This document shows positions 1 to 64,000 of a DNA stretch of 64,000 bases, in pieces. Both the position numbers and the translations under genes were made by a program. The stretch lies in assembly GCA_024372495.1 (NCBI GenBank), contig CP099977.1:1302001-1366000 (forward strand), in the 5' to 3' direction. This DNA comes from Pseudarthrobacter sp. Fe7 (GTDB lineage Bacteria > Actinomycetota > Actinomycetes > Actinomycetales > Micrococcaceae). The notes under the pieces are model-generated. The model saw only the letters and a program-made list of their open reading frames with translations. It did not search any database and had not been told where the DNA came from. Each line of letters begins with the position of its first letter. The first letter of the stretch is position 1.

Positions 1-1317
1 CGTAGGTGGTCGCGGAACTTCTTCAGGTCATCAAGGGTCAGCTTCTTCATTTGGTGGGTCGCGTTGCGGCCCTCGAAGTGTGGTCCGAGTCCGTAGCCTT
101 TGACGGTGTGGGCGAGGATGACGGTGGGTTTGCCCTGGAATTCGGTGGCGGCTTTGTAGGCGGCGTAGACCTTGCGGTAGTCGTGGCCGCCGCGTTTGAG
201 GTTCCAGATCTGGTCATCGGTGAGGTCCGCGACGAGGTCTTTGGTTTGTGGGGTTTTGCCGAAGAAGTGTTCGCGGACGAACCCGCCGGATTCGGCTTTG
301 TAGGTCTGGTAGTCCCCGTCGACGGTTTCGTTCATGATTTTCACGAGCGAGCCGTCGGTGTCGCGGGTGAGCAGGTCATCCCATTCCCGGCCCCAGACGA
401 CCTTGATCACGTTCCAGCCCGCGCCGCGGAAGAACGCTTCGAGTTCCTGCATGATCTTGCCGTTGCCCCGGACCGGGCCGTCGAGGCGCTGGAGGTTGCA
501 GTTGATGACGAAGTTCAGGTTGTCCAGGTTCTCGTTCGCGGCGAGCCTGGAGCAGGCCGCGGGACTCGGGCTCGTCCATTTCGCCGTCGCCCAGGAACGC
601 CCAGACCTGCTGGTCGGAGGTGTCTTTCAGGCCCCGGTTGTGCAGGTAGCGGTTGTTCTGGGCCTGGTAGATCGCGTTCATCGGGCCGATGCCCATGGAC
701 ACGGTGGGGAATTCCCAGAAGTGCGGCATCAGGCGCGGGTGCGGGTAGGAGGACAGGGCGTGGCCTTCGCGGGACTTTTCCTGCCGGAACCCGTCAAGGT
801 CTTCCTCGGACAGGCGTCCTTCCATGAAGGCCCGGGCGTACATGCCGGGGGAGGCGTGGCCCTGGAAGAAGACCTGGTCCCCGCCGCCGGGGTGGTCCTT
901 GCCGCGGAAGAAGTGGTTGAAGCCGACCTCGTACAGGGTCGCGGCGCCGGCGTAGGTGGAGATGTGTCCGCCGACTCCGATATCGGGCCGCTGGGCCCGG
1001 TGCACCATGACCGCGGCGTTCCACCGCATGTAGGCCCGGTAGCGGCGTTCGAATTCCTCGTTGCCCGGGAACGCAGCTTCCTGGTCCACCGGGATGGTGT
1101 TCACGTAATCGGTGGTGGTCACCATCGGCACCCCGACGCTCTGCGCGCCCGCGCGCTGCAGCAGGCTCCGCATGATGTATTGGGCACGCTCGGTGCCCTG
1201 TTCCCTGATCAACGCATCCAGGGACTCAACCCACTCGGCAGTCTCTTCCGGATCACGATCAGGCAGCTGGTTAGTCAACCCGCTGAGGATATGGGAGGTA
1301 TCTTCTCCTGCAGCCAT
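1..1317 (-). CDS. aceE: Pyruvate dehydrogenase E1 component, homodimeric type (3' end beyond window)
   Basis: Thiamine-diphosphate E1 subunit of the pyruvate dehydrogenase complex, which decarboxylates pyruvate and passes the acetyl group to the E2 lipoyl domain. Starts at the ATG at 1317. The N-terminal half reads [14 protein letters not shown], then the conserved [19 protein letters not shown] segment and, near residue 250, the ThDP/Mg-binding [12 protein letters not shown]. After that the reading frame is lost at the AGCCT at 544-548 (one extra base). In the next frame the protein continues with family sequence ([20 protein letters not shown], later [20 protein letters not shown]) open to base 1, so the remaining part lies outside the window. 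The family is about 900 residues long and roughly 440 are present here. Divergent from the NCS1 permease. Function is certain; the break is very probably a consensus error. Confidence 0.95.
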
Positions 1318-1358
1318 GGCAGCCTCTTTTCATCGTTGAATGCGACACGTGCATGTTT

Positions 1359-1390
1359 TCGTATTGTGAGAAAACATTATTGCTATACGA
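1359..1390. promoter_or_regulatory. Spaced inverted repeat in the aceE upstream region
   Basis: TCGTAT at 1359-1364 is repeated inverted as ATACGA at 1385-1390, with an AT-rich 20-base spacer. It lies about 42-73 bases upstream of the aceE start in an otherwise GC-rich chromosome, where a promoter or repressor site would be expected. No regulator is identified; the assignment is positional. Confidence 0.25.
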
Positions 1391-1553
1391 GATTAGAGAG
1401 CGCTGGGCGAGTGGTCAACGTGATGGGTGCCACGAGACCCGAATGCTGGGGCGTGGGCTTCGAAGAAACGGATTATGACCGGCTGGCGACTCTGCAGCCA
1501 CTTGACCCTCAGTGACCCGAGTCATACTCTTATTTCACTATTCAATATCTCAT

Positions 1554-1568
1554 TTCCGCACTGTGGAA
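1554..1568. promoter_or_regulatory. Candidate 15-bp operator upstream of the NCS1 permease cluster
   Basis: TTCCGCACTGTGGAA is an imperfect palindrome (mismatch pair at positions 5 and 11) about 60 bases before the permease start. The TTCC...GGAA arrangement resembles sites bound by IclR-type regulators of nucleobase or allantoin catabolism, but no such regulator gene lies in the window. The site is seen; the regulator class is inferred. Confidence 0.3.
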
Positions 1569-1627
1569 TAACAGAAACGGCTCCAGTCGGCCTCACCACG
1601 CGGGATATCCATAGAATTGAGACCCTC

Positions 1628-3194
1628 ATGCAGACCCCTCCCACGGCGGGCGTTGAAGCCGGGCAGGGCCAGACAATGCCGTCAGCCCCAACTCATCCGT
1701 CCGGCAGCGTTGAAGCCCTGTGCGAATCAGCCAGCGCGGCCTCAGGCAAAAGCATCAGCCCCTCGCTCTACAACTCGGATCTTGCCCCCACCAAGCGCGC
1801 TGGCCGCAGCTGGACCAGCTACAGTATCTTCACCCTCTGGGCGAACGACGTGCACAGCCTGGGCAACTACGCCTTCGCCATCGGCCTTTTCGCCTTGGGG
1901 CTGGGCGGATGGCAGATCCTCATGGCACTCGGCATCGGTGCAGCGCTGTTGTTCGGCCTCCTTACGCTGTCCGGTTTCATGGGCGTCAAGACCGGTGTTC
2001 CCTTTCCGGTGATGAGCCGCATCAGTTTCGGCATCAGGGGCGCGCAGATTGCCAGCCTCCTCCGCGGGGCAGTGGCCGTCGCTTGGTTCGGCATCCAGAC
2101 GTACCTCGCATCCGTGGTGTTCCGCGTGATGCTCTCCGCCATGTTCCCTGCCTTGGCGGACATGGACAAAGACTCCATCCTGGGCCTCTCCACCCTGGGC
2201 TGGCTGGCATTCGTGACCCTTTGGGTGGTCCAGGCTGGTGATCGTCAGCTTCGGGATGGAGATGATCCGGAAGTATGAGGCCTTCGCGGGCCCTGTCATC
2301 CTTGCCACCATGGCGGCCATGGCCATCTGGATCTTCGTGGAAGCAGGAGGAAGCATTGCCTGGTCCTCCAACAAGGCCCTCGAAGGGCCGGAGATGTGGC
2401 TGACGATCTTCGCGGGCGGTGCCCTCTGGGTATCCATCTATGGCACCTTCGTCCTGAACTTCTGCGACTTCACCCGCTCGGCCGTCTCCAAAAAGGCAGT
2501 GGTCCGCGGCAACTTCTGGGGCATCCCCATCAACATGCTGCTTTTCGGCGCCATCGTGGTGGTCATGGCCGGCGGCCAGTTCAAGATCAACGGCACCATC
2601 ATCAAGAGCCCCTCGGACATCGTCCAGACCATCCCCAACACGCTCTTCCTGGTGCTGGCGTGCCTTGCCCTGCTGATCCTGACCATCGCCGTGAACCTCA
2701 TGGCCAACTTCGTCGCCCCCGTTTACGCCTTAACCAACCTGTTCCCCCGGCGGCTGAACTTCCGCAAGGCGGCAATCGTCTCCGCCACCATCGGCCTGGT
2801 CATCATGCCCTGGAACCTCTACAACAACCCGCTGGTCATCGTGTACTTCCTTGGCGGCCTCGGTGCACTGCTCGGCCCGCTGTTCGGCGTCGTCATGGCC
2901 GATTACTGGCTGATCCGCCGTGGCATGGTGAACGTCCCGGAGCTCTACACGGACTCCCCGGACGGAGCGTACTTCTATAAGAAGGGCGTCAACCCCAGGG
3001 CGATCATCGCCATGGTCCCGGCCGCCGTCCTGGCCCTCCTCATCGCCTTTGTCCCGGGACTGGCAGCCGCGGCGCCCTTCGCCTGGTTCTTCGCGGCGGG
3101 CATCGCCGCCACGCTCTACTTCTTCATCGCCGACCGCAACCAAAGGCTCGAAGACCGCGACGGCGAGTCCATCGCCGTCGTCAGCACCCACTGA
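1628..3194 (+). CDS. NCS1-family nucleobase/hydantoin-type cation symporter
   Basis: Inner-membrane permease of the nucleobase:cation symporter-1 family, whose members import pyrimidines, allantoin or hydantoins with Na+ or H+. The protein has an early family motif (TLWANDVHSLGNYAFAIGL) followed by about twelve hydrophobic segments, and ends in a hydrophilic tail. The ATG at 1628 gives 521 residues once the extra base in AGGCT at 2232-2236 is removed. The second half restarts as LVIVSFGMEMIRKYE and runs to 3194. An in-frame upstream start at 1427 would add 67 residues without family character and is rejected. It is followed after 23 bases by a racemase-superfamily enzyme and then an SDR, so the three genes probably form one uptake and catabolic operon. 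Substrate is not determined; hydantoin or allantoin is the best guess from the neighbours. Confidence 0.85.
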
Positions 3195-3217
3195 GCCCGC
3201 AGCACAAAGGACTTCCC

Positions 3218-3961
3218 ATGCGCATACTCGTCGCAAACGTCAACACCACCCAATCGATGACCGACTCGATCGCGGCTTCAGCACGCAGCGTGGCCGCACC
3301 CGGCACGGAGATCATCGGCATTACCCCATGGTTCGGCGCCGACTCCTGCGAGGGCAACTTTGAAAGCTACCTGGCCGCCATTGCCGTCATGGATGCCGTC
3401 ACGTCGCACCCTGGACCGTTCCACGCGGTTATCCAGGCCGGTTACGGCGAGCATGGCCGCGAGGGGCTGCAGGAACTCCTGGACGTGCCGGTGGTGGACA
3501 TCACCGAGGCCGCCGCCAGCACGGCGATGTTCCTGGGCCACAAATACTCCGTGGTTACCACCCTGGACCGGACCGTTCCCCTCATCGAGGACCGGCTGAA
3601 GCTGGCCGGGCTGGATGCCAGGTGTTCTTCCGTGCGGGCCAGCGGCATGGCCGTGCTGGAGCTTGAGGAGGAACCGGAGCGCGCCGTGGAAGCCATCATC
3701 AACCAGGCGCTGCTGGCGGTCACCCAGGACAGGGCCGAGGTGATTGTCCTGGGCTGTGGAGGCATGGCCGGGCTGGACGAGCAAATCAGGCAGCGGGCCG
3801 GCGTCCCGGTGGTGGACGGCGTGGCCGCCGCGGTGACCATCGCCGAATCACTGGTACGGATGCGCCTTTCCACCTCCAAGGTGCGGACCTTCGCTGCGCC
3901 GCGCCCCAAGACCGTCATAGGCTGGCCGCTGAACCAGCCGGCCGTACCGGCGCAGCCCTAA
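3218..3961 (+). CDS. Asp/Glu/hydantoin racemase superfamily enzyme with a single retained catalytic cysteine
   Basis: A 247-residue member of the Asp/Glu racemase superfamily that starts MRILVANVNTTQSMTDSI, as hydantoin and allantoin racemases do. Those racemases use two cysteines. The second is here in VIVLGCGGMAG (about residue 178). At the position of the first, the sequence reads VIQAGYGEHG (about residue 77), so glycine replaces cysteine. Arylmalonate decarboxylase of the same superfamily has this Gly/Cys arrangement and decarboxylates instead of racemising. The gene lies 23 bases after the NCS1 permease and 13 bases before the SDR. It may be a racemase subgroup with altered chemistry or a decarboxylase; superfamily membership is firm, the reaction is not. 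Confidence 0.8.
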   Translation: MRILVANVNTTQSMTDSIAASARSVAAPGTEIIGITPWFGADSCEGNFESYLAAIAVMDAVTSHPGPFHAVIQAGYGEHGREGLQELLDVPVVDITEAAASTAMFLGHKYSVVTTLDRTVPLIEDRLKLAGLDARCSSVRASGMAVLELEEEPERAVEAIINQALLAVTQDRAEVIVLGCGGMAGLDEQIRQRAGVPVVDGVAAAVTIAESLVRMRLSTSKVRTFAAPRPKTVIGWPLNQPAVPAQP

Positions 3962-3974
3962 GCCAGGAGAACAC

Positions 3975-4737
3975 ATGAAAGCATCCCCGCCCACTGCACG
4001 CGTCGCCGTCGTCACCGGCGCCGGGTCCGGAATCGGCCGGGAGGTGGCCCGGCAGATGCTGGCCGAAGGCTACCGCGTGGTGCTGGCAGGCCGCCGGGAA
4101 GAACAGCTCGCTGAAACGGCCCAAGGCCACCCGGACGCCCTGGTGGTGCCGTGCGACGTCACCCGGCCCGATGACGTCGAACGCCTTTTCGAGGCAGCCC
4201 TCCGGCAGTGGGGGCGCGTGGACGTGCTGTTCAACAATGCGGGCGTGTTCGGCCCCGCGGCGGGCGTAGACGAAATCAGCCTGGATGACTGGAACGCAAC
4301 GCTGGCCGTGAACCTGACCGGGTCCATGCTGTGTGCCGCGGCCGCGGTCCGGGCCATGAAGGCCCAGGAGCCGCAGGGCGGCAGGATCATCAACAACGGC
4401 TCCATTTCGGCGCATTCTCCCCGCCCCCGGACCGTGGCGTACACGGTTACCAAGCACGCGATGACGGGCCTGACCAAAAGCATCGAGCCTGGACGGGCGC
4501 GGCTACGGCATCACCTGCGGGCAGATCGACATCGGCAACACGGCCACCGAAATCATGGACACCATCGGTGTTGGCTCTGGGGCGCTGCAGCCGGACGGCA
4601 GCCGGAAGATCGAACCGATGTTCCCGGTGGCGGACGCGGCGCGCGTGGTGCTGATGATGGCCAACATGCCGGCCACGGCCAGCGTGGGCTCAGTCGTGGT
4701 CACCGCCGCGGGCATGCCCTTCATCGGCCGGGGCTGA
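3975..4737 (+). CDS. Short-chain dehydrogenase/reductase (SDR)
   Basis: NAD(P)-dependent oxidoreductase of the classical SDR type, 253 residues after correction. Visible motifs are the nucleotide-binding TGAGSGIG near residue 15, NNAG near residue 90, the catalytic Ser in NNGSISAHS, and Tyr/Lys in AYTVTKHA. The frame shifts at AGCCT 4496-4500 (one extra base) and resumes as LDGRGYGITCGQIDIGN, ending with MPFIGRG at 4737. Preceded by the racemase-family gene with 13 bases between, so likely co-transcribed with the permease. Its 3' end overlaps the convergent sterol-carrier gene by 48 bases. Substrate unknown. Confidence 0.88.
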
Positions 4738-5127
4738 TCCGGAACGGCGCTTTAGGGGCAGCAGGGACGAGAGGTCCGCGCGCAGGCCGGATGCCGCCAC
4801 CTTGCCAGCCGCGACTGCGTCCGTCCACGCCACCTGTCCTGTCACCATCGCGAGCCAGGTGGCGGCGTCGCACTCGATCACGTTGGGCGGGGTGCCGCGG
4901 GTGTGCCGCGGGCCCTCGACGCACTGGGTGACGCCGAACGGCGGCACGCGCACCTCCACGGAGTTACCGGGCGCACGCGCCGTGAGCTCCTCCAGTGAAT
5001 ACCGCACGGCGGTGGCCAGGACGGACCGGGGGAGGGGAGCGTCCGACGGCGGTTGCGCGCCTTCCAGCCAGGCCTTCAGTGCTGCTTTGCCTTCCTGGAC
5101 GTCAATACGACGGCGGGCTATGGCCAT
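4690..5127 (-). CDS. Sterol-carrier-family (SCP2-like) protein
   Basis: A 145-residue soluble protein that begins MAIARRRIDVQEGKAALKAW and contains EVRVPPFGVTQCVEGPRHTRGTPPNVIE. This is the layout of the small sterol carrier family proteins common in Micrococcaceae, related to the mycothiol maleylpyruvate isomerase/SCP2 fold. No catalytic motif is visible. It lies 40 bases after the asparaginase on the same strand, so is probably co-transcribed with it. The C-terminus overlaps the end of the SDR gene on the other strand. Molecular role unknown. Confidence 0.7.
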   Translation of the reverse strand: MAIARRRIDVQEGKAALKAWLEGAQPPSDAPLPRSVLATAVRYSLEELTARAPGNSVEVRVPPFGVTQCVEGPRHTRGTPPNVIECDAATWLAMVTGQVAWTDAVAAGKVAASGLRADLSSLLPLKRRSGSAPADEGHARGGDHD

Positions 5128-5167
5128 GCTTTCAGTCTTCCTTTGGGTCTACTTACTGGGCGGAGAA

Positions 5168-6186
5168 TCAGTCCAGGAGCGCGGAAACCGCCGGCCCCAA
5201 CCGGATCTTGCCTACCGGGTGGCCGCCGCCAAGCACGGGCTCCACCACCTTCTCCAGGGCACTGGCCACGCCCGGGATCTCCACGGCCCCTGCGGCGGCA
5301 AGCAGGGTCAGGGCCACCAGCGACGTGGCCCGGATGTTTCCGTCCAAAATCTTGACTGCCACCGAAACCCCTTGGGGCGTGGCCATGGCAAGGACTCCCT
5401 CGGCACCGATTTTTGCGATGATCTCCAGGCTCGTCCATCACCATGGTGTTGGCTTCGCCGCGGCCCTGCACCGCCCACGGGTAATCAAGCATCGAGGTGG
5501 CGATGGTGGCGGCCCTGGCGCTGAAGCTCTGGTCGCCTGGGGCCTTGGCCAGCTGTGAGTACGCCCGGGCCAGCCCTTTGAGGGAAACAGCCGCCACGGG
5601 GGCACCGCAGCCGTCGATTCCCAGATGAGCGATCTTTTCGTCCGTGTATTCCTCAATGACGGTGCGGACCCGCTGCTGCAGCGGGTGGTTGGGCTCCAGG
5701 TAGCTGTTGGTGTCCCACCCGTTCTCGGTGCATGCCCAGAGGAACGCGGCGTGCTTCCCGGAACAGTTGTAGGCCAGCCGAGACTTTCCCTTCTCAGAGC
5801 GCACCAGCCAGTTCCGGGCCGTTTCGTCCTGCGGCCAGGCTTCGGGGCACTGCAACTGGTCTTCACGGACACCGGCCGCCTTGAGCATGCCGGCCACCAC
5901 ATCCATGTGGTCAAGGGATCCGGTGTGGCTTCCACAGGCGATTGCCACCTGGGCACCCCGCAGGGGTACCCCGGACTGCATGGACGCCAGGGCCTGGAAC
6001 GGCTTCAAGGTGGACCGCGCGTAAACAGGCGTGTTGATGTCACCCAGGCTCGGTCACCACCGAACCGTCGGCGGACAGGAGGACAGCGGAACCGATGTGC
6101 CGTGACTCCACAAAGCCGCTGCGTTCGATCACGGCCAGTTCGACGGCGGAGTCCACGGTAAAGGTTGCATGCGGGTTGTGCGGCAT
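5168..6186 (-). CDS. Asparaginase (L-asparaginase II / PF06089 type)
   Basis: Predicted to hydrolyse L-asparagine to aspartate and ammonia. The start is the ATG at 6186 (MPHNPHATFTVDSAVELAV). Removing extra bases at AGGCT 6046-6050 and AGGCT 5427-5431 gives one 338-residue protein. Typical segments are STLKPFQALA, the IACGSHTG stretch, NCSGKHAAFL and IDGCGAPV, which together identify the actinobacterial/rhizobial asparaginase family, not the EcAII type. No signal peptide, so probably cytoplasmic. Followed by the sterol-carrier gene. Family assignment is strong; substrate preference is inferred. Confidence 0.9.
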
Positions 6187-6245
6187 ACCGCCAGTCTATG
6201 GTCCAGCATTGGCCGGCCGGCGCGTGGCGCGGCCTGGCGCATGAC

Positions 6246-7832
6246 CTACTGCACGGTGACCATCACCGACTGCCAGCCCGAGGCACCGTCAGGAACCGGA
6301 TCGGCACGCTGGTCCGTCTGGACCTCCCCGGTGCCGTCGGTGGCGCGGACCTTGATGTAGTGGGGGCCGGGCGTGGCGTCCCATTCATAGGACCACTGGC
6401 GCCAGGTGACGGTGGACGCCTCGGCGGAAAGCGTCGCCTCAGCCCAGTTGCCGTTATCGATCTGGATCTCCACCTTGGTGATGCCGCGGGTCTGGGCCCA
6501 CGCGGTGCCGCCCACGGCAACCTTCCCGGCCGGTACTTTTGCGAAGGACTTTGGCACGTCCACCCGTGCCATGGTCTTGATGGGCCCGCGCTCGGACCAG
6601 CCGCGATTAGTCCAGTACGCCTTGTTGTCCGCGAACCGGGTGACTTCAAGGTCCACCACCCATTTGGTCGCCGAGACGAACCCATAAAGCCCCGGCACCA
6701 CCATCCGCACCGGGTAGCCATGCTCCAGCGGCAGCGGTTCACCGTTCATGCCGATGGCCAGCATGGCGTCCCGGTCGTCCTGCAGGACCTCCAAGGGAGT
6801 GGAGGCGCTGAAGCCGTCAATGGACTTGGACAGCACCATGTCCGCACCGTCTTTGGGTTTGGCCCTGGCCAGGACATCGCGGATGGGAAGGCCCAGCCAT
6901 TTGGCGTTTCCGGCGAGATTTCCGCCGACAGGATTGGATACGCAAGTGAGGGTGACGTGCGATTCGATCAGCTTGGCGTCGAGGAGGTCCTGGAACGTCA
7001 GGGTCACTTCCTGCTCGACGAGTCCGTGCACGCGAAGGGCCCAGTCGTTGATGTTGATCTCCGGCACGCTCAATGCGGTGTCGATCCGGTAGAAATCATT
7101 GTTGGGCGTCAGCCACGGCGTAACACCAGGCACGGGGGACTGGACCCCTGCCGGCACTGCGGCCGCCGCCCTTGCCGGTGCCGGCAGGGTGAGGGCCTCG
7201 CGCGCCTTGGTGACGTTGCTGCGGGCGGTGCTTAGCAGCCGCCCGCCGGTGGCGGCGATACCGGCGGCCACCGCAGTAACCCCGGCAGCAGCAAAGAACC
7301 GACGCCGGTTGGTGCCTTCGCCCTGATTCCGGGCGTCGTCGTCGGCCGCTTGGCCGGCAGGCGCTTCGGGCCACTTCTTCAGCCCCCACAGCGGGACCAT
7401 GAGCCGGCGCAGGACTACCAGGCCGGCCAGCGTTCCCAGCACGGAAGGAACGGCGTCCGCGCCGCTCACGCCGGAGCGCGTCACCACGCAGGCCACGATG
7501 ACGGCGCCCATGAACAGGACCCCCAAAACTCCCAGCGCCCACTTCCGGTAGGCCACCACCCCCAGGACGCAGGCGAGAACCGCAATGGTCAAGCCCATGC
7601 CCACGAACAGGGCCGCCTTGTCGTTGGTGCCGAACGTGGCGATCGCAAAGTCCTTCAGGCCGGGCGGCGTGAAGTCGATGAAGGTGGACCCCAGGGCAAA
7701 CAGGGGGGTTGCCCTGGCGGTGAAGAATGCGCCAATCAGCTCCGCCACGGCAAGTACGACGCCGGCCGCCACCACGCCTGCCAGTGCGGCCATGGCGGCT
7801 GGGCCCGTATTTCCGTTCCGAAGCTTTGTCAT
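6246..7832 (-). CDS. Membrane-anchored sulfite-oxidase-family molybdopterin oxidoreductase
   Basis: A 528-residue protein from the ATG at 7832 (MTKLRNG); an upstream ATG at 7889 is possible but adds a polar stretch. The N-terminus has about four or five membrane helices, then NRRRFFAAAGVTAVAAG, a second anchor or Tat-like segment. The rest faces outward: a sulfite-oxidase Mo-cofactor domain containing TLTCVSNPVGG, where the cysteine coordinates molybdenum, LEHGYPVRMVVPGLYG, and a C-terminal Ig-like dimerisation domain (VEIQIDNGNWAEA). This fits the periplasm-facing SUOX/YedY-like enzymes of Gram-positives. The physiological substrate is not evident. It is transcribed away from purD with 99 bases between. 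Confidence 0.88.
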   Translation of the reverse strand: MTKLRNGNTGPAAMAALAGVVAAGVVLAVAELIGAFFTARATPLFALGSTFIDFTPPGLKDFAIATFGTNDKAALFVGMGLTIAVLACVLGVVAYRKWALGVLGVLFMGAVIVACVVTRSGVSGADAVPSVLGTLAGLVVLRRLMVPLWGLKKWPEAPAGQAADDDARNQGEGTNRRRFFAAAGVTAVAAGIAATGGRLLSTARSNVTKAREALTLPAPARAAAAVPAGVQSPVPGVTPWLTPNNDFYRIDTALSVPEININDWALRVHGLVEQEVTLTFQDLLDAKLIESHVTLTCVSNPVGGNLAGNAKWLGLPIRDVLARAKPKDGADMVLSKSIDGFSASTPLEVLQDDRDAMLAIGMNGEPLPLEHGYPVRMVVPGLYGFVSATKWVVDLEVTRFADNKAYWTNRGWSERGPIKTMARVDVPKSFAKVPAGKVAVGGTAWAQTRGITKVEIQIDNGNWAEATLSAEASTVTWRQWSYEWDATPGPHYIKVRATDGTGEVQTDQRADPVPDGASGWQSVMVTVQ

Positions 7833-7931
7833 GTCTATGGTTCGGAGCGGGCGGGAGTCCGGATTGACCGAGCAGCCGGGGAAGGACACAGCTTAGGAGC
7901 GGGCAGGGTGCACAAAGTACCCTTGGACACT

Positions 7932-9250
7932 GTGAAGGTACTCGTCATTGGCCCCGGAGGCCGCGAACACGCCATTGTCCGCTCCCTGCTTGCCGACCCC
8001 AACGTGTCCGAAGTCCACGCGGCGCCCGGCAATGCCGGCATCAGCAAGCTGGTCCCCACACACGACATCAACGGCAACGATCCCCAGGCAGTCGCGGAGC
8101 CTGGCCACCCGGCTCGCCGTGGACCTGGTGGTGGTTGGCCCCGAGGCTCCGCTGGCCGCGGGCGTCTCCGACGCCGTGCGTGAAGCCGGCATCCCCGTCT
8201 TCGGCCCCAGCAAGGCAGCAGCCCAGGCTGGAGGCTTCCAAGGCGTTCGCCAAGGAAGTCATGGCCGAGGCCGGCGTCCCCACTGCCATGGCCCTGGTGG
8301 CCACCAACGCCGAAGAAGCGGCGTCCGCGCTGGACACCTTCGGCGCCCCGTACGTGGTCAAGGACGACGGCCTGGCCGCCGGCAAGGGCGTGGTGGTCAC
8401 CAGGAACCGCGACGAAGCGCTGGCCCACGCCCAGTCCTGCTTCGACGCCGGCGGCTCCGTGGTCATCGAGGAATTCCTGGACGGCCCCGAGGTTTCCCTC
8501 TTTGTCCTCTGCGACGGCCAGAACACGGTAGCGCTCTCGCCCGCCCAGGATTTCAAGCGCATCTTCGACAACGACGAAGGCCCCAACACAGGCGGCATGG
8601 GTGCCTACACCCCACTCGAGTGGGCGCCCGAAGGCCTGGTGCAGGAAGTCCTCGAAAGGGTGGCGCAGCCTACGATCAATGAGATGGCCCGCCGCGGCAC
8701 GCCCTTCGTTGGTGTCCTGTTCGTTGGCCTGGCCCTCACATCTCGCGGCACCCGGGTCATCGAATTCAACGTCCGCTTCGGCGACCCCGAAACTCAGGCG
8801 GTCCTAGCCCGGCTCAAGACCCCCTCGGTGCGCTGCTGCTCGCGGCCGCCAAGGGCGAACTGGACAAGGCAGAAGAGCTGCGCTGGTCCAAGGAAGCGGC
8901 TGTCGCCGTCGTGGTTGCCTCGGAAAACTACCCGGACAAGCCCCGCACCGGCGACCGCATCCGCGGCCTCAAAAAGGTGGAAGCCCTGGACGGCGTGCAC
9001 GTCATCCACGCCGGAACCGCCCTGGATGAGGAAGGCAAAGTGGTTTCCGCCGGCGGCCGCGTCCTGGCCGTCGTAGCCCTGGGCAGCGACCTCGTTGAGG
9101 CGCGCGAAAGAGCGTACGACGGCGTGGAACTGGTCCAGGCTGGAAGGCTCGCAGTTCCGCAGCGACATTGCCCGCAAGGCCGCCCGCGGAGAAATCAAGG
9201 TTCCCTACGGCGCCACGGGCTCGCTGCCCATCGTGAAAGCAAAGGCCTGA
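7932..9250 (+). CDS. purD: Phosphoribosylamine-glycine ligase (GAR synthetase)
   Basis: ATP-grasp enzyme of de novo purine synthesis that joins glycine to phosphoribosylamine. The GTG at 7932 begins [15 protein letters not shown], the family N-terminus. Later landmarks are [31 protein letters not shown] and [12 protein letters not shown], which holds metal ligands. The consensus carries four frame breaks: extra bases at AGCCT 8098-8102, AGGCT 8225-8229 and AGGCT 9137-9141, and a missing C at 8820-8824. Corrected, the gene encodes 438 residues, the usual length, ending LPIVKAKA. One base separates it from purC, so the two are co-transcribed. An essential-pathway gene with four indels is the clearest sign that the breaks are not biological. 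Confidence 0.95.
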
Positions 9251-9251
9251 C

Positions 9252-10191
9252 ATGACTGAAACTCCGGAGAACCGCGGCTACGCCACCGAAACCCTGGACC
9301 TGCCCGGCTGGAAGCACATCTATTCCGGCAAGGTCCGCGACCTCTACGAGCCCGCGGACGAGGCCATCGTGCAGCGGCTGGGGCAGGACTGCGTGCTGGT
9401 TGTGGCAAGCGACCGCATCAGCGCCTACGACCACGTGCTGTCCAGCGAAATCCCGGACAAGGGACGCATCCTCACCCAGCTGAGCCTATGGTGGTTCGAC
9501 CAGGCTGGGTGTCGAACACCACGTGCTCGGCTCCAGCGTCGAGGACGGGGTGCCGGCCGAAGTCGAGGGCCGGGCCATGATCTGCAAGAAGCTGGACATG
9601 TTCCCGGTGGAGTGCATTGCCCGCGGGTACCTCACGGGTTCCGGGCTTCTGGAATACAAGGCATCCGGCACGGTGTGCGACATCCCGCTGCCCGAGGGTC
9701 TGGTGGACGGATCCCGGCTTGACCACGCCATTTTCACCCCGTCGGCCAAGGCCCTGATCGGCGAGCACGATGAAAACATCACGTACGACGCCGTGGTGGC
9801 CCTGGTGGGTGACGACATCGCTGCCCGGTTGAGCGAGCTGACGCTGAAGATCTACACCACTGCGGAAAAGATCGCCCGGGAACGCGGCATCATCCTGGCG
9901 GACACCAAGGTGGAGTTTGGCTACGACGCCGTCTCCGGCTCGATTACGCTGGGCGACGAGGTGCTGACCCCGGATTCCTCGCGCTTCTGGGATGCGGCCA
10001 CCTACAAGCCGGGCCAGGCCCAGCCGTCCTATGACAAACAGTATGTGCGGGACTGGCTGACCTCGGCCGAGTCCGGCTGGGACAAGTCCTCCGACGCGCC
10101 GCCGCCGGCGCTGCCCGCTGACGTGGTGGCACGTACCCGCAGCCGGTACGTCGAGGCGTACGAGAAGATCACGGGGAAGACGTTCTCCTAG
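9252..10191 (+). CDS. purC: Phosphoribosylaminoimidazole-succinocarboxamide synthase (SAICAR synthetase)
   Basis: Catalyses ATP-dependent condensation of CAIR with aspartate in purine synthesis. Starts at the ATG at 9252, one base after the purD stop. Characteristic stretches are GKVRDLYE near residue 30, [25 protein letters not shown] and [12 protein letters not shown]. One extra base in AGGCT 9502-9506 splits it; corrected length is 312 residues. A strong bidirectional terminator follows immediately. Confidence 0.96.
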
Positions 10192-10197
10192 ACGGTG

Positions 10198-10245
10198 AAA
10201 AAGAGCCAGGCAAGACCGCCATCCGCGGTCTTGCCTGGCTTTTTT
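10198..10245. terminator. Bidirectional intrinsic terminator between purC and the peptide-receptor gene
   Basis: A perfect 15-bp stem (10204-10218 with 10226-10240) and a 7-base loop, followed by T6 on the + strand and preceded by A5, which reads as T5 on the - strand. It ends purDC from one side and the XRE-TPR gene (stop at 10248) from the other. Confidence 0.93.
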
Positions 10246-10247
10246 GG

Positions 10248-11514
10248 TCAGCTGGCCTTGGCGGCTGCCGCAGCGCGTTTTTGCGCCAGTCTAATTTCCA
10301 GGATCGCGTCCAGGGCCTGCTGGACCCGGTCCTGGGCGCCTGCAGCCGCGAAGGCCTTCTGCGCCTCCTCGAGGTGGACCATCGCTTCGTCGAGTTCTCC
10401 AGAGGCCTTGAGTGACTTGCCCAAGAGGAGGGAAACCTCTCCCGCTGTGTGCTTCGCTAGTTCCGTGCGCTCGGAATGGATTTCACGGAGTTTTTCGACG
10501 GCGGCGACGATGTCCCCGGTAAGGTACAGCCACCGGGCACGGATGAAGGCGACCTCCAGCTGATCCGATTTGTTTCCGCCTACGATCGACAAGGCCAATT
10601 CAGCCCGCTCAATCGCCGACAAGGTCTCCGGCTCGACGATTCCCGAGGAAAGTCGGACGGCAGCAGACGCCTTGTTGAACCGAGCCCAGAGCCCGATGTC
10701 ATTCGCCGGGGAGAGCAAACGGGCAGGCTCGCTCGTGGTGCTTGACGCCCTCCGCGTAGTCGTGCCGCATGAACGCCACATTGCCCACGACCCACGCCAC
10801 CTCGCCGGCGAGTTGGGACATCGAGAGCTCGTCGACGTGGTCGATCATTGCCTGGCAGTACTTCCAGGCCTCGTCCAGCCGTCCGCTTTCGGCGAGGGCG
10901 CCGATCAGCGCATGGTGGGCATTGATGATTAGGGTGGATCCCTTGGGGAGCTGGTTGGAGAGGTCCACAGCCTGAATCCCTTGATCGACAGCTAGGCTAA
11001 GCTGACCCTGACCCTGGTAGATACCAGCCAGCATCTGATGAGCCCGGACAGCAAGGCCAGCCGATTCTCTGGCCATGGGGTGCTCCAGCAGGTGCTCCAT
11101 GATTTTCTGCGCGTCCCGCCAGTTTCCCTGCTTAATGAGGCACTCGGCCTGCATGTATGTCATGTTCCACCACGCGCTGGTGTTCCGGCCCTCAAGGGCG
11201 ATCTTGGCGGCCGTGGCAGCGTGGCTTGCGGCCAAGGGATAGTCGCGCAGATCCCAAGCCTGGCGTGCATAGAGCCCTGCCAGTACGTACTCAGCATCAC
11301 TGATGGAAATTGGCTGGCTCCAAGCCTCCAGTGCCTTGGGCGCCAGCTCAAGCCTGCGTGCCAATTCCTCGATAACTTCCGCGGTCGGTTCCCTGCGGCC
11401 GGTCTCGAGCAGCGAAATGTAGCTGGGTGAGTACAGGTCCTTGCCCAGTTCGGCCTGCGTCAGTCCACGCTCAAGGCGCTCCGCGCGGAGCTTTTCTCCG
11501 AACCCGTTGCCCAC
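10248..11514 (-). CDS. XRE helix-turn-helix / TPR regulator, candidate peptide-pheromone receptor (RRNPP-like)
   Basis: Cytosolic DNA-binding regulator, 421 residues after correction. The start is the GTG at 11514, 7-8 bases after a strong AGAAGGAGG ribosome site. Residues about 4-58 form an XRE/Cro HTH (FGEKLRAERLERGLTQAELG, then SPSYISLLETGRREPT). The rest is all-helical, with about eight TPR-like helix pairs (for example AGLYARQAWDLRDYPLAASH, AGIYQGQGQLSLAVDQGIQA, GALAESGRLDEAWKYCQAM and LGKSLKASGELDEAMVHLEE). HTH plus C-terminal TPR is the architecture of PlcR, NprR, PrgX and AimR receptors, which bind short re-imported peptides. An extra base at AGGCT 10725-10729 makes it look truncated after 265 residues; correction joins the halves (HERA-ARLLSPANDIG). 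Divergent, 128 bases away, is a secreted repeat peptide that is the likely ligand precursor. An XRE-TPR regulator sensing something else is possible. Confidence 0.85.
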
Positions 11515-11551
11515 GCGTTTCCTCCTTCTGGACACTTGGGCCACCGAATGC

Positions 11552-11591
11552 TTGACAGCCCCTGTGGAAAATATTTTACAATGTGTGTCAA
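11552..11591. promoter_or_regulatory. Promoter/operator region of the divergent peptide and regulator genes
   Basis: On the + strand TTGACA (11552-11557) and TACAAT (11577-11582), 19 bases apart, form a probable promoter for the peptide gene, leaving a leader of about 50 bases. AAAATATTTT at 11568-11577 is a perfect 10-bp palindrome lying between the two boxes. TTGACA is repeated inverted as TGTCAA at 11586-11591, and the two arms share nearly the same centre as the palindrome. This is a natural binding site for the divergent XRE-TPR protein. The motifs are seen; the binding protein is inferred. Confidence 0.5.
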
Positions 11592-11642
11592 CAAGGACAG
11601 TGCTGGCTTTGTAACGAATCCGACTCGTATTGAGGAACTTAT

Positions 11643-11870
11643 ATGTTGAAGAAGATCGCAACCGCGGCCGCCCTGGCTGGGGCCCTGGCTTTTTCCGCGG
11701 CGGCTCCGGCCGTCCTGGCTTCAGGTTCCGTCGCCGATAATTCGGGAACGTCGGTAGCTGTGGGCAACTGGCCTGACCCTGCCTCCGCGAAGGTAAAGAA
11801 GGACAAGAAGACCACTACCACCAACACCACCGTCATTACCTACGTCGGCAACTGGCCCGACCCCGCATAA
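11643..11870 (+). CDS. Secreted peptide precursor with duplicated VGNWPDPA, candidate pheromone of the adjacent XRE-TPR regulator
   Basis: A 75-residue protein, ATG at 11643 after TGAGGAA. Residues 1-26 form a Sec signal peptide: positive MLKK, an Ala-rich core, then PAVLA with cleavage predicted before SGS. The exported part is about 49 residues. VGNWPDPA occurs at residues 40-47 (11760-11783) and again at 68-75 (11844-11867), where it is the exact C-terminus. The copies are separated by a Lys- and Thr-rich linker (KVKKDKK, TTTTNTT). The encoding DNA differs at four codons (Val, both Pro, Ala), all synonymous, so the peptide is conserved while the DNA is not. C-terminal mature peptides in an exported precursor next to an HTH-TPR gene are the pattern of PapR/NprX-type signals. 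No cysteines, lipobox or RiPP enzymes are present. The gene is monocistronic. The pheromone role is an inference; the repeat and signal peptide are seen. Confidence 0.85.
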   Translation: MLKKIATAAALAGALAFSAAAPAVLASGSVADNSGTSVAVGNWPDPASAKVKKDKKTTTTNTTVITYVGNWPDPA

Positions 11871-11898
11871 ATAGCTTCCTCACACCAGGAGGCGAAGG

Positions 11899-11926
11899 CA
11901 GCCCCGGAGCAACAGCTTCGGGGCTG
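11899..11926 (+). terminator. Probable terminator of the peptide gene
   Basis: A 12-bp stem (11899-11910 with 11915-11926, one G-T pair) closed by the loop AACA, starting 28 bases after the peptide stop and followed by TTCCTTT. The T-tract is weak but the position fits a monocistronic transcript. Confidence 0.6.
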
Positions 11927-11965
11927 TTCCTTTGGGAAGGCTTCCCGCGACCACATCGAGATGCA

Positions 11966-11997
11966 AAAAGAGGGCCTCCGTAAGGAGACCCTCTTTT
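11966..11997 (-). terminator. Terminator of the tRNA-Pro gene
   Basis: A hairpin with one mismatch (11966-11979 with 11984-11997, loop GTAA). On the - strand it is followed by T residues, and it starts 6 bases beyond the tRNA 3' end. Confidence 0.8.
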
Positions 11998-12002
11998 CGT
12001 TA

Positions 12003-12079
<77 letters not shown>

Positions 12080-12163
12080 ATCCGCTGCAAAAGCAACTTT
12101 ACAAGGATAGCCGATTGCGGGTCCCGATGCGAAATCCTGGGCCGGGGACCCGGACTGTGAAAA

Positions 12164-13990
12164 CTAGACCAGGGAATCCTTCCACGCACCGTGCAGGTCG
12201 GCGAAGCGTCCGCCGCCGCCGATCAGTTGGTCAGGGGTGCCGTCCTCCACGATCTGTCCGTCGTGGACCACCAGGACCCGGTCCGCCGTCTCAACCGTGG
12301 AAAGCCGGTGCGCAATGATCAGCGCAGTCCTCCGCGCCGCTTCCGTTCCAGCAAGCAGACGGGCCAGGCCGGCCTGCACCAGGCGTTCGGACGGGATGTC
12401 CAGGGAGGAGGTGGCCTCATCCAGGATGAGCACGGCAGGGCGGGCCAGGAAAGCCCTGGCAAAGCTGATCAGCTGGCGCTGGCCGGAGGAGACCCTGCCG
12501 CCGCGCTTGTTGACGTCGGTGTCGTAGCCTTCGGGAAGTTCCATGATGAAATGGTGCGCCCCCACGGCTTTGGCGGCTTCTTCGATTTCCTCACGTGAGG
12601 CTTCCGGCCGCCCCAGTGCGATGTTGTCTGCCACCGAGCCACTGAACAGGAAGGCTTCCTGGGTGACCATGACGATGTTCCGGCGGAGGTCGGAGGTGGC
12701 CAGGTCCCGGAGATCCACACCATCCAGGGTGAGGGTGCCGGAGGTGACGTCATAGAACCGGGCAATGAGTTTGGCCAGCGTTGACTTGCCGGCACCTGTC
12801 TGGCCCACCAGCGCCACGGTCTGTCCGGCCGGGATGTGCAGGTCCAGGCGGGGCACTACCAGGGGGCCGTCGCCGTAACGGAACTCGACCCTGTTGAAGT
12901 CGATGCGTCCCGTGGCCGCGGGCAGGGCCATCGGGCTCTTCGGCGGCCGGACCGTCGGCACCTCTTCAAGGAGCCCGGAGACCTTCTCCAGCGCTGCCTG
13001 TGCGCTCTGGAACGAGTTGTAGAACATGGCCATCTGGTCCACAGGCTGGAAGAACCGCTTGGTGGACAGTATGAGGGCCAGGAGCACCCCCACGGCAAGG
13101 CTGCCGTTCAACACCCGGAAGCCACCGACCAGCAGGACCACTGCCACGCAGGCATTGCCGATCAGTACCAGCCCCGGCTGGAAGATGCCATTGAGGTTGA
13201 TGGAGCGGACGGTGACCAGCCGGTAGTCTTCGGCCAGTTTCCCGTATATCCGGGAGTTTTCCTTCTCCTTGCGGAAGGCCTTGACGGCGCGGATGCCGGT
13301 CATGGTCTCCACAAAATGCACAATCAGGCGCGCGGAGACCACCCGGGACTCTCGGAAGGCAATCTGCGAGTGCTTCTGGTACCAGCGGGCCAGGAAGAAC
13401 ATGGGCACGCCGGCAGTCAGGACCAGCAGGCCGCTGCGCCAGTCCAAGGCAAAGATGGTGGCGGCGGTGAACGCCATGAAAAGCATCCCGGAGGCCAGCG
13501 AGCTGACGCCGGAATCGAGGAGTTCGCGCAACGCCTCCAGGTCCGACGTCTGGCGGGCAATGATCCGGCCGGACGTGTACTTTTCGTGGAATTCCAGGCT
13601 GAGCCGCTGGGTGTGCCGGAAGACCCGGACGCGAAGGTCCAGCAGCATGGCCTGGCTGAGCCGCGCAGTGGAGGTCACGTAGAGGGCGGTGAGTCCCGCC
13701 GTCGCAATGGCTGCCAGCAGGTAGGCGACGCCGGTGAACACCAGCGGGAAGTTATCACCTGAACGGAGGGCCGGGAGGGCATGGTCGATGCCGAAGGCGA
13801 TCAGTGCGGGGCCGGCCACGCGCGCAGCCTGGGAGAGGACCACCATGGCGATGGTCAGCCAGAACCGCACCCGCACCGGACGTATCAGCGACCCCAGCAA
13901 GGCGAGCGACCGCCGTCGTACTGCCCTGCTGTCACTCTTGCTGAGGTGGGCGTTGTCTTCGTTGGCGGTGCCGAACGTTGCGGTGCTCAT
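12164..13990 (-). CDS. ABC exporter half-transporter with canonical ATPase site
   Basis: Type IV ABC exporter subunit of 608 residues: six transmembrane helices, then a nucleotide-binding domain. Walker [10 protein letters not shown] lies near residue 398, signature VSSGQRQL, Walker [12 protein letters not shown] with the catalytic Glu, and H-loop AHRLST. Its start (13990) overlaps the stop of the upstream partner by 4 bases, so the two are translationally coupled. This subunit carries the intact catalytic site of the heterodimer. Drug or lipid export is usual for the family; cargo is unknown. Confidence 0.9.
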
Positions 13991-15795
13991 CGGGTCACTT
14001 CCTCGGCCTGGTCCTCAAGCGCAGACAATTCGGAGTCCAGGTCCCGCGGCTCCCGGTCCAGGCTGGCAATGACATAGCGGTAGTGCTGGTTGTGGGCCAG
14101 CAGTTCCGTGTGTGTTCCGACCGCGGCAATGCTCCCGTCCTCCAGCAGCGCCACCCGGTCGGCGAGGGCCACGGTGGACGGCCGGTGGGCGACGATCAGG
14201 GTGGTGGTGTCCTTGAGCACCTCGCGGAGGCGCGCTTCCACCAGTTCCTCGGTGTGGACGTCCAGGGCGGACAGCGGATCATCCAGCACCAGGACGCGCG
14301 GGCGGGCGGCGATGGCGCGTGCCAGGGCGATCCGCTGGCGCTGGCCGCCGGACAGGCTCAGGCCTTCCTCGCCGATCAGGGTGTTCACCCCCTGGGGCAG
14401 TGAGTACGCGAAGTGGGCCTGCGCCACGTCGAGGGCCTCATCCAGGACCTCCTCGGAGCGGAGCGGGGCACCGAGCAGGACGTTGTCCCGCACTGAATTG
14501 GAAAACAGGGTGGTGTCCTCGAATGCCACCCCCACGGTCCTGCGCAGTTCCTCGACGTCGAAGTCCCGGATATCGACACCGTCGATGCTGATTGCACCGC
14601 TGGTGACGTCGTACAGGCGTGGCACCAGCTGGATCAGTGCGCTTTTGCCGCTGCCCGTGATGCCTACCAGGGCCATGGTTTCGCCGGGCCGCACCTCAAG
14701 GTTGATGTCCTTGAGGATCGGTTTGTCCGGGGCGTCCTCAAAGGCGAACGTTGCGGTGTCGAAGCGCAGCGCGCCCGCGAGTTCGACCGGGCGGCGGGGC
14801 TCGGCGGGGCTGGTGATGGTGTTCTGCGTATCCATCACCTCGTAGTGGCGGTCGACGGCGGTCTTGGCCGTGAGTGCCATGGCCAGCAGCATGCCGGAAA
14901 ATTCCACGGGCGAGGCGATGACGGCGGCCGTTGCGAAGAACGCCACCAGGGAGCCGATGCTCAGCTGGCCGCTGGCGCACAGCATGACACCCACAACCAG
15001 CCCGGCCCCCAGCGCCAGCTCCGGAAGCAGGGTGACCACCATGGTGAAGGTGGCCTGGTGGCGTGCCTTCTCGATTTCGGTCTGGCGCAGTTCCTCGGCT
15101 TGTTCGTTGAAATTCTCCAGGGCTTCCCGGCTGCGGCCAAACGCCTTGAGCACGCGGATGCCGTGGACCGATTCCTCCACCGTGGTGGCGAGGTCGCCCG
15201 CCTGGTCCTGGCTGCGCCGGGCCACCTTGCTGAACCGGGTGCGGAACCGGAAGCTATTGATGGTGATGGGAACGGCGGCGGCGAGGAAGATCAGCGCCAA
15301 CTGCCAGCTCATGGCGAACATGGCCACGATCCCGATGATCACGGTAAGGGTGGTGACCACCAGCATGATGGCGCCGAATGCCATCCACCGGCGGAGGAAG
15401 TTCAGGTCCGTCATGGCCCTGGAGAGCAGCTGGCCGGAACCCCAGCGGTCGTGGAAGGAGACGGTCAGTTCCTGGAGGTGGTCGTAGAGCGATACCCGCA
15501 TCCTGGTTTCCACCGTAGTGGCGGGGTTGATGACGAACTGGCGGCGGAGCGCCACCAGGCCGGCCTCGGCGATGCCCAGCACCAGGATGACGGCGGCGGA
15601 AATCCATACTCCGTCCGTGGTGGCCCCCGGCTGAAGCGCAGTGTTGACCAGGACGCGCAGCACTTGGGGGATGGTCAGGGCCACGATGCTTGCCGCCAGC
15701 GCACAAAGAAGCCCCAGCAAAAGTCTGGGGATAATCGGCCGGACGTGCGGATAAAGACGGCTGATGGATCGGAAAAAGGGAGTCTGCTTGGCCAT
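13987..15795 (-). CDS. ABC exporter half-transporter with degenerate ATPase site
   Basis: A 602-residue partner of the following gene with the same membrane-plus-ATPase layout. Walker A is GITGSGKSA near residue 380 and the signature is LSGGQRQR. Walker B reads [11 protein letters not shown], with Asp where the catalytic Glu normally stands, and the switch region is AHRPST. This is the asymmetry seen in heterodimeric exporters such as TM287/288, where one composite site hydrolyses ATP poorly. First gene of the two-gene operon. Confidence 0.9.
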
Positions 15796-15940
15796 GCCCG
15801 CTTCTCAAGCTCTAAAACGAATGTAGTTTCCTCTGGCAACAACCCTATGCCATGGAGTGAGACGATTCACAGGGAATCCGCAGCCCGCTGACCGCTTGCC
15901 CAGTTATTGCAGTCCGTAATACCGGATGGCCTTTCAGAAA

Positions 15941-15969
15941 TGGTCCCCAAGACTGCATTTTGGGGACCA
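15941..15969 (-). terminator. Hairpin after the metallophosphoesterase gene
   Basis: TGGTCCCCAA and TTGGGGACCA form a perfect 10-bp stem around a 9-base loop. It lies 20-48 bases past the metallophosphoesterase stop in its direction of transcription, followed there by TTTC. Likely terminates the penicillin-binding protein/phosphoesterase operon. Confidence 0.6.
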
Positions 15970-15988
15970 CATCTGATAGAGCAAGGGG

Positions 15989-16932
15989 TCAGCTGGGGGA
16001 GGTGAGGGTCAGCAAGACGGCCTCGGGCTTGCAGGCGATCCTTACCGGGGCGAAGCGCGAGGTGCCGATGCCGCCGGAGACGTTGACCGGCGTGGTGCTT
16101 CCGTTGCTTGACCAGTCGTTGAGGCCCTTGGCGCGCCACGTGGGGATGTCGCAGTTGGCGATGATGGCTCCGTAGCCGGGGATGCAGAGTTGGCCGCCAT
16201 GGGTGTGGCCAGCCAACAGGAGGTCCGCTCCGCTCTCCGTGAAGTGGTCCAGCACCCGCTGGTACGGCGCGTGGATGACGGCGATCCGCAGATGGTCGTT
16301 CGAATCCTGATTGACCGTGCCGCGGGGCCAGCCAGCGTAGCGCTCCCGCTTCAGATGGGGATCGTCGACCCCGGAGAAGTCGAAGCGCATGCCCTTGAGC
16401 ACCAGTGACTGGTTGCGGTTGGTCAGGTCCACCCAGCCGCTCATGCCGAAGCCCGAACGCAGGCGCGGCCAGTCCAGGGCAACCGGCTTGAGCTTCACCC
16501 TGGAAGGTCCCAGCAGGTAGGACGCGGGATTCTTCGGGCTGGGTGCGAAGTAGTCGTTGGAGCCAGGGACAAAGACGCCGGGGAACCGCAGGAGCGGCTT
16601 CAACGCATCCAGCAGCGGGTCCACGGCCTTGACGTGGCTGAGGTTGTCACCCGTGTTGACCACCAGGTCCGGCCGGAGGTCCGCCAGCGACGCCAGCCAC
16701 TCAGCTTTTTTCCGCTGTCCCGGCACGAAATGAATGTCGCTCAGGTGCAGGATGCGGAACGGTTCGCGGCCGGGGGAAGGATCGCCAGGGTCTCCTGACG
16801 GAGGACGAACTGGTCCTTCTCCCACAGTCCATATCCGAAAGCTGCCACACCCGCCGCGGCCCCGGCGCCTGCAGTGACGGCAAAGCCGCGCCCGATTGAC
16901 CGGGCGCGGCTTGCCAGGCTATCGATGCTCAT
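15989..16932 (-). CDS. Membrane-anchored calcineurin-like metallophosphoesterase
   Basis: Starts at the ATG at 16932 (MSIDSLASRARSIGRG). An N-terminal hydrophobic segment (FAVTAGAGAAAGVAAFGYGL) anchors it. The catalytic domain has the dimetal ligands in order: LSDIHF, NTGDN, PGSNDYF in the GNHE position, VIHAP and AGHTHGGQ. A missing base in the G run at 16772-16776 separates anchor and enzyme; corrected length is 314 residues. It follows the class A penicillin-binding protein by 6 bases. The same pairing of ponA2 with a metallophosphoesterase is known in mycobacteria, so a cell-envelope phosphodiester or polyprenyl substrate is plausible but unproven. Confidence 0.88.
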
Positions 16933-16938
16933 GCGTGT

Positions 16939-19268
16939 TTAGCCTTTGCCGTTTCCATTGTTCCCGCCCTTGCTGGGGGCGGGCGCCGGGGCCGGCGCCT
17001 GGGTTGCGGGCGCCTGCGTTGCCTGCGGGGCAGGAAGGGGGCCTGGGTGGCCTGCGGGCTGGTCTGTCCAGGGGTGGTGTTGGAGGTGGTGCCGTTGACC
17101 ATGTTGCTTGGCGGCGCGGGGAACGGGTTGGTCCCGTACGCGGGAGCGATCTTGGTCATGAAATTAGAGAACATGGGTCCGGCGATCATGTACCCGTCGA
17201 TGCCCGGGTAGAACTTTCCGTTGACCGTGATGTTCTGTCCGGCACGGCCCTGGTCGCCCAACGGGTCACCAAACCACGCGGCGGTAGCCAGGCCGGTGGT
17301 GTGGCCCACGACCCAGGTGGAACCGTTGTTATTGGACGTACCGGTCTTGGCGCCGATGGGGAAGCTGGTCTTGGTCGAAAGACGCGGCTGGATCAACGCG
17401 CCCGATCCCCTGTTCATGACTTCCTGCAAAGCGTAGTTCACACCGCGGGCGACCTCGGGCTTGATGGCGTCGCGGCAGTTGCTGGACTGTGCCGGCAGCT
17501 GCTTGCCCGTGCCGTCGACTACCGAGGTGATGGCGATGGGTTCGCAGTACTTGCCGTCGTTCGAGAATGTGGCAAAGGCGCTGGCCATGGTCAGCGGTGA
17601 GGTTTGGGTGGAACCCAGCAGGTTGCCAAGGGTCATCATATTTATCTTGGGATTCGGCTCGCTCCCGTCGGCCGAGGGCAATCCGCTGTGGAGCCCCACT
17701 GCATCGGCAATCTTCTGGATTCCGCAGAAGTCCAGCTGCGCGGCCGACGCAAAAGTAACAGTGTTAATGGAGTTGTAGAGGCCCTCGAGAACGGTGAGCG
17801 GACGGTACCACTGTGGCTCAGCATTCTGCAGGTCATCCGTGGCATCCAATTTGGCGTTCTTCTGCGCCGTACTGTAGGCGCCCTGTACTTTGCCGCAGGT
17901 GTTTTTCCACGGGTAGCCGATGGGGTAGACGCGCTGGGCGGCGTTGACCACGGTGTTCATGGTCTTTCCCTCGTTGAGCCACTCGGCAAAGGTGAACGGC
18001 TTCATGGTGGAGCCCGGCTGGAACCCGCCGACCCCGTTGAGGTCGCTTCCGTCCTTGTCCATCTTGTCAACGTTGAAGTTCAACTGCGAATTAAAGCCGC
18101 TGGGGCCGGCCAGGAACGAGGTGTTCTGGGCCATGGAAATGATCTTGCCCGTGCCCGGCTGCACCGACACCATCGAGGCACCCCACTTGTCGGGATTGGC
18201 GCCGGCAGCCGCATCAGCCTGTTCCTGGGCAGTCGCCTGGGCCTTGGGATCCAAGGTGGTGGTGATGGTAAGGCCGCCGCGGTAGATGACGTGCTGCCGT
18301 TCCTCTTTGTCTGCGCCGTAGGCCGGGTTGTTTTCCAGCAGGTGCAGGACGTAGTCACAGAAGTACGGAGCGGTGGCAGCGTAGGCGCAGCCCTGTTTGG
18401 GCTGGGTGACCTTGGGTTCCACCGGCGTGGCCACAGCGGCCTGGTACTCCTCCGCGGTGATCTTGTGTTGGTCCTTCATGAGCCCCAACACCAGGTCGCG
18501 GCGCTGCTTGGACTTTTCCGGATTGGTGGTGGGATCAAAGGCGGAGGGGCTGTTCACCAAGCCCGCGAGCAGGGCTGCCTGGGGCAGGGTCAGATCCTTG
18601 GCGGTGGTGCTGAAGAAGTACCGGGAGGCTGCCTCGATGCCGTATGCGTCGCGGTTGAAGAAGACGATGTTCAGGTAGCCCTCAAGGATCTGGTCCTTGG
18701 TGAATTCCTTCTCCAATGCGATGGAGAGCTTCATTTCGCGGAGCTTGTCGCCAACACCCTTGTTGACGCCGTTGAGCTTGATCTGGTCCTCTTCGCCGGC
18801 AGCTGCAAGGTTGGCATTGAGGACGTTGTTGACGTACTGCTGGGTGATGGTGGACGCACCCTGCTTGTTGCCGCGGGCAGTGGCGGCCAGCGCGCGCAGG
18901 ATGCCGGTGGTGTCCACACCGCCGTGCTCGTAAAACCGGCTGTCCTCCACCGCGATGATGGCGTTCTTCATGTTCGGCGAAATCTGGTCCAGCGGAACCT
19001 TGGTGCGGTTCTCCGTGTACACGCTGGCGATCTCGCTGCCGTCCGCGGCCAGGATCCTGGTGGTCTGGCTGGGCGGATCGACCTTCAATTCCGCCGGAAG
19101 GGAGTTAAAGAAATCGATGGAACCACTTGCCGCACTGCCGGAGACGGCCGCGGCGGGGACCAGAAGGCCCGCCACGAGGACACCGCAAACCGCGCTTACA
19201 CCAAGGAAGAGGAGGATCTTACCCAGTGTGGTGGCAGTGTCGAATAAGGGGTTGTTGCGAGGGGCCAT
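16939..19268 (-). CDS. Class A penicillin-binding protein (glycosyltransferase/transpeptidase)
   Basis: Bifunctional peptidoglycan synthase acting outside the membrane. The start chosen is the ATG at 19268 (MAPRNNPLFDTATTLGK); an earlier ATG overlaps the divergent DUF4177 start. One membrane helix near residue 20 is followed by a GT51 domain with VEDSRFYEHGGVD (Glu near residue 106). The transpeptidase domain has GSTMKPFTF (Ser near residue 420), NSIN and GAKTGTSN. The C-terminal tail is Ala/Pro/Gln-rich. A missing base at the G run 17037-17041 garbles the last ~35 residues; the corrected tail ends GGNNGNGKG at 16939, total 776 residues. A PonA2-like protein in operon with the phosphoesterase. 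Confidence 0.93.
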
Positions 19269-19305
19269 GTTTTCCACTTTACCGGCAAGGGCTACGCTTT
19301 CTCTC

Positions 19306-19461
19306 ATGACCAAATGGGAGTACGCGACGATTCCGCTCATTATCCACGCCACAAAGCAGATCCTGGACCAGTGGGGAGAGGACGGCTGGGAGCTCGTCCA
19401 GGTAGTCCCCGGACCTGACGGCAATGGCCTTGTTGCCTACCTCAAGAGGGAGAAGCAGTAG
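19306..19461 (+). CDS. DUF4177 small protein
   Basis: A 51-residue protein, MTKWEYATIPLIIHATKQIL and then QWGEDGWELVQVV, the typical DUF4177 pattern (an aromatic WEY start and a GWELV core). Divergent from the penicillin-binding protein, whose start is 37 bases away, and directly followed by ridA after one base. Function unknown. Confidence 0.85.
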   Translation: MTKWEYATIPLIIHATKQILDQWGEDGWELVQVVPGPDGNGLVAYLKREKQ

Positions 19462-19462
19462 C

Positions 19463-19996
19463 ATGAGCACCCCCGCAGAAGCCCAGTCCAGCGCCGCCAC
19501 GGCGCCGGTATCCGCCGTCGAGCAGCGCCTCGCGGAACTTGGCATCACCCTCCCAGAGGTCGCCGCTCCGGTGGCTTCCTACGTTCCCGCCATAGTCTCC
19601 GGCAGCCACGTCTACACCTCGGGCCAGCTGCCCTTTATGAAGGGCAAGCTCGAAGCTACGGGCAAGGTGTCTGTCGGCACGGAAGGGTTCGCCGACGAGC
19701 CCACCGTTTCCCCGGAGGACGCCCAGCGTTACGCAGCTGTCTGCGCTGTCAACGCCCTTGCTGCCGTCAAGAGCGTCATCGGTGACCTGGACCGGATCAC
19801 CCGCATTGTCAAAGTTGTGGGATTCGTCGCCTCGGATCCCTCGTTCACGGGCCAGCCCGCCGTCGTCAACGGCGCCTCGGAACTGCTGGGCCGCGTCCTT
19901 GGTGACGCCGGTCAGCACGCACGTTCCGCCGTCGGCGTTGCCGTTCTTCCGCTCGACTCTCCCGTAGAGGTCGAACTGATCGCCGAATTCAGCTAA
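19463..19996 (+). CDS. RidA/YjgF-YER057c-UK114 family protein
   Basis: A 177-residue protein, ATG at 19463. The RidA fold is recognisable from HVYTSGQLPF, ITRIVKVVGFVAS and ARSAVGVAVLPLDSPVEVE. The Arg that binds the carboxylate of reactive imines in true RidA is present in ARSAVGV. It has an extra N-terminal Ala-rich stretch compared with the 130-residue core. Predicted role is hydrolysis of 2-aminoacrylate-type imines, or a related activity. Co-transcribed with the DUF4177 gene and the Nudix gene downstream. Confidence 0.87.
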   Translation: MSTPAEAQSSAATAPVSAVEQRLAELGITLPEVAAPVASYVPAIVSGSHVYTSGQLPFMKGKLEATGKVSVGTEGFADEPTVSPEDAQRYAAVCAVNALAAVKSVIGDLDRITRIVKVVGFVASDPSFTGQPAVVNGASELLGRVLGDAGQHARSAVGVAVLPLDSPVEVELIAEFS

Positions 19997-20011
19997 GACC
20001 GGACATTTCCC

Positions 20012-20923
20012 TTGCCTCACCTCGCACGACGCCTTTTTGCACTGCCCCAGGATCTTGAAGGGGCAGCGCAAAGCTGGCTCGAACACGGCGAGCGGACCCC
20101 CAGGGCCGCGCGCTACGCATCATCCGTAGTCCTGCTGCGTGATTCGCCCACCGGCCTGGAGACGTGGCTGGGCTACCGGCCCGGCTCCTCCCCGCTGGGG
20201 GTCCTCGCCTTCCCCGGTGGGTCCCTGGACCCGTCCGACGACGAGCCCATGGGTTGGCTGGGCCCGTCGCCGCAGCATTGGGCTGAGCAGATGGGAACCG
20301 ACGACGTCGGGCTGGCGCGGCGCCACGTGGTGGGCGCCATCCGCGAGCTCTTCGAGGAAACAGGCATCCTGCTGGCTGGTCCGGACATGTCCAACACGGT
20401 GGAAGCCACGTCCACTTCCGAATGGATGCGTGCGCGCGTCGCGGTCGCGGACCAGGAGAAGACCCTGGCCCAGGTCCTGGGCAAGCGCGGGCTCTCCCTG
20501 CGAACCGACCTGCTCAAGTCCCTGGTCAACTGGCGCAGTCCTGACTTTGCGCACCGCCGGTTCGACACCCGCTACTTCGCCGCCACCCAGCCGCTTGGTC
20601 AGGAGCCGTCGCTGCTTGAGGGCAAGGGAGTGTGGGGCAGGTGGGTCAACGCCGCACAGGTGGTCCACGAACGGCATACCAGCGTTCTGGGCGACGAGGC
20701 CGGCCAGGAGAACACCGTGGGCCGCCCCCTGGGCGAACTGCTGGTTCCCGGTTCCGAAATCATGCTTGAGAAGATGGCCACTGCGAATGGCTGCATCGCT
20801 TACCTGAGCTACAAACGCAAGCCCCACGTGTACCAACCGGCCTTGGTCGAAGAGGGCGGCAGGCTCATGCTTGAAGTCGAGGCCGCCAAGACCGTGGCGG
20901 GAGACCACCAGCGCGAACGCTGA
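20012..20923 (+). CDS. Nudix hydrolase with insertion in the Nudix box (NUDT19-like)
   Basis: A 303-residue protein from a TTG at 20012. The Nudix box is split: FPGGSLD near residue 70 is followed, after an insertion of over 30 residues, by GAIRELFEETGIL near residue 115. This spacing resembles the NUDT19/RP2p group, which hydrolyses CoA derivatives. The start is uncertain because no good ribosome site is seen; the next in-frame start options would shorten the conserved region. Last gene of the DUF4177-ridA-nudix run. Confidence 0.82.
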   Translation: MPHLARRLFALPQDLEGAAQSWLEHGERTPRAARYASSVVLLRDSPTGLETWLGYRPGSSPLGVLAFPGGSLDPSDDEPMGWLGPSPQHWAEQMGTDDVGLARRHVVGAIRELFEETGILLAGPDMSNTVEATSTSEWMRARVAVADQEKTLAQVLGKRGLSLRTDLLKSLVNWRSPDFAHRRFDTRYFAATQPLGQEPSLLEGKGVWGRWVNAAQVVHERHTSVLGDEAGQENTVGRPLGELLVPGSEIMLEKMATANGCIAYLSYKRKPHVYQPALVEEGGRLMLEVEAAKTVAGDHQRER

Positions 20924-20982
20924 GGCTCGGGGCGCCGGAGTAAAATCGTCACAAAGCCACACCGGGAGCAAAGGGGGCGCCT

Positions 20983-21990
20983 TTGCGCGCAACGGTCAAG
21001 GACGTCGCGCGCCTCGCAGGGGTCTCGCCAAAGACGGTCTCGAACGTCATGAACGGAATTGTTCCGGTCAGTGGCCCCACCCGGTTCAGGGTGGAGCAGG
21101 CCATGGCGGAACTGGATTACGTTCCCAACCTCTCTGCCAGGGGCCTGCGCAACGGCAGGTCCGGCGTCATCGCCCTGGCGCTACCGGACCTGGGCACGCC
21201 GTATTCCGCCGAGATAGCGCACAGCGTGGTGGAAGTAGCCCACCAACAAGGGTGGAGCGTGCAGATCGAGGAGACAGGGTCCGATCCAACCCGCGAATAC
21301 GAACTGATGTCGCGCGCGCGGTCCAACCTGATTGACGGGCTCATCCTCAACCCCGTGGTGCTGGACCAGAGTGCCGTCAAAGTGGGGGTTTCACTCCCTC
21401 CCGTGGTCCTGCTGGGGGAAGTGTCCCAGAAGCTGGCTGACCGTGTGTGGGTGGACAGTATCGCCGCTGCTCGGGACATGACCTTGGCGCTCGGCAGGAC
21501 TGGCAGGCAGCGTATTGCCGTACTGGGAGCCGCCGGAGGCCGTGGCTCCGCCGCAGCTGCCCTGCGCACCCGGGGATACCAGGACGCACTTGGTGAGCTC
21601 GGCATTCCCTGGGATGACTCATTGGTCATTCCGTGCGAAAAGTGGAGCCCCGATTCGGCCGCCCGTGCACTGACCGCTTACCTGGATGCAAACCCCGTTC
21701 CCGATGCGCTTTTCTGTTTCACCGACTCCATGGCCATTGGTGCCCTGAGTGTGCTGTGGAAGCGCGGCATCAGGGTTCCCGAGGACATCGCACTTGCCGG
21801 TTTCGACGACATCGCCGACGCGAAGTTCGCGGTGCCGTCACTGACAACCGTCTCTTTCGACAAGCGGCGGGTGGCCAGTGAGGCCTTGCGCCTCCTCACG
21901 GAGCGGATGCAGGACCGTGAGGGCCCGCAGCGGGTGGTGGCCATTGACTATGAGATCGTGGAACGGGAAAGCACCGTCAACGGCCCCTAG
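20983..21990 (+). CDS. LacI-family transcriptional regulator of the arabinoside cluster
   Basis: A 335-residue repressor from a TTG at 20983 behind a GGGAGCAAAGGGGG region. The N-terminal HTH is VKDVARLAGVSPKTVSNVMN, with hinge LSARGLRNGRSG, followed by a periplasmic-binding-protein-like sugar domain (GFDDIADAKFAVPSLTTV). It directly precedes a sugar ABC importer and a GH51 enzyme on the same strand, so it most likely senses arabinose or arabino-oligosaccharides. The palindrome at 22081-22094 is the likely operator. Confidence 0.9.
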   Translation: MRATVKDVARLAGVSPKTVSNVMNGIVPVSGPTRFRVEQAMAELDYVPNLSARGLRNGRSGVIALALPDLGTPYSAEIAHSVVEVAHQQGWSVQIEETGSDPTREYELMSRARSNLIDGLILNPVVLDQSAVKVGVSLPPVVLLGEVSQKLADRVWVDSIAAARDMTLALGRTGRQRIAVLGAAGGRGSAAAALRTRGYQDALGELGIPWDDSLVIPCEKWSPDSAARALTAYLDANPVPDALFCFTDSMAIGALSVLWKRGIRVPEDIALAGFDDIADAKFAVPSLTTVSFDKRRVASEALRLLTERMQDREGPQRVVAIDYEIVERESTVNGP

Positions 21991-22080
21991 GGGCGGGTGC
22001 GGTCGGGTCCTGTAGCCGGGGCAAATCGAAACTGGCCACGTCATTTTGCGAACGCTAACAAATTTTCATTGCGGCCCTCA

Positions 22081-22094
22081 TTACATCGATGTAA
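22081..22094. promoter_or_regulatory. Perfect 14-bp palindrome, likely LacI operator
   Basis: TTACATCGATGTAA, perfectly symmetrical about a central CG as LacI-family operators are, in the 215-base gap between the LacI gene and the solute-binding protein, 112 bases before the latter's start. A weaker GCG-AA-CGC element lies at about 22048-22055. Confidence 0.6.
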
Positions 22095-22205
22095 CGTGTT
22101 GCCTGCGTCACACCCAAGCCTGCGGGGCCGCAATGAGGGGATCCTGCAGGCAAGGGGTTGAGGCACGAAACGAACTTTCAGCGGACCCATCCAAAGGAGT
22201 GACGG

Positions 22206-23540
22206 GTGAAGCAGTTTGATTTTTTCGAAGACAGGAAGCTGTCAAGGCGGCAGCTACTGTCAGGAAGCGCAGCACTAGGAAGCCTGTTCGCCGCGGCGAC
22301 CCTGTCCGGGTGCAGCGGAAGCGCCTCCGCCGCGGCTCCAAAGGACATCCAGTTCTGGCATCTCCTGTCCGGCGGCGATGGGATAAAGATGCAAGCCTTG
22401 ATCAGCAAAGCCAATGAGGGCAACCCGGGGTTCAAAGTGCACCCGACCGTCCTCGCATGGGGCGCTCCCTACTACACCAAACTCGCCATGGCATCGGCTG
22501 GCGGCCGGCCTCCGGAACTCGCCATCATGCACGCCAGCAGGGTCCCAGGCTATGCGCCCGGTGGACTGATCGATCCCTGGGACCTGGACCTGCTGTCCGC
22601 GAACGGCGTCACGCCCGGCAACTTTGCGCCCAGGATCTGGGAGAAAAGCCAGCAGAACGGCAAGGTGTTCCACATCGCCCTGGATTCACATCCGTTCATC
22701 ATGTTCTACAACACGGACGTGGCGCGCAAAGCCGGTGTCCTGGCCGACAATGGACAGCTGCAGGTAGTGAAGTCCCCGCAGGAGTTCATCGCCATGGCCA
22801 AGGAAATGCAGAAGGTTACTCAAGCCCACGGGTTGTCCTTTGGCTACCTAGGCAATGGAGCCCAGATGTGGCGGCTTTTCTACACGCTCTACAAACAGCA
22901 CGGCGCGGACATGGAACTGACACCCGGCCAGCCGATGAAGGTTGACCGGGACGCGGCCATAGAGTCATTGGAATTCATGGCATCGCTTTTCGATGACACC
23001 ATCGCGGCGAAGAGCGGCGATATCAGCACCGGCATCGCGGAATTCGCCCGCGGCAGCTCAGGCATGCTGTTCAGCGGTGTCTGGGAGCTGCCGACGATGA
23101 AGAAGGCCGGCCTCCCGGTGGACGCCGCAACCATCCCCACCCTCTATGGCACAGCGGCTGCATACGCCGACTCACATTCGTTCGTCCTGCCACGGCAGCT
23201 GAACCTGGACGAAGCAAAGCGCCGGGACGTCTATAAGTTCGTCAGCGACATCCTCAAGGGATCACTTTCCTGGGCAGAAGCGGGACACATTCCTGCTTAC
23301 CAGCCGGTGGTCCAGTCACAGGCCTACAAGGACCTCAAGCCACAGGCGCATTACGCGAATGCCGCGAACGTCATTGCATACGATCCCCAATCCTGGTTCA
23401 GCGGCTCGGGCTCCGACTGGCAGACCTACTTTGCGGAAAACGTACAGAACGTCCTCCTTGGGCGCGATAAGGCAGCTGATGGATGGGCCGCCTTCGAGAA
23501 GCGCACCAACACCCTTCTTTCCCGGCCCAACCCGGTCTAA
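22206..23540 (+). CDS. Sugar ABC transporter solute-binding lipoprotein
   Basis: A 444-residue extracellular binding protein, GTG at 22206 behind AAAGGAG. The N-terminus combines a twin-arginine stretch (SRRQLLSGSAALG) with a lipobox (TLSGC), so it may be exported folded by Tat and lipid-anchored. The mature part is a family 1 carbohydrate-binding protein (IQFWHLLSGGDG, SGMLFSGVWELPT). Next to two permeases and a GH51 enzyme; the ligand is probably arabinose-containing oligosaccharide. No ATPase is encoded nearby, as is usual for importers sharing MsiK. Confidence 0.9.
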   Translation: MKQFDFFEDRKLSRRQLLSGSAALGSLFAAATLSGCSGSASAAAPKDIQFWHLLSGGDGIKMQALISKANEGNPGFKVHPTVLAWGAPYYTKLAMASAGGRPPELAIMHASRVPGYAPGGLIDPWDLDLLSANGVTPGNFAPRIWEKSQQNGKVFHIALDSHPFIMFYNTDVARKAGVLADNGQLQVVKSPQEFIAMAKEMQKVTQAHGLSFGYLGNGAQMWRLFYTLYKQHGADMELTPGQPMKVDRDAAIESLEFMASLFDDTIAAKSGDISTGIAEFARGSSGMLFSGVWELPTMKKAGLPVDAATIPTLYGTAAAYADSHSFVLPRQLNLDEAKRRDVYKFVSDILKGSLSWAEAGHIPAYQPVVQSQAYKDLKPQAHYANAANVIAYDPQSWFSGSGSDWQTYFAENVQNVLLGRDKAADGWAAFEKRTNTLLSRPNPV

Positions 23541-23567
23541 CCCCACTGAGCGACAAAGGAGTCCTTC

Positions 23568-24509
23568 ATGAGTTCTTCATTAACAGCCCGGCGGAGCCCG
23601 GGGAGCCGGGTTTCTTCACCAGCAGCCCGGGGGAGCCGCAGCAGCGTCACCAGGAACAACCTCAGCGGTTGGGGGTTCGCAACGCCCTTCCTGGTATTCT
23701 TCCTCGTTTTCCTTGTGTGGCCAGTTGTCTACGGCATCTATATGAGCCTCACCGGTAAGTCCCTTACCGGGGCCAATGACAGCGTGATTGGCTTCGCGAA
23801 CTACGCCGAAGCCTTCGCTGACGCCGACATGTGGCGCTCGCTCGGAAATACCCTCTACTTCACGGTCATCAGCACCGTCCCGCTCGTTCTGGTCGCCTTG
23901 GTGATGGCGGCACTGCTGAACGTCGGATTGCCGGCGCAGTGGCTGTGGCGCCTGTCGTACTTCGCCCCGTACCTGCTGGCGTCCACCGTGGTCTCACTGT
24001 TCTTCACGTGGATGTACAACCCCCAGCTTGGCCTGATCAACGATGCCCTCTCAAAGATCGGCATCCCGAAGGTCGCGTGGCTCAACGACCCCAACGTGGC
24101 CATGTGGGCGATCGTCATTGCCACGCTGTGGTGGACGGTGGGTTTCAACTTCCTGTTGTACCTGGCTGCGATGCAGAACATCCCCGCCCAGCATTACGAG
24201 GCGGCGTCATTGGATGGCGCCGGGGCCTGGCGCCAGCTCTTCTCCATCACCCTGCCGCAACTGGGCCCCACCACCGTGATGATCGTGCTCCTTCAGGTCC
24301 TTGCCTCGCTCAAGATCTTCGATCAGGTGTACCAGATGACAGCCGGCGGACCCGGCGGTGCCACCAGGCCCGTGGTGCAGTACATCTTCGAAACCGGGTT
24401 CACCGGCTACCGGCTGGGCTATTCCGCAGCCATCTCCTACATCTTCTTCGGACTGATCGTGTTCGTCTCGGTCATGCAGTTCGTCATCACCCGCCGCAGG
24501 AGCGCATAA
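23568..24509 (+). CDS. Sugar ABC transporter permease (MalF type)
   Basis: A 313-residue membrane protein with six helices and the cytoplasmic EAA loop (YEAASLDGAGAWRQLFSITL) that docks the ATPase. ATG at 23568 with GACAAAGGAG before it. The first 35 residues are a polar Ser/Arg-rich extension. Second gene of the arabinoside uptake operon. Confidence 0.92.
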   Translation: MSSSLTARRSPGSRVSSPAARGSRSSVTRNNLSGWGFATPFLVFFLVFLVWPVVYGIYMSLTGKSLTGANDSVIGFANYAEAFADADMWRSLGNTLYFTVISTVPLVLVALVMAALLNVGLPAQWLWRLSYFAPYLLASTVVSLFFTWMYNPQLGLINDALSKIGIPKVAWLNDPNVAMWAIVIATLWWTVGFNFLLYLAAMQNIPAQHYEAASLDGAGAWRQLFSITLPQLGPTTVMIVLLQVLASLKIFDQVYQMTAGGPGGATRPVVQYIFETGFTGYRLGYSAAISYIFFGLIVFVSVMQFVITRRRSA

Positions 24510-24511
24510 CC

Positions 24512-27004
<2,493 letters not shown>

Positions 27005-27016
27005 CGCTAGGGCAAC

Positions 27017-27046
27017 AAAAAGGCCGCCCCTCGGGGCGGCCTTTTT
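27017..27046. terminator. Bidirectional intrinsic terminator between GH51 and crp
   Basis: GGCCGCCCC/GGGGCGGCC stem with a very short loop, flanked by A5 (27017-27021) and T5 (27042-27046), so it works for both convergent genes. Confidence 0.93.
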
Positions 27047-27070
27047 CATGTGGTCCTGGCCCTGTTGGGC

Positions 27071-27749
27071 CTAGCGGGAGCGCTGGCGGAGGCGCTGCAT
27101 GTCCAGGATGACCACGGCGCGGGCCTCGAGGCGGAGCCAGCCGCGCTGGACAAACTCGGCCAGGGCCTTGTTGACGGTTTCGCGGGAGGCGCCCACCAAC
27201 TGCGCAAGTTCTTCCTGCGTGAGCTCGTGCGCCACCAGGACGCCGTCGGTTGCCGGCCGGCCGAATCGGTCTGCCAGGTCCAGCAGGGCCTTGGCCACGC
27301 GGCCCGGGACGTCGGAGAAGACGAGGTCGGACAGCGAGTCGTTGGTGCGGCGCAGGCGGCGGGCCAGGGCCTGCAGCAGCTGGGCCGAGACCTCGGGGCG
27401 GGTGCGCAGCAGGGCGTTCAGGCTTTCGTTCTTAAGCCCGGCCAGCCGGGTTTCGGACACTGCGGTGGCGGTGGCCGTACGGGGGCTGGGGTCGAATAGG
27501 GCCATCTCGCCGAAGAGCCTCGCCCGGACCGAGGATGGCCAGGAGCGACTCACGGCCGTCGGGGGAGGTGCGGCCCAGCTTCACCTTGCCGGAGACGATG
27601 AAGTACAGCTGGTCACCCTGGTCACCTTCGCGGAACACAGATGCACCGCGGGAAAGGTCCACCTCGGTGAGCTCGTCCGTCAGCAGCCGGAATGCGTCGT
27701 CGTCCAGCGTGGCGAAAAGGGGTGCTCGGCGCAGTACCTCGATGTCCAT
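27071..27749 (-). CDS. crp: Crp/Fnr-family cyclic-nucleotide-responsive regulator
   Basis: A 225-residue global regulator, start ATG at 27749 (MDIEVLRRAPLF). The N-terminal cNMP-binding barrel has ASVFREGDQGDQLYFIVSG and GEMALFDPSPRTATATA, the phosphate-binding cassette. The C-terminal winged HTH has LTQEELAQLVGASRETVNKA. An extra base at AGCCT 27516-27520 breaks the barrel; corrected sequence reads ILGPGELFGEMALF. Corresponds to the Crp/GlxR group of actinobacteria and sits beside the MarP-like protease, as in mycobacteria. Confidence 0.93.
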
Positions 27750-27945
27750 GAAATCTCCTGAGTAAAAGTATCGGCTGTGGGCGCTTTTGCCATTGTTTCA
27801 GAATTTTCAAGGTTCTGTGACGAACTTGGCACGGGAAACACGTGCGGACATCCGGGTCCGGGCCAGCCTGGGGGCGCCGGACCCCACAGAAAATTGTCAG
27901 CGTGCGCCACTAGAATAGGGGTTCAACTGTAAATAAGGAGCCTTT

Positions 27946-29130
27946 GTGGTCGGCCTGACTGTCCTGGACATTGTCCTGATCCTGGCGCTGTTGTCATACC
28001 TGCTCTACGGCCTCCGCAATGGGTTCCTGGTCACTGTCGGTGGCCTCGTCGGTTTTGCTGCCGGCGCCATCGCAGCCTTCTTCGCCGTCCCGCTGGTCAG
28101 CACCTTCGTTGAGGACTCCGGGTGGAGGCTCACCGCCATCATCGCTGCCGCCGTCGTCCTGATGGCGCTGGGGCACGGCCTGGGCACCATGGTGGGGCGG
28201 CAACTCCGCGGCGTCGTGCGGATCCGGCCTCTGCGGGCTGTGGACCGGCTGGTGGGCGGGGCACTGAACCTGGTGGTCTCCGCGCTGGTGATGTCCATGC
28301 TGGCCTTCAGCGTCAGCTCCCTCGGCGTGCCTGTCGTGTCCCAGCAGCTGGCCGAATCCAAGGTGATCCGGTTCATCGACGGGCTGACGCCTACTCCGGT
28401 CAAGGCCACCATGGCGGAACTGCGGTCCACGGTGATCGGCAATGGCATCCCCACATTGCTGGAGGGGCTCGACCAGGGCCAGGCAGTCCAGGTGCCCAAC
28501 ACAAGCACCAATACGCCGGCGCTCAACAAGGCAGCCCAGTCCGTCCTGAGGATCGCGGGCACGGCCTACGAATGCGGGCAGAACCAGACCGGCAGCGGCT
28601 TCGTGGTGTCGGAGGACCGCGTGGTGACCAACGCACACGTGGTTGCCGGCGTGTCCCAGCCGGTTGTGGAGATGCCCGACGGCGGCGCGATGCCGGGACG
28701 TGTGGTCTACTTCGACACGAGGCGTGACCTGGCGGTCCTGGCGGTGGACAACCTGCCATCCCAGCCCCTGCAACTGAGCCGGGACCTGCCCGGCGGAAGC
28801 CAGGCTGCGTTCGCCGGGTACCCGCACGGCGGGCCTTTCCAATCCAAGCCCGCCACAGTCCAGGACATTGCCACCGTCCTGGTTCCGGACATCTATGGCA
28901 ACAACGCCTCGCCGGAGGACATCTACCGCCTTGCCGGGGATGTCCAGCCGGGCAACTCCGGCGGCCCGCTGCTCACCACCGACGGCCAGGTGGCCGGAGT
29001 AATTTTCGCCAAGGCAACCTCCGACGCCGAGGTAGGGTTCGCCATCACCATGAACGACCTGGACCCTGTCGCGCAGCAGGCGCCCACCCTGGCCTCGCCC
29101 GTATCGTCCGGGCAGTGCATCAAGAAGTAG
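27946..29130 (+). CDS. MarP-like membrane serine protease (CvpA domain plus trypsin-like domain)
   Basis: A 394-residue protein, GTG at 27946 behind AAGGAG. The first ~130 residues contain four membrane helices of the colicin V production type. The outer domain is chymotrypsin-like with His in VVTNAHVVAG (near residue 230), Asp in RRDLAVLAV (near 262) and Ser in VQPGNSGGPL (near 336). Two cysteines (YECGQNQ and SGQCIKK) could form the redox disulfide known in MarP. In mycobacteria MarP is needed for acid and oxidative stress tolerance. All catalytic residues are present. Confidence 0.92.
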   Translation: MVGLTVLDIVLILALLSYLLYGLRNGFLVTVGGLVGFAAGAIAAFFAVPLVSTFVEDSGWRLTAIIAAAVVLMALGHGLGTMVGRQLRGVVRIRPLRAVDRLVGGALNLVVSALVMSMLAFSVSSLGVPVVSQQLAESKVIRFIDGLTPTPVKATMAELRSTVIGNGIPTLLEGLDQGQAVQVPNTSTNTPALNKAAQSVLRIAGTAYECGQNQTGSGFVVSEDRVVTNAHVVAGVSQPVVEMPDGGAMPGRVVYFDTRRDLAVLAVDNLPSQPLQLSRDLPGGSQAAFAGYPHGGPFQSKPATVQDIATVLVPDIYGNNASPEDIYRLAGDVQPGNSGGPLLTTDGQVAGVIFAKATSDAEVGFAITMNDLDPVAQQAPTLASPVSSGQCIKK

Positions 29131-29139
29131 AGCTTCCGG

Positions 29140-29604
29140 CTACAGGACCTCTGCCAGGTAGTCGATGGCAAGCTTGTAGCCGAACACCCCGGCGCCAACG
29201 ATCACCGCGGAGCAGACCGGCGACAGGTAGGAGTGGTGCCGGAATTCCTCGCGCTGGTGCACGTTGGTGATGTGGACCTCGACGGCGGGCAGCTGCACGG
29301 CTGCAAGGGCGTCACGAAGTGCCACGGACGTGTGCGTGAAAGCGCCGGCGTTCAGGACAATTCCCACGGCGGAGCCCTGGGCCGCGTGGATGGCGTCCAG
29401 CAGGACGCCTTCGTGGTTGGACTGGACGCACTCAACAGCGAACCCGTGCTTCCTCCCCGCGGCCGCAGCCAGCTCTTCCACATCAGCAAGGGTTGAGGTG
29501 CCGTACTTCTCCGGCTCCCGGGTACCCAACATATTCAGGTTGGGGCCATTGATCACAAGGATGGTGCCGCGGCCGGCTTCGGCAGTAGAGGAGGCTTCAG
29601 TCAT
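29140..29604 (-). CDS. aroQ: 3-dehydroquinate dehydratase, type II
   Basis: Shikimate-pathway enzyme that converts 3-dehydroquinate to 3-dehydroshikimate. Start at the ATG at 29604 ([11 protein letters not shown]), 154 residues. Signature [17 protein letters not shown] carries the active-site Arg and Tyr; later motifs are [16 protein letters not shown] and [17 protein letters not shown] with the catalytic His. Its stop is only 9 bases from the convergent protease stop. Because of a frame error in the gene upstream, a long reading frame appears to fuse it to alpha-galactosidase; that fusion is not real. Confidence 0.93.
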
Positions 29605-29687
29605 GCCTGCAAATCTATCGGTTGGGTCTGCCCGCCGCGCATTTCTTACGTTGGGATGGGCGGCGGGCAGGGTTTCGGGGGATGGAG

Positions 29688-31891
29688 CTAAAGGGCCGTG
29701 ACCTTGAGCAGCAGCGCGTGCTCCGGGTTCAGCAGCGGCATGGGCAGTCCTACTTCGGCGAGGAACCGGCCGTTGGCCACCGCCCCGCCGGCAAGCCACG
29801 CCGGGGGCTGAACCTGCGTGAAGGTATGGCCGTAGTCGGCGTCCCCCGGCGCCGGGAAGAGGGCTTCCACCCGGTAGTTGCGGTCCGCGTCCAACCCGGG
29901 AATGCCCACGCGGCCCGGTGCCTCTGCTGCAGCCGTGCGCAGGCTGACCAGGCCGAACAGGGCCGCCGTCGAGCCCGCAGGCGCGGCAGCCCCGGCCACT
30001 ACACCGTGAAGCTGGATGGCGTCGTCCGCGAGGTCGGCGATGACGCGGCGGCCACTGTGGAGCAGGTCCCGGTGCTCCTTGTAGAGGGCTACGAAGCGCC
30101 GCAGGCTCGTCGCGTTCCCCGCCCTGGACGCTCCGGACATCCCATTCCATCCCGAAGTGGCCGAACAGGGCGGTGATGGCCCGGAATGACAGATCGTGGG
30201 TACGAGCCGTGGTGTGGGAGGTGGTGGGGCCGATGTGGCTGCCTACCAGCTCCGGCGGGACCACCACTCCGGTCCAGCGCTGGATGGTCTGACGTTCCAG
30301 GGCGTCATTGCAGTCGGAGGCCCACACGCGGTCAGTCCGTTCCAGGATGCCCAGGTCCACCCTGCCGCCGCCGGAGGAGCAGCTCTCAATCTCGACGCCG
30401 GGGTGGGCCTTCTTGAGTTCGTCGAACAACCGGTAGGCGGCAAGGGTCTGCGCGTGGACGGAGGAGCGGCCGGCGTGGCCGTGTTCCACCAGGTCCCTGT
30501 TCTGGTCCCACTTGAGGTAGCTGATGTTGTTCCCGGACAGGAGCGCGGAGATCCGGTCGAAGATGTACTGCCACGCCTCCGGGTTCACCAGGTCGATGAT
30601 GTGCTGGTTGCGCCACTCGAGGGGCAGCCGGCCGCCGTCCTTGTGCGCCACGGCGGAGGGGCTCACGATCCACTCCGGGTGTGCGCGGGCGACGTCCGAG
30701 TCAAGGTTGACCATTTCCGGTTCCACCCACAGCCCAAACTCCATGCCGCGGGAGGTGACGGCGTCGATCAGCGGGGTCAGGCCCTCCGGCCACACCGTCT
30801 CGTCGACATACCAGTCGCCCAGGCCTGCGTGGTCGTCGCGGCGGCCGCGGAACCAGCCGTCGTCCAGCACGAAGCGCTCCACGCCGAGGTCGGCGGCAGA
30901 ATCTGCCAGCTCGATCAGGGTGTCCAGGTTGTGGTCGAAGTACACGGCCTCCCAGGTGTTCAGCACCACCGGGCGCGGCTTCCCGGCCGGCAGGCGCGTG
31001 GACGCGGCAGGCAGCACGTGGTGCGGGCGGGACCGGAACCAGCTGTAGAAGGCCTCGGTGATGCCGTCCAGGCCGTGGCCGGAGTACGCCGCGAACAGCG
31101 CGGGCGTGGTGTAGCTGGCGCCCTGTTCCAGGACGACCTCGGCAGGTCCCAGCAGGCTCCGAGCCGCCAATCATGGTTCGGCCGTCACCGATGGTGTCCG
31201 CGAACTGTTCGTGGTTGCCGCTCCACGCCAGGTGCGTCGCCCACACCTTGCCGTGCCGGTTTCCAAAGCTCTGGGTGCCTGCAGCGAAGATCAGCGAGGA
31301 ATCGTGCCCGGTGCGGCCGTGACGGCCGGTCCGGACCCAGGTGCCCTGCTGGATGGGGTGCCGCTGCGGGTGGCGCTCCCGGCACCAGCGCCCGGTGAGG
31401 TCAAGGAGTTCGACGGCGTCAGGGGCCACCGGGAGGACGGTTGCCAGTTCGTCCACCTGGAACGGGGTGGTGCCGTCATTGGTGACGGTGTGGCGCAATT
31501 CCAGCAGGCCGCCGTCGTGCAGCGTGAGGGAGGTGGAGACGCTGACGCCGGCGTCGGCGTCGGCCTGGACGATGGTGGCGACAGCACCGGCCGCATCCCC
31601 AGTGGTGACGGACGTGACGCGAAGCCGCGCGGAGAAGTCGAAGCCGGCGCCGTCACCTGTGATGCGGTGCCCGCGCAGGCCGGGGCGCCCCCGCCATGAG
31701 GAAGAGGCCTGGGGGAGCAAAGCGGCCGGGACCCGTGCATCAACCGAGGAATGCCCAACCGGTCCGGCGAGGAAGCCCAAGTCTGGCAGCACGGCCCCCA
31801 GGTCCGCACCCCAGTGGATGACCTCGGCCTCCCCGCTGTCGAAGCTGATCAGCAGGCTGGTGCCGGCGGAACGGAGGTACAGGGGGTCCAT
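29688..31891 (-). CDS. Alpha-galactosidase, GH36
   Basis: Retaining glycosidase that splits alpha-1,6-galactosides such as melibiose or raffinose after uptake. Starts at the ATG at 31891 ([17 protein letters not shown]). An N-terminal beta-sandwich precedes the barrel ([20 protein letters not shown]). The nucleophile Asp is in YLKWDQNRD (near residue 460) and the acid/base Asp in [10 protein letters not shown] (near 526). Extra bases at AGGCT 31154-31158 and AGGCT 30103-30107 split it into three frames; the corrected protein has 733 residues and ends LLLKVTAL. Last gene of the importer operon transcribed leftwards from 35326. Confidence 0.92.
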
Positions 31892-31960
31892 AGGAGGTCT
31901 CTTTCAGTGTTTGGCGTTGCGTCTCAAGTTACGCACAGGATCAGAATCCGGGAAGGGGTG

Positions 31961-31999
31961 GCCGGTGCCGCCGCCGCGAGGAGGGGACGGCACCGGCCG
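31961..31999 (-). repeat. Intercistronic stem-loop between solute-binding protein and alpha-galactosidase genes
   Basis: GGCCGGTGCCG (31961-31971) and CGGCACCGGCC (31989-31999) form an 11-bp GC stem with a 17-base loop, 38 bases after the solute-binding protein stop. There is no T-tract. Such hairpins behind binding-protein genes usually stabilise that part of the mRNA or reduce readthrough, so the binding protein is made in excess. Confidence 0.5.
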
Positions 32000-32036
32000 G
32001 GTGGCTGCGACCACATACGCAGCCACGTTGAAGGGG

Positions 32037-33377
32037 TTACTTGAACAGGGCGTTGACCTGGTCGTTGGCCTGCGTCAGGGAGCTGGCCTTGGCCTTGCCC
32101 GACACCACGGCGTCCATCGCCGGCTTCATGATGCCGTCAACCTTGGCAGCGTTGTCCGCAATTGGGTAGAGGAACGTGGTGCCGTCCTTGACCTGCTGGC
32201 TGAACGGGGTCACATCCACGCCCTTGGCCTTGAAGGCCTCAACGGCTTTGTCGGCAGAGGTCTTGATGGCGGGGAAGACCACGGCTTTGGACGCAACCAC
32301 GTCCTGGCAGGCCGCCGAGCCCAGGTACTCGACCCATTTGATGGCGGCGTCCTTCTTCTTGGTGCCGGCGTAGATGGAATCCGCCAGGCCGTTGTACATG
32401 CTGGCGCGCTTGCCGTTGGCACCGGTGGGGGTGGGGGCGATGCCGACCTTGATGTCCTTGTAGCCGGTGTACTGGCCGATCATCCAGGAGCCATTGGCGT
32501 TGATCACGGACTTGCCGGCGGCAAAGGTGTCAGCCATGCTGGCGCCCACTGTGGTTTCGAGCTTGGGCATGTAGCCCTTGTCCACCAGGCCGGCAAACCA
32601 GTCGATGCTTTCCTGGAACTTGGGGTCGTCGTAGTTGTAGTGCTTTCCCCACGGGTTTTTATCCGTGTGGGTCCAGCCGGTGGTGCCTGTGAGGTAGCTC
32701 CATTCGGTCTGGCCCTGGCCCGAGCCGGACCCGTTAAGGCCCAGCCCGTAGACCGCCACGTTGGTCTTGTCGAAGCCGGGCTCGTCGCCGCGCTTGCCGT
32801 TTTTGTCCACGGTCAGGTGGGCGATGGTCTTTTCGTACGTGCCGCCGTCCTGGGGGTTCCAGGTCAGGCTTGCCATCTGCTCCGGGGTGACACCGGCGTC
32901 TGCTGCGAGTTTGGTGTTGTAGAACAGCGCGATGGTGTCCCAGTCCTTGGGGAGGCCGTAGCGCTTGCCGTCCTGTCCCACCCAGAGGTCGGCAAGGCCG
33001 GAGTTGTAGACGCTGGTGTCGATGTTGTCCTTTTTGACGGCGTCATCGAGTGCCAGCAGCTGCTTGTTCTTGATGAATTCGGGGTACTTGCCCAGGTGGT
33101 CGGTGAAGACGTCCGGGGCTGTTCCGGCCACGAAGCCGTTGGTGAGCGTGCCCCAGTAGTCATCCCAGCCGCGCTGTGTGACCTTGACGGTGATGTCCGG
33201 GTTGGCCTTGTGGAAGTCGTCGGCGCACTGCTTGTACGCGGGGAGCTGGTTGGCGTCCCAGAGCCAGTAGTTGATTTCGCCCTTGCCGGCGTCGGCGGAG
33301 CCGCCGCCGCCACAGGCGGAGAGCGCCAGGACTGCCGCTGCGGCTGCAGCGAGGGAGGTGAGTGCCTTCTTTTTCAT
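32037..33377 (-). CDS. Sugar ABC transporter solute-binding lipoprotein (alpha-galactoside cluster)
   Basis: A 446-residue lipoprotein, start ATG at 33377 (MKKKALTSLAAAAA) behind AAAGGAACTCCC; an in-frame GTG five codons upstream overlaps that ribosome site and is rejected. Lipobox LALSACGGGG. The mature protein is a family 1 sugar-binding protein (INYWLWDANQLPAYKQCADD, ANGSWMIGQYTGY). Likely ligand is an alpha-galactoside, from the GH36 gene that follows. Confidence 0.9.
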   Translation of the reverse strand: MKKKALTSLAAAAAAVLALSACGGGGSADAGKGEINYWLWDANQLPAYKQCADDFHKANPDITVKVTQRGWDDYWGTLTNGFVAGTAPDVFTDHLGKYPEFIKNKQLLALDDAVKKDNIDTSVYNSGLADLWVGQDGKRYGLPKDWDTIALFYNTKLAADAGVTPEQMASLTWNPQDGGTYEKTIAHLTVDKNGKRGDEPGFDKTNVAVYGLGLNGSGSGQGQTEWSYLTGTTGWTHTDKNPWGKHYNYDDPKFQESIDWFAGLVDKGYMPKLETTVGASMADTFAAGKSVINANGSWMIGQYTGYKDIKVGIAPTPTGANGKRASMYNGLADSIYAGTKKKDAAIKWVEYLGSAACQDVVASKAVVFPAIKTSADKAVEAFKAKGVDVTPFSQQVKDGTTFLYPIADNAAKVDGIMKPAMDAVVSGKAKASSLTQANDQVNALFK

Positions 33378-33459
33378 GGGAGTTCCTTTCACAGTGTTTC
33401 CGGGCAGGCCGCCATGGCCCGGTGCCGGAGATGGTGCGGGGGAGTTGGTGGGACGGGTG

Positions 33460-34383
33460 CTATTTGATGCCGGAGAAGCCGATGGAGTTGACGATCTTCT
33501 TGCCGAAGGCGGCGAAGAGGATCAGGACGGGAAGGGCCGAGACCAGGGTGGCCGCCATTAGCCCGGACCAGTCCGGTGCACCTTGGGGCGACTGGGATTT
33601 GAAGACGCCCAGGCCCACCGTGAGGACGCGGACGGATTCGTCCTGGCCTACCAGCAACGGCCAGAAGTACTCGTTCCACTGGCCGATGAAGGTGAGCAGG
33701 GCAAGGGTGGCGATGGGGGCTGCGGCGTTGGGCAGGATGATCTGGAAGAAGATCCGGAGGTGCTTGGCGCCGTCGAGCATCGCCGCCTCCTCCACCTCGC
33801 GGGACATGTTCAGGAAGAACTGCCGGAGGAAGAAGATGGCGAACGGGGTCATGAAGATGTACGGGAGCACCAGGCCCGCCATCGTGTTGAGCAGGCCCAG
33901 GTTCTTGATGAGGAGGAAGTTGGGCAGCGCCGTGAAGATCGGCGGCACCATCATGGTGGCCAGGAACAGGCTGAACACCAGGTTCCGTCCGCGCCACCGC
34001 AGCCGGGCGAAGGCGTAGGCCGCCATGGCGCTGAAGAACACGGCTCCGGTGGTGGTGATGGAGGCGAAGAGCACGGAGTTGCGGAGGTAGCTCCAGAAGT
34101 CGATTTGGGCGCCGGAGCCGCCCTCGGCGACTGCTTCTTCCGGGGACTGCAACCCGAAGACGCGTTTGAACGCGCCGAGGTTGAAATCCGCGGGAAGCAG
34201 GTTGGTGGCGTTGCCGGCCAGTGATCCGTTGGTGGACAGCGCCGTCCGCAGGATCCAGTAGAACGGAAGGACTGATACGGCAACGGCGAGGGCCACGAGT
34301 ACCCAGGCGCCGGCGCGGCGCCAATTGAACGGACGACGCCGGGCAATGGGCCGGGCAGGTGCGGAGACTTTTGCGGTGGTCAT
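33460..34383 (-). CDS. Sugar ABC transporter permease (MalG type, alpha-galactoside cluster)
   Basis: A 307-residue six-helix permease with EAA loop VEEAAMLDGAKHLRIFFQII. Starts 10 bases after the first permease. A large extracytoplasmic loop follows the first helix (LAGNATNLLPADFNLGAFKR). Confidence 0.91.
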   Translation of the reverse strand: MTTAKVSAPARPIARRRPFNWRRAGAWVLVALAVAVSVLPFYWILRTALSTNGSLAGNATNLLPADFNLGAFKRVFGLQSPEEAVAEGGSGAQIDFWSYLRNSVLFASITTTGAVFFSAMAAYAFARLRWRGRNLVFSLFLATMMVPPIFTALPNFLLIKNLGLLNTMAGLVLPYIFMTPFAIFFLRQFFLNMSREVEEAAMLDGAKHLRIFFQIILPNAAAPIATLALLTFIGQWNEYFWPLLVGQDESVRVLTVGLGVFKSQSPQGAPDWSGLMAATLVSALPVLILFAAFGKKIVNSIGFSGIK

Positions 34384-34393
34384 GGGAGTGTCC

Positions 34394-35326
34394 TTAGTCC
34401 AGGTCTGATTCGTTGCCCTTGAGGAACTTCATCTGGATGAAGGCCACCAGGGCGAGGATGACGAAGAGGATGACCGCCAGTGCGGAGCCATATCCGAAGT
34501 CGGATTCCGTGAAGGCCTTTTGGTAGATGTAGAACTGCAGTACCCGGCTGGCGTTGACCGGGCCGCCCAGGGTGGTTACGGCTACGGTGTCGAAAACCTG
34601 GAAGGAGCCGATGACGGTGACGATCAGGACCAGTACCAGCACCGGCCGCAGCAGCGGCATGGTGATTTTGCGGAAGGTTTGCCACGGGGAGGCGCCGTCG
34701 AGGTTGGCCACCTCGTAGACGTGGTGGGGGATGGACTGGAGGCCGGCGAAGAGCAGGAGTGCCGTGTATCCCATGTGCCGCCAGGTGTTGATGAGCGCCT
34801 GGGTGGGAATGGCCCATTCCGCGCTGCCGAAGAACGCGACCTTAGGCAGGCCGATGGCCTCGATGAAGTAGTTGACGATGCCGATCTGGTAGTCGAGCAG
34901 CCAGAACCAGAGGAGGGCGGCGATCACGTTGGCCATCAGGTACGGCAGGAGGAGCGCGCCGCGGATGAGGGTTGACTTGGCAACCCGGTGCATGAGCAGG
35001 GCCAGCCCCAGCGCCAGTGCGGTCTGCAGGACGATGTTGATCAGGACGTACTGCGAGGTGACCGCGAGGGCGTTCCAGAACAGCGGGTCCTTGGCGATGG
35101 CCTCATAGTTGGCGGTTCCAATCCAGGTTGGATCCCCGAGGATGTTGTATTCGGTGAAGCTGAGGTAGATGCCGCGAAGAGTTGGCATCAGGTAGAAGAC
35201 GATAAATCCGATCATTGCCGGGGCGATGAAGAACAGGGCGATCTTCAGGTCGCTGCGTCCCCGGCGCCTCAGCGCCGGCTGTTCTTTATGCTCCGCCGGG
35301 CTGGCGTTCCTGGTAAGGGTGGTCAT
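34394..35326 (-). CDS. Sugar ABC transporter permease (MalF type, alpha-galactoside cluster)
   Basis: A 310-residue six-helix permease, EAA-loop region VYEVANLDGASPWQTFRKIT. First gene of the leftward operon permease-permease-binding protein-alpha-galactosidase. The promoter lies in the 176-base divergent region that also serves the Gfo/Idh gene. Confidence 0.91.
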   Translation of the reverse strand: MTTLTRNASPAEHKEQPALRRRGRSDLKIALFFIAPAMIGFIVFYLMPTLRGIYLSFTEYNILGDPTWIGTANYEAIAKDPLFWNALAVTSQYVLINIVLQTALALGLALLMHRVAKSTLIRGALLLPYLMANVIAALLWFWLLDYQIGIVNYFIEAIGLPKVAFFGSAEWAIPTQALINTWRHMGYTALLLFAGLQSIPHHVYEVANLDGASPWQTFRKITMPLLRPVLVLVLIVTVIGSFQVFDTVAVTTLGGPVNASRVLQFYIYQKAFTESDFGYGSALAVILFVILALVAFIQMKFLKGNESDLD

Positions 35327-35371
35327 CGTCGACCCTTTCCTAAATGTGATGGAAGTAACAAGCTGCGAGAC

Positions 35372-35401
35372 AATCTACACGAGTAGATACAGGGCTGGCA
35401 A
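35372..35401 (-). promoter_or_regulatory. Promoter of the alpha-galactoside operon overlapped by a LacI-type operator
   Basis: On the - strand TTGCCA (35401-35396) and TAGATT (35377-35372) are 18 bases apart. ATCTACACGAGTAGAT at 35373-35388, arms ATCTAC/GTAGAT, covers most of the -10 box, so a bound repressor would block RNA polymerase. A related half-palindromic copy lies at 35451-35464. Confidence 0.6.
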
Positions 35402-35450
35402 GAGGTTTATTTTTGTTTCAGCAACTGGACTTTTGTCCATTCACCGGATG

Positions 35451-35464
35451 TTGACTCGAGTAGA
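35451..35464 (+). promoter_or_regulatory. Second LacI-type operator copy, on the Gfo/Idh side
   Basis: TTGACTCGAGTAGA contains the perfect 8-bp palindrome ACTCGAGT and shares CGAGTAGATAC with the site at 35373. The distance between the two centres is about 77 bases. TTGACT could also be a -35 box for the rightward gene. The LacI protein at 36719 is the obvious binder. Confidence 0.55.
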
Positions 35465-35502
35465 TACCGGTGCAAGACTCAGATATCCCCCTGACGGAAG
35501 GC

Positions 35503-36713
35503 ATGACAATGACGTTCTCTATCGGCATCGTGGGCGCGGGCCAGTTCGGCTCCCAGTTCGCACACCTCTTCAACCTGCACCCCGGCGTCGACGCCGTCTA
35601 TGTGGTGGACGAGCGCCCTGAGCGGGCCGCCGACGCCGTGGCCCGGTACAACCTGGCCGGGCAGGAAGCGGACTTCGACGCCCTGCTTGCCTCCGACGTC
35701 GACGCTGTTGCGATCTTTACCCAGCGCTGGACCCACGGCCCCTTGGTGGAACAGGCGCTCCGCGCCGGCAAGCATGTCTATTCGGCCGTTCCCATGGCCG
35801 TCTCGGAAGACGAAATCGCCCGCATCATCGACGCCGTCCGGGACACCGGGAACGTCTACATGATGGGGGAGACCAGCTACTACAACCCCGCCACGGTCTA
35901 TGCGCGGGAACAGCACGCCGCCGGCAAATTCGGAAGGATCTTCTACTCCGAGGGCGACTACGTCCACGACATGGACCTTGGCTTCTACGATGCCTACCAG
36001 TACAGCGGCGGCGAGCGGTGGAAGGAGACTGCCAGCTACCCGCCCATGCTCTACCCGACGCATGCGATCGGGGGAGTGCTCGGCGCCATCCCGTCCCATG
36101 CCGTCAGCGTGAGCTGTATCGGAGTCAGGGACCAGCGGAACGACGGAGTGTTCGACAAGGACATCAGTATGTTCAGCAACGACTTTTCAAATGCCACGGC
36201 GCTCTTCGAGCTGAACGACGGCGGCGCCATGCGCACCAACGAAATGCGCCGGGTGGGCTACCCCTCGCACATCCGCGAATCCCGGTTCCGCTTCTTCGGC
36301 ACCGAGGCCAGCTTCGAGCAGGCTCGCCAAGGTTACCGTTTGGCAGGACAAGCAAAACGTCCAGGACATCTCGGAGCAGATGGAGACCCGCCCCAGCATT
36401 CCCCTGGACGACCCGTCGCTGGCCAACGTCGCCCCGGAGGCTCCGCGACGCCTTTGTCTCGGGCCTCTCCCCTGTCCATGATGCCGAACGGCTGCCCGCG
36501 GAGTTCCTGGGTGCCCCCAATGGACACGAAGGCAGCCACCACTTCCTGGTGGACGATTTCGTTACAGCCGTGAACAACCGCACGCTGCCGCCGGTCAACG
36601 CCTGGGTTGCTGCCCGCTTCACCCTCCCCGGGATCGTGGCCCACGAGTCGGCCCGGCAGGACGGCGCGCGGCTGCCCATCCGTGACTTTGGCGACGCCCC
36701 GGCCAACTGGTAG
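35503..36713 (+). CDS. Gfo/Idh/MocA-family oxidoreductase
   Basis: NAD(P)-dependent sugar dehydrogenase-type protein, 402 residues after correction. Start ATG at 35503 after GACGGAAGG; a second ATG lies two codons on. The Rossmann motif is GIVGAGQFGSQFAHLF; AGKHVYSAVPMAVS stands where the catalytic EKP motif of the family usually is, so the Glu and Lys of EKP are replaced. Extra bases at AGGCT 36320-36324 and 36438-36442. Divergent from the alpha-galactoside operon with shared operators, and only 5 bases before a LacI gene, so all are likely one regulon. It may oxidise a released sugar or act in redox-assisted glycoside cleavage; not resolved. Confidence 0.85.
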
Positions 36714-36718
36714 CTAGC

Positions 36719-37747
36719 ATGTACTCCATGACCACTTCGGCTGTGCCGGCTCCGCGCGGGCCGGTGACGCGCAAGGATGTGGCCCGCTTTGCGGGCGTCA
36801 GCACCGCCGTCGTGAGCTATGTGGTCAATGGAGGTCCCAAGAAGGTGGCCCCGGCCACCGAGGCCAAGGTCCAGGACGCCATCCGCGTCCTGGGCTACCG
36901 GCCCAACGCCGCCGCCCGGGCGCTCAAGCTGGGTTCAAGCGAGACGCTGGGCCTCATCGTTCCGGATATCTCCAACCCGTTTTTCTCGCTTTTCTCCCAT
37001 GCAGTGGAGGATGCGGCTGCTGCCCTTGGCTACGCCCTGGTGCTAAGCAACTCAGACGGGAACCTCGCCAAGGAACGGCGGAACGTCCGTAACCTCGCTG
37101 CACGCCAGGTGGACGGGGTGTTGCTGGCCAGCGTCCTTTTCGAACCGGACCTGGAAGCCCTGGAAACGGCAGACATTCCGTCGGTGCTGCTCAACCAGGA
37201 ACGCGATGCGCCGGGCTTCAACAGCATCGGCGTGGACCTGGCGGCCGGTGCCCGGATTGCGGTGGAACACCTCATTGGCCATGGCCACACCAATATTGGC
37301 CTGGCGATGGGTACCAACGTCTCCGGCTCCACTGACGGCCGCGAAGTGGGCTGGCGGGAGGCCCTCCAGGCGGCCGGCCTGCCGGAGGGGCCCATCTCGT
37401 ACAGCGCCTTTACCAGGCCCGGAGGCTATGTTGCCGGGCAGCGGCTGCTTGCCTCGGTGAACCGGCCAACGGCGATCTTTGCGACGTCGGACATGCAGGG
37501 CATTGGGCTCCTGCGCGCCATCCACGAAGCGGGGCTCTCCGTTCCCGGCGACATTGCGGTGGCGTCCTTTGACGGCTCCGCGGACTCCGAATACTCGTGG
37601 CCGCCGTTGACAACCGTCGAACAGCCCGTGGCCGCCATGGCGGAAGCCGCCGTGGCCGCACTGGTGGGAGCCAGCCGCGGCGAAAAACCGCGGCACCGGA
37701 TCTTCCCCACAAAGCTGCACATCAGGCAGTCCTGCGGCTGTCCCTAG
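36719..37747 (+). CDS. LacI-family regulator of the alpha-galactoside regulon
   Basis: A 342-residue repressor; HTH RKDVARFAGVSTAVVSYVVN, hinge NAAARALKLGSSE, sugar-binding domain with LGLIVPDISNPFFSLFSHAV and ASFDGSADSEYSWPPLTTVE. Starts at the ATG at 36719 (a second ATG is three codons on). Lies 5 bases after the Gfo/Idh gene. The TCTAC...GTAGA sites at 35373 and 35451 are the probable targets. Confidence 0.9.
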   Translation: MYSMTTSAVPAPRGPVTRKDVARFAGVSTAVVSYVVNGGPKKVAPATEAKVQDAIRVLGYRPNAAARALKLGSSETLGLIVPDISNPFFSLFSHAVEDAAAALGYALVLSNSDGNLAKERRNVRNLAARQVDGVLLASVLFEPDLEALETADIPSVLLNQERDAPGFNSIGVDLAAGARIAVEHLIGHGHTNIGLAMGTNVSGSTDGREVGWREALQAAGLPEGPISYSAFTRPGGYVAGQRLLASVNRPTAIFATSDMQGIGLLRAIHEAGLSVPGDIAVASFDGSADSEYSWPPLTTVEQPVAAMAEAAVAALVGASRGEKPRHRIFPTKLHIRQSCGCP

Positions 37748-37765
37748 GCTGGCTGTCCCTAGGCT
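37736..37765. repeat. 15-bp perfect tandem duplication spanning both convergent stop codons
   Basis: GGCTGTCCCTAGGCT is repeated head-to-tail. The LacI stop (TAG, 37745-37747) lies in copy one and the DeoR stop (CTA on this strand, 37759-37761) in the same place in copy two. A slippage duplication probably separated two genes whose ends formerly overlapped. Confidence 0.85.
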
Positions 37766-38547
37766 GCGGCGAGCCGAAGCCTGCCCACCCGGTCCTGCAG
37801 GACGCGCTGTGCTTCGGACCCCAAGCCGGGATCGCTGATGACCTCGTCCACGTCTTCCAGCGAGGCAATGGAACTGATGCCCAGCACCCCCACTTGGTGT
37901 GGTCCGCCAGGACCACTGTCTTTCGGGCTGCCGCGACAAAAGCCCTGTCCGTTTCGGCCTCCAGGAGGTTGGGCGTGGTGAAGCCGGCCACCGAGTCCAT
38001 GCCGTGGACGCCCAGGAACAGCAGGTCCAGGTGAAGCTGCTTCAGGGCGCTTGTTGCAATAGGTCCAACCAGGGCATCCGACGGCGTGCGCTGGCCCCCG
38101 ATCAGGATCACGGTGGAGCTGTAGCGGGCCGGCCCTGTCGTGGCGGCATGGTGGAACAGATCAGCGATGCGCACCGAGTTGGTCACCACGGTGATGGGGG
38201 GACCGTCGACCAGTTCCTTGGCCAGTGCCCACGTGGTGGTCCCCGCGCTCAGGCCAACAGCCATCCCTTCATGGACAAGCGCTGCCGCTTCAACTGCGAT
38301 GGCCCGCTTCTCCGCCGTCAGCTGGGTGGACTTCAGTTCGAAGCCGGGTTCGTGGGTGCTGGCATCGCCGGGAAGCTTGGCGCCGCCGTGGATCCGCTCC
38401 AGCTTGCCGCTTTCCTCCAGCAGGCTCGATGTCCCGCCGGACTGTCATGAGCGAGACACCCAGCTGCTGGGCAAGGTCTGACACCCGGACCACCCGTTCC
38501 CGCTGGACGGCGTCCACGATGGCCTGGTGACGTGCTGCGGGGAGCAT
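37759..38547 (-). CDS. DeoR-family transcriptional regulator
   Basis: A 262-residue sugar-responsive repressor, start ATG at 38547. HTH VRVSDLAQQLGVSLMTVRRD, then the phosphosugar-binding domain (MAVGLSAGTTTWALAKEL, VVTNSVRIADLF, FLGVHGMDSVAGFTTPN). An extra base at AGGCT 38422-38426 breaks the HTH and a missing base in the C run 37887-37891 alters the C-terminus; the corrected protein ends GRLRLAAA at 37759. It is divergent in function from the LacI gene it faces and precedes an ABC importer on the same strand, so that importer is its likely target. The effector is probably a sugar phosphate. Confidence 0.88.
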
Positions 38548-38602
38548 GGAGATCCTTTCGGGCGGCGAGGGGAGCGGTTTCCCCTCCAGGTTCCATCTTT
38601 GC

Positions 38603-39516
38603 CTACCCCTTGCTGGAACCGAGGGTCAGCCCAGCAACAAACTGACGCTGCAGGAGCAGGTAGATGACCAGGGTGGGTATTACGGTGATGACCGCTCCCG
38701 CGGCCAGCAGGTTGTAGTTGCTGAGGAACTGTCCCTGCAGGTTGTTGATCGCCGTGGTGATGGGGAGCCGGTTGCCGCTTTGGATGAAGAGGAGCGGCCA
38801 GAAGTAGTCGTTGTAGATGAAGATGACCTCAAGCGTGGCCAACGCGGCAAACGCGGGCCTGCACAACGGCATGATGATCTCGCGGTACTGACGCCAGATG
38901 CCCGCACCGTCCACCAACGCCGCTTCGGTCAGGTCGGCGGAGAGCGCCTTCATGTAGTTGGAAAGCACGAAGGTGCAGAACCCCATTTGGAAGCCGATGT
39001 GGATGGCAATCACCACGATGTAGGTATTGAGCAGGTTGCCGGAGTCGCTGAACGAGTACGGCACCGCCAGGTGTTTGGCCATCTCGAACAGGGGTGCAGC
39101 CAGGACCTGCGGGGGAGCAGGTTTCCCGCCGTGAACATGATCAGCAGCGTGATGTTGAATTTCCAGTTCACCCGGCTGACGGCGAACGCCATCAGGGAGG
39201 CAAGGAACAGCGTCAGCAGGACGGACGGGACAGTGATGATGACGGAGTTCCAGAAATAGGTGGCGAACCCGCCCTGCGTCCAGGCCTGGACGAAGTTGTC
39301 GAAGTTGAAATCCCCCGCCACGCTGAAGTAGCCATGCTCATTGGTGGACGCCACCGGCCGGAGCGCGGTGAAGAGGGCCCATCCCAACGGAACCAGCCAC
39401 ATGACGGCCATGGCCACAAGGAAGATATGCGTCCCGTAGTGGCGCTTGGCCCGGCTGCCGGAGCGGGACTGGCTGGCGGTGGCGTTCCCGGCGGGGCGGG
39501 CAGCGGCAATGCTCAT
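38603..39516 (-). CDS. Sugar ABC transporter permease (MalG type, DeoR cluster)
   Basis: A 304-residue permease, start ATG at 39516 (MSIAAARPAG), overlapping the previous gene by 4 bases. EAA loop LTEAALVDGAGIWRQYREII. A missing base in the G run 39111-39115 interrupts it (corrected TAGNLLPPQVLAAPLFEM). Confidence 0.9.
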
Positions 39517-40478
39517 GCTTGGTTCTCCTTGCCGAAGGTGCGGCTGAGGTAGAAGACGATGGGGACAAGGGAAATGACCAGGAGCACCACGGCAAGGGCA
39601 GAGCCGACGCCGATCACCTGGCCCTCGCCCACCAGGTTCTGGATGACCAGGGCGCTGAGCATCTCCAGGCCGTTGGTGCCGCGGTTGATCACGTAGACAA
39701 CGTCGAACGCGCGGAGCGACTCGATGATGGTGATCACCACGATGACGATGTTGATGGGGCGCATGGCCGGGAAGACCACGCGGAAGAAGGTCTGTCCGGC
39801 ATTGGCGCCGTCGATGGCCGCAGCTTCCTTGAGGCTCGGGTCCACGCCCTTCAGGCCGGCCAGGTAGAGCAGCATGACGTAGCCGGCATGGCGCCAGGTG
39901 GCTGCGATCATGGCCGCCCAGATGTTGACCGACGAGTCGCCGAACCAGTCCACTGCCTGCGGCGTCCCGGCCGTACCCAAAAGGAAGTTCAGCAAGCCGT
40001 TGTCCCGCTGGTAGAACAGCTGCCAGATGATGCCGATCAGGGCGAGTGACAGCATGACTGGGGCGAAGAAGATGCTCTGGTAGATCTTGCTGCCGCGGAT
40101 GTTCTGGTCCAGGAGCACGGCCAGCAACAGGCCCAACGGCGTGGCAATCAGCGCCAGGAAGAGGAGCCACAGCATGTTGTGCTGTACCGCCGGCCAGAAC
40201 GGTGGGTAGTCCTGGGAGATGAATTGATAGTTTGCGGCTCCGGCCGGATGGATGTCCGCCAGGTCCAGCCCGTTCCAGCGGGTGAAGCTAAGTCCCACGG
40301 ACATCAGTGTGGGCAGCCAGACCAGGGCCAGTTCGACCAGGGTGGGGATGCCCACCATCAGGGTCAGGACCAGTTTGTCCCGCCCGGACAAACGGCGGAC
40401 ACGGCCGCCTTTGGCCCGCCGGGAGCCGGCGGGTTCCCGCGCTTCCGGCGGGATCAGTTCTTGTGCGGTGCTGCTCAT
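39513..40478 (-). CDS. Sugar ABC transporter permease (MalF type, DeoR cluster)
   Basis: A 321-residue six-helix permease with EAA loop LKEAAAIDGANAGQTFFRVV. Preceded by the binding-protein gene with 87 bases between, and coupled to the next permease by an ATGA overlap. The polar N-terminus (about 30 residues) is Arg/Pro-rich. Confidence 0.91.
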   Translation of the reverse strand: MSSTAQELIPPEAREPAGSRRAKGGRVRRLSGRDKLVLTLMVGIPTLVELALVWLPTLMSVGLSFTRWNGLDLADIHPAGAANYQFISQDYPPFWPAVQHNMLWLLFLALIATPLGLLLAVLLDQNIRGSKIYQSIFFAPVMLSLALIGIIWQLFYQRDNGLLNFLLGTAGTPQAVDWFGDSSVNIWAAMIAATWRHAGYVMLLYLAGLKGVDPSLKEAAAIDGANAGQTFFRVVFPAMRPINIVIVVITIIESLRAFDVVYVINRGTNGLEMLSALVIQNLVGEGQVIGVGSALAVVLLVISLVPIVFYLSRTFGKENQA

Positions 40479-40565
40479 GGAAATCTTTCCCTTGCTGGGG
40501 CCTGGTGCAGGTGGGAAGGGCGACGGCGGAAGGTTCCCGCCCCCGTCGTCCTCCCTTTGACGGAA

Positions 40566-41876
40566 CTACTGCGCTGCGTAAAGGGTTTTGGCCTGCGCCT
40601 CAAGGTTCTTGACATCCACACTGCCATCCTTGATGAAGCTCTGCAGGGCCGGGATCATTACGTTGTTGGCCATGGCCGGCAACGCATCGCGGTCAAAGAA
40701 CTGGCTGATGTTCTTGGCGTTCTTGATGGTGTCCGCGCACTTCTTGTTGAGCGGCGTGAACTTTGAGGTGTCCGCACCCTTGGCCGTTGCGATGTTCGAG
40801 TTGTCCACCTTGGCGTACGCATCCTGGGCCTCGGGCGTGCCGAGGAACGCCAGGAAGTCCCGGGCGGCCTTGTTCTCGCCGCCCTTTTTCGACAGCAGCA
40901 GGCCATCAATGGGTGCCTCGACCGCGTCCCGGCCTTCCATTGCGATTTCCGGGAAGGCGAAGAAATCGATGTCGTCCAGCACTGCGGGGTCGGTGAACTG
41001 CTGCGTGACGAAGGAACCAAGGAGGTACATGCCGGTCTTCTTCGCTTCCAGGGCCTTGGCGGCGTCCTGCCAGGTCTGGCCGAGCGCTGCCGGGTCCTGG
41101 AACGGCAGGAGCGCCTTCCAGGTGTCAAAGACGGCAGTGACCTTCTGCTGGTCCCAGGATTCCTTGTGGGCGCAGAGGTCCACGTGGAACTGGTAGCCGT
41201 TGAGCCGCATGTTCAGGTAGTCGAAGGTGCCCATGGCCGGCCAGCCATCCTTGTCCGCAAAGCCGATGGGAATGATGCCATCGGCCTTCATTTTGGCGGC
41301 GAGCGATTTCAGCGCATCAAAGGTTTCGGGGATCTGGTAGCCCTTTTCGGCCCACAGGCTCTTCCGATAGAAGAATCCCCACGGGTAGTTGTAGTTGGGC
41401 ACGAAATACATCTTGCCGTCAGGCCCGGTTGAGGCTTTCTTCAGCGCGTCAGAGTAATTGCCGCCAATGGTCTGCCAGACGTCGTCAATGGGCGCGAGCA
41501 GTCCCTTGCCGGCGTAGTACTGCATGCGGTACCCGGCAAACCAAGTGAAGGCGTCATCCGGTGAACCCTGCAGGTACGAATTGATCTTGTTCTGGAAGTC
41601 GTTGTGGGGCACAACATTGGTGGTGACCTTCTTGCCGGTCTTGGCCGTAAAGGCGTCCGTGACCGCCTGGTAGGCGCGCTTGGGAACATCGTCCGAGGAC
41701 CCGGAACCAAAGGTGAGCCCGGAGGATTCCGAACCCGTTGCCGACGGCGCGCTGCCGCCGGTGCAGGCGGCAAGGAACGGGATGCCGGCCAGGCCGGCCG
41801 CTCCTATGCCGACCGTCTTGAGGATGGTCCGCCTGCTCGGAAACGCAGTGGCCGACGCATCGAACTGTGAAGCCAT
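40566..41876 (-). CDS. Sugar ABC transporter solute-binding lipoprotein (DeoR cluster)
   Basis: A 436-residue binding protein; start ATG at 41876 behind AAGGGAGAAC. Twin-arginine-like SRRTILKTVGIGAAG followed by lipobox FLAAC suggests Tat-exported lipoprotein. The reading frame is open far upstream (to 42377), but the extension lies antisense to acs and is rejected. No glycosidase accompanies this importer, so the sugar cannot be inferred. Confidence 0.9.
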   Translation of the reverse strand: MASQFDASATAFPSRRTILKTVGIGAAGLAGIPFLAACTGGSAPSATGSESSGLTFGSGSSDDVPKRAYQAVTDAFTAKTGKKVTTNVVPHNDFQNKINSYLQGSPDDAFTWFAGYRMQYYAGKGLLAPIDDVWQTIGGNYSDALKKASTGPDGKMYFVPNYNYPWGFFYRKSLWAEKGYQIPETFDALKSLAAKMKADGIIPIGFADKDGWPAMGTFDYLNMRLNGYQFHVDLCAHKESWDQQKVTAVFDTWKALLPFQDPAALGQTWQDAAKALEAKKTGMYLLGSFVTQQFTDPAVLDDIDFFAFPEIAMEGRDAVEAPIDGLLLSKKGGENKAARDFLAFLGTPEAQDAYAKVDNSNIATAKGADTSKFTPLNKKCADTIKNAKNISQFFDRDALPAMANNVMIPALQSFIKDGSVDVKNLEAQAKTLYAAQ

Positions 41877-41900
41877 GTTCTCTCCCTTGAAAAATAGCCG

Positions 41901-41923
41901 CATGTGAGGCACCTCACATGTGA
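41901..41923. promoter_or_regulatory. Nested palindromes upstream of the DeoR-cluster importer
   Basis: CATGTGAGG and CCTCACATG (41901-41920) form a 9-bp inverted repeat around CA. The right arm is part of a second perfect palindrome, TCACATGTGA (41914-41923). Located 25-47 bases upstream of the binding-protein start, the natural place for a repressor. DeoR is the likely binder. Confidence 0.6.
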
Positions 41924-42007
41924 AGACTATAACCTCGCAAAAGCGAACAGGGAAGAACGGTAAATAACATTTAATGTGGCGATTTTTTTGAATCGTCACA
42001 AATTTGA

Positions 42008-42050
42008 AATGGCCCCGATTTCCCGCAGTGACGGGGAAATCGGGGCCATT
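42008..42050 (-). terminator. Strong hairpin behind acs
   Basis: A 17-bp perfect stem (42008-42024 with 42034-42050) with a 9-base loop, starting 32 bases past the acs stop. On the - strand it is followed by TTTCAAATTTG. It insulates acs from the importer operon downstream. Confidence 0.8.
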
Positions 42051-42081
42051 CAGTGGCTCTGAACGAATTGCTAAGCCACTG

Positions 42082-44101
42082 TTACTTTCTGAGCGACTGT
42101 GCGATCTGCTGCATGATCGTGGGGTCGGAGAGGGTGGTGGCGTCCCCTGGATCGCGGCCCTCTGCGACGTCCTTGAGGAGGCGGCGCATGATCTTGCCCG
42201 ACCGGGTCTTGGGCGCCTCCGGCACCACCAGGATGTTCTTGGGCTTGGCGATGGGACCGATTTCCTTGCCCACATGGTTGCGCAGTTCCTGGACTGTCGC
42301 GTCCCCGTTGTTCGCGGCGTCTCCCCGGAGGATGACGAACGCGACGACCGCCTGGCCGGTGGTTTCGTCCGTGGCACCCACGACGGCGGCCTCCGCCACG
42401 GCTGGGTGGCTCACCAGCGCGGACTCGATCTCGGTGGTGGAGAGCCGGTGCCCGGAGACGTTCATGACGTCGTCCACGCGGCCCAGGAGCCAGATGTCCC
42501 CGTCCTCGTCGCGCTTGGCGCCGTCCCCGGCAAAGTACATATTCTCGAACCGGGACCAGTAGGTGTCCTTGAAGCGCTCCGGGTCCCCCCAGATGCCGCG
42601 CAGCATGGACGGCCACGGCTCCCGGATCACCAGGAATCCACCGTGCCCGTTCGGGACGGACTGGCCCATCTCATCGACGACGTCAACGGCGATGCCGGGC
42701 AGCGGGACCTGCGCCGAACCGGGCTTGGTGGCGGTCACGCCGGGGAGCGGGGCGATCATCTGGGCGCCCGTTTCGGTTTGCCACCAGGTGTCCACGATCG
42801 GGGCCTTGTCGCCGCCGATGACCTTGCGGTACCACATCCACGCTTCGGGGTTGATCGGTTCACCCACCGAGCCCAGCACGCGGAGCGAGGAGAGATCGTA
42901 TTTGGCCGGGATCTCCGCGCCCCACTTCATGAAGGTGCGGATGGCGGTAGGCGCGGTGTAGAGGATGGAGACCTTGTACTTCTCCACGATCTCCCACCAG
43001 CGGCCCTGGTGCGGGGAGTCCGGGGTGCCTTCGTACATCACCTGGGTTGCGCCATTGATGAGCGGTGCGTAGGCGACGTACGAATGCCCGGTGACCCAGC
43101 CGACGTCGGCCGTGCACCAGTACACGTCCGTTTCCGGATGGAGGTCGAAGACTGCCCTGTGGGTGTAGGCGGTCTGGGTGAGGTAGCCGCCGGTGGTGTG
43201 AAGGATGCCCTTGGGCTTCCCGGTGGTGCCGGAGGTGTAGAGGATGTACAGCGGGTGCTCGGAGTCATGGCCCACCGCGGTGTGCTCCGCGGAGGCAGTG
43301 TCCACCGTGTCAGCCCACCAGTGGTCCCGGCCTTCCGTCCAATCGACGTCCTGGCCGTTGCGCTTGACCACTACCACGTTCTGCACGGTGTGGCCGTCGT
43401 GGGCCAACGCGTCGTCCACGGCGGCCTTGAGCGGGCTCGGCTTGCCGCGGCGGTAAGTGCCGTCGGCGGTGACCACGAGCTTGGCCTCGGCGTCGTCAAT
43501 CCGCGAACGCAGTGCTTCGGCGGAGAAGCCGCCGAACACCACGGAGTGGACGGCGCCGATCCGGGCGCAGGCGAGCAGCGTGATGACGGCTTCCGGGATC
43601 ATGGGCAGGTACACGGCGACACGGTCACCCTTGGCCACGCCCAGGGATTCGAAGGCGTTGGCTGCTTTCTTCACCTCTTCGGTCAGCTGCGCATATGTGT
43701 AGGTCCGGGTGTCGCCTGGTTCGCCCTCAAAGTAGATGGCAACACGGTCCCCGTTTCCGGCCTCGACGTGCCGGTCCAGGGCGTTGTAGGCGGCGTTGAG
43801 TTCACCGCCAACGAACCACTTTGCGAACGGCGGATTGGACCAGTCCAGGGCCTGGGCAAAGTCCTTGCTCCAGGTCAGCAGTTCCCGCGCCTTCTTGGCC
43901 CAGAACGCCGGCCGGTCGGCATCCGCTTCCCCATACTCGGCGGCGGTGACAACGGCGTCGGCCGCGAATTCCGGGGAAGGCGGGAAAGCCCGGGTCTCAT
44001 GCAGCAGGTTCGCAAAGGCATCGCCCTGGTGGCCTTCCTGGCCTGCCGGGGCGGAAGCGGAGGGAACGGTGGCCGTGGAGCCTGGGGGTGTCCTGGGACA
44101 T
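42082..44101 (-). CDS. acs: Acetyl-CoA synthetase (AMP-forming)
   Basis: Activates acetate to acetyl-CoA through acetyl-AMP. The true start is the ATG at 44101 (MSQDTP), in a different frame from the rest because of an extra base at AGCCT 44079-44083; the corrected N-terminus reads [20 protein letters not shown] and gives 672 residues. Landmarks: [15 protein letters not shown] (near residue 293), [20 protein letters not shown], and the regulatory acetylation Lys in TRSGKIMRR (near residue 637). Without correction a start at 44115 would add a false N-terminus. Confidence 0.95.
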
Positions 44102-44507
44102 GTGAACCTCATCATTCATCGATCTTTGCCGCGCGGGACGCCGCCACTGCGGGGCCCCGCCGTTGGCACGGCACTGGGCTCCAGCCGGCGGGCATACCGC
44201 AAGGAGCTGTTCCGCAACCTAGCCTAATGCTTGCCGCGCATCCGCTGTGCTCCCCGTCACAGAAGCGACTACGAGCGGCATTTTTAAGCGGTGAATGGCG
44301 TCTTCATTACTTGGCCCGGGGCGTTGGAGGCCTGTGCCAGCTAGTGATCAGTCAGGCTGTTGACTAGGCTGAGATGGAGTTGTGACTTCATTTCGGACCA
44401 CTCCGGCCAGGCGCAAACAGCGCGTGGCCGGGCCGGGGCCGCATGTCAAGACGGCACAGTTTTCGGGTCCGGACCGGACCCGGTGCCGCCACGCTAAGGA
44501 GAGCAGA
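44102..44507. other. 406-base divergent intergenic region between acs and an unknown membrane protein
   Basis: No gene with coding character is seen. It must hold the acs promoter leftward and the membrane-protein promoter rightward; TTGACT at about 44350 is a candidate -35 box without a convincing -10. A GC-rich inverted repeat, GGGTCC...GGACCC, lies at about 44465-44481, some 30 bases before the membrane-protein start. Confidence 0.4.
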
Positions 44508-45935
44508 ATGAACCAGCAGAGCTTCGGCCAGCGAACGGGCCCGGACACCGAAGCGGGGCCCGGAGGCTCCGGACCCGCCGCCGGGGGACCAGGGCACCCG
44601 ACGCCGGCCGGCAACGCCGCCAAGGGACAGGCTGCAGGTCAAAAGGCTGCCTCCGCAAAGATCGATCCCAAAGCCAACCAGGCGGTCCTCGGTCCGTTCA
44701 CCGTGCGGGACCTGGCCGTCTTCGCCGGCACCCTGATCCTGTTTGTCGCGTCCCTGCTGCCCCTTTTCGGCGCACGGTACAACCTGTGGAACCTGAACAA
44801 CCTGTTTTTCCTGGGACTGGGCATCATCCTGCCACTGATTGCCAGTGCACTGTTCGCCGCACGCCGCCTGGCCCCGGCCACCAGGATCCGGGTGGGGTCG
44901 CTCTCGATCGACCAGTTCGCCTCCGTGGTGGCTTCCTTCGCCGTCGCCTTTTTCTTCCTGTCGGCAGCAGGCGCCTTCGTGACCAGCCTGCTGGTGGGCC
45001 TGATCGGCTCGCTGGTCCTGTTCGCCGCGACGGTGCTGGGCCGCTTCCTGCCGTATCTTTCCGGTGATTTCCGGGACCGGGCCGAGGTGCCGGCCCACGT
45101 CGTGGCACGCGAAGCCGCAGTCCCAACGCGCAAGCCACGGGCCCCCAGGGCGCCCAAACCCGAGTCCGGCCCCAACCAGTCAAAGGGCGGCTTCAAGGGC
45201 GCCGGCATCTTCGGAGGTGCCGGTGCCGGCTCCTCGGCAGTCCAGCCGGGGTCTCCCAGCACCAGCCCCAGCCCCAGCCCTGAGTCCGTCCGTTCTGCGC
45301 AGGCGCCCGCTACCGCTGCCGTACCCGTTGCCCCGGCAGGGGCCTCGAACGCAGTAGCTGGCAGCGCCGCAGTTCCCGGCGCAGCGGCTGGCACTGCTGG
45401 AGGCGGCGGCGCCGCACCCGGCGGCGCCGCAGCCGCAGGCGCCGGGACTGGTGCTGCCGGAGCCGCCGTGTCCGCGCCCGTATCAACCGCGCCCGAAGTC
45501 TCTGACCGGACCCCCGAGGAGGACGCCGGGCCGCCCACCCAGGCTGCCGACGTCGTCCGCCCCGCCGCCGCGCCCCCTGTGCAGGAGACCCAGCACAGGG
45601 ATGCCCCCGCAGCCAATGCGCCCCACGCGGCGTGGGAGCCGCCGGCCGCCACGGCCGTGCACCAGCAGGTCCGGGCCGAGCAGCCCATCGGGGCAACGGT
45701 GGACCCCGCAACCCGCCACGAAGAACTGGACGGGCAGCCCATCCACGAGGCCTTTTGGTTTGCCGTTGCCCAGCACCGTACTGCCTTCGATCCCCGCACC
45801 GGTGCGCCGGCCTTCGTGATTGAACCCGGAGGTTGGGTGCTGGCACTTGAGGACCGCGGACACGAATTCCTGGTCCAGCACACTGACGGACGGCTGGGCG
45901 TCCTGCGCGACCTCAGCAACATCGAGCGCGGCTGA
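44508..45935 (+). CDS. Unknown membrane protein with Ala/Pro/Gly-rich linker
   Basis: A 475-residue protein, ATG at 44508 after AAGGAGAGCAG. Residues 1-60 are polar and Gly/Pro/Ala-rich, about 65-190 hold four membrane helices (FAGTLILFVASLLPLFGARY, FLGLGIILPLIASALFAARR and two more), and about 200-410 are a low-complexity Ala/Pro/Gly/Ser linker. The end is a compact domain (HEAFWFAVAQHRTAFDPRTG, EFLVQHTDGRLGVLRDLSNI). No known family recognised with confidence. The ordered C-terminal domain after a long flexible linker suggests a cytosolic or surface binding module. Confidence 0.8.
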   Translation: MNQQSFGQRTGPDTEAGPGGSGPAAGGPGHPTPAGNAAKGQAAGQKAASAKIDPKANQAVLGPFTVRDLAVFAGTLILFVASLLPLFGARYNLWNLNNLFFLGLGIILPLIASALFAARRLAPATRIRVGSLSIDQFASVVASFAVAFFFLSAAGAFVTSLLVGLIGSLVLFAATVLGRFLPYLSGDFRDRAEVPAHVVAREAAVPTRKPRAPRAPKPESGPNQSKGGFKGAGIFGGAGAGSSAVQPGSPSTSPSPSPESVRSAQAPATAAVPVAPAGASNAVAGSAAVPGAAAGTAGGGGAAPGGAAAAGAGTGAAGAAVSAPVSTAPEVSDRTPEEDAGPPTQAADVVRPAAAPPVQETQHRDAPAANAPHAAWEPPAATAVHQQVRAEQPIGATVDPATRHEELDGQPIHEAFWFAVAQHRTAFDPRTGAPAFVIEPGGWVLALEDRGHEFLVQHTDGRLGVLRDLSNIERG

Positions 45936-45940
45936 CGCCG

Positions 45941-46774
45941 GTGGCCGGGGCCCGCACCACGCCAGGACAGGCCGCGGGGATGCCCGTGGTCTCGACCGAA
46001 TCCGTCCTGGCGCTGAAGCGGCGGGCGCGGCGGATCCACAAGGCCCTGGCCGGGAAATACCCCTACGCCCATGCGGAACTGGACTTTCGAAACCCGTTCG
46101 AACTGCTCATAGCCACCGTCCTGTCCGCCCAGACCACCGATGTCACAGTGAACCAGGTCAGCAAAGTGCTGTTCGCGCGCTGGCCCGATGCACGGGCGTT
46201 GGCCGAGGCAGACCCCACGGAGCTCGAAACCATTCTCAAGCCCACCGGATTCTTCCGCGCCAAATCGAGGAACGTCCTCGCCCTGTGCACCCGCCTGGTG
46301 GACGACTTTGACGGCGAAGTTCCCGGACGGATGGAGGAACTGGTCACGCTGCCCGGCGTTGGACGCAAGACGGCCAACGTGGTGCTGGCGAACGCGTTTG
46401 GCGTTCCGGGCATTTCAGTGGATACGCATTTTGCCCGCCTGGCGAAGAGGTTTGGGTGGACCCAGTCGGATGACCCCGTGCAGATCGAGAAGGATGTAGC
46501 GGAGCTGTTCGAGCGCAGGGACTGGACCATGCTGTCCCACCGGGTGATCTTCCATGGCCGCCGGGTCTGCCATGCCCGGAAACCCGCCTGCGGCGCCTGT
46601 CCTGTGGCCACCTGGTGCCCCAGCTACGGGCTCGGCGAGACCGACCCGGACAAGGCAGCGAAACTCTTGAAATACGAGCTTGCCCCCGGCAGCGAGGCGT
46701 TGCTCGAACAGTACCTGGCGGAGCAGCACCGGGCCGCGGAGATCCGGATGGCGTCGCAGCGGAGGACGCCGTGA
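45941..46774 (+). CDS. nth: Endonuclease III
   Basis: Base-excision-repair glycosylase/AP lyase for oxidised pyrimidines. The GTG at 45941 gives 277 residues; an in-frame ATG at 45980 is possible. HhH motif LPGVGRKTANVVL contains the catalytic Lys (near residue 143), the Asp is in SVDTHFARL (near 161), and the [4Fe-4S] ligands are CHARKPACGACPVATWC (Cys-X6-Cys-X2-Cys-X5-Cys). Overlaps the next gene by 4 bases (GTGA). Confidence 0.94.
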   Translation: MAGARTTPGQAAGMPVVSTESVLALKRRARRIHKALAGKYPYAHAELDFRNPFELLIATVLSAQTTDVTVNQVSKVLFARWPDARALAEADPTELETILKPTGFFRAKSRNVLALCTRLVDDFDGEVPGRMEELVTLPGVGRKTANVVLANAFGVPGISVDTHFARLAKRFGWTQSDDPVQIEKDVAELFERRDWTMLSHRVIFHGRRVCHARKPACGACPVATWCPSYGLGETDPDKAAKLLKYELAPGSEALLEQYLAEQHRAAEIRMASQRRTP

Positions 46775-47448
46775 GCGCGCGCGAAGACCTCGCCAGGCTG
46801 GTCCGGCGCGCTGAAACCGGAACGGCAGGTCCGCCCGATCCGCGCTGGGCAGCGCTGACGGTCGACGCGGCACGCGCCCGCCGGGCTGCCGTACTGATGC
46901 TCTTCGGCATCCTTGACAACGTCCCCGCCGCGTCCGGCAAGCCACTAGCGCCGGCTGACCTCGACGTCCTGCTCCTGGAGCGCGCCCACACCCTGGGGTC
47001 CCACCCGGGACAGGTGGCGTTTCCTGGCGGCGGCATCGACACAGACGAGACCCCCGTGGCCGCTGCGCTCCGTGAAGCCGAGGAAGAGACCGGCCTGGAC
47101 GCAGGCGGCGTGGAAGTGCTGGGCACGCTCCAGGAGCTGGGCCTGGCGCACAGCAACTTCCTGGTCACCCCGGTGCTCGGGTGGTGGCAGGCACCCTCCC
47201 CGGTCCGCGTGGTGGACTACGGCGAATCCGCCCAGGTTTTCCGCGTCCCGGTGCGGGACCTGCTGGATCCGGACAACCGGGTGATGGCCACCGTCCACCG
47301 GGCAGGCCGCACCTTCGACAGCCCCGCGTTCACCGTGAACGGCGTGGTGGTGTGGGGGTTCACGGGCATTGTGCTGAGCGGCCTCTTCGACCAGCTCGGG
47401 TGGTCGGTTCCGTGGGACCGGAACCGGCTGCACTCAATGGGGGTCTAG
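46771..47448 (+). CDS. Nudix hydrolase, CoA pyrophosphatase type
   Basis: A 225-residue protein from a GTG at 46771. It has the CoA-specific signature HTLGSHPGQVAFPGGGID just before the Nudix box AAALREAEEETGLD (residues about 75-110). Such enzymes split CoA into phosphopantetheine and 3',5'-ADP. The nth-Nudix pairing is the same as in mycobacteria next to marP. Confidence 0.88.
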   Translation: MSAREDLARLVRRAETGTAGPPDPRWAALTVDAARARRAAVLMLFGILDNVPAASGKPLAPADLDVLLLERAHTLGSHPGQVAFPGGGIDTDETPVAAALREAEEETGLDAGGVEVLGTLQELGLAHSNFLVTPVLGWWQAPSPVRVVDYGESAQVFRVPVRDLLDPDNRVMATVHRAGRTFDSPAFTVNGVVVWGFTGIVLSGLFDQLGWSVPWDRNRLHSMGV

Positions 47449-47467
47449 GCTTCGGGGTGTCCAGGCC

Positions 47468-47656
47468 TCAGGCCTGCTGGCGCAAATCCACCACCACACC
47501 AGTGGCAGCGTTCTCCCGCATGGCCTTGATGCCGTCGCGGAGCGTGCTCAGGGACCTGAAGGTCGGCGAAACAGCCACCGTGTTGCCCTCGGAGTCGGTG
47601 AGCCGCAGCCGGTAGGAATCGTCGGCCGTGCGGTGTATTTCAAATCTTCCCGCCAT
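47468..47656 (-). CDS. DUF1508 (YegP-like) small protein
   Basis: A 62-residue protein, start ATG at 47656 (MAGRFEIHRTADDSYRLRL). The pattern FEI...DDSYRLRLTDSEGNTVAVSP followed by one repeat of the IKAMRENA helix is the YegP domain, here a single copy. An upstream ATG at 47689 would add 11 residues lacking conservation. Function unknown. Confidence 0.82.
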   Translation of the reverse strand: MAGRFEIHRTADDSYRLRLTDSEGNTVAVSPTFRSLSTLRDGIKAMRENAATGVVVDLRQQA

Positions 47657-47817
47657 GGACGGGGACCTCCCTGGTATGCGTCGTTGCATCAGCGTGTGGA
47701 CCGGTCTGTTTCAGCCACCGCTGTCGACTGTAACCTCCGGCACCGTACCCGTCGAGCTACTGCCGGGTAGGTTACCTTGCGTCTCGGCGGCAGCCCTTTG
47801 ATGCTGCTCCAGGACCG

Positions 47818-49554
47818 CTATTTGGCGAGGTTGTAAGAGTCGACGACGGCAAGGCTGACCGGGAATTCCACCGGGATTGGGCCGAACAACAGTTCCTTCG
47901 CCGCGGCGGCCGACTCCTCGATGGCTGCGATGCAGGCGTCCACCGCGTCGGCCGGTGCATGCACCATCACCTCATCGTGCAGGAAGAAGACCAACTCAGC
48001 CCGGACAGCCCCGCCGCTGCCGCCGGTGCCGGGCGTCCGCAAGGTGCGCAGACGCCGTCGTAATTCCGCCAGCCAGCATGCCGCCCAGTCCGCCGCTGAG
48101 CCCTGGACCACGAAGTTCCGGGTGAACCGGCCTCGTGACCGGGCAATCGACTCTGCGCGCCGCTGCTCTTCGGCGGTGGTGGAGCGCTGGCTCAGGAACC
48201 ACCGCGCCGAGGGTGGAGGGCTGCTGCGGCCCAGCCGGGTGGTCACCGTCCCGCCGGCCTCGCCCGTCCGTGCCGCCCGCTCAACAAAGTCGACAGCGCG
48301 CGGGTAGGTGCGCGCCAGCTGTGGCATCAGGCGGCCTGCCTCCCCCGAAGTAGCCCCATACATGGCGCCCAGCAATGCCATTTTCGCCTTTGCCCGGTCC
48401 CCGCCGAAGCCCTTTGCGGCGATGCCGGCGTACAGGTCCTGGTCCCGGGCGGCTTCTGCCATGGTGGAGTCCTGCGCCAGTGCCACCAGGACACGCGGCT
48501 CCAGCTGTGAGGCATCGGCGACAATCAGTTTGTGGCCCGGGTCCGCGTGCACCGCACCGCGCACCTGGCGCGGGATCTGCAGCGCGCCGCCGCCACGGGA
48601 TGCCCAGCGCCCCGAAACAACGCCGCCCACCACGTACTCGGGGCGGAACCGGCCGCCGTCCACCCACGCGTCCAGCCAGGACCAGCCGTTGGCCGTGTGG
48701 AGGCGGGAGAGCTTCTTGTATTCCAGCAGCGGCTCGATGACCGGGTGGCTGGATTCCCTGAGCTCCCATTTCCGTGTGTTCTTCACCTCGATCCCGTTGC
48801 GGTGCAGGGCCCGCATGAGCTCCTGCGGCGAATCCGGGTTGAGCCCCGGGGCGTTAAGCAGGGCGCGCAGTTCAGCGGCCAAGGCCTCGAGTCTTTGCGG
48901 ACGCTGGCCAGCGGCCGGCCTGGGACCCAGGTGGCTGACCAGGATCTGTTCATGCAGGTCCTCCCGCCACGGCACGCCGGCGTGCTGCATCTCGGCGGCC
49001 ACCATGGCGGCGGCGGACTCCGCCGCGAGCAGCAACTGCAGGCGGTTCCGGCGGTTGTCCTCCGTTCCAACACCGGCCAGGGCGCCCTGCTGGGCGGCGT
49101 ACTCGGTGCGGAATTCTTCGAGGCCCCATCCCTGCGCCGGCCTGGTCCCGGGATCGTCGAACAGTGCGCCCTGGTCTGCCGGGGGACGCGGCGGCAGGAG
49201 CGCCTTCGGCGGAAGCAAGGGATCTTCCACCGGAACCCTGTCGGTATTTCTGGCGTAATCGGTATGGGCGCTGAACTCGGAAAAGGCCAGGATATTACCG
49301 CAGAGCGTCGCGTCATAGCAGCGCTCCACCTCCACGCCCGATGCCAGCAACGCGGGGTACCAGTCCTGAGTCCGCTGCCAGATCCAGCGGGGCGCCTGGC
49401 CGCCGGGACGCCGGGCTTCCAGCTGACGGACGACGGCGGCAAGGTCAGCGGGAGCCACCACACGGGGTTCGGGGTTGGCTGGCTGGGGCTGGCCGGCCTG
49501 TGTCAGTTCCTGAAGTGCGGCGCCGCGGGGGTGGGCGGCGAGCATCAGGTACAT
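47818..49554 (-). CDS. DNA polymerase I-like protein with degenerate exonuclease domain
   Basis: A 578-residue family A polymerase homologue, start ATG at 49554 (MYLMLAAHPRG). Polymerase motif A is LIVADASQLEPRVLVALAQD (near residue 343), motif B contains KAKMALLGAMYGATSGEAG, and motif C is FFLHDEVMVHAP (near residue 530), with both catalytic acidic positions kept. The N-terminal ~190 residues occupy the place of the 3'-5' exonuclease, but no DxE metal motif is visible, and there is no 5' nuclease. It is therefore a second, shorter polymerase besides the expected full-length PolA; a role in repair or translesion synthesis is possible. Annotated elsewhere as bifunctional exonuclease/polymerase, which the sequence does not support for the exonuclease. 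Confidence 0.85.
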   Translation of the reverse strand: MYLMLAAHPRGAALQELTQAGQPQPANPEPRVVAPADLAAVVRQLEARRPGGQAPRWIWQRTQDWYPALLASGVEVERCYDATLCGNILAFSEFSAHTDYARNTDRVPVEDPLLPPKALLPPRPPADQGALFDDPGTRPAQGWGLEEFRTEYAAQQGALAGVGTEDNRRNRLQLLLAAESAAAMVAAEMQHAGVPWREDLHEQILVSHLGPRPAAGQRPQRLEALAAELRALLNAPGLNPDSPQELMRALHRNGIEVKNTRKWELRESSHPVIEPLLEYKKLSRLHTANGWSWLDAWVDGGRFRPEYVVGGVVSGRWASRGGGALQIPRQVRGAVHADPGHKLIVADASQLEPRVLVALAQDSTMAEAARDQDLYAGIAAKGFGGDRAKAKMALLGAMYGATSGEAGRLMPQLARTYPRAVDFVERAARTGEAGGTVTTRLGRSSPPPSARWFLSQRSTTAEEQRRAESIARSRGRFTRNFVVQGSAADWAACWLAELRRRLRTLRTPGTGGSGGAVRAELVFFLHDEVMVHAPADAVDACIAAIEESAAAAKELLFGPIPVEFPVSLAVVDSYNLAK

Positions 49555-49749
49555 GCTCCCATTATTCCTTGTTGGAAGTGTGCCTCGGTTGTCCACATAG
49601 GGGATGTGCTCCCTTAACTGCGCGTTGCGGCCGCGGCAGAGTGGCTCCATGAGCAGGCACCAGCTGAATGCACCGCACTCCGGGCCGGGACAGGCCGCAG
49701 GATCCTCCCGGCGGCCACCGGACCTGGCACCACCGTCCGGGGAGGTCCT

Positions 49750-50836
49750 TTGGGGTCCGTCGCAGCGTGGCTGCCGGACGGTTCAGGCGAGGTGCTGCTG
49801 GTCACCGCTTCCGGCGTCCTCCGCGCCGAGGTGGAGCGCATAGTGGCGGCCGCCGGCGCCCAACTGCGCGTTGTCCCGGATGCAGTGGAGGGCGGACGCT
49901 ACTGGGACGCTGCATCGGCCGTGCTGGTGGGCAGCGACGTTCGGGAACTGCCACCGCGGCGTCGCACGCCAGCAGTCATGGTGGGCCTCGACGGCGAGGG
50001 CGACAGCCTCTGGCACCTCGCAGCCGCCCTGGGCGCCGAACGTGTGGCCGTGCTGCCCGATGCTGCTGCCTGGCTGGCAGACCACCTCAGCCGGTCGCGC
50101 TCGCCGGGCCCCGGCGGCCTGGTCCTGGGAATCACGGGCGGCTGCGGCGGGGCCGGGGCCACCACTGCCGCGATCTGGATAGCCCAGGCCGCGGCAGGGC
50201 TGGGCGCGCGTGTGCTGCTGGTGGACGGCGACCCTTGGGGCGGAGGCCTTGAACTGGCACTCGCCGCCGAGGACAACCCCGGGCTCCGCTGGCCGGACCT
50301 TGCCGAGGCAAGGGGCAGCATCGACCCCCTGCAGCTCTCCGATGCCCTCCCCGTGGCCGGAGGCTTTTCCTTCCTGTCCTGGCCCGCCACCCGGGAACAG
50401 CCGCTTCCCGTGGCTGCCGCCGCCGCGGCGGGTGTGCTTGACGCTGCCCGCCGCGGCTACGAGCCTGGTGGTTGTGGACGTGGGACGGGGCGCGGAGCCG
50501 CTCCGTACGGTGGCCTGGGACTGCGACCGGATAATAGTGGTGGTACCCGCACAGCTGAAGGCAGCAGTGGCCGCGGTGCGGCTGCTGCAGGAGCTTCCGC
50601 CGGTGGAGGCCGCCCTGCTGGTGCGGGGGAGGCCCGGTGCGGCGCTGGACAGTTCCCTGATCGCTGACGCCGTAGGGCTGCCGGTGCAGGGCCGTATCCC
50701 CGAACTGCGGGCTGTCCCGGCCGCCATGGAATCGGGGCGCCTGCTGGATTTGGGGAAGCGGCGGACCATCCGGCATTTCGGCGCCACGGTGCTCGATTGG
50801 CTGGGAGAGGACCTGCAGGCAGGGGATGCGGCATGA
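49750..50836 (+). CDS. ssd: Septum-site-determining / CpaE-TadZ-like ATPase
   Basis: MinD/ParA-like protein that heads the Tad cluster; about 361 residues after removing an extra base at AGCCT 50462-50466. The deviant Walker A is GITGGCGGAGATTAAIWIAQ (near residue 135), followed by RVLLVDGDPWGGGLELAL. The N-terminal part is a receiver-like domain (VTASGVLRAEVERIVAAAGA). The start is uncertain: TTG at 49750 is used, but the ATG at 49649 in another frame could be the true start if one G is missing near 49735-49756. Corresponds to Rv3660c in mycobacteria. Likely positions the pilus machine. Confidence 0.82.
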
Positions 50837-52137
50837 TGCGGCCGCCCGGAACGCCGTCAGTTCCTGTCCGGGAAACAGGCAGCGCAGCAGGCTCCGGAGG
50901 CCCGGGTGCACGGCGCAGTGCCCGGATCCTGGAAGCGAACCAGGCCGTGCGCCAGGGGCGGGGCAGGGAGCCCGCCGGCACTGGCCGGACCGTCGATGCC
51001 GGACTGCTGGAATCGGTCCGCGAGTCAATGATGGCCGAGGCCGGAGCCGTAACACCCTCGCGGGTTGCCGCGGCAGTACAGGCCACCGGCAAGCTGTTGG
51101 GCACCGCGGGAGCGCTTGCCGCGGTGGAGCGGATCAGTGCCGAGCTCAACGGACTGGGTCCGCTGCAGGAGCTCACCCGGGATCCTGCCGTAACGGACAT
51201 CTTCGTTAACGCCCCCGACTCCGTGTGGGTGGACCGCGGCCGGGGCGTCGAGCGCGTGCCTGTCCTGTTCGATGGCGAGGCACAACTGCGGGCGCTGGCC
51301 TGCCGGCTGGTGGCGGCAGGCGGCCGCCGCCTGGATGACGGTTCACCCTGCGTCGATGTCCGGCTTGCCGGCGGCTACCGTGTCCACGCCGTGTTGCCCC
51401 CGGTGTCCACGTCCGGGACGCTGCTGAGCGTCAGGATCCGCAGGGAGCGGGTCTTCAGCATCGCGGAACTGCGCGCGGGCGGCATGTTCGGCCAGAGGGT
51501 GCAAATGGTGCTGGAAAGGATTGTGGACCGGAGGTTGAGCTTCCTGGTCAGCGGGGCGACGGGGTCCGGTAAGACCACGCTGCTGTCCACTTTGCTGGGC
51601 CTGTGTGCTGCGGAGGAGCGGCTGGTCCTGATCGAGGACGCGTCCGAGCTCAACCCTGTCCACCCCCACGTGGTGGCACTTGAATCGCGTCACGGAAACC
51701 TTGAAGGCGGCGGTGCCGTGGACCTGGGGGAGCTGGTCCGGCAGGCGCTGCGCATGCGCCCGGACAGGCTGGTGGTGGGCGAGTGCCGGGGCGCTGAAGT
51801 ACGCGAACTCCTCACCGCGATGAATACCGGCCACAGCGGCGGCGGAGGCACCATTCACGCGAACACGGCGGCGGCAGTCCCGGCCAGGCTCAACGCCCTC
51901 GGCGCGCTCGCCGGGCTCGGACCGGAGGCTGTGCGGCTTCAGGCGGCCAGTGCCCTCGACGTCGTCATCCATGTCGGCAGGACGACGAGGGGCCGGGAAA
52001 TCCTGTGCATTGGACTCGTCACCGATGGCCCGCAAGGACTGACCGTTGTGCCGGCAGTAGGGGAATCCGGCGTATCGGGTCCGGCATGGGCGGCCCTGGC
52101 TGGCCGGTTGGGGATGAACTCCGAGGTCTGCCTGTGA
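50833..52137 (+). CDS. tadA: TadA-type secretion ATPase
   Basis: A 434-residue CpaF/TadA ATPase, ATG at 50833 overlapping the ssd stop. Walker A GATGSGKTT (near residue 242), Asp box LIEDASELN, Walker B MRPDRLVVGECRGAEV, His box HSGGGGTIHANTA. Powers assembly of Flp-type pili or Tad secretion. First of a string of overlapping genes. Confidence 0.94.
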   Translation: MMRPPGTPSVPVRETGSAAGSGGPGARRSARILEANQAVRQGRGREPAGTGRTVDAGLLESVRESMMAEAGAVTPSRVAAAVQATGKLLGTAGALAAVERISAELNGLGPLQELTRDPAVTDIFVNAPDSVWVDRGRGVERVPVLFDGEAQLRALACRLVAAGGRRLDDGSPCVDVRLAGGYRVHAVLPPVSTSGTLLSVRIRRERVFSIAELRAGGMFGQRVQMVLERIVDRRLSFLVSGATGSGKTTLLSTLLGLCAAEERLVLIEDASELNPVHPHVVALESRHGNLEGGGAVDLGELVRQALRMRPDRLVVGECRGAEVRELLTAMNTGHSGGGGTIHANTAAAVPARLNALGALAGLGPEAVRLQAASALDVVIHVGRTTRGREILCIGLVTDGPQGLTVVPAVGESGVSGPAWAALAGRLGMNSEVCL

Positions 52138-52936
52138 CGCTCCTCCTCACAGTGCTCCTGTGCAGCGCCGTGCTCTTGCTACTCAAGCCGCCTTTGGACG
52201 CTGCTTCCAGGTTGCGCGCGGCAACCGGCACCAGGGCCAAAGCAGCCGCTACCAGGAAGGGCCGTGTGTTGCCCCGTGGCAGGGCTGGCGGCGTGGGCGC
52301 GGCCAGGACCCGGGGGCCGGGACTGACCCTTGTTGCGCAGCAGTTGGCCGCCCTGCTCAGGGGCGGACGGACGCCCGGGCGGCTGTGGGACGAGCTGTGG
52401 ACGGTATACGGCCAAGGTGAAAACGGGGAGCGGGTTCAGGGGACTGCATCGCTGTCCGGGGCGGTGCTGTCAACCGGCTCAGCTGCAGTGCTGGCATCCG
52501 CGCGTGCGGCTGCGGCCACGGGCGCTCCCGTCGCGGAGGCCATCCGCCGGGCGGTTCCCACGGCGTTCCCGCCCAAGGACAGGGAAGCCCGTACCTGGTC
52601 GGAGCCTGGCCGCCTGCTTCGACATCGCAGAGGCCAGCGGCTGCCCACTCGCCGATGTGCTGTCCCGGTTCGCGGCCCAGCCTGGAAGCGGAAGATGACG
52701 CAGGCGCTGCCCGGCAGACGGCCCTCGCCGGGCCCAAAGCAACCGTCCGGCTCCTGACCTGGCTTCCATTGATGGGCCTTGGCCTCGGTGCCGCCCTGGG
52801 CGTGGATCCGTTGGCCACCTTGCTGGGGACACCCCTCGGACTGGCCGCGTTGTTGGGCGGGGTTGTCCTTACGGCGGTGGGACGGGCTTGGTCCGCCCGT
52901 TTGGTTTCGGCTGCTGCGGGGGCAGGAGCGCCATGA
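52134..52936 (+). CDS. tadB: TadB-type membrane platform protein
   Basis: GTG at 52134 overlapping the tadA stop; 266 residues after removing extra bases at AGCCT 52603-52607 and 52679-52683. Corrected GspF-type core reads TWSELAACFDIAEASGCPLA and then RFAAQLEAEDDAGAARQTAL. One helix at the N-terminus (TLLLTVLLCSAVLLLL) and two at the end. Forms the inner-membrane platform with TadC. Confidence 0.88.
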
Positions 52937-53568
52937 CGCCGGCATGGATCCAGGGCCTGGGACTGTTCCTGCTGCTTGCGGCGGGCGCGTGGCTTGCCTG
53001 TTCGGGCCCTGACCGGCCGCGTCGCCGGCTCCGCCACCTGTTTCCTGCCGCTGCAGGGGCACCCCGGAGTGCAACGGGGCCAGGGGCGCCGCGGGCTGCA
53101 TCGGAGCCAGGGGCGGCAGGGAGTTGCGGCAATGGCCTGAAGGACACGGCCATGATGCTCGAACTTGTGGCGGCGATGCTGGACGCCGGAGCCGGAATTG
53201 GCCGGTCCCTCGAACTGGTGGCAGCCTCCGCTGCGCCACAGTACAGGGATTCCCTGCGGCCGGTGGTCTCCGCGCTGGCCATCGGCGCCGACTGGGACAC
53301 GGCCTGGCGAAGCTCCGCGGTCGGGCTCCCCGACATCCTGGAGCTCCGGGACGCCCTCGGCTTCGCAGCACTCACGGGCGCACCGTCGTCAGCGATCCTC
53401 TACGCCCAGGCCGCACGGCTTCGACGGGAACGGTTCCGCGCCGCGGAAAAGCGGGCCGCTTCGCTTGGCGTGAAGCTGGTGGTTCCCCTGGGCCTATGCT
53501 CACTCCCGGCGTTCATCTGCCTTGGCGTTGTCCCCGTGCTGTTGGCCCTGGTGCCATCAGGGTCCTAA
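52933..53568 (+). CDS. tadC: TadC-type membrane platform protein
   Basis: A 211-residue GspF-domain protein, ATG at 52933 overlapping tadB. Core LKDTAMMLELVAAMLDAGAG and GFAALTGAPSSAILYAQAAR, with a C-terminal helix pair (LVVPLGLCSLPAFICLGVVP). Followed by a 152-base gap before the pilin-like gene. Confidence 0.88.
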   Translation: MTPAWIQGLGLFLLLAAGAWLACSGPDRPRRRLRHLFPAAAGAPRSATGPGAPRAASEPGAAGSCGNGLKDTAMMLELVAAMLDAGAGIGRSLELVAASAAPQYRDSLRPVVSALAIGADWDTAWRSSAVGLPDILELRDALGFAALTGAPSSAILYAQAARLRRERFRAAEKRAASLGVKLVVPLGLCSLPAFICLGVVPVLLALVPSGS

Positions 53569-53720
53569 CAGCCTCCGGCGACGCTGTCCGTCCCCTCCTC
53601 CACAGCACTGAAGCACCCGCAGCTTTTCCACTTAGCGCACCCCTCCCTTACCGGCAACAGCGGCGCCGGGAAGAGTCAAGGCAGCCGGGAAAACCACCGG
53701 CAACAACGGAAGGAAACCAG

Positions 53721-54161
53721 ATGTCCACCAACTACTACCGCCGCAATAACTCCGCCGGAACCTACGCAGCCAGCGCGTCGCGGCCGAGGACCGCAGGACG
53801 ACGCGGCAGCCTTCGTCACAAGGACGGGGTACTGTTCGCGTCCGCTCCCGTCTTCGACCCCACCGCAGATGTCCCCAGCGCCTCCGTCGCGAAGTCACCG
53901 GCCCTCGGGGCATCGTTTCCAGCTGCCTCCTTCCCGCCGCCCGGCAACGTGGTGGAACTTTTCCCCGGGGCGGGCGGCACCCCCGGGGCCCGGCGCGGCA
54001 TAAGGCTGGTGGGCTCGGAAGCAGGCATGGCCACCGCCGAATACGCCATCGCCACCCTTGCCGCGGTGGGATTTGCCGGGCTGCTGGTGTTCATCCTCCG
54101 CAGCGATGAGGTAAGGGGCTTCCTGCTGAACCTCATCCGCACCGCCTTGGCGCTGCCGTGA
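53721..54161 (+). CDS. DUF4244 protein, probable Flp-type pilin
   Basis: A 146-residue protein, ATG at 53721 after AAGGAAACCAG. The polar N-terminal ~95 residues are followed by GSEAGMATAEYAIATLAAVG, a class-III prepilin-like segment (Glu five residues into the hydrophobic stretch) and a single helix. The DUF4244 core is about 60 residues, so this one has an unusually long leader. The only pilin candidate in the cluster. Confidence 0.82.
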   Translation: MSTNYYRRNNSAGTYAASASRPRTAGRRGSLRHKDGVLFASAPVFDPTADVPSASVAKSPALGASFPAASFPPPGNVVELFPGAGGTPGARRGIRLVGSEAGMATAEYAIATLAAVGFAGLLVFILRSDEVRGFLLNLIRTALALP

Positions 54162-54700
54162 CGCGTTGTCCGCATCGCACCGGAGCTGCCGTGGCGCGTT
54201 TGGCTGGAGTGCTGCCGGCACGGGAGCACCCTGAAGCAGAGACGGGCAGTAGGGCCTGCAGCGACCGGGAGCCCGGACCCGCGGATAAGGCGGCAAACGC
54301 CCGGGGTACCGTAACGGCCGAGTTTGCCGTCACACTGCCAGCCGTGATGGCACTCCTGGCCATGCTGCTTGCCGGAGCGGCAGCGGGCATGACGCAATTG
54401 CGCATTGAAGAGGGCGCCCGGGCCGGGGCCAGGGCCATGGCCCGGGGCGACGGTCCCGCGGCGGTGGAACGCACCGTCAGGACGCTCGCCGGCGCCTCGG
54501 CAACAGCGTCAATTGCCACCGACGGAGAGTGGCTCACCATCACGGTCGCTGATCGGGTGCCGGGACCCCTGGGATCCTCCATCCCGTGGACCCTCACCGC
54601 GCGAGCTTCCACCCGCAGCGAGACGGCGGGTATCGGCGCTGCCGGCGGTGGCGGTGGGGGTGGCGGTGCCGGTTTGGCGGCTGGAAAGGGCCTCAAGTGA
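54158..54700 (+). CDS. TadE-like pseudopilin
   Basis: A 180-residue protein from a GTG at 54158 overlapping the previous stop. TadE motif RGTVTAEFAVTLPAVMALLA with the conserved Glu, one helix, and an extracellular domain. The end is a run of glycines. Minor pilin or anchor of the Tad system, equivalent to Rv3655c. Confidence 0.85.
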   Translation: MTRCPHRTGAAVARLAGVLPAREHPEAETGSRACSDREPGPADKAANARGTVTAEFAVTLPAVMALLAMLLAGAAAGMTQLRIEEGARAGARAMARGDGPAAVERTVRTLAGASATASIATDGEWLTITVADRVPGPLGSSIPWTLTARASTRSETAGIGAAGGGGGGGGAGLAAGKGLK

Positions 54701-55083
54701 AGGTGAAAGCCTGCCCACGGCACCCCATCATCGGAAACGCGGATGGCCGGGAGCGCGGTTCGGGGACCCTCCTGGCGGCAGGGCTGGCGCTCGTAGTCAT
54801 GATGGCCATGGCCGCGATGCTGCTGCTGGCCCAGTCAGCCGTGCTCGCAAGCAGGGCAGCAGCTGCCGCGGACCTGGCGGCCCTTGCCGCGGCAGATGCC
54901 CTTCGAGGAATCACTACGGGGGAGCCCTGCATCGTTGCCGCCGAAGTGGCAGCGCGGCACGGCGCCACGGTCCTTGGCTGTTCTGAGGGCACGGGCCAGA
55001 CGATTGAGGTACGCACTGAGCTTGGCGAGCGCCCGCTGCTGGGCGCCGCGACCGGACACGCCCGGGCAGGTCCTCCGCCATAG
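54697..55083 (+). CDS. TadG/Rv3654c-like pseudopilin (helicase-neighbour type)
   Basis: A 128-residue protein, GTG at 54697, 4-base overlap. Starts with a polar leader then ERGSGTLLAAGLALVVMMAM and RAAAAADLAALAAADALRG, the Rv3654c-type signature. Two cysteines (EPCIVAA and LGCSEG) may pair. Ends the Tad operon. Confidence 0.84.
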   Translation: MKVKACPRHPIIGNADGRERGSGTLLAAGLALVVMMAMAAMLLLAQSAVLASRAAAAADLAALAAADALRGITTGEPCIVAAEVAARHGATVLGCSEGTGQTIEVRTELGERPLLGAATGHARAGPPP

Positions 55084-55104
55084 GGGCACAGGCCCTGCCG
55101 GGAG

Positions 55105-57481
55105 TCAGTTCCTGGCTGCCAGATCCACCGGAGTTGCCTCCGTGGCGTCCTTGAGCAGCACATCCAGCAGGGTTACCGCGGCGGCTTTGTCCAACGGGTT
55201 GTTCTTGTTCCCGCATTTGGGGGACTGGACGCAGGACGGGCAGCCGGATTCGCACTCGCAGGCCTTGATGGCATCCCGGGTTGCTGCCAGCCACACCATG
55301 GCTTTATCGAATCCCCGTTCGGCAAACCCGGCACCGCCAGGGTGCCCGTCATACACGAAGATGGTGGGCACCCCGGTGTCGGCGTGCAGGGCCGTGGAAA
55401 CCCCGCCGATGTCCCACCGGTCGCTGGAGGCCACCAGGGGCAACAGTCCTATGGCTGCGTGTTCCGCAGCGTGCAGGGCGCCCGGGAACTGCGCTTCAAT
55501 GAGGCCGGCCGCGGTCAACGAGCGGTTGTCCACAACGAACCACACCGCCTTGGTGAAGAGGTCCCGGGCGCCCAGCTCAAGGGGCTCTTCGCCCAGGACC
55601 TCGTTCGAAATCAGGGCCTTGCGCTGGAAGGAGACCACCTGCGTGGTGACCTTCACGTCGCCGAAATGGACGGTTACGTCGCCCCAGCCCATGGTCCGCA
55701 CGGTGTCCAGGACCTCGATCTGGGTTACGTCCCGTGCTGTTGTGTAGTAGTCCGGGTTGGCCCGGCGGACCATAACGCAGTGGTCGTCTTCGTTCAGGTC
55801 CTCCACCACGTAGGAGTCGCCCTGATGGACATACACTGCCCCGGTGTGTGCCTGGTAGTGGGTCTGCGGCGAGTCCATGGTTCCCAGGAGGGAGCCGGTC
55901 TCGGCGTCGACGATGCTGACCGGGCCGCCGCCGTCTGCCCGGAGGTTGACCATGGCAGCCGCGCTTTGCGAGTGGGTCCAGAACCAGCCCGCGGGCCGGC
56001 GCCGGAGGTAGCCCTGCGCCACCAGCCGGTCCAGGAGCAGTTCGGCGGTAGGGCCAAAGAGATCCAGTTCGGCTGGTCCCAGCGGAAGTTCGGCTGCCGC
56101 CGCGCACAGGTGCGGTCCCAGCACGTAGGGGTTGGAGGGGTCAAAGACCGTTGCCTCCACCGAGACGTCGAAGATGGCCTCGGGGTGGTTTACCAGGTAG
56201 GTGTCCAGCGGATCATCGCTGGCCACGAATGCCGCGATGGCATCCTGGCCGGCCCGGCCGGCCCGGCCGATCTGCTGGAAGAGGGATGCCCGTGTACCGG
56301 GCCAGCCGGCCACGAGGACTGCGTCCAGGCCAGAGATGTCGATTCCCAGTTCCAAGGCCGATGTGCTGGAGACGCCCAGCAGTTGGCCGGAGCGCAAGGA
56401 TTTCTCCACGGCCCGGCGTTCCTCCGGCAGGTATCCCGAGCGGTAGGCGGCCACGCGCTGCGGCAGGCTCGGATCCACTTCGTCAAGGAGCCGCTTGGTG
56501 ATGGCGGAGATGGTCTCGGCGCCGCGGCGGGACTTGATGAAGGCGATGGTGCGGACCCGGGCGGATACCAGGTTGGCGAGCAGGTCCGAGGTTTCGGCCA
56601 CGGCCGTCCGCCGCTCCTTGGCGCCGTTCTCGCCCCTGATATCGGTCAGCGCCGGTTCCCAGAGTGCCACTGTGGTGGCCCCGTGCGGCGAGCAGTCGCG
56701 GGACACCGCCTTCACAGGGGCCCCGATGAGGCGGGAGAAGGAGACGTCGGGGTCCGAAGCGGTGGCGGAGGCAGCAATGAAAACGGGCTCGGGGAATGAG
56801 GTGCCCGCCCCGTAATAGGCGCAGATCCGGCGGAGTCGCCGCATCAGGTTGGCCACATGTGATCCGAACACGCCCCGGTAGCTGTGCGCCTCGTCCACGA
56901 TGACGTAGCGGAGCCGGCGGAAGAAGCCGGCCCACCACGCATGGTTGGGAAGGATGCCAAAGTGCAGCATGTCCGGGTTGGCCAGGATGAAGTTGGCGTG
57001 GTCCCGGATCCACCGGCGGGCAGAGGGGTCCGTGTCGCCGTCGTAGGTTTCCGCCCGGACCGTGGGCAGCTTCAGGGCGCGGATGGCGTTCAGCTGGTCC
57101 GCCGCCAGCGCCTTGGTGGGGGAGAGGTAAAGGGTGACGGCGCCGTCGTCGTGAATCTTGCCGGGCTCCGCGAGCACCCGCAGGCTCGGACCGGTGGATC
57201 GCGTCCAGCGCCGGCACCTGGTAGGCCAGGGATTTCCCAGATGCGGTTCCGGTCGCCACCACAACGTGCTCCCCGGCATGGGCTGCGTTCGCCGCGTCCA
57301 CCTGGTGCCGGTACGGCTCGCCGATGCCCAGTGCCCCATACGCCGCAGCAATGTCCGGATGCACCCATTCCGGCCAGGGCGCGTGGATCGCCTCCCGCGC
57401 CGGGATGGTTCGGACATGACGGAGCTGTTCCGGGTCCGGGCCGCGGCCCAGCAAAGGAATCAGGGAGTCATGGGGGTTCAC
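55105..57481 (-). CDS. DEAD/DEAH-box helicase with DUF1998 (MrfA/Hrq1-like)
   Basis: A 791-residue SF2 helicase, start ATG at 57481. Walker A VATGTASGKSLAYQVP (near residue 77), DEAH in IVDEAHSYRGVFG (near 195), SATASDPD (motif III), and QQIGRAGRAGQDA (motif VI). The C-terminal DUF1998 region has four cysteines, CECESGCPSCVQSPKC, as in Bacillus MrfA, which repairs mitomycin cross-links, and in Hrq1. An extra base at AGGCT 57182-57186 breaks it after motif I. Located tail-to-tail with the Tad operon as Rv3649 is in mycobacteria. Confidence 0.92.
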
Positions 57482-57566
57482 CCCATCATTCTTTCATCCG
57501 GTGCCGCATCGACTGCCCAGGGTTCGCCCACGGGAAAACGAACCGGGCACCAGCGGCGGAGCCAGG

Positions 57567-58259
57567 TCAGCTCAGTGAGAGGTCTGCTCCGTCATGGGAT
57601 GCCGACAGCATGAGGACCCTGGCCACAGTGGTCCAGCCAAGGTGCGAGTAGAGCTTCTGCCCGTCCAGCGAAGCCAGCAGCAGTCCGCTGCGGACATCGT
57701 GCCCAAACGCCTGCGCCGCCAGCGCACGCATGATGAAACTGCCCAGGCCCCTGCGCTGGAACGCCGGCTCGGTGATGATCTTGTCGAACACGGCGGTATC
57801 ACCGACAACGAATACCCTGCCGCTGGCCGCGACGGCGTCTCCGGAGCGGACCTCGGCATAGTGGACACCATCCTGTTCGAAGGTGGACAGGCTCAGGTCG
57901 TCGTCCGAAAGCCAGGGGTCCTCGGCGTCCTGGGTCTCCATGTCCACGATCATCATCGTCTGCGAATCCGAGGTGACGTTCAGCCCCTGCCGGGTGGCCA
58001 GGGTGGCGTACCGGAAGGGGTCGTTAGTGAGGATGGTCAGTACCCTGGCGGGGGATTCCGCCGTCTTGGCGGCGAGGGCGGCGAACTCGTCGTCGGTGGG
58101 TTCGGACGCAAAGACTTCCCACTCGCCGCTGGTGTCGGCGCGGAGCGCAGCGGGAAAACGGCCCTCCGTGGAGGTCCGGTAGCCGCGACATCCGGCCCAG
58201 CCTGCAACCCACACTTCGAGCAGGCCAGTGATGTCTTCAACCAGGGTTTCCGGGGTCAT
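57567..58259 (-). CDS. GNAT-family N-acetyltransferase
   Basis: A 230-residue protein; start at the ATG at 58259 (MTPETLVEDITGLL), because the reading frame upstream to 58367 has no family character. The acetyl-CoA binding motif is FQRRGLGSFIMRALAAQA near residue 170, with DGQKLYSHLGW typical of the end of the fold. The N-terminal ~110 residues form a second, degenerate GNAT-like half. Substrate unknown. Confidence 0.82.
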   Translation of the reverse strand: MTPETLVEDITGLLEVWVAGWAGCRGYRTSTEGRFPAALRADTSGEWEVFASEPTDDEFAALAAKTAESPARVLTILTNDPFRYATLATRQGLNVTSDSQTMMIVDMETQDAEDPWLSDDDLSLSTFEQDGVHYAEVRSGDAVAASGRVFVVGDTAVFDKIITEPAFQRRGLGSFIMRALAAQAFGHDVRSGLLLASLDGQKLYSHLGWTTVARVLMLSASHDGADLSLS

Positions 58260-58433
58260 GGCAAGAACACTATTCCAGCCCGATCGCAAGCAACAGGGGG
58301 TGCGGAAGTGCTTATGCAATTGTGATGCGGCACAAGCACGCCGGGAGTCCCGAGCCCGGATCAGCACGGAGCGGGAACGGGCCGTGAACTTGGCCAGGAC
58401 CGGGGCGGCAGCACAGCCGGTACCCTTAAATAC

Positions 58434-59330
58434 GTGGCTTTGAACAAGATTGTGCTCTTTTACGGCTTTACCCCCATTGCTGACCCGAACGCCGTGCGTC
58501 TCTGGCAGCGCGCCCTGTGCGAAAAGCTTGGCCTGACCGGCCGCATCATCATTTCCAGGGACGGGATCAACGCCACAGTGGGCGGGGAAATCGGCGCCGT
58601 TAAACAGTACGTCAAGTCCACCCGCGAGTACTCCGGGTTCCGGAGCATTGACGTGAAATGGTCCGACGGCGGTGCGGAGGACTTCCCCGGCTCAGCGTGA
58701 AGGTGCGGGACGAGATTGTCTCCTTCGGTGCGCCCGGAGAACTCAAGGTTGACGCCGGCGGCGTCGTGGGCGGCGGGAAGCACCTCAAGCCGGAGCAGGC
58801 CCACGAGCTCGTGGACGCCAAGAAGCAGGACGGCCAGGATGTGGTCTTCTTCGACGGCCGGAACGCCTTCGAAGCGCAGATTGGCAGGTTCAAGGACGCC
58901 GTGGTGCCGGATGTCGCCACCACCCACGACTTCATCAAGGAGCCTGGAGTCCGGCAAATATGACTCCCTGAAGGACCAACCCGTGGTGACCTACTGCACG
59001 GGAGGCATCCGCTGCGAGGTGCTCTCAAGCCTGATGGTGAACCGCGGCTTCAAGGAGGTTTACCAGCTGGACGGCGGGATCGTCCGCTACGGCGAGGCGT
59101 TCAAGGACCAGGGGCTCTGGGAGGGTTCGCTGTACGTTTTTGACAAGCGCATGCACCTGGAGTTCAGCGAGGACGCCAAGACCATTGGCGAGTGTACCCG
59201 CTGCTCTGCGCCCACCAGCAAATTCGAGAACTGCTCCAATCCAAGCTGCCGCACCCTGACCCTGTACTGCGCCGATTGTGCCGCCAGCCCCGAGACCCTC
59301 CGATGCGCGGATGGCTGCGCCGCGGCCTGA
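58434..59330 (+). CDS. trhO: tRNA uridine(34) hydroxylase, rhodanese type
   Basis: YceA/TrhO family protein that hydroxylates U34 in the tRNA wobble position. GTG at 58434. N-terminal acylphosphatase-like domain ([30 protein letters not shown]), then a rhodanese domain with active-site loop YCTGGIRCE (Cys near residue 187), and a C-terminal Cys-rich zinc region (CTRCSAP, CSNPSCR, CADC). A missing C at 58685-58688 and an extra base at AGCCT 58941-58945 cancel in length; corrected protein is 298 residues. Confidence 0.92.
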
Positions 59331-59419
59331 TCCCCCGGCCTGCCACGCCATGGGCCACGAACCATGGGTCACGCCTACGGCCCAGGCAAGACGGTGCGGC
59401 CGGCACACCGCCGCCTGCA

Positions 59420-59990
59420 TTAGAGCCGGTGCACGCGGAACGCGAAGTTCGCCTCGGTCCTGGCCTCCACCCTGACGGTGAGGACACTGTCCGTTGACAG
59501 GTAGATCACGTTTTCGCGGTTGATGCCGCACCGCAGGCCCAGGTCCACCAGCGTGAGGGTCTCGGTGCGGACCGTGAAGGTCACCCGGCGCTGGCTCCGG
59601 CAGGCGATGGCCAGGATGTAGGTCCCGGTTTCCAGCATGGGCGACGAGGCCGTCCTGACCTCCCCGGCCCCCAGGAGCCCGGCGTCGGCCTGGACCACGG
59701 GGCCGGTGGTGGCGGGAAGTGCCCGGGATACCCAGTCGTCCAGGCTCCGCAGCGCTGACCGGGTCCTGCTGCAGCGGGTCGCGGGTGAAGGCGGGTGCGG
59801 GGGCAATAGTCGCGGTGCCTTGGGCATTGCCGTTGCCGGCCCGGCCGTCGTCGTACGTATATTCACAGCCAACCAGCGCACCTGCCGCAAGCACCAGTCC
59901 AAGGGCGACGGCGGCCGCTGGCTTCGGTGCCAGGGGCGCCCGTGCTGTCCCTTCAGGGAAGGGCGCGGAGACTCCCCGCACGCTGGGCAT
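59420..59990 (-). CDS. Unknown lipoprotein
   Basis: Start ATG at 59990 (MPSVRGVSAPFPEG). Hydrophobic stretch VALGLVLAAGALVGC is a lipobox; the mature part begins EYTYDDGRAGNGNAQG. An extra base at AGGCT 59742-59746 splits it; corrected sequence joins PVSAAELDDWVSRALPA and gives 189 residues. Two cysteines are in the folded part (IACRSQRR and LRCGINR). No family recognised; a secreted beta-rich domain is likely. Confidence 0.78.
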
Positions 59991-60041
59991 AGTCCGACTT
60001 TAAGCCCATAGCGGGCGCCGGGCCAGAGCTGGAAAGGGGCG

Positions 60042-60518
60042 CTATTGCGCCGGTGCCAGCTGGTACGCGTAGAGCAGCGGAGCGTCGACGCTGGAGGTGC
60101 TGATTTCGACGCGTCCCGCGGCGGGCAGGTTGATTTTGGTGGTTTCCGGCCGGCCGTTGCAGGCTGCCCCTGCCTCCGTCACGGCCTTTCCGTCCAGCGA
60201 CACCGCGAAGAAAGCCTTGCCGGTGCCGTCGCAAACCGCCGTGAGCGTGTAGCTGCCGGCGGGCACCCGGGCGGCCTCCTGCACAATGCGGTCCCGGTTG
60301 AGGATCTTGCCCGAATCCTGGACCACAACGCCTGCTGGGGAAGACGGAAGCGCCGTGGCACGCCACTTGGGAACATCCGCCTTCTCCACTGAGGTGGCAG
60401 GTGCACATCCCGCCACAGCAAGGCAGAGCGCCGCGGCAGCCACTGTCCCCGGCAGCGGACGGCGGAATGCAGCGGCTGCCGTGCGGGCGCGCGGAAGGAG
60501 GGAGCGGCGGGAAGGCAT
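60042..60518 (-). CDS. Unknown lipoprotein
   Basis: A 158-residue protein, ATG at 60518 (MPSRRSLLPRARTA). Lipobox ALCLAVAGC. The mature part has GSYTLTAVCDGTGKAFFAVS and GRVEISTSSVDAPLLYAYQL, a small beta-sandwich pattern resembling the neighbouring lipoprotein (both have TxxVCxGxG / IACRxQR-like strands). Could be paralogues; function unknown. It shares its divergent promoter region of 43 bases with the methyltransferase. Confidence 0.75.
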   Translation of the reverse strand: MPSRRSLLPRARTAAAAFRRPLPGTVAAAALCLAVAGCAPATSVEKADVPKWRATALPSSPAGVVVQDSGKILNRDRIVQEAARVPAGSYTLTAVCDGTGKAFFAVSLDGKAVTEAGAACNGRPETTKINLPAAGRVEISTSSVDAPLLYAYQLAPAQ

Positions 60519-60561
60519 GGGACCACCGTACCCCGCACGCACCCCGGACTAAACTTGGGCG

Positions 60562-62200
60562 GTGCCTATATCCCCTTATGAGTTCACCGCCGGCAACACC
60601 CCCGACGCTCCCCGCAGCGACCACCCCGCGCTGCTGTCCGCTCTGGCCGCGGACCTGCGGGGCCTGGATTACACGCTTGAGGGAGTGGCACGGCTGCTGG
60701 GCCCCACGGCCTCGGCGGCGCTGAACCGGGACCAGATCATTCCCGCGCTGCTTGCTGTTGAGCAGGCAGTGAGTGCGGACAACCGGGTGGCGCCGCTTGC
60801 CGCCGTCGTCCGCCTCTGGCTCCTCGCGGAGCCGCAGGAACGCAGAACGCTCGACGCCGCACTGCCGGGCACCGGCACCGAAGGCCTCCTTGAACTGGGT
60901 CTGGTGGAGCCCGTTCCCGGCTCGGGGTTGCTCACGGCGAAGGCTGACCTGCGCCCGTACGGCTGGGACAAGAACGAGGATGGCAGCGGGGGCGCGGAGC
61001 TGTGGGTGGCCAGCGACCTCGCCGCCCACCAGAAGGCGGGGATGCTCCGGCACGACCACGTCCTGGGCATCGGGCAGGCATCCACCACCTTGGTGCAGAC
61101 CACCATCCGCCGCCACACCGAGCGCGCCCTGGACCTGGGGACAGGCTGCGGCATCCAGGCATTCCACCTGCTGCACCACTGCCAGCACGTGACCGCCACC
61201 GACATCTCCGAGCGTGCGCTCGCCTATTCCCGGTTCAACATCCTGCTCAACGCGGAGGCGCTCTCGGTCGACCCGGACCGCCTGGAAGACAGGGTCAGCC
61301 TGCGCCTGGGCTCACTCCTGGAGCCCGTGTCCGGTGAGGAATTCGGCCTGGTGGTCTCCAACCCACCGTTCGTCATCACCCCGCGCAGCACCGGTGAGGA
61401 CGCGGCGGACCAGTTCACCTACCGCGACGGCGGCCTGCCGGGCGATGAGATCGTGGCCTCCCTGGTGGCGGAACTGCCGGGAATCCTGGCGCCCGGCGGC
61501 TGGGCCCAGATGCTGGGAAACTGGGAAGTCGCCGCCGGCAGCAACTGGGATGAGCGGCCCAAGTCGTGGGTTCGGCCGGGCATTGACACCTGGTTTATCC
61601 AGCGCGAGCATGTCAGCCCGGAACAATACGCCGAAACCTGGCTCCAGGACGCCTCGGAATCCCGGGAGCGGCAGCACTACCGGGAGGCGTATGCCGCCTA
61701 TCTCGCGGATTTCGGGTCCCGGAAAGTGGCCGGAATCGGCTTCGGCATGGTCTGGCTGCGCCGCCCCGCCGACGGGCGCCCCGCCGCCATGAGCCGCTTT
61801 GAGGAAATCACGTACCCCATTGAGCAGCCAGTCGGCCCCCACCTTGGCGCCGCCGTCGAACGCAGCGACTGGCTCGCTGCACATGACCTTGCCGGCACGC
61901 ACCTGCTCGTGGCGGACGACGTCACCGAGGAGCGCCACCAGCGGCCGGGCGCTGAGCACCCCGGCGTGATCCTGCTCCGGCAGGGTGCCGGGCTGCGGCG
62001 CACCAACCTGATGAGCACCGAGCCTGGCCGGGTTTGTGTCAGCGTGCGACGGCGACCTCACTGCCGGGCAAATTGCCGGGGCTTTGGATGCTCTCCTGGG
62101 CGGAGAGGCCGGGATCTTCCAGGGTGCGCTACTCGCCGACGTCGCCAACCTGGTCCGCGACGGGTTCCTCATCCCGGCCGGAATTTCCGCCCCGGCGTGA
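60562..62200 (+). CDS. HemK/PrmC-like class I methyltransferase
   Basis: A 545-residue protein from a GTG at 60562. An N-terminal ~150-residue helical domain precedes the SAM-binding motif LDLGTGCGIQAFHLL and the catalytic VVSNPPFVITP (NPPF, as in N5-glutamine and N6-adenine methyltransferases), then a C-terminal winged-helix-like domain. An extra base at AGCCT 62021-62025 would otherwise extend it to 62316; corrected end is AGISAPA at 62200. Likely a protein, rRNA or DNA methyltransferase; substrate unknown. Confidence 0.85.
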
Positions 62201-62323
62201 GCCCCCTCAAGCCCTCAACAGACCCCCGTCTTTTCCACATGAATGCGCACGATTCCCCAAAATATGGTGAACTAGGCGAACATGGGCTCATCTGCCCCAG
62301 CAACCTTTTTCTGTAGGAGCACC

Positions 62324-64000
62324 GTGCCAAGCAAGGCCAAAACCGGTAAGAAACTCGTGATTGTGGAGTCTCCGGCCAAGAGCAAGACCATCGCCAAGTA
62401 CCTCGGCGAGGGCTTCATCGTAGAGGCCTCCATCGGTCACATCCGCGACCTGCCGCAGCCGTCCGAACTCCCCGCCGAGCTGAAGAAGACCTCCGTCGGC
62501 AAGTTCGCCGTCGACATTGACCACGACTTCAAGCCCTACTACGTGGTGTCGCCGGATAAAAAGAAAAAGGTCACTGAGCTCAAGGCGGCGCTCAAAGACG
62601 CCGACGAACTCTATCTCGCAACCGATGGGGACCGCGAGGGCGAAGCCATCGCGTGGCACCTGCTGGAGGTACTCAAGCCCAAGGTCCCGGTGTACCGGAT
62701 GACCTTCGGTGAAATCACCAAGGAAGCCATCCAGCGTGCCATGGGCAACCTGCGCGACGTGGACCAGGACCTGGTGGACGCCCAGGAAACCCGCCGTGTC
62801 CTGGACCGCCTCTACGGCTACGAAATCTCACCGGTGCTGTGGCGCAAGGTGGCCCGCGGCCTGTCCGCCGGCCGCGTGCAGTCAGTGGTCACCCGCATGG
62901 TGGTGGACCGCGAACGTGAGCGCATGGCCTTCAAGGCTGCGTCCTACTGGGACCTGACCGGCCAGTTCGGTGCCGGGTCCGGCTCGTTCAAGGCCAAGCT
63001 CGCCGCGGTCGACGGCGCCAAGGTGGCCACGGGCCGCGACTTCAACGACAACGGCGAGCTCACCTCCCGGAACGTGGCCCACCTCAACGAGGAACTGGCA
63101 ACGTCCCTGGCGGCCGGGCTGCAGACCGCTGAATTCCGCGTCCGTTCCGTGGACACCAAGCCGTACACGCGCCGCCCGGCGGCCCCGTTCACCACCTCCA
63201 CGCTGCAGCAGGAGGCAGGCCGCAAGCTGCGTTTCTCCTCCAAGAGCACCATGCAGGTTGCCCAGCGGCTGTATGAAAACGGCTACATCACCTATATGCG
63301 TACGGACTCGTCGGCCCTGAGTGACGAGGCCATCACGGCAGCCCGCCGCCAGGCCTCCGAGCTGTACGGCCCCGAATACATTCCGGGGTCGCCGCGCGTG
63401 TACTCCAACAAGGCCGCCAACGCGCAGGAAGCGCACGAGGCCATCCGTCCCGCCGGCGACTCCTTCCGCACGCCTGCCCAGGTGGCAAAGCAGCTTTCCG
63501 GGGACGAATTCCGGCTGTACGAACTCATCTGGAAGCGCACCGTGGCGTCCCAGATGGGCGATGCGAAGGGTTCGACGGCGACCATCCGCCTGGGCGCCGT
63601 GTCCACCGATGGGCGGGACGCGGAGTTCTCCGCCTCCGGCACCGTGATCACCTTCCCCGGCTTCCTTGCCGCCTACGAGGAAGGCAAGGACGAGACCCGC
63701 GGCGACGACGACTCGGACGAAGCACGCCGGCTGCCCAACGTTGCCAAGGGTGACTCCCTCACGGCCTCAGAGATCCAGGCCGTGGGCCACGAGACGTCGC
63801 CCCCGCCGCGTTACACGGAAGCGTCCCTGACCGCCGAACTGGAGAAGAAAGGTATTGGACGCCCGTCCACCTACGCGTCCACCATCTCCACCATCCAGGA
63901 CCGCGGCTATGTCCGGAAGCAGGGCTCGGCCCTGGTGCCCAGCTGGATCGCCTTCTCGGTCATCCGGCTACTGGAGCAGCACTTCTCCGACTACGTGGAC
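62324..64000 (+). CDS. topA: DNA topoisomerase I (3' end beyond window)
   Basis: Type IA topoisomerase that relaxes negative supercoils. GTG at 62324 behind TAGGAGCACC. TOPRIM domain: KLVIVESPAKSKTIAKYLG and ATDGDREGEAIAWHLL with the Mg-binding DxD-type acids. Active-site Tyr in GYITYMRTDSS (near residue 324). Later RPSTYASTISTIQDRGYV. About 559 codons are present of roughly 900. No frame break in this part. Confidence 0.96.
   Translation, partial: MPSKAKTGKKLVIVESPAKSKTIAKYLGEGFIVEASIGHIRDLPQPSELPAELKKTSVGKFAVDIDHDFKPYYVVSPDKKKKVTELKAALKDADELYLATDGDREGEAIAWHLLEVLKPKVPVYRMTFGEITKEAIQRAMGNLRDVDQDLVDAQETRRVLDRLYGYEISPVLWRKVARGLSAGRVQSVVTRMVVDRERERMAFKAASYWDLTGQFGAGSGSFKAKLAAVDGAKVATGRDFNDNGELTSRNVAHLNEELATSLAAGLQTAEFRVRSVDTKPYTRRPAAPFTTSTLQQEAGRKLRFSSKSTMQVAQRLYENGYITYMRTDSSALSDEAITAARRQASELYGPEYIPGSPRVYSNKAANAQEAHEAIRPAGDSFRTPAQVAKQLSGDEFRLYELIWKRTVASQMGDAKGSTATIRLGAVSTDGRDAEFSASGTVITFPGFLAAYEEGKDETRGDDDSDEARRLPNVAKGDSLTASEIQAVGHETSPPPRYTEASLTAELEKKGIGRPSTYASTISTIQDRGYVRKQGSALVPSWIAFSVIRLLEQHFSDYVD

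Follow-up and report, generated by a model that had tools for sequence, protein, structure and literature searches.

The locus described here raises the question of whether an actinobacterium may communicate through a short secreted peptide that is read inside the cell by a TPR-repeat receptor, in the manner of the RRNPP systems. In the window, by which is meant the whole stretch of 64,000 nucleotides analysed from contig CP099977.1 of Pseudarthrobacter sp. Fe7, the gene for a regulator with an XRE-type helix-turn-helix (HTH) domain and TPR repeats (10248..11514, minus strand) lies head-to-head with the gene for a 75-residue precursor (11643..11870, plus strand), their start codons being 128 bases apart. 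The initial annotation had proposed a pheromone and its receptor from this arrangement, and its account of the gene pair was borne out, except that it took the regulator for a single open frame.

The divergent gene pair and its surroundings

The regulator gene runs from a GTG start at 11514 to a stop at 10248; AAGGAGG precedes the start, and the ribosome-binding site read from the sequence is AAGGAGGA (11520..11527, minus strand). In this assembly the gene falls into two frames, a break that had been missed. The two closest relatives examined each have an uninterrupted regulator frame, of 421 and 422 codons respectively, and relative to them the window has an extra base at about 10727. The assembly has a completeness rating of only 78.87%, and the asparaginase-like, purD-like and purC-like genes recognised by eye at 4690-10191 are also split over frames, which points to an indel-rich assembly. 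Matches to the oligopeptide-binding protein family SBP_bac_5 in the same genome, for which no link to the VGNWPDPA peptide was seen, likewise include several that look split. Given the low completeness and these split neighbouring frames and matches, the break is more readily put down to a sequencing error than to a pseudogene, and the extra base is probably an error of assembly; the pseudogene explanation was set aside, the frame being broken here but open in both relatives.

The HTH domain (11323..11502, minus strand; residues 5-64 by reference to the relative L005) belongs to Pfam family HTH_31, which matched the window regulator at 6.7e-12, together with TPRs, and was found in all 19 receptors of alignment A1. 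Profile similarity to PlcR is confined to this HTH part, and the Pfam family RNPP_C scored 12.5 bits, below its threshold of 26.5. The AlphaFold model of L005 has a pLDDT of 89.7. Structures of PlcR/PapR and NprR appear among the fold matches, in which Rap scored 23.8, NprR 22.1 and AimR 20.9; the fold is a common one, however, and APPBP2 (27.3), MalT (26.5) and APC subunits equal or exceed the RRNPP proteins in score.

The pair had also been described as closed off by a bidirectional terminator on one side and by a hairpin and a tRNA on the other. A 21-nucleotide inverted repeat, terminator-like for the regulator, does lie at 10199..10245 between the end of the regulator gene and a SAICAR synthase gene recognised by eye, and beyond the peptide gene there are a hairpin (11899..11926, plus strand), a second hairpin with a run of T (11966..11997, plus strand) and a tRNA-Pro (CGG) gene (12003..12079, minus strand). 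The terminator scan lists the inverted repeat alone and in the regulator direction alone, so that the word bidirectional, and the role of the two downstream hairpins as terminators, go back to reading by eye. Two genes recognised by eye as ABC exporter half-transporters follow the tRNA gene (12164-15795), and loci of other genera (L073, L080 and L084, for instance) also have a tRNA-like sequence 3' of the peptide gene.

Between the two genes lies the inverted pair TTGACANNCNNTGTNNAAA (11552..11591; arms 11552-11570 on the plus and 11573-11591 on the minus strand), which is likely to be an operator placed over divergent promoters. A TTGACA-17-TTTACA element faces the peptide gene at the dyad; the consensus promoter scan listed no promoter in this intergenic region, so the promoter is one that we infer. 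The sequence CTTGACAGTCCCTGTGGAAAACATTTTACAATGTATGTCAACA, common to 107 aligned intergenic regions of the genus, corresponds to the imperfect dyad of TTGACANNCNNTGTNNAAA, and recognisable forms of the dyad are retained in other genera, at receptor identities of 46-73%. In a search of six genomes with the strict half-site, allowing at most one mismatch, both arms occurred together at this locus only and no further target emerged; a single arm was found elsewhere once in each of two genomes, and a backward-pattern control gave 0-2 matches per genome. In the window, two matches were obtained in none of 100 shuffles. The regulator would presumably bind at this dyad.

The repeated peptide and the conservation of the pair

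The precursor opens with a basic start (KK), a hydrophobic run and an alanine-rich end, which together suggest a Sec-type signal region over about residues 1-27 (11643..11723, plus strand), export signals being judged here by a simple hydropathy rule rather than by a trained predictor. As originally noted, it ends exactly in VGNWPDPA (residues 68-75; 11844..11867, plus strand), abutting the stop codon, and the same octapeptide occurs internally at residues 40-47 (11760..11783, plus strand), the two copies differing at four silent positions.

Repetition of this kind is the rule among the 142 precursors found beside HTH-bearing (HTH+) receptors of the Micrococcaceae. At least two copies of G.WP are present in 135 of them: two copies in 77, three in 27, four in 25, and five, six and eight in two each, with a single copy in six and none in one. 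The last Trp-Pro (W-P) lies no more than four residues from the C-terminal end in 126 of the 142. The core is constant, but the spacers between copies differ both in length and in sequence. Codons were compared within precursors for 294 pairs of copies, taken from the 123 precursors that contain xGNWPDPx at least twice, and gave 1591 identical codons, 725 silent differences and 36 that change the amino acid; if the window's codons underwent single changes at random, about 24% would be expected to be silent. The tandem copies are thus under purifying selection, and on the ground of this excess of silent over changing differences a chance repeat was set aside. The flanking residues agree as well: the residue after GNWPDP is the same in the first and the last copy in 115 of 123 precursors (permutation mean 82, maximum 92), and the residue before G in 122 of 123 (permutation mean 57.6, maximum 74). 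Since differences between copies are mostly silent and their flanks match, the copies are likely to be old, to have been maintained by selection on the peptide, and to have changed together within each precursor. The motif itself drifts in other genera, giving VGNWPDA, PGNWPD, VWIWPD, VGIWPN and VGDWPH. Among the best 120 of 313 peptide homologues, those bearing source names are called hypothetical, uncharacterized or low-complexity proteins, apart from a few unusual names, phage tail protein among them.

The pairing is equally constant. In the genus, searches for the regulator and for the peptide each gave a match in 121 of 121 genomes, and in all of them the two lie head-to-head on the same contig, their matches 123-146 bases apart; the named relatives, among the best 80 of 210, come from Arthrobacter, Pseudarthrobacter and Paenarthrobacter. 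At the Micrococcaceae loci examined, 142 of 144 distinct HTH+ receptors have a divergent, signal-bearing W-P precursor, or 137 of 139 if five receptors reached only through the peptide search are left out. No peptide gene was found at receptors L087 and L088 of genus g24. In the opposite direction, all 17 family genomes with a peptide match at E <= 1e-3 hold the receptor, so that no peptide homologue without a regulator is present among them; at E <= 0.01 matches extend to 24 family genomes, the weaker ones (for example G224) being of low similarity.

The rule that a homologue of the regulator has a neighbouring peptide thus holds for close relatives, but it fails for divergent HTH+ relatives within the family (L345-L375, L379; 35-52% identity), which in some genomes are second copies and in others the sole copy. 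Forty loci were fetched among the family genome rows that lacked a locus. An upstream candidate was seen at only four of 28 divergent HTH+ relatives: those of L348 and L364 are clear tandem precursors, that of L367 shows a single weak copy, and that of L375 seems spurious. Downstream of 20 such relatives no convincing peptide candidate was found, the script-level matches at L389, L397 and L399 looking like chance frames. Further loci at which no peptide was seen are L202, L211 and L212. The divergent HTH+ relatives that lack a peptide may sense the peptides of other cells, to judge by analogy with the receptors of foreign peptides proposed in the accessible text of PMC9765709 for RRNPPA proteins without a propeptide, or they may do something else.

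A branch without HTH and more distant relatives

Certain paralogues of the receptor, of about 340-360 residues, have no HTH domain and align with it from about the first TPR onward; the one such protein that was scanned against Pfam matched TPR-type families only. In a tree of 72 rows, including 24 HTH+ and 22 HTH-less receptors (seven HTH-less frames, too short because their gene starts were estimated, had been left out), the HTH-less clade stands opposite the HTH+ clade, with one change each and support of 99/92. A divergent peptide of the secreted type is present at 29 of 29 HTH-less loci (L200-L201, L205-L210, L214, L257-L276), 20 HTH-less loci having been taken from among the second-copy rows listed by the genus regulator search. 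The peptide contains WWP in 26 of the 29, as in precursors with two copies of IGWWPN or five of APGWWPD. In other genera of the family a W-P peptide accompanies 10 of 12 further HTH-less loci, and since L201 and L382 are one place fetched twice and counted once, the total is 38 of 40 HTH-less loci with a W-P peptide of their own.

The form of the peptide follows the branch of the receptor. WWP occurs in 28 of 38 HTH-less peptides and in none of 142 HTH+ precursors, while GNWPDP occurs in 130 of the 142 HTH+ precursors and in none of the 38 HTH-less peptides; those of other genera are not all of the WWP type, and two read GNWP. The covariation of peptide and receptor that had been looked for across strains is therefore present between the branches, and a single genome can thus possess both receptors, each beside a peptide of its own form. 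The receptor searches found no HTH-less copy in the Pseudarthrobacter sp. Fe7 genome. A GGDEF motif, sought as a pattern in any frame, lies downstream at 22 of 29 HTH-less loci, and in the two HTH-less operons examined with Pfam the TPR gene has a GGDEF/EAL protein on one side and a GAF-HisKA-HATPase gene on the other.

Relatives outside the family were sought with the HTH+ receptor profile. In the order it matched 13 of 248 genomes at E <= 1e-40, and 12 of these belong to the same family; in the phylum it matched four of 396 genomes at E <= 1e-15, a search that scored at most four candidates per genome, so that absence there is weak evidence. A broader profile gave a match at 1e-12 in 35 of 296 genomes, with at most six candidates scored in each, and absence is to be read with the same caution. 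At 12 of 29 distant loci a divergent small ORF with an export signal and a near-terminal W-P was found, with forms such as SAGWPKH, TANWPKH, GAPWPHCC and GYPWPK; the other 17 had no divergent W-P ORF. In the distant families (L229-L250) the peptide is mostly of 28-40 residues, a signal peptide with a short tail, as in the case of SAGWPKH. Three of the loci counted as misses (L233, L242, L243) have F-P in place of W-P, and at L244 an upstream ORF on the same strand ends in SIEWP, outside a count that took in divergent ORFs only. In family f17 a peptide was found at three of seven matches, including VGGSWPT in three and in two copies, and not at the other four.

For comparison, a W-P peptide was found at two of 239 ordinary genes and at none of 26 other XRE genes (30 loci less three receptors and one that was too short, the gene start being taken as the start of the domain). 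After removal of two loci that had been part of the profile, the distant count is 11 of 27, which against 2 of 265 gives p ~3e-11 in a Fisher test. Plasmids of Streptomyces and Kitasatospora contribute six further homologues, of 26.5-28.7% identity. In two of the three plasmid loci opened (L224 and L225), precursors with IGWPVAP or IGWPAA repeats lie downstream in convergent orientation, and in the third (L226) no peptide precursor was seen. Two SARP regulators are encoded near L224, and LuxR-type and PqqD-family genes near L225. A phage or viral origin was considered and set aside, since searches of phage records and viral contigs gave no relative of the receptor. The original proposal of an RRNPP-like peptide and receptor is supported by these comparisons, and its reach is much wider than was then thought.

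Interpretation and relation to known systems

On the strength of the conserved head-to-head pair, the purifying selection on its tandem copies, the operator-like dyad and the way in which the form of the peptide matches the branch of the receptor, we consider that the pair is a peptide pheromone and its cytoplasmic receptor, belonging to an RRNPP-like family of Actinomycetota, with a probability of roughly three in four. In such a scheme the precursor would be exported by means of its predicted signal and cut into VGNWPDPA-like peptides, which would be re-imported, perhaps by an oligopeptide permease of the kind to which the SBP_bac_5 matches in the genome may belong, and would be bound by the TPR portion of the adjacent HTH regulator. 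The bound peptide would alter the hold of the regulator on the shared operator and so set the expression of its own pair. The HTH-less branch is likely to act instead on cyclic-di-GMP, by relaying the signal through protein contact to the neighbouring GGDEF/EAL enzyme.

It is also conceivable that the regulator does no more than control a secreted effector peptide, whether antimicrobial, surface-active or directed at proteases, with the TPR region reading some other ligand or protein. The confinement of the paired dyad to its own locus in the six genomes would suit such local control, as would the many related HTH+ regulators with no peptide gene nearby. The HTH-less proteins, however, have no DNA-binding domain with which to control anything of the kind, and yet 38 of 40 keep their own W-P peptide; moreover, the form of the peptide follows the receptor even where one genome holds both branches, and no shared immunity-like gene was noticed at the loci in what was a casual look and not a systematic survey. 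We regard this explanation as unlikely. More improbable still is that the peptide is sensed by a different receptor, such as a two-component kinase, or within the cell before export, with the TPR regulator responding indirectly. The GAF-HisKA-HATPase kinase adjoining the TPR gene in the two HTH-less operons examined speaks for such a route, but the module common to the branches is a TPR protein with a peptide, and inspection by eye of the ORFs at 5-18 kb of the window turned up no kinase gene.

The precursor might instead be that of a RiPP, with the repeats as core peptides of an enzymatically modified natural product. Tandem cores separated by spacers do resemble multi-core RiPP precursors, a PqqD-family gene lies near one Kitasatospora plasmid homologue, and there is a weak, sub-threshold match to an NCBIfam RiPP family (E 0.12). 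Against this, no gene for a modifying enzyme was recognised by eye among the same ORFs at 5-18 kb, the two HTH-less operons analysed with Pfam hold a histidine kinase and a GGDEF/EAL protein, and the distant W-P forms, in 11 cases out of 12, are signal peptides of only 28-40 residues, with few residues after the hydrophobic stretch. Of the explanations weighed here a RiPP seems the least probable.

If the pheromone reading is adopted, a broader one suggests itself, which we hold with less assurance although it appears to us the better bet: that Actinomycetota have a Trp-Pro pheromone superfamily of their own, with one to eight copies per precursor and each precursor paired with a TPR protein, in which the HTH branch would act on DNA and the HTH-less branch on cyclic-di-GMP. 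It would extend from the Micrococcaceae to other families and to plasmids of Streptomyces and Kitasatospora, on one of which it lies next to SARP-type regulators. The phylum would then gain a peptide language that could be tested with synthetic peptides some eight residues long, the HTH-less branch would link peptide sensing to cyclic-di-GMP, and genomes holding both kinds of pair (GNWPDP and GWWPN) would offer a ready-made experiment on specificity.

Peptide receptors of the RRNPP type are treated as Firmicutes systems in the accessible text of PMC10075063 and PMC9765709, and the signals of actinobacteria, in the same portions of these two sources and of PMC4748050, are typically small molecules made by enzymes. 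The review of actinobacterial quorum sensing in PMC4748050 deals with the same phylum and lists Arthrobacter with LuxR-type domains; its accessible text describes no peptide-receptor pair. Among the open-literature matches listed, which did not extend to subscription papers or preprints, there was no actinobacterial pair of the RRNPP type, and a search of the open literature for the peptide motif returned unrelated matches only. The arbitrium system AimR-AimP is known from phages (PMC9765709), unlike the present receptor, for which no relative was found among phage records and viral contigs.

The Rap-Phr systems share with the actinobacterial pairs a TPR receptor and the presence of more than one pheromone copy per propeptide, as described in PMC11343458; tandem copies are known from Firmicutes RRNPP systems more widely (PMC11343458; PMC9765709). 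Rap also resembles the HTH-less branch in the absence of an HTH domain. Its three-helix bundle serves protein contacts (PMC9765709), whereas the HTH-less proteins appear to start at the TPRs and mostly lie beside a GGDEF gene (22 of 29). Close parallels are also found in PlcR-PapR and NprR-NprX, RRNPPA systems of Bacillota in which, according to the accessible text of PMC9765709, a receptor with HTH and TPRs adjoins the gene for a small precursor with an export signal and the short peptide lies at the precursor's C-terminus. From these the present pair differs in belonging to another phylum, in the W-P core of its peptide, and in having tandem copies as the rule.
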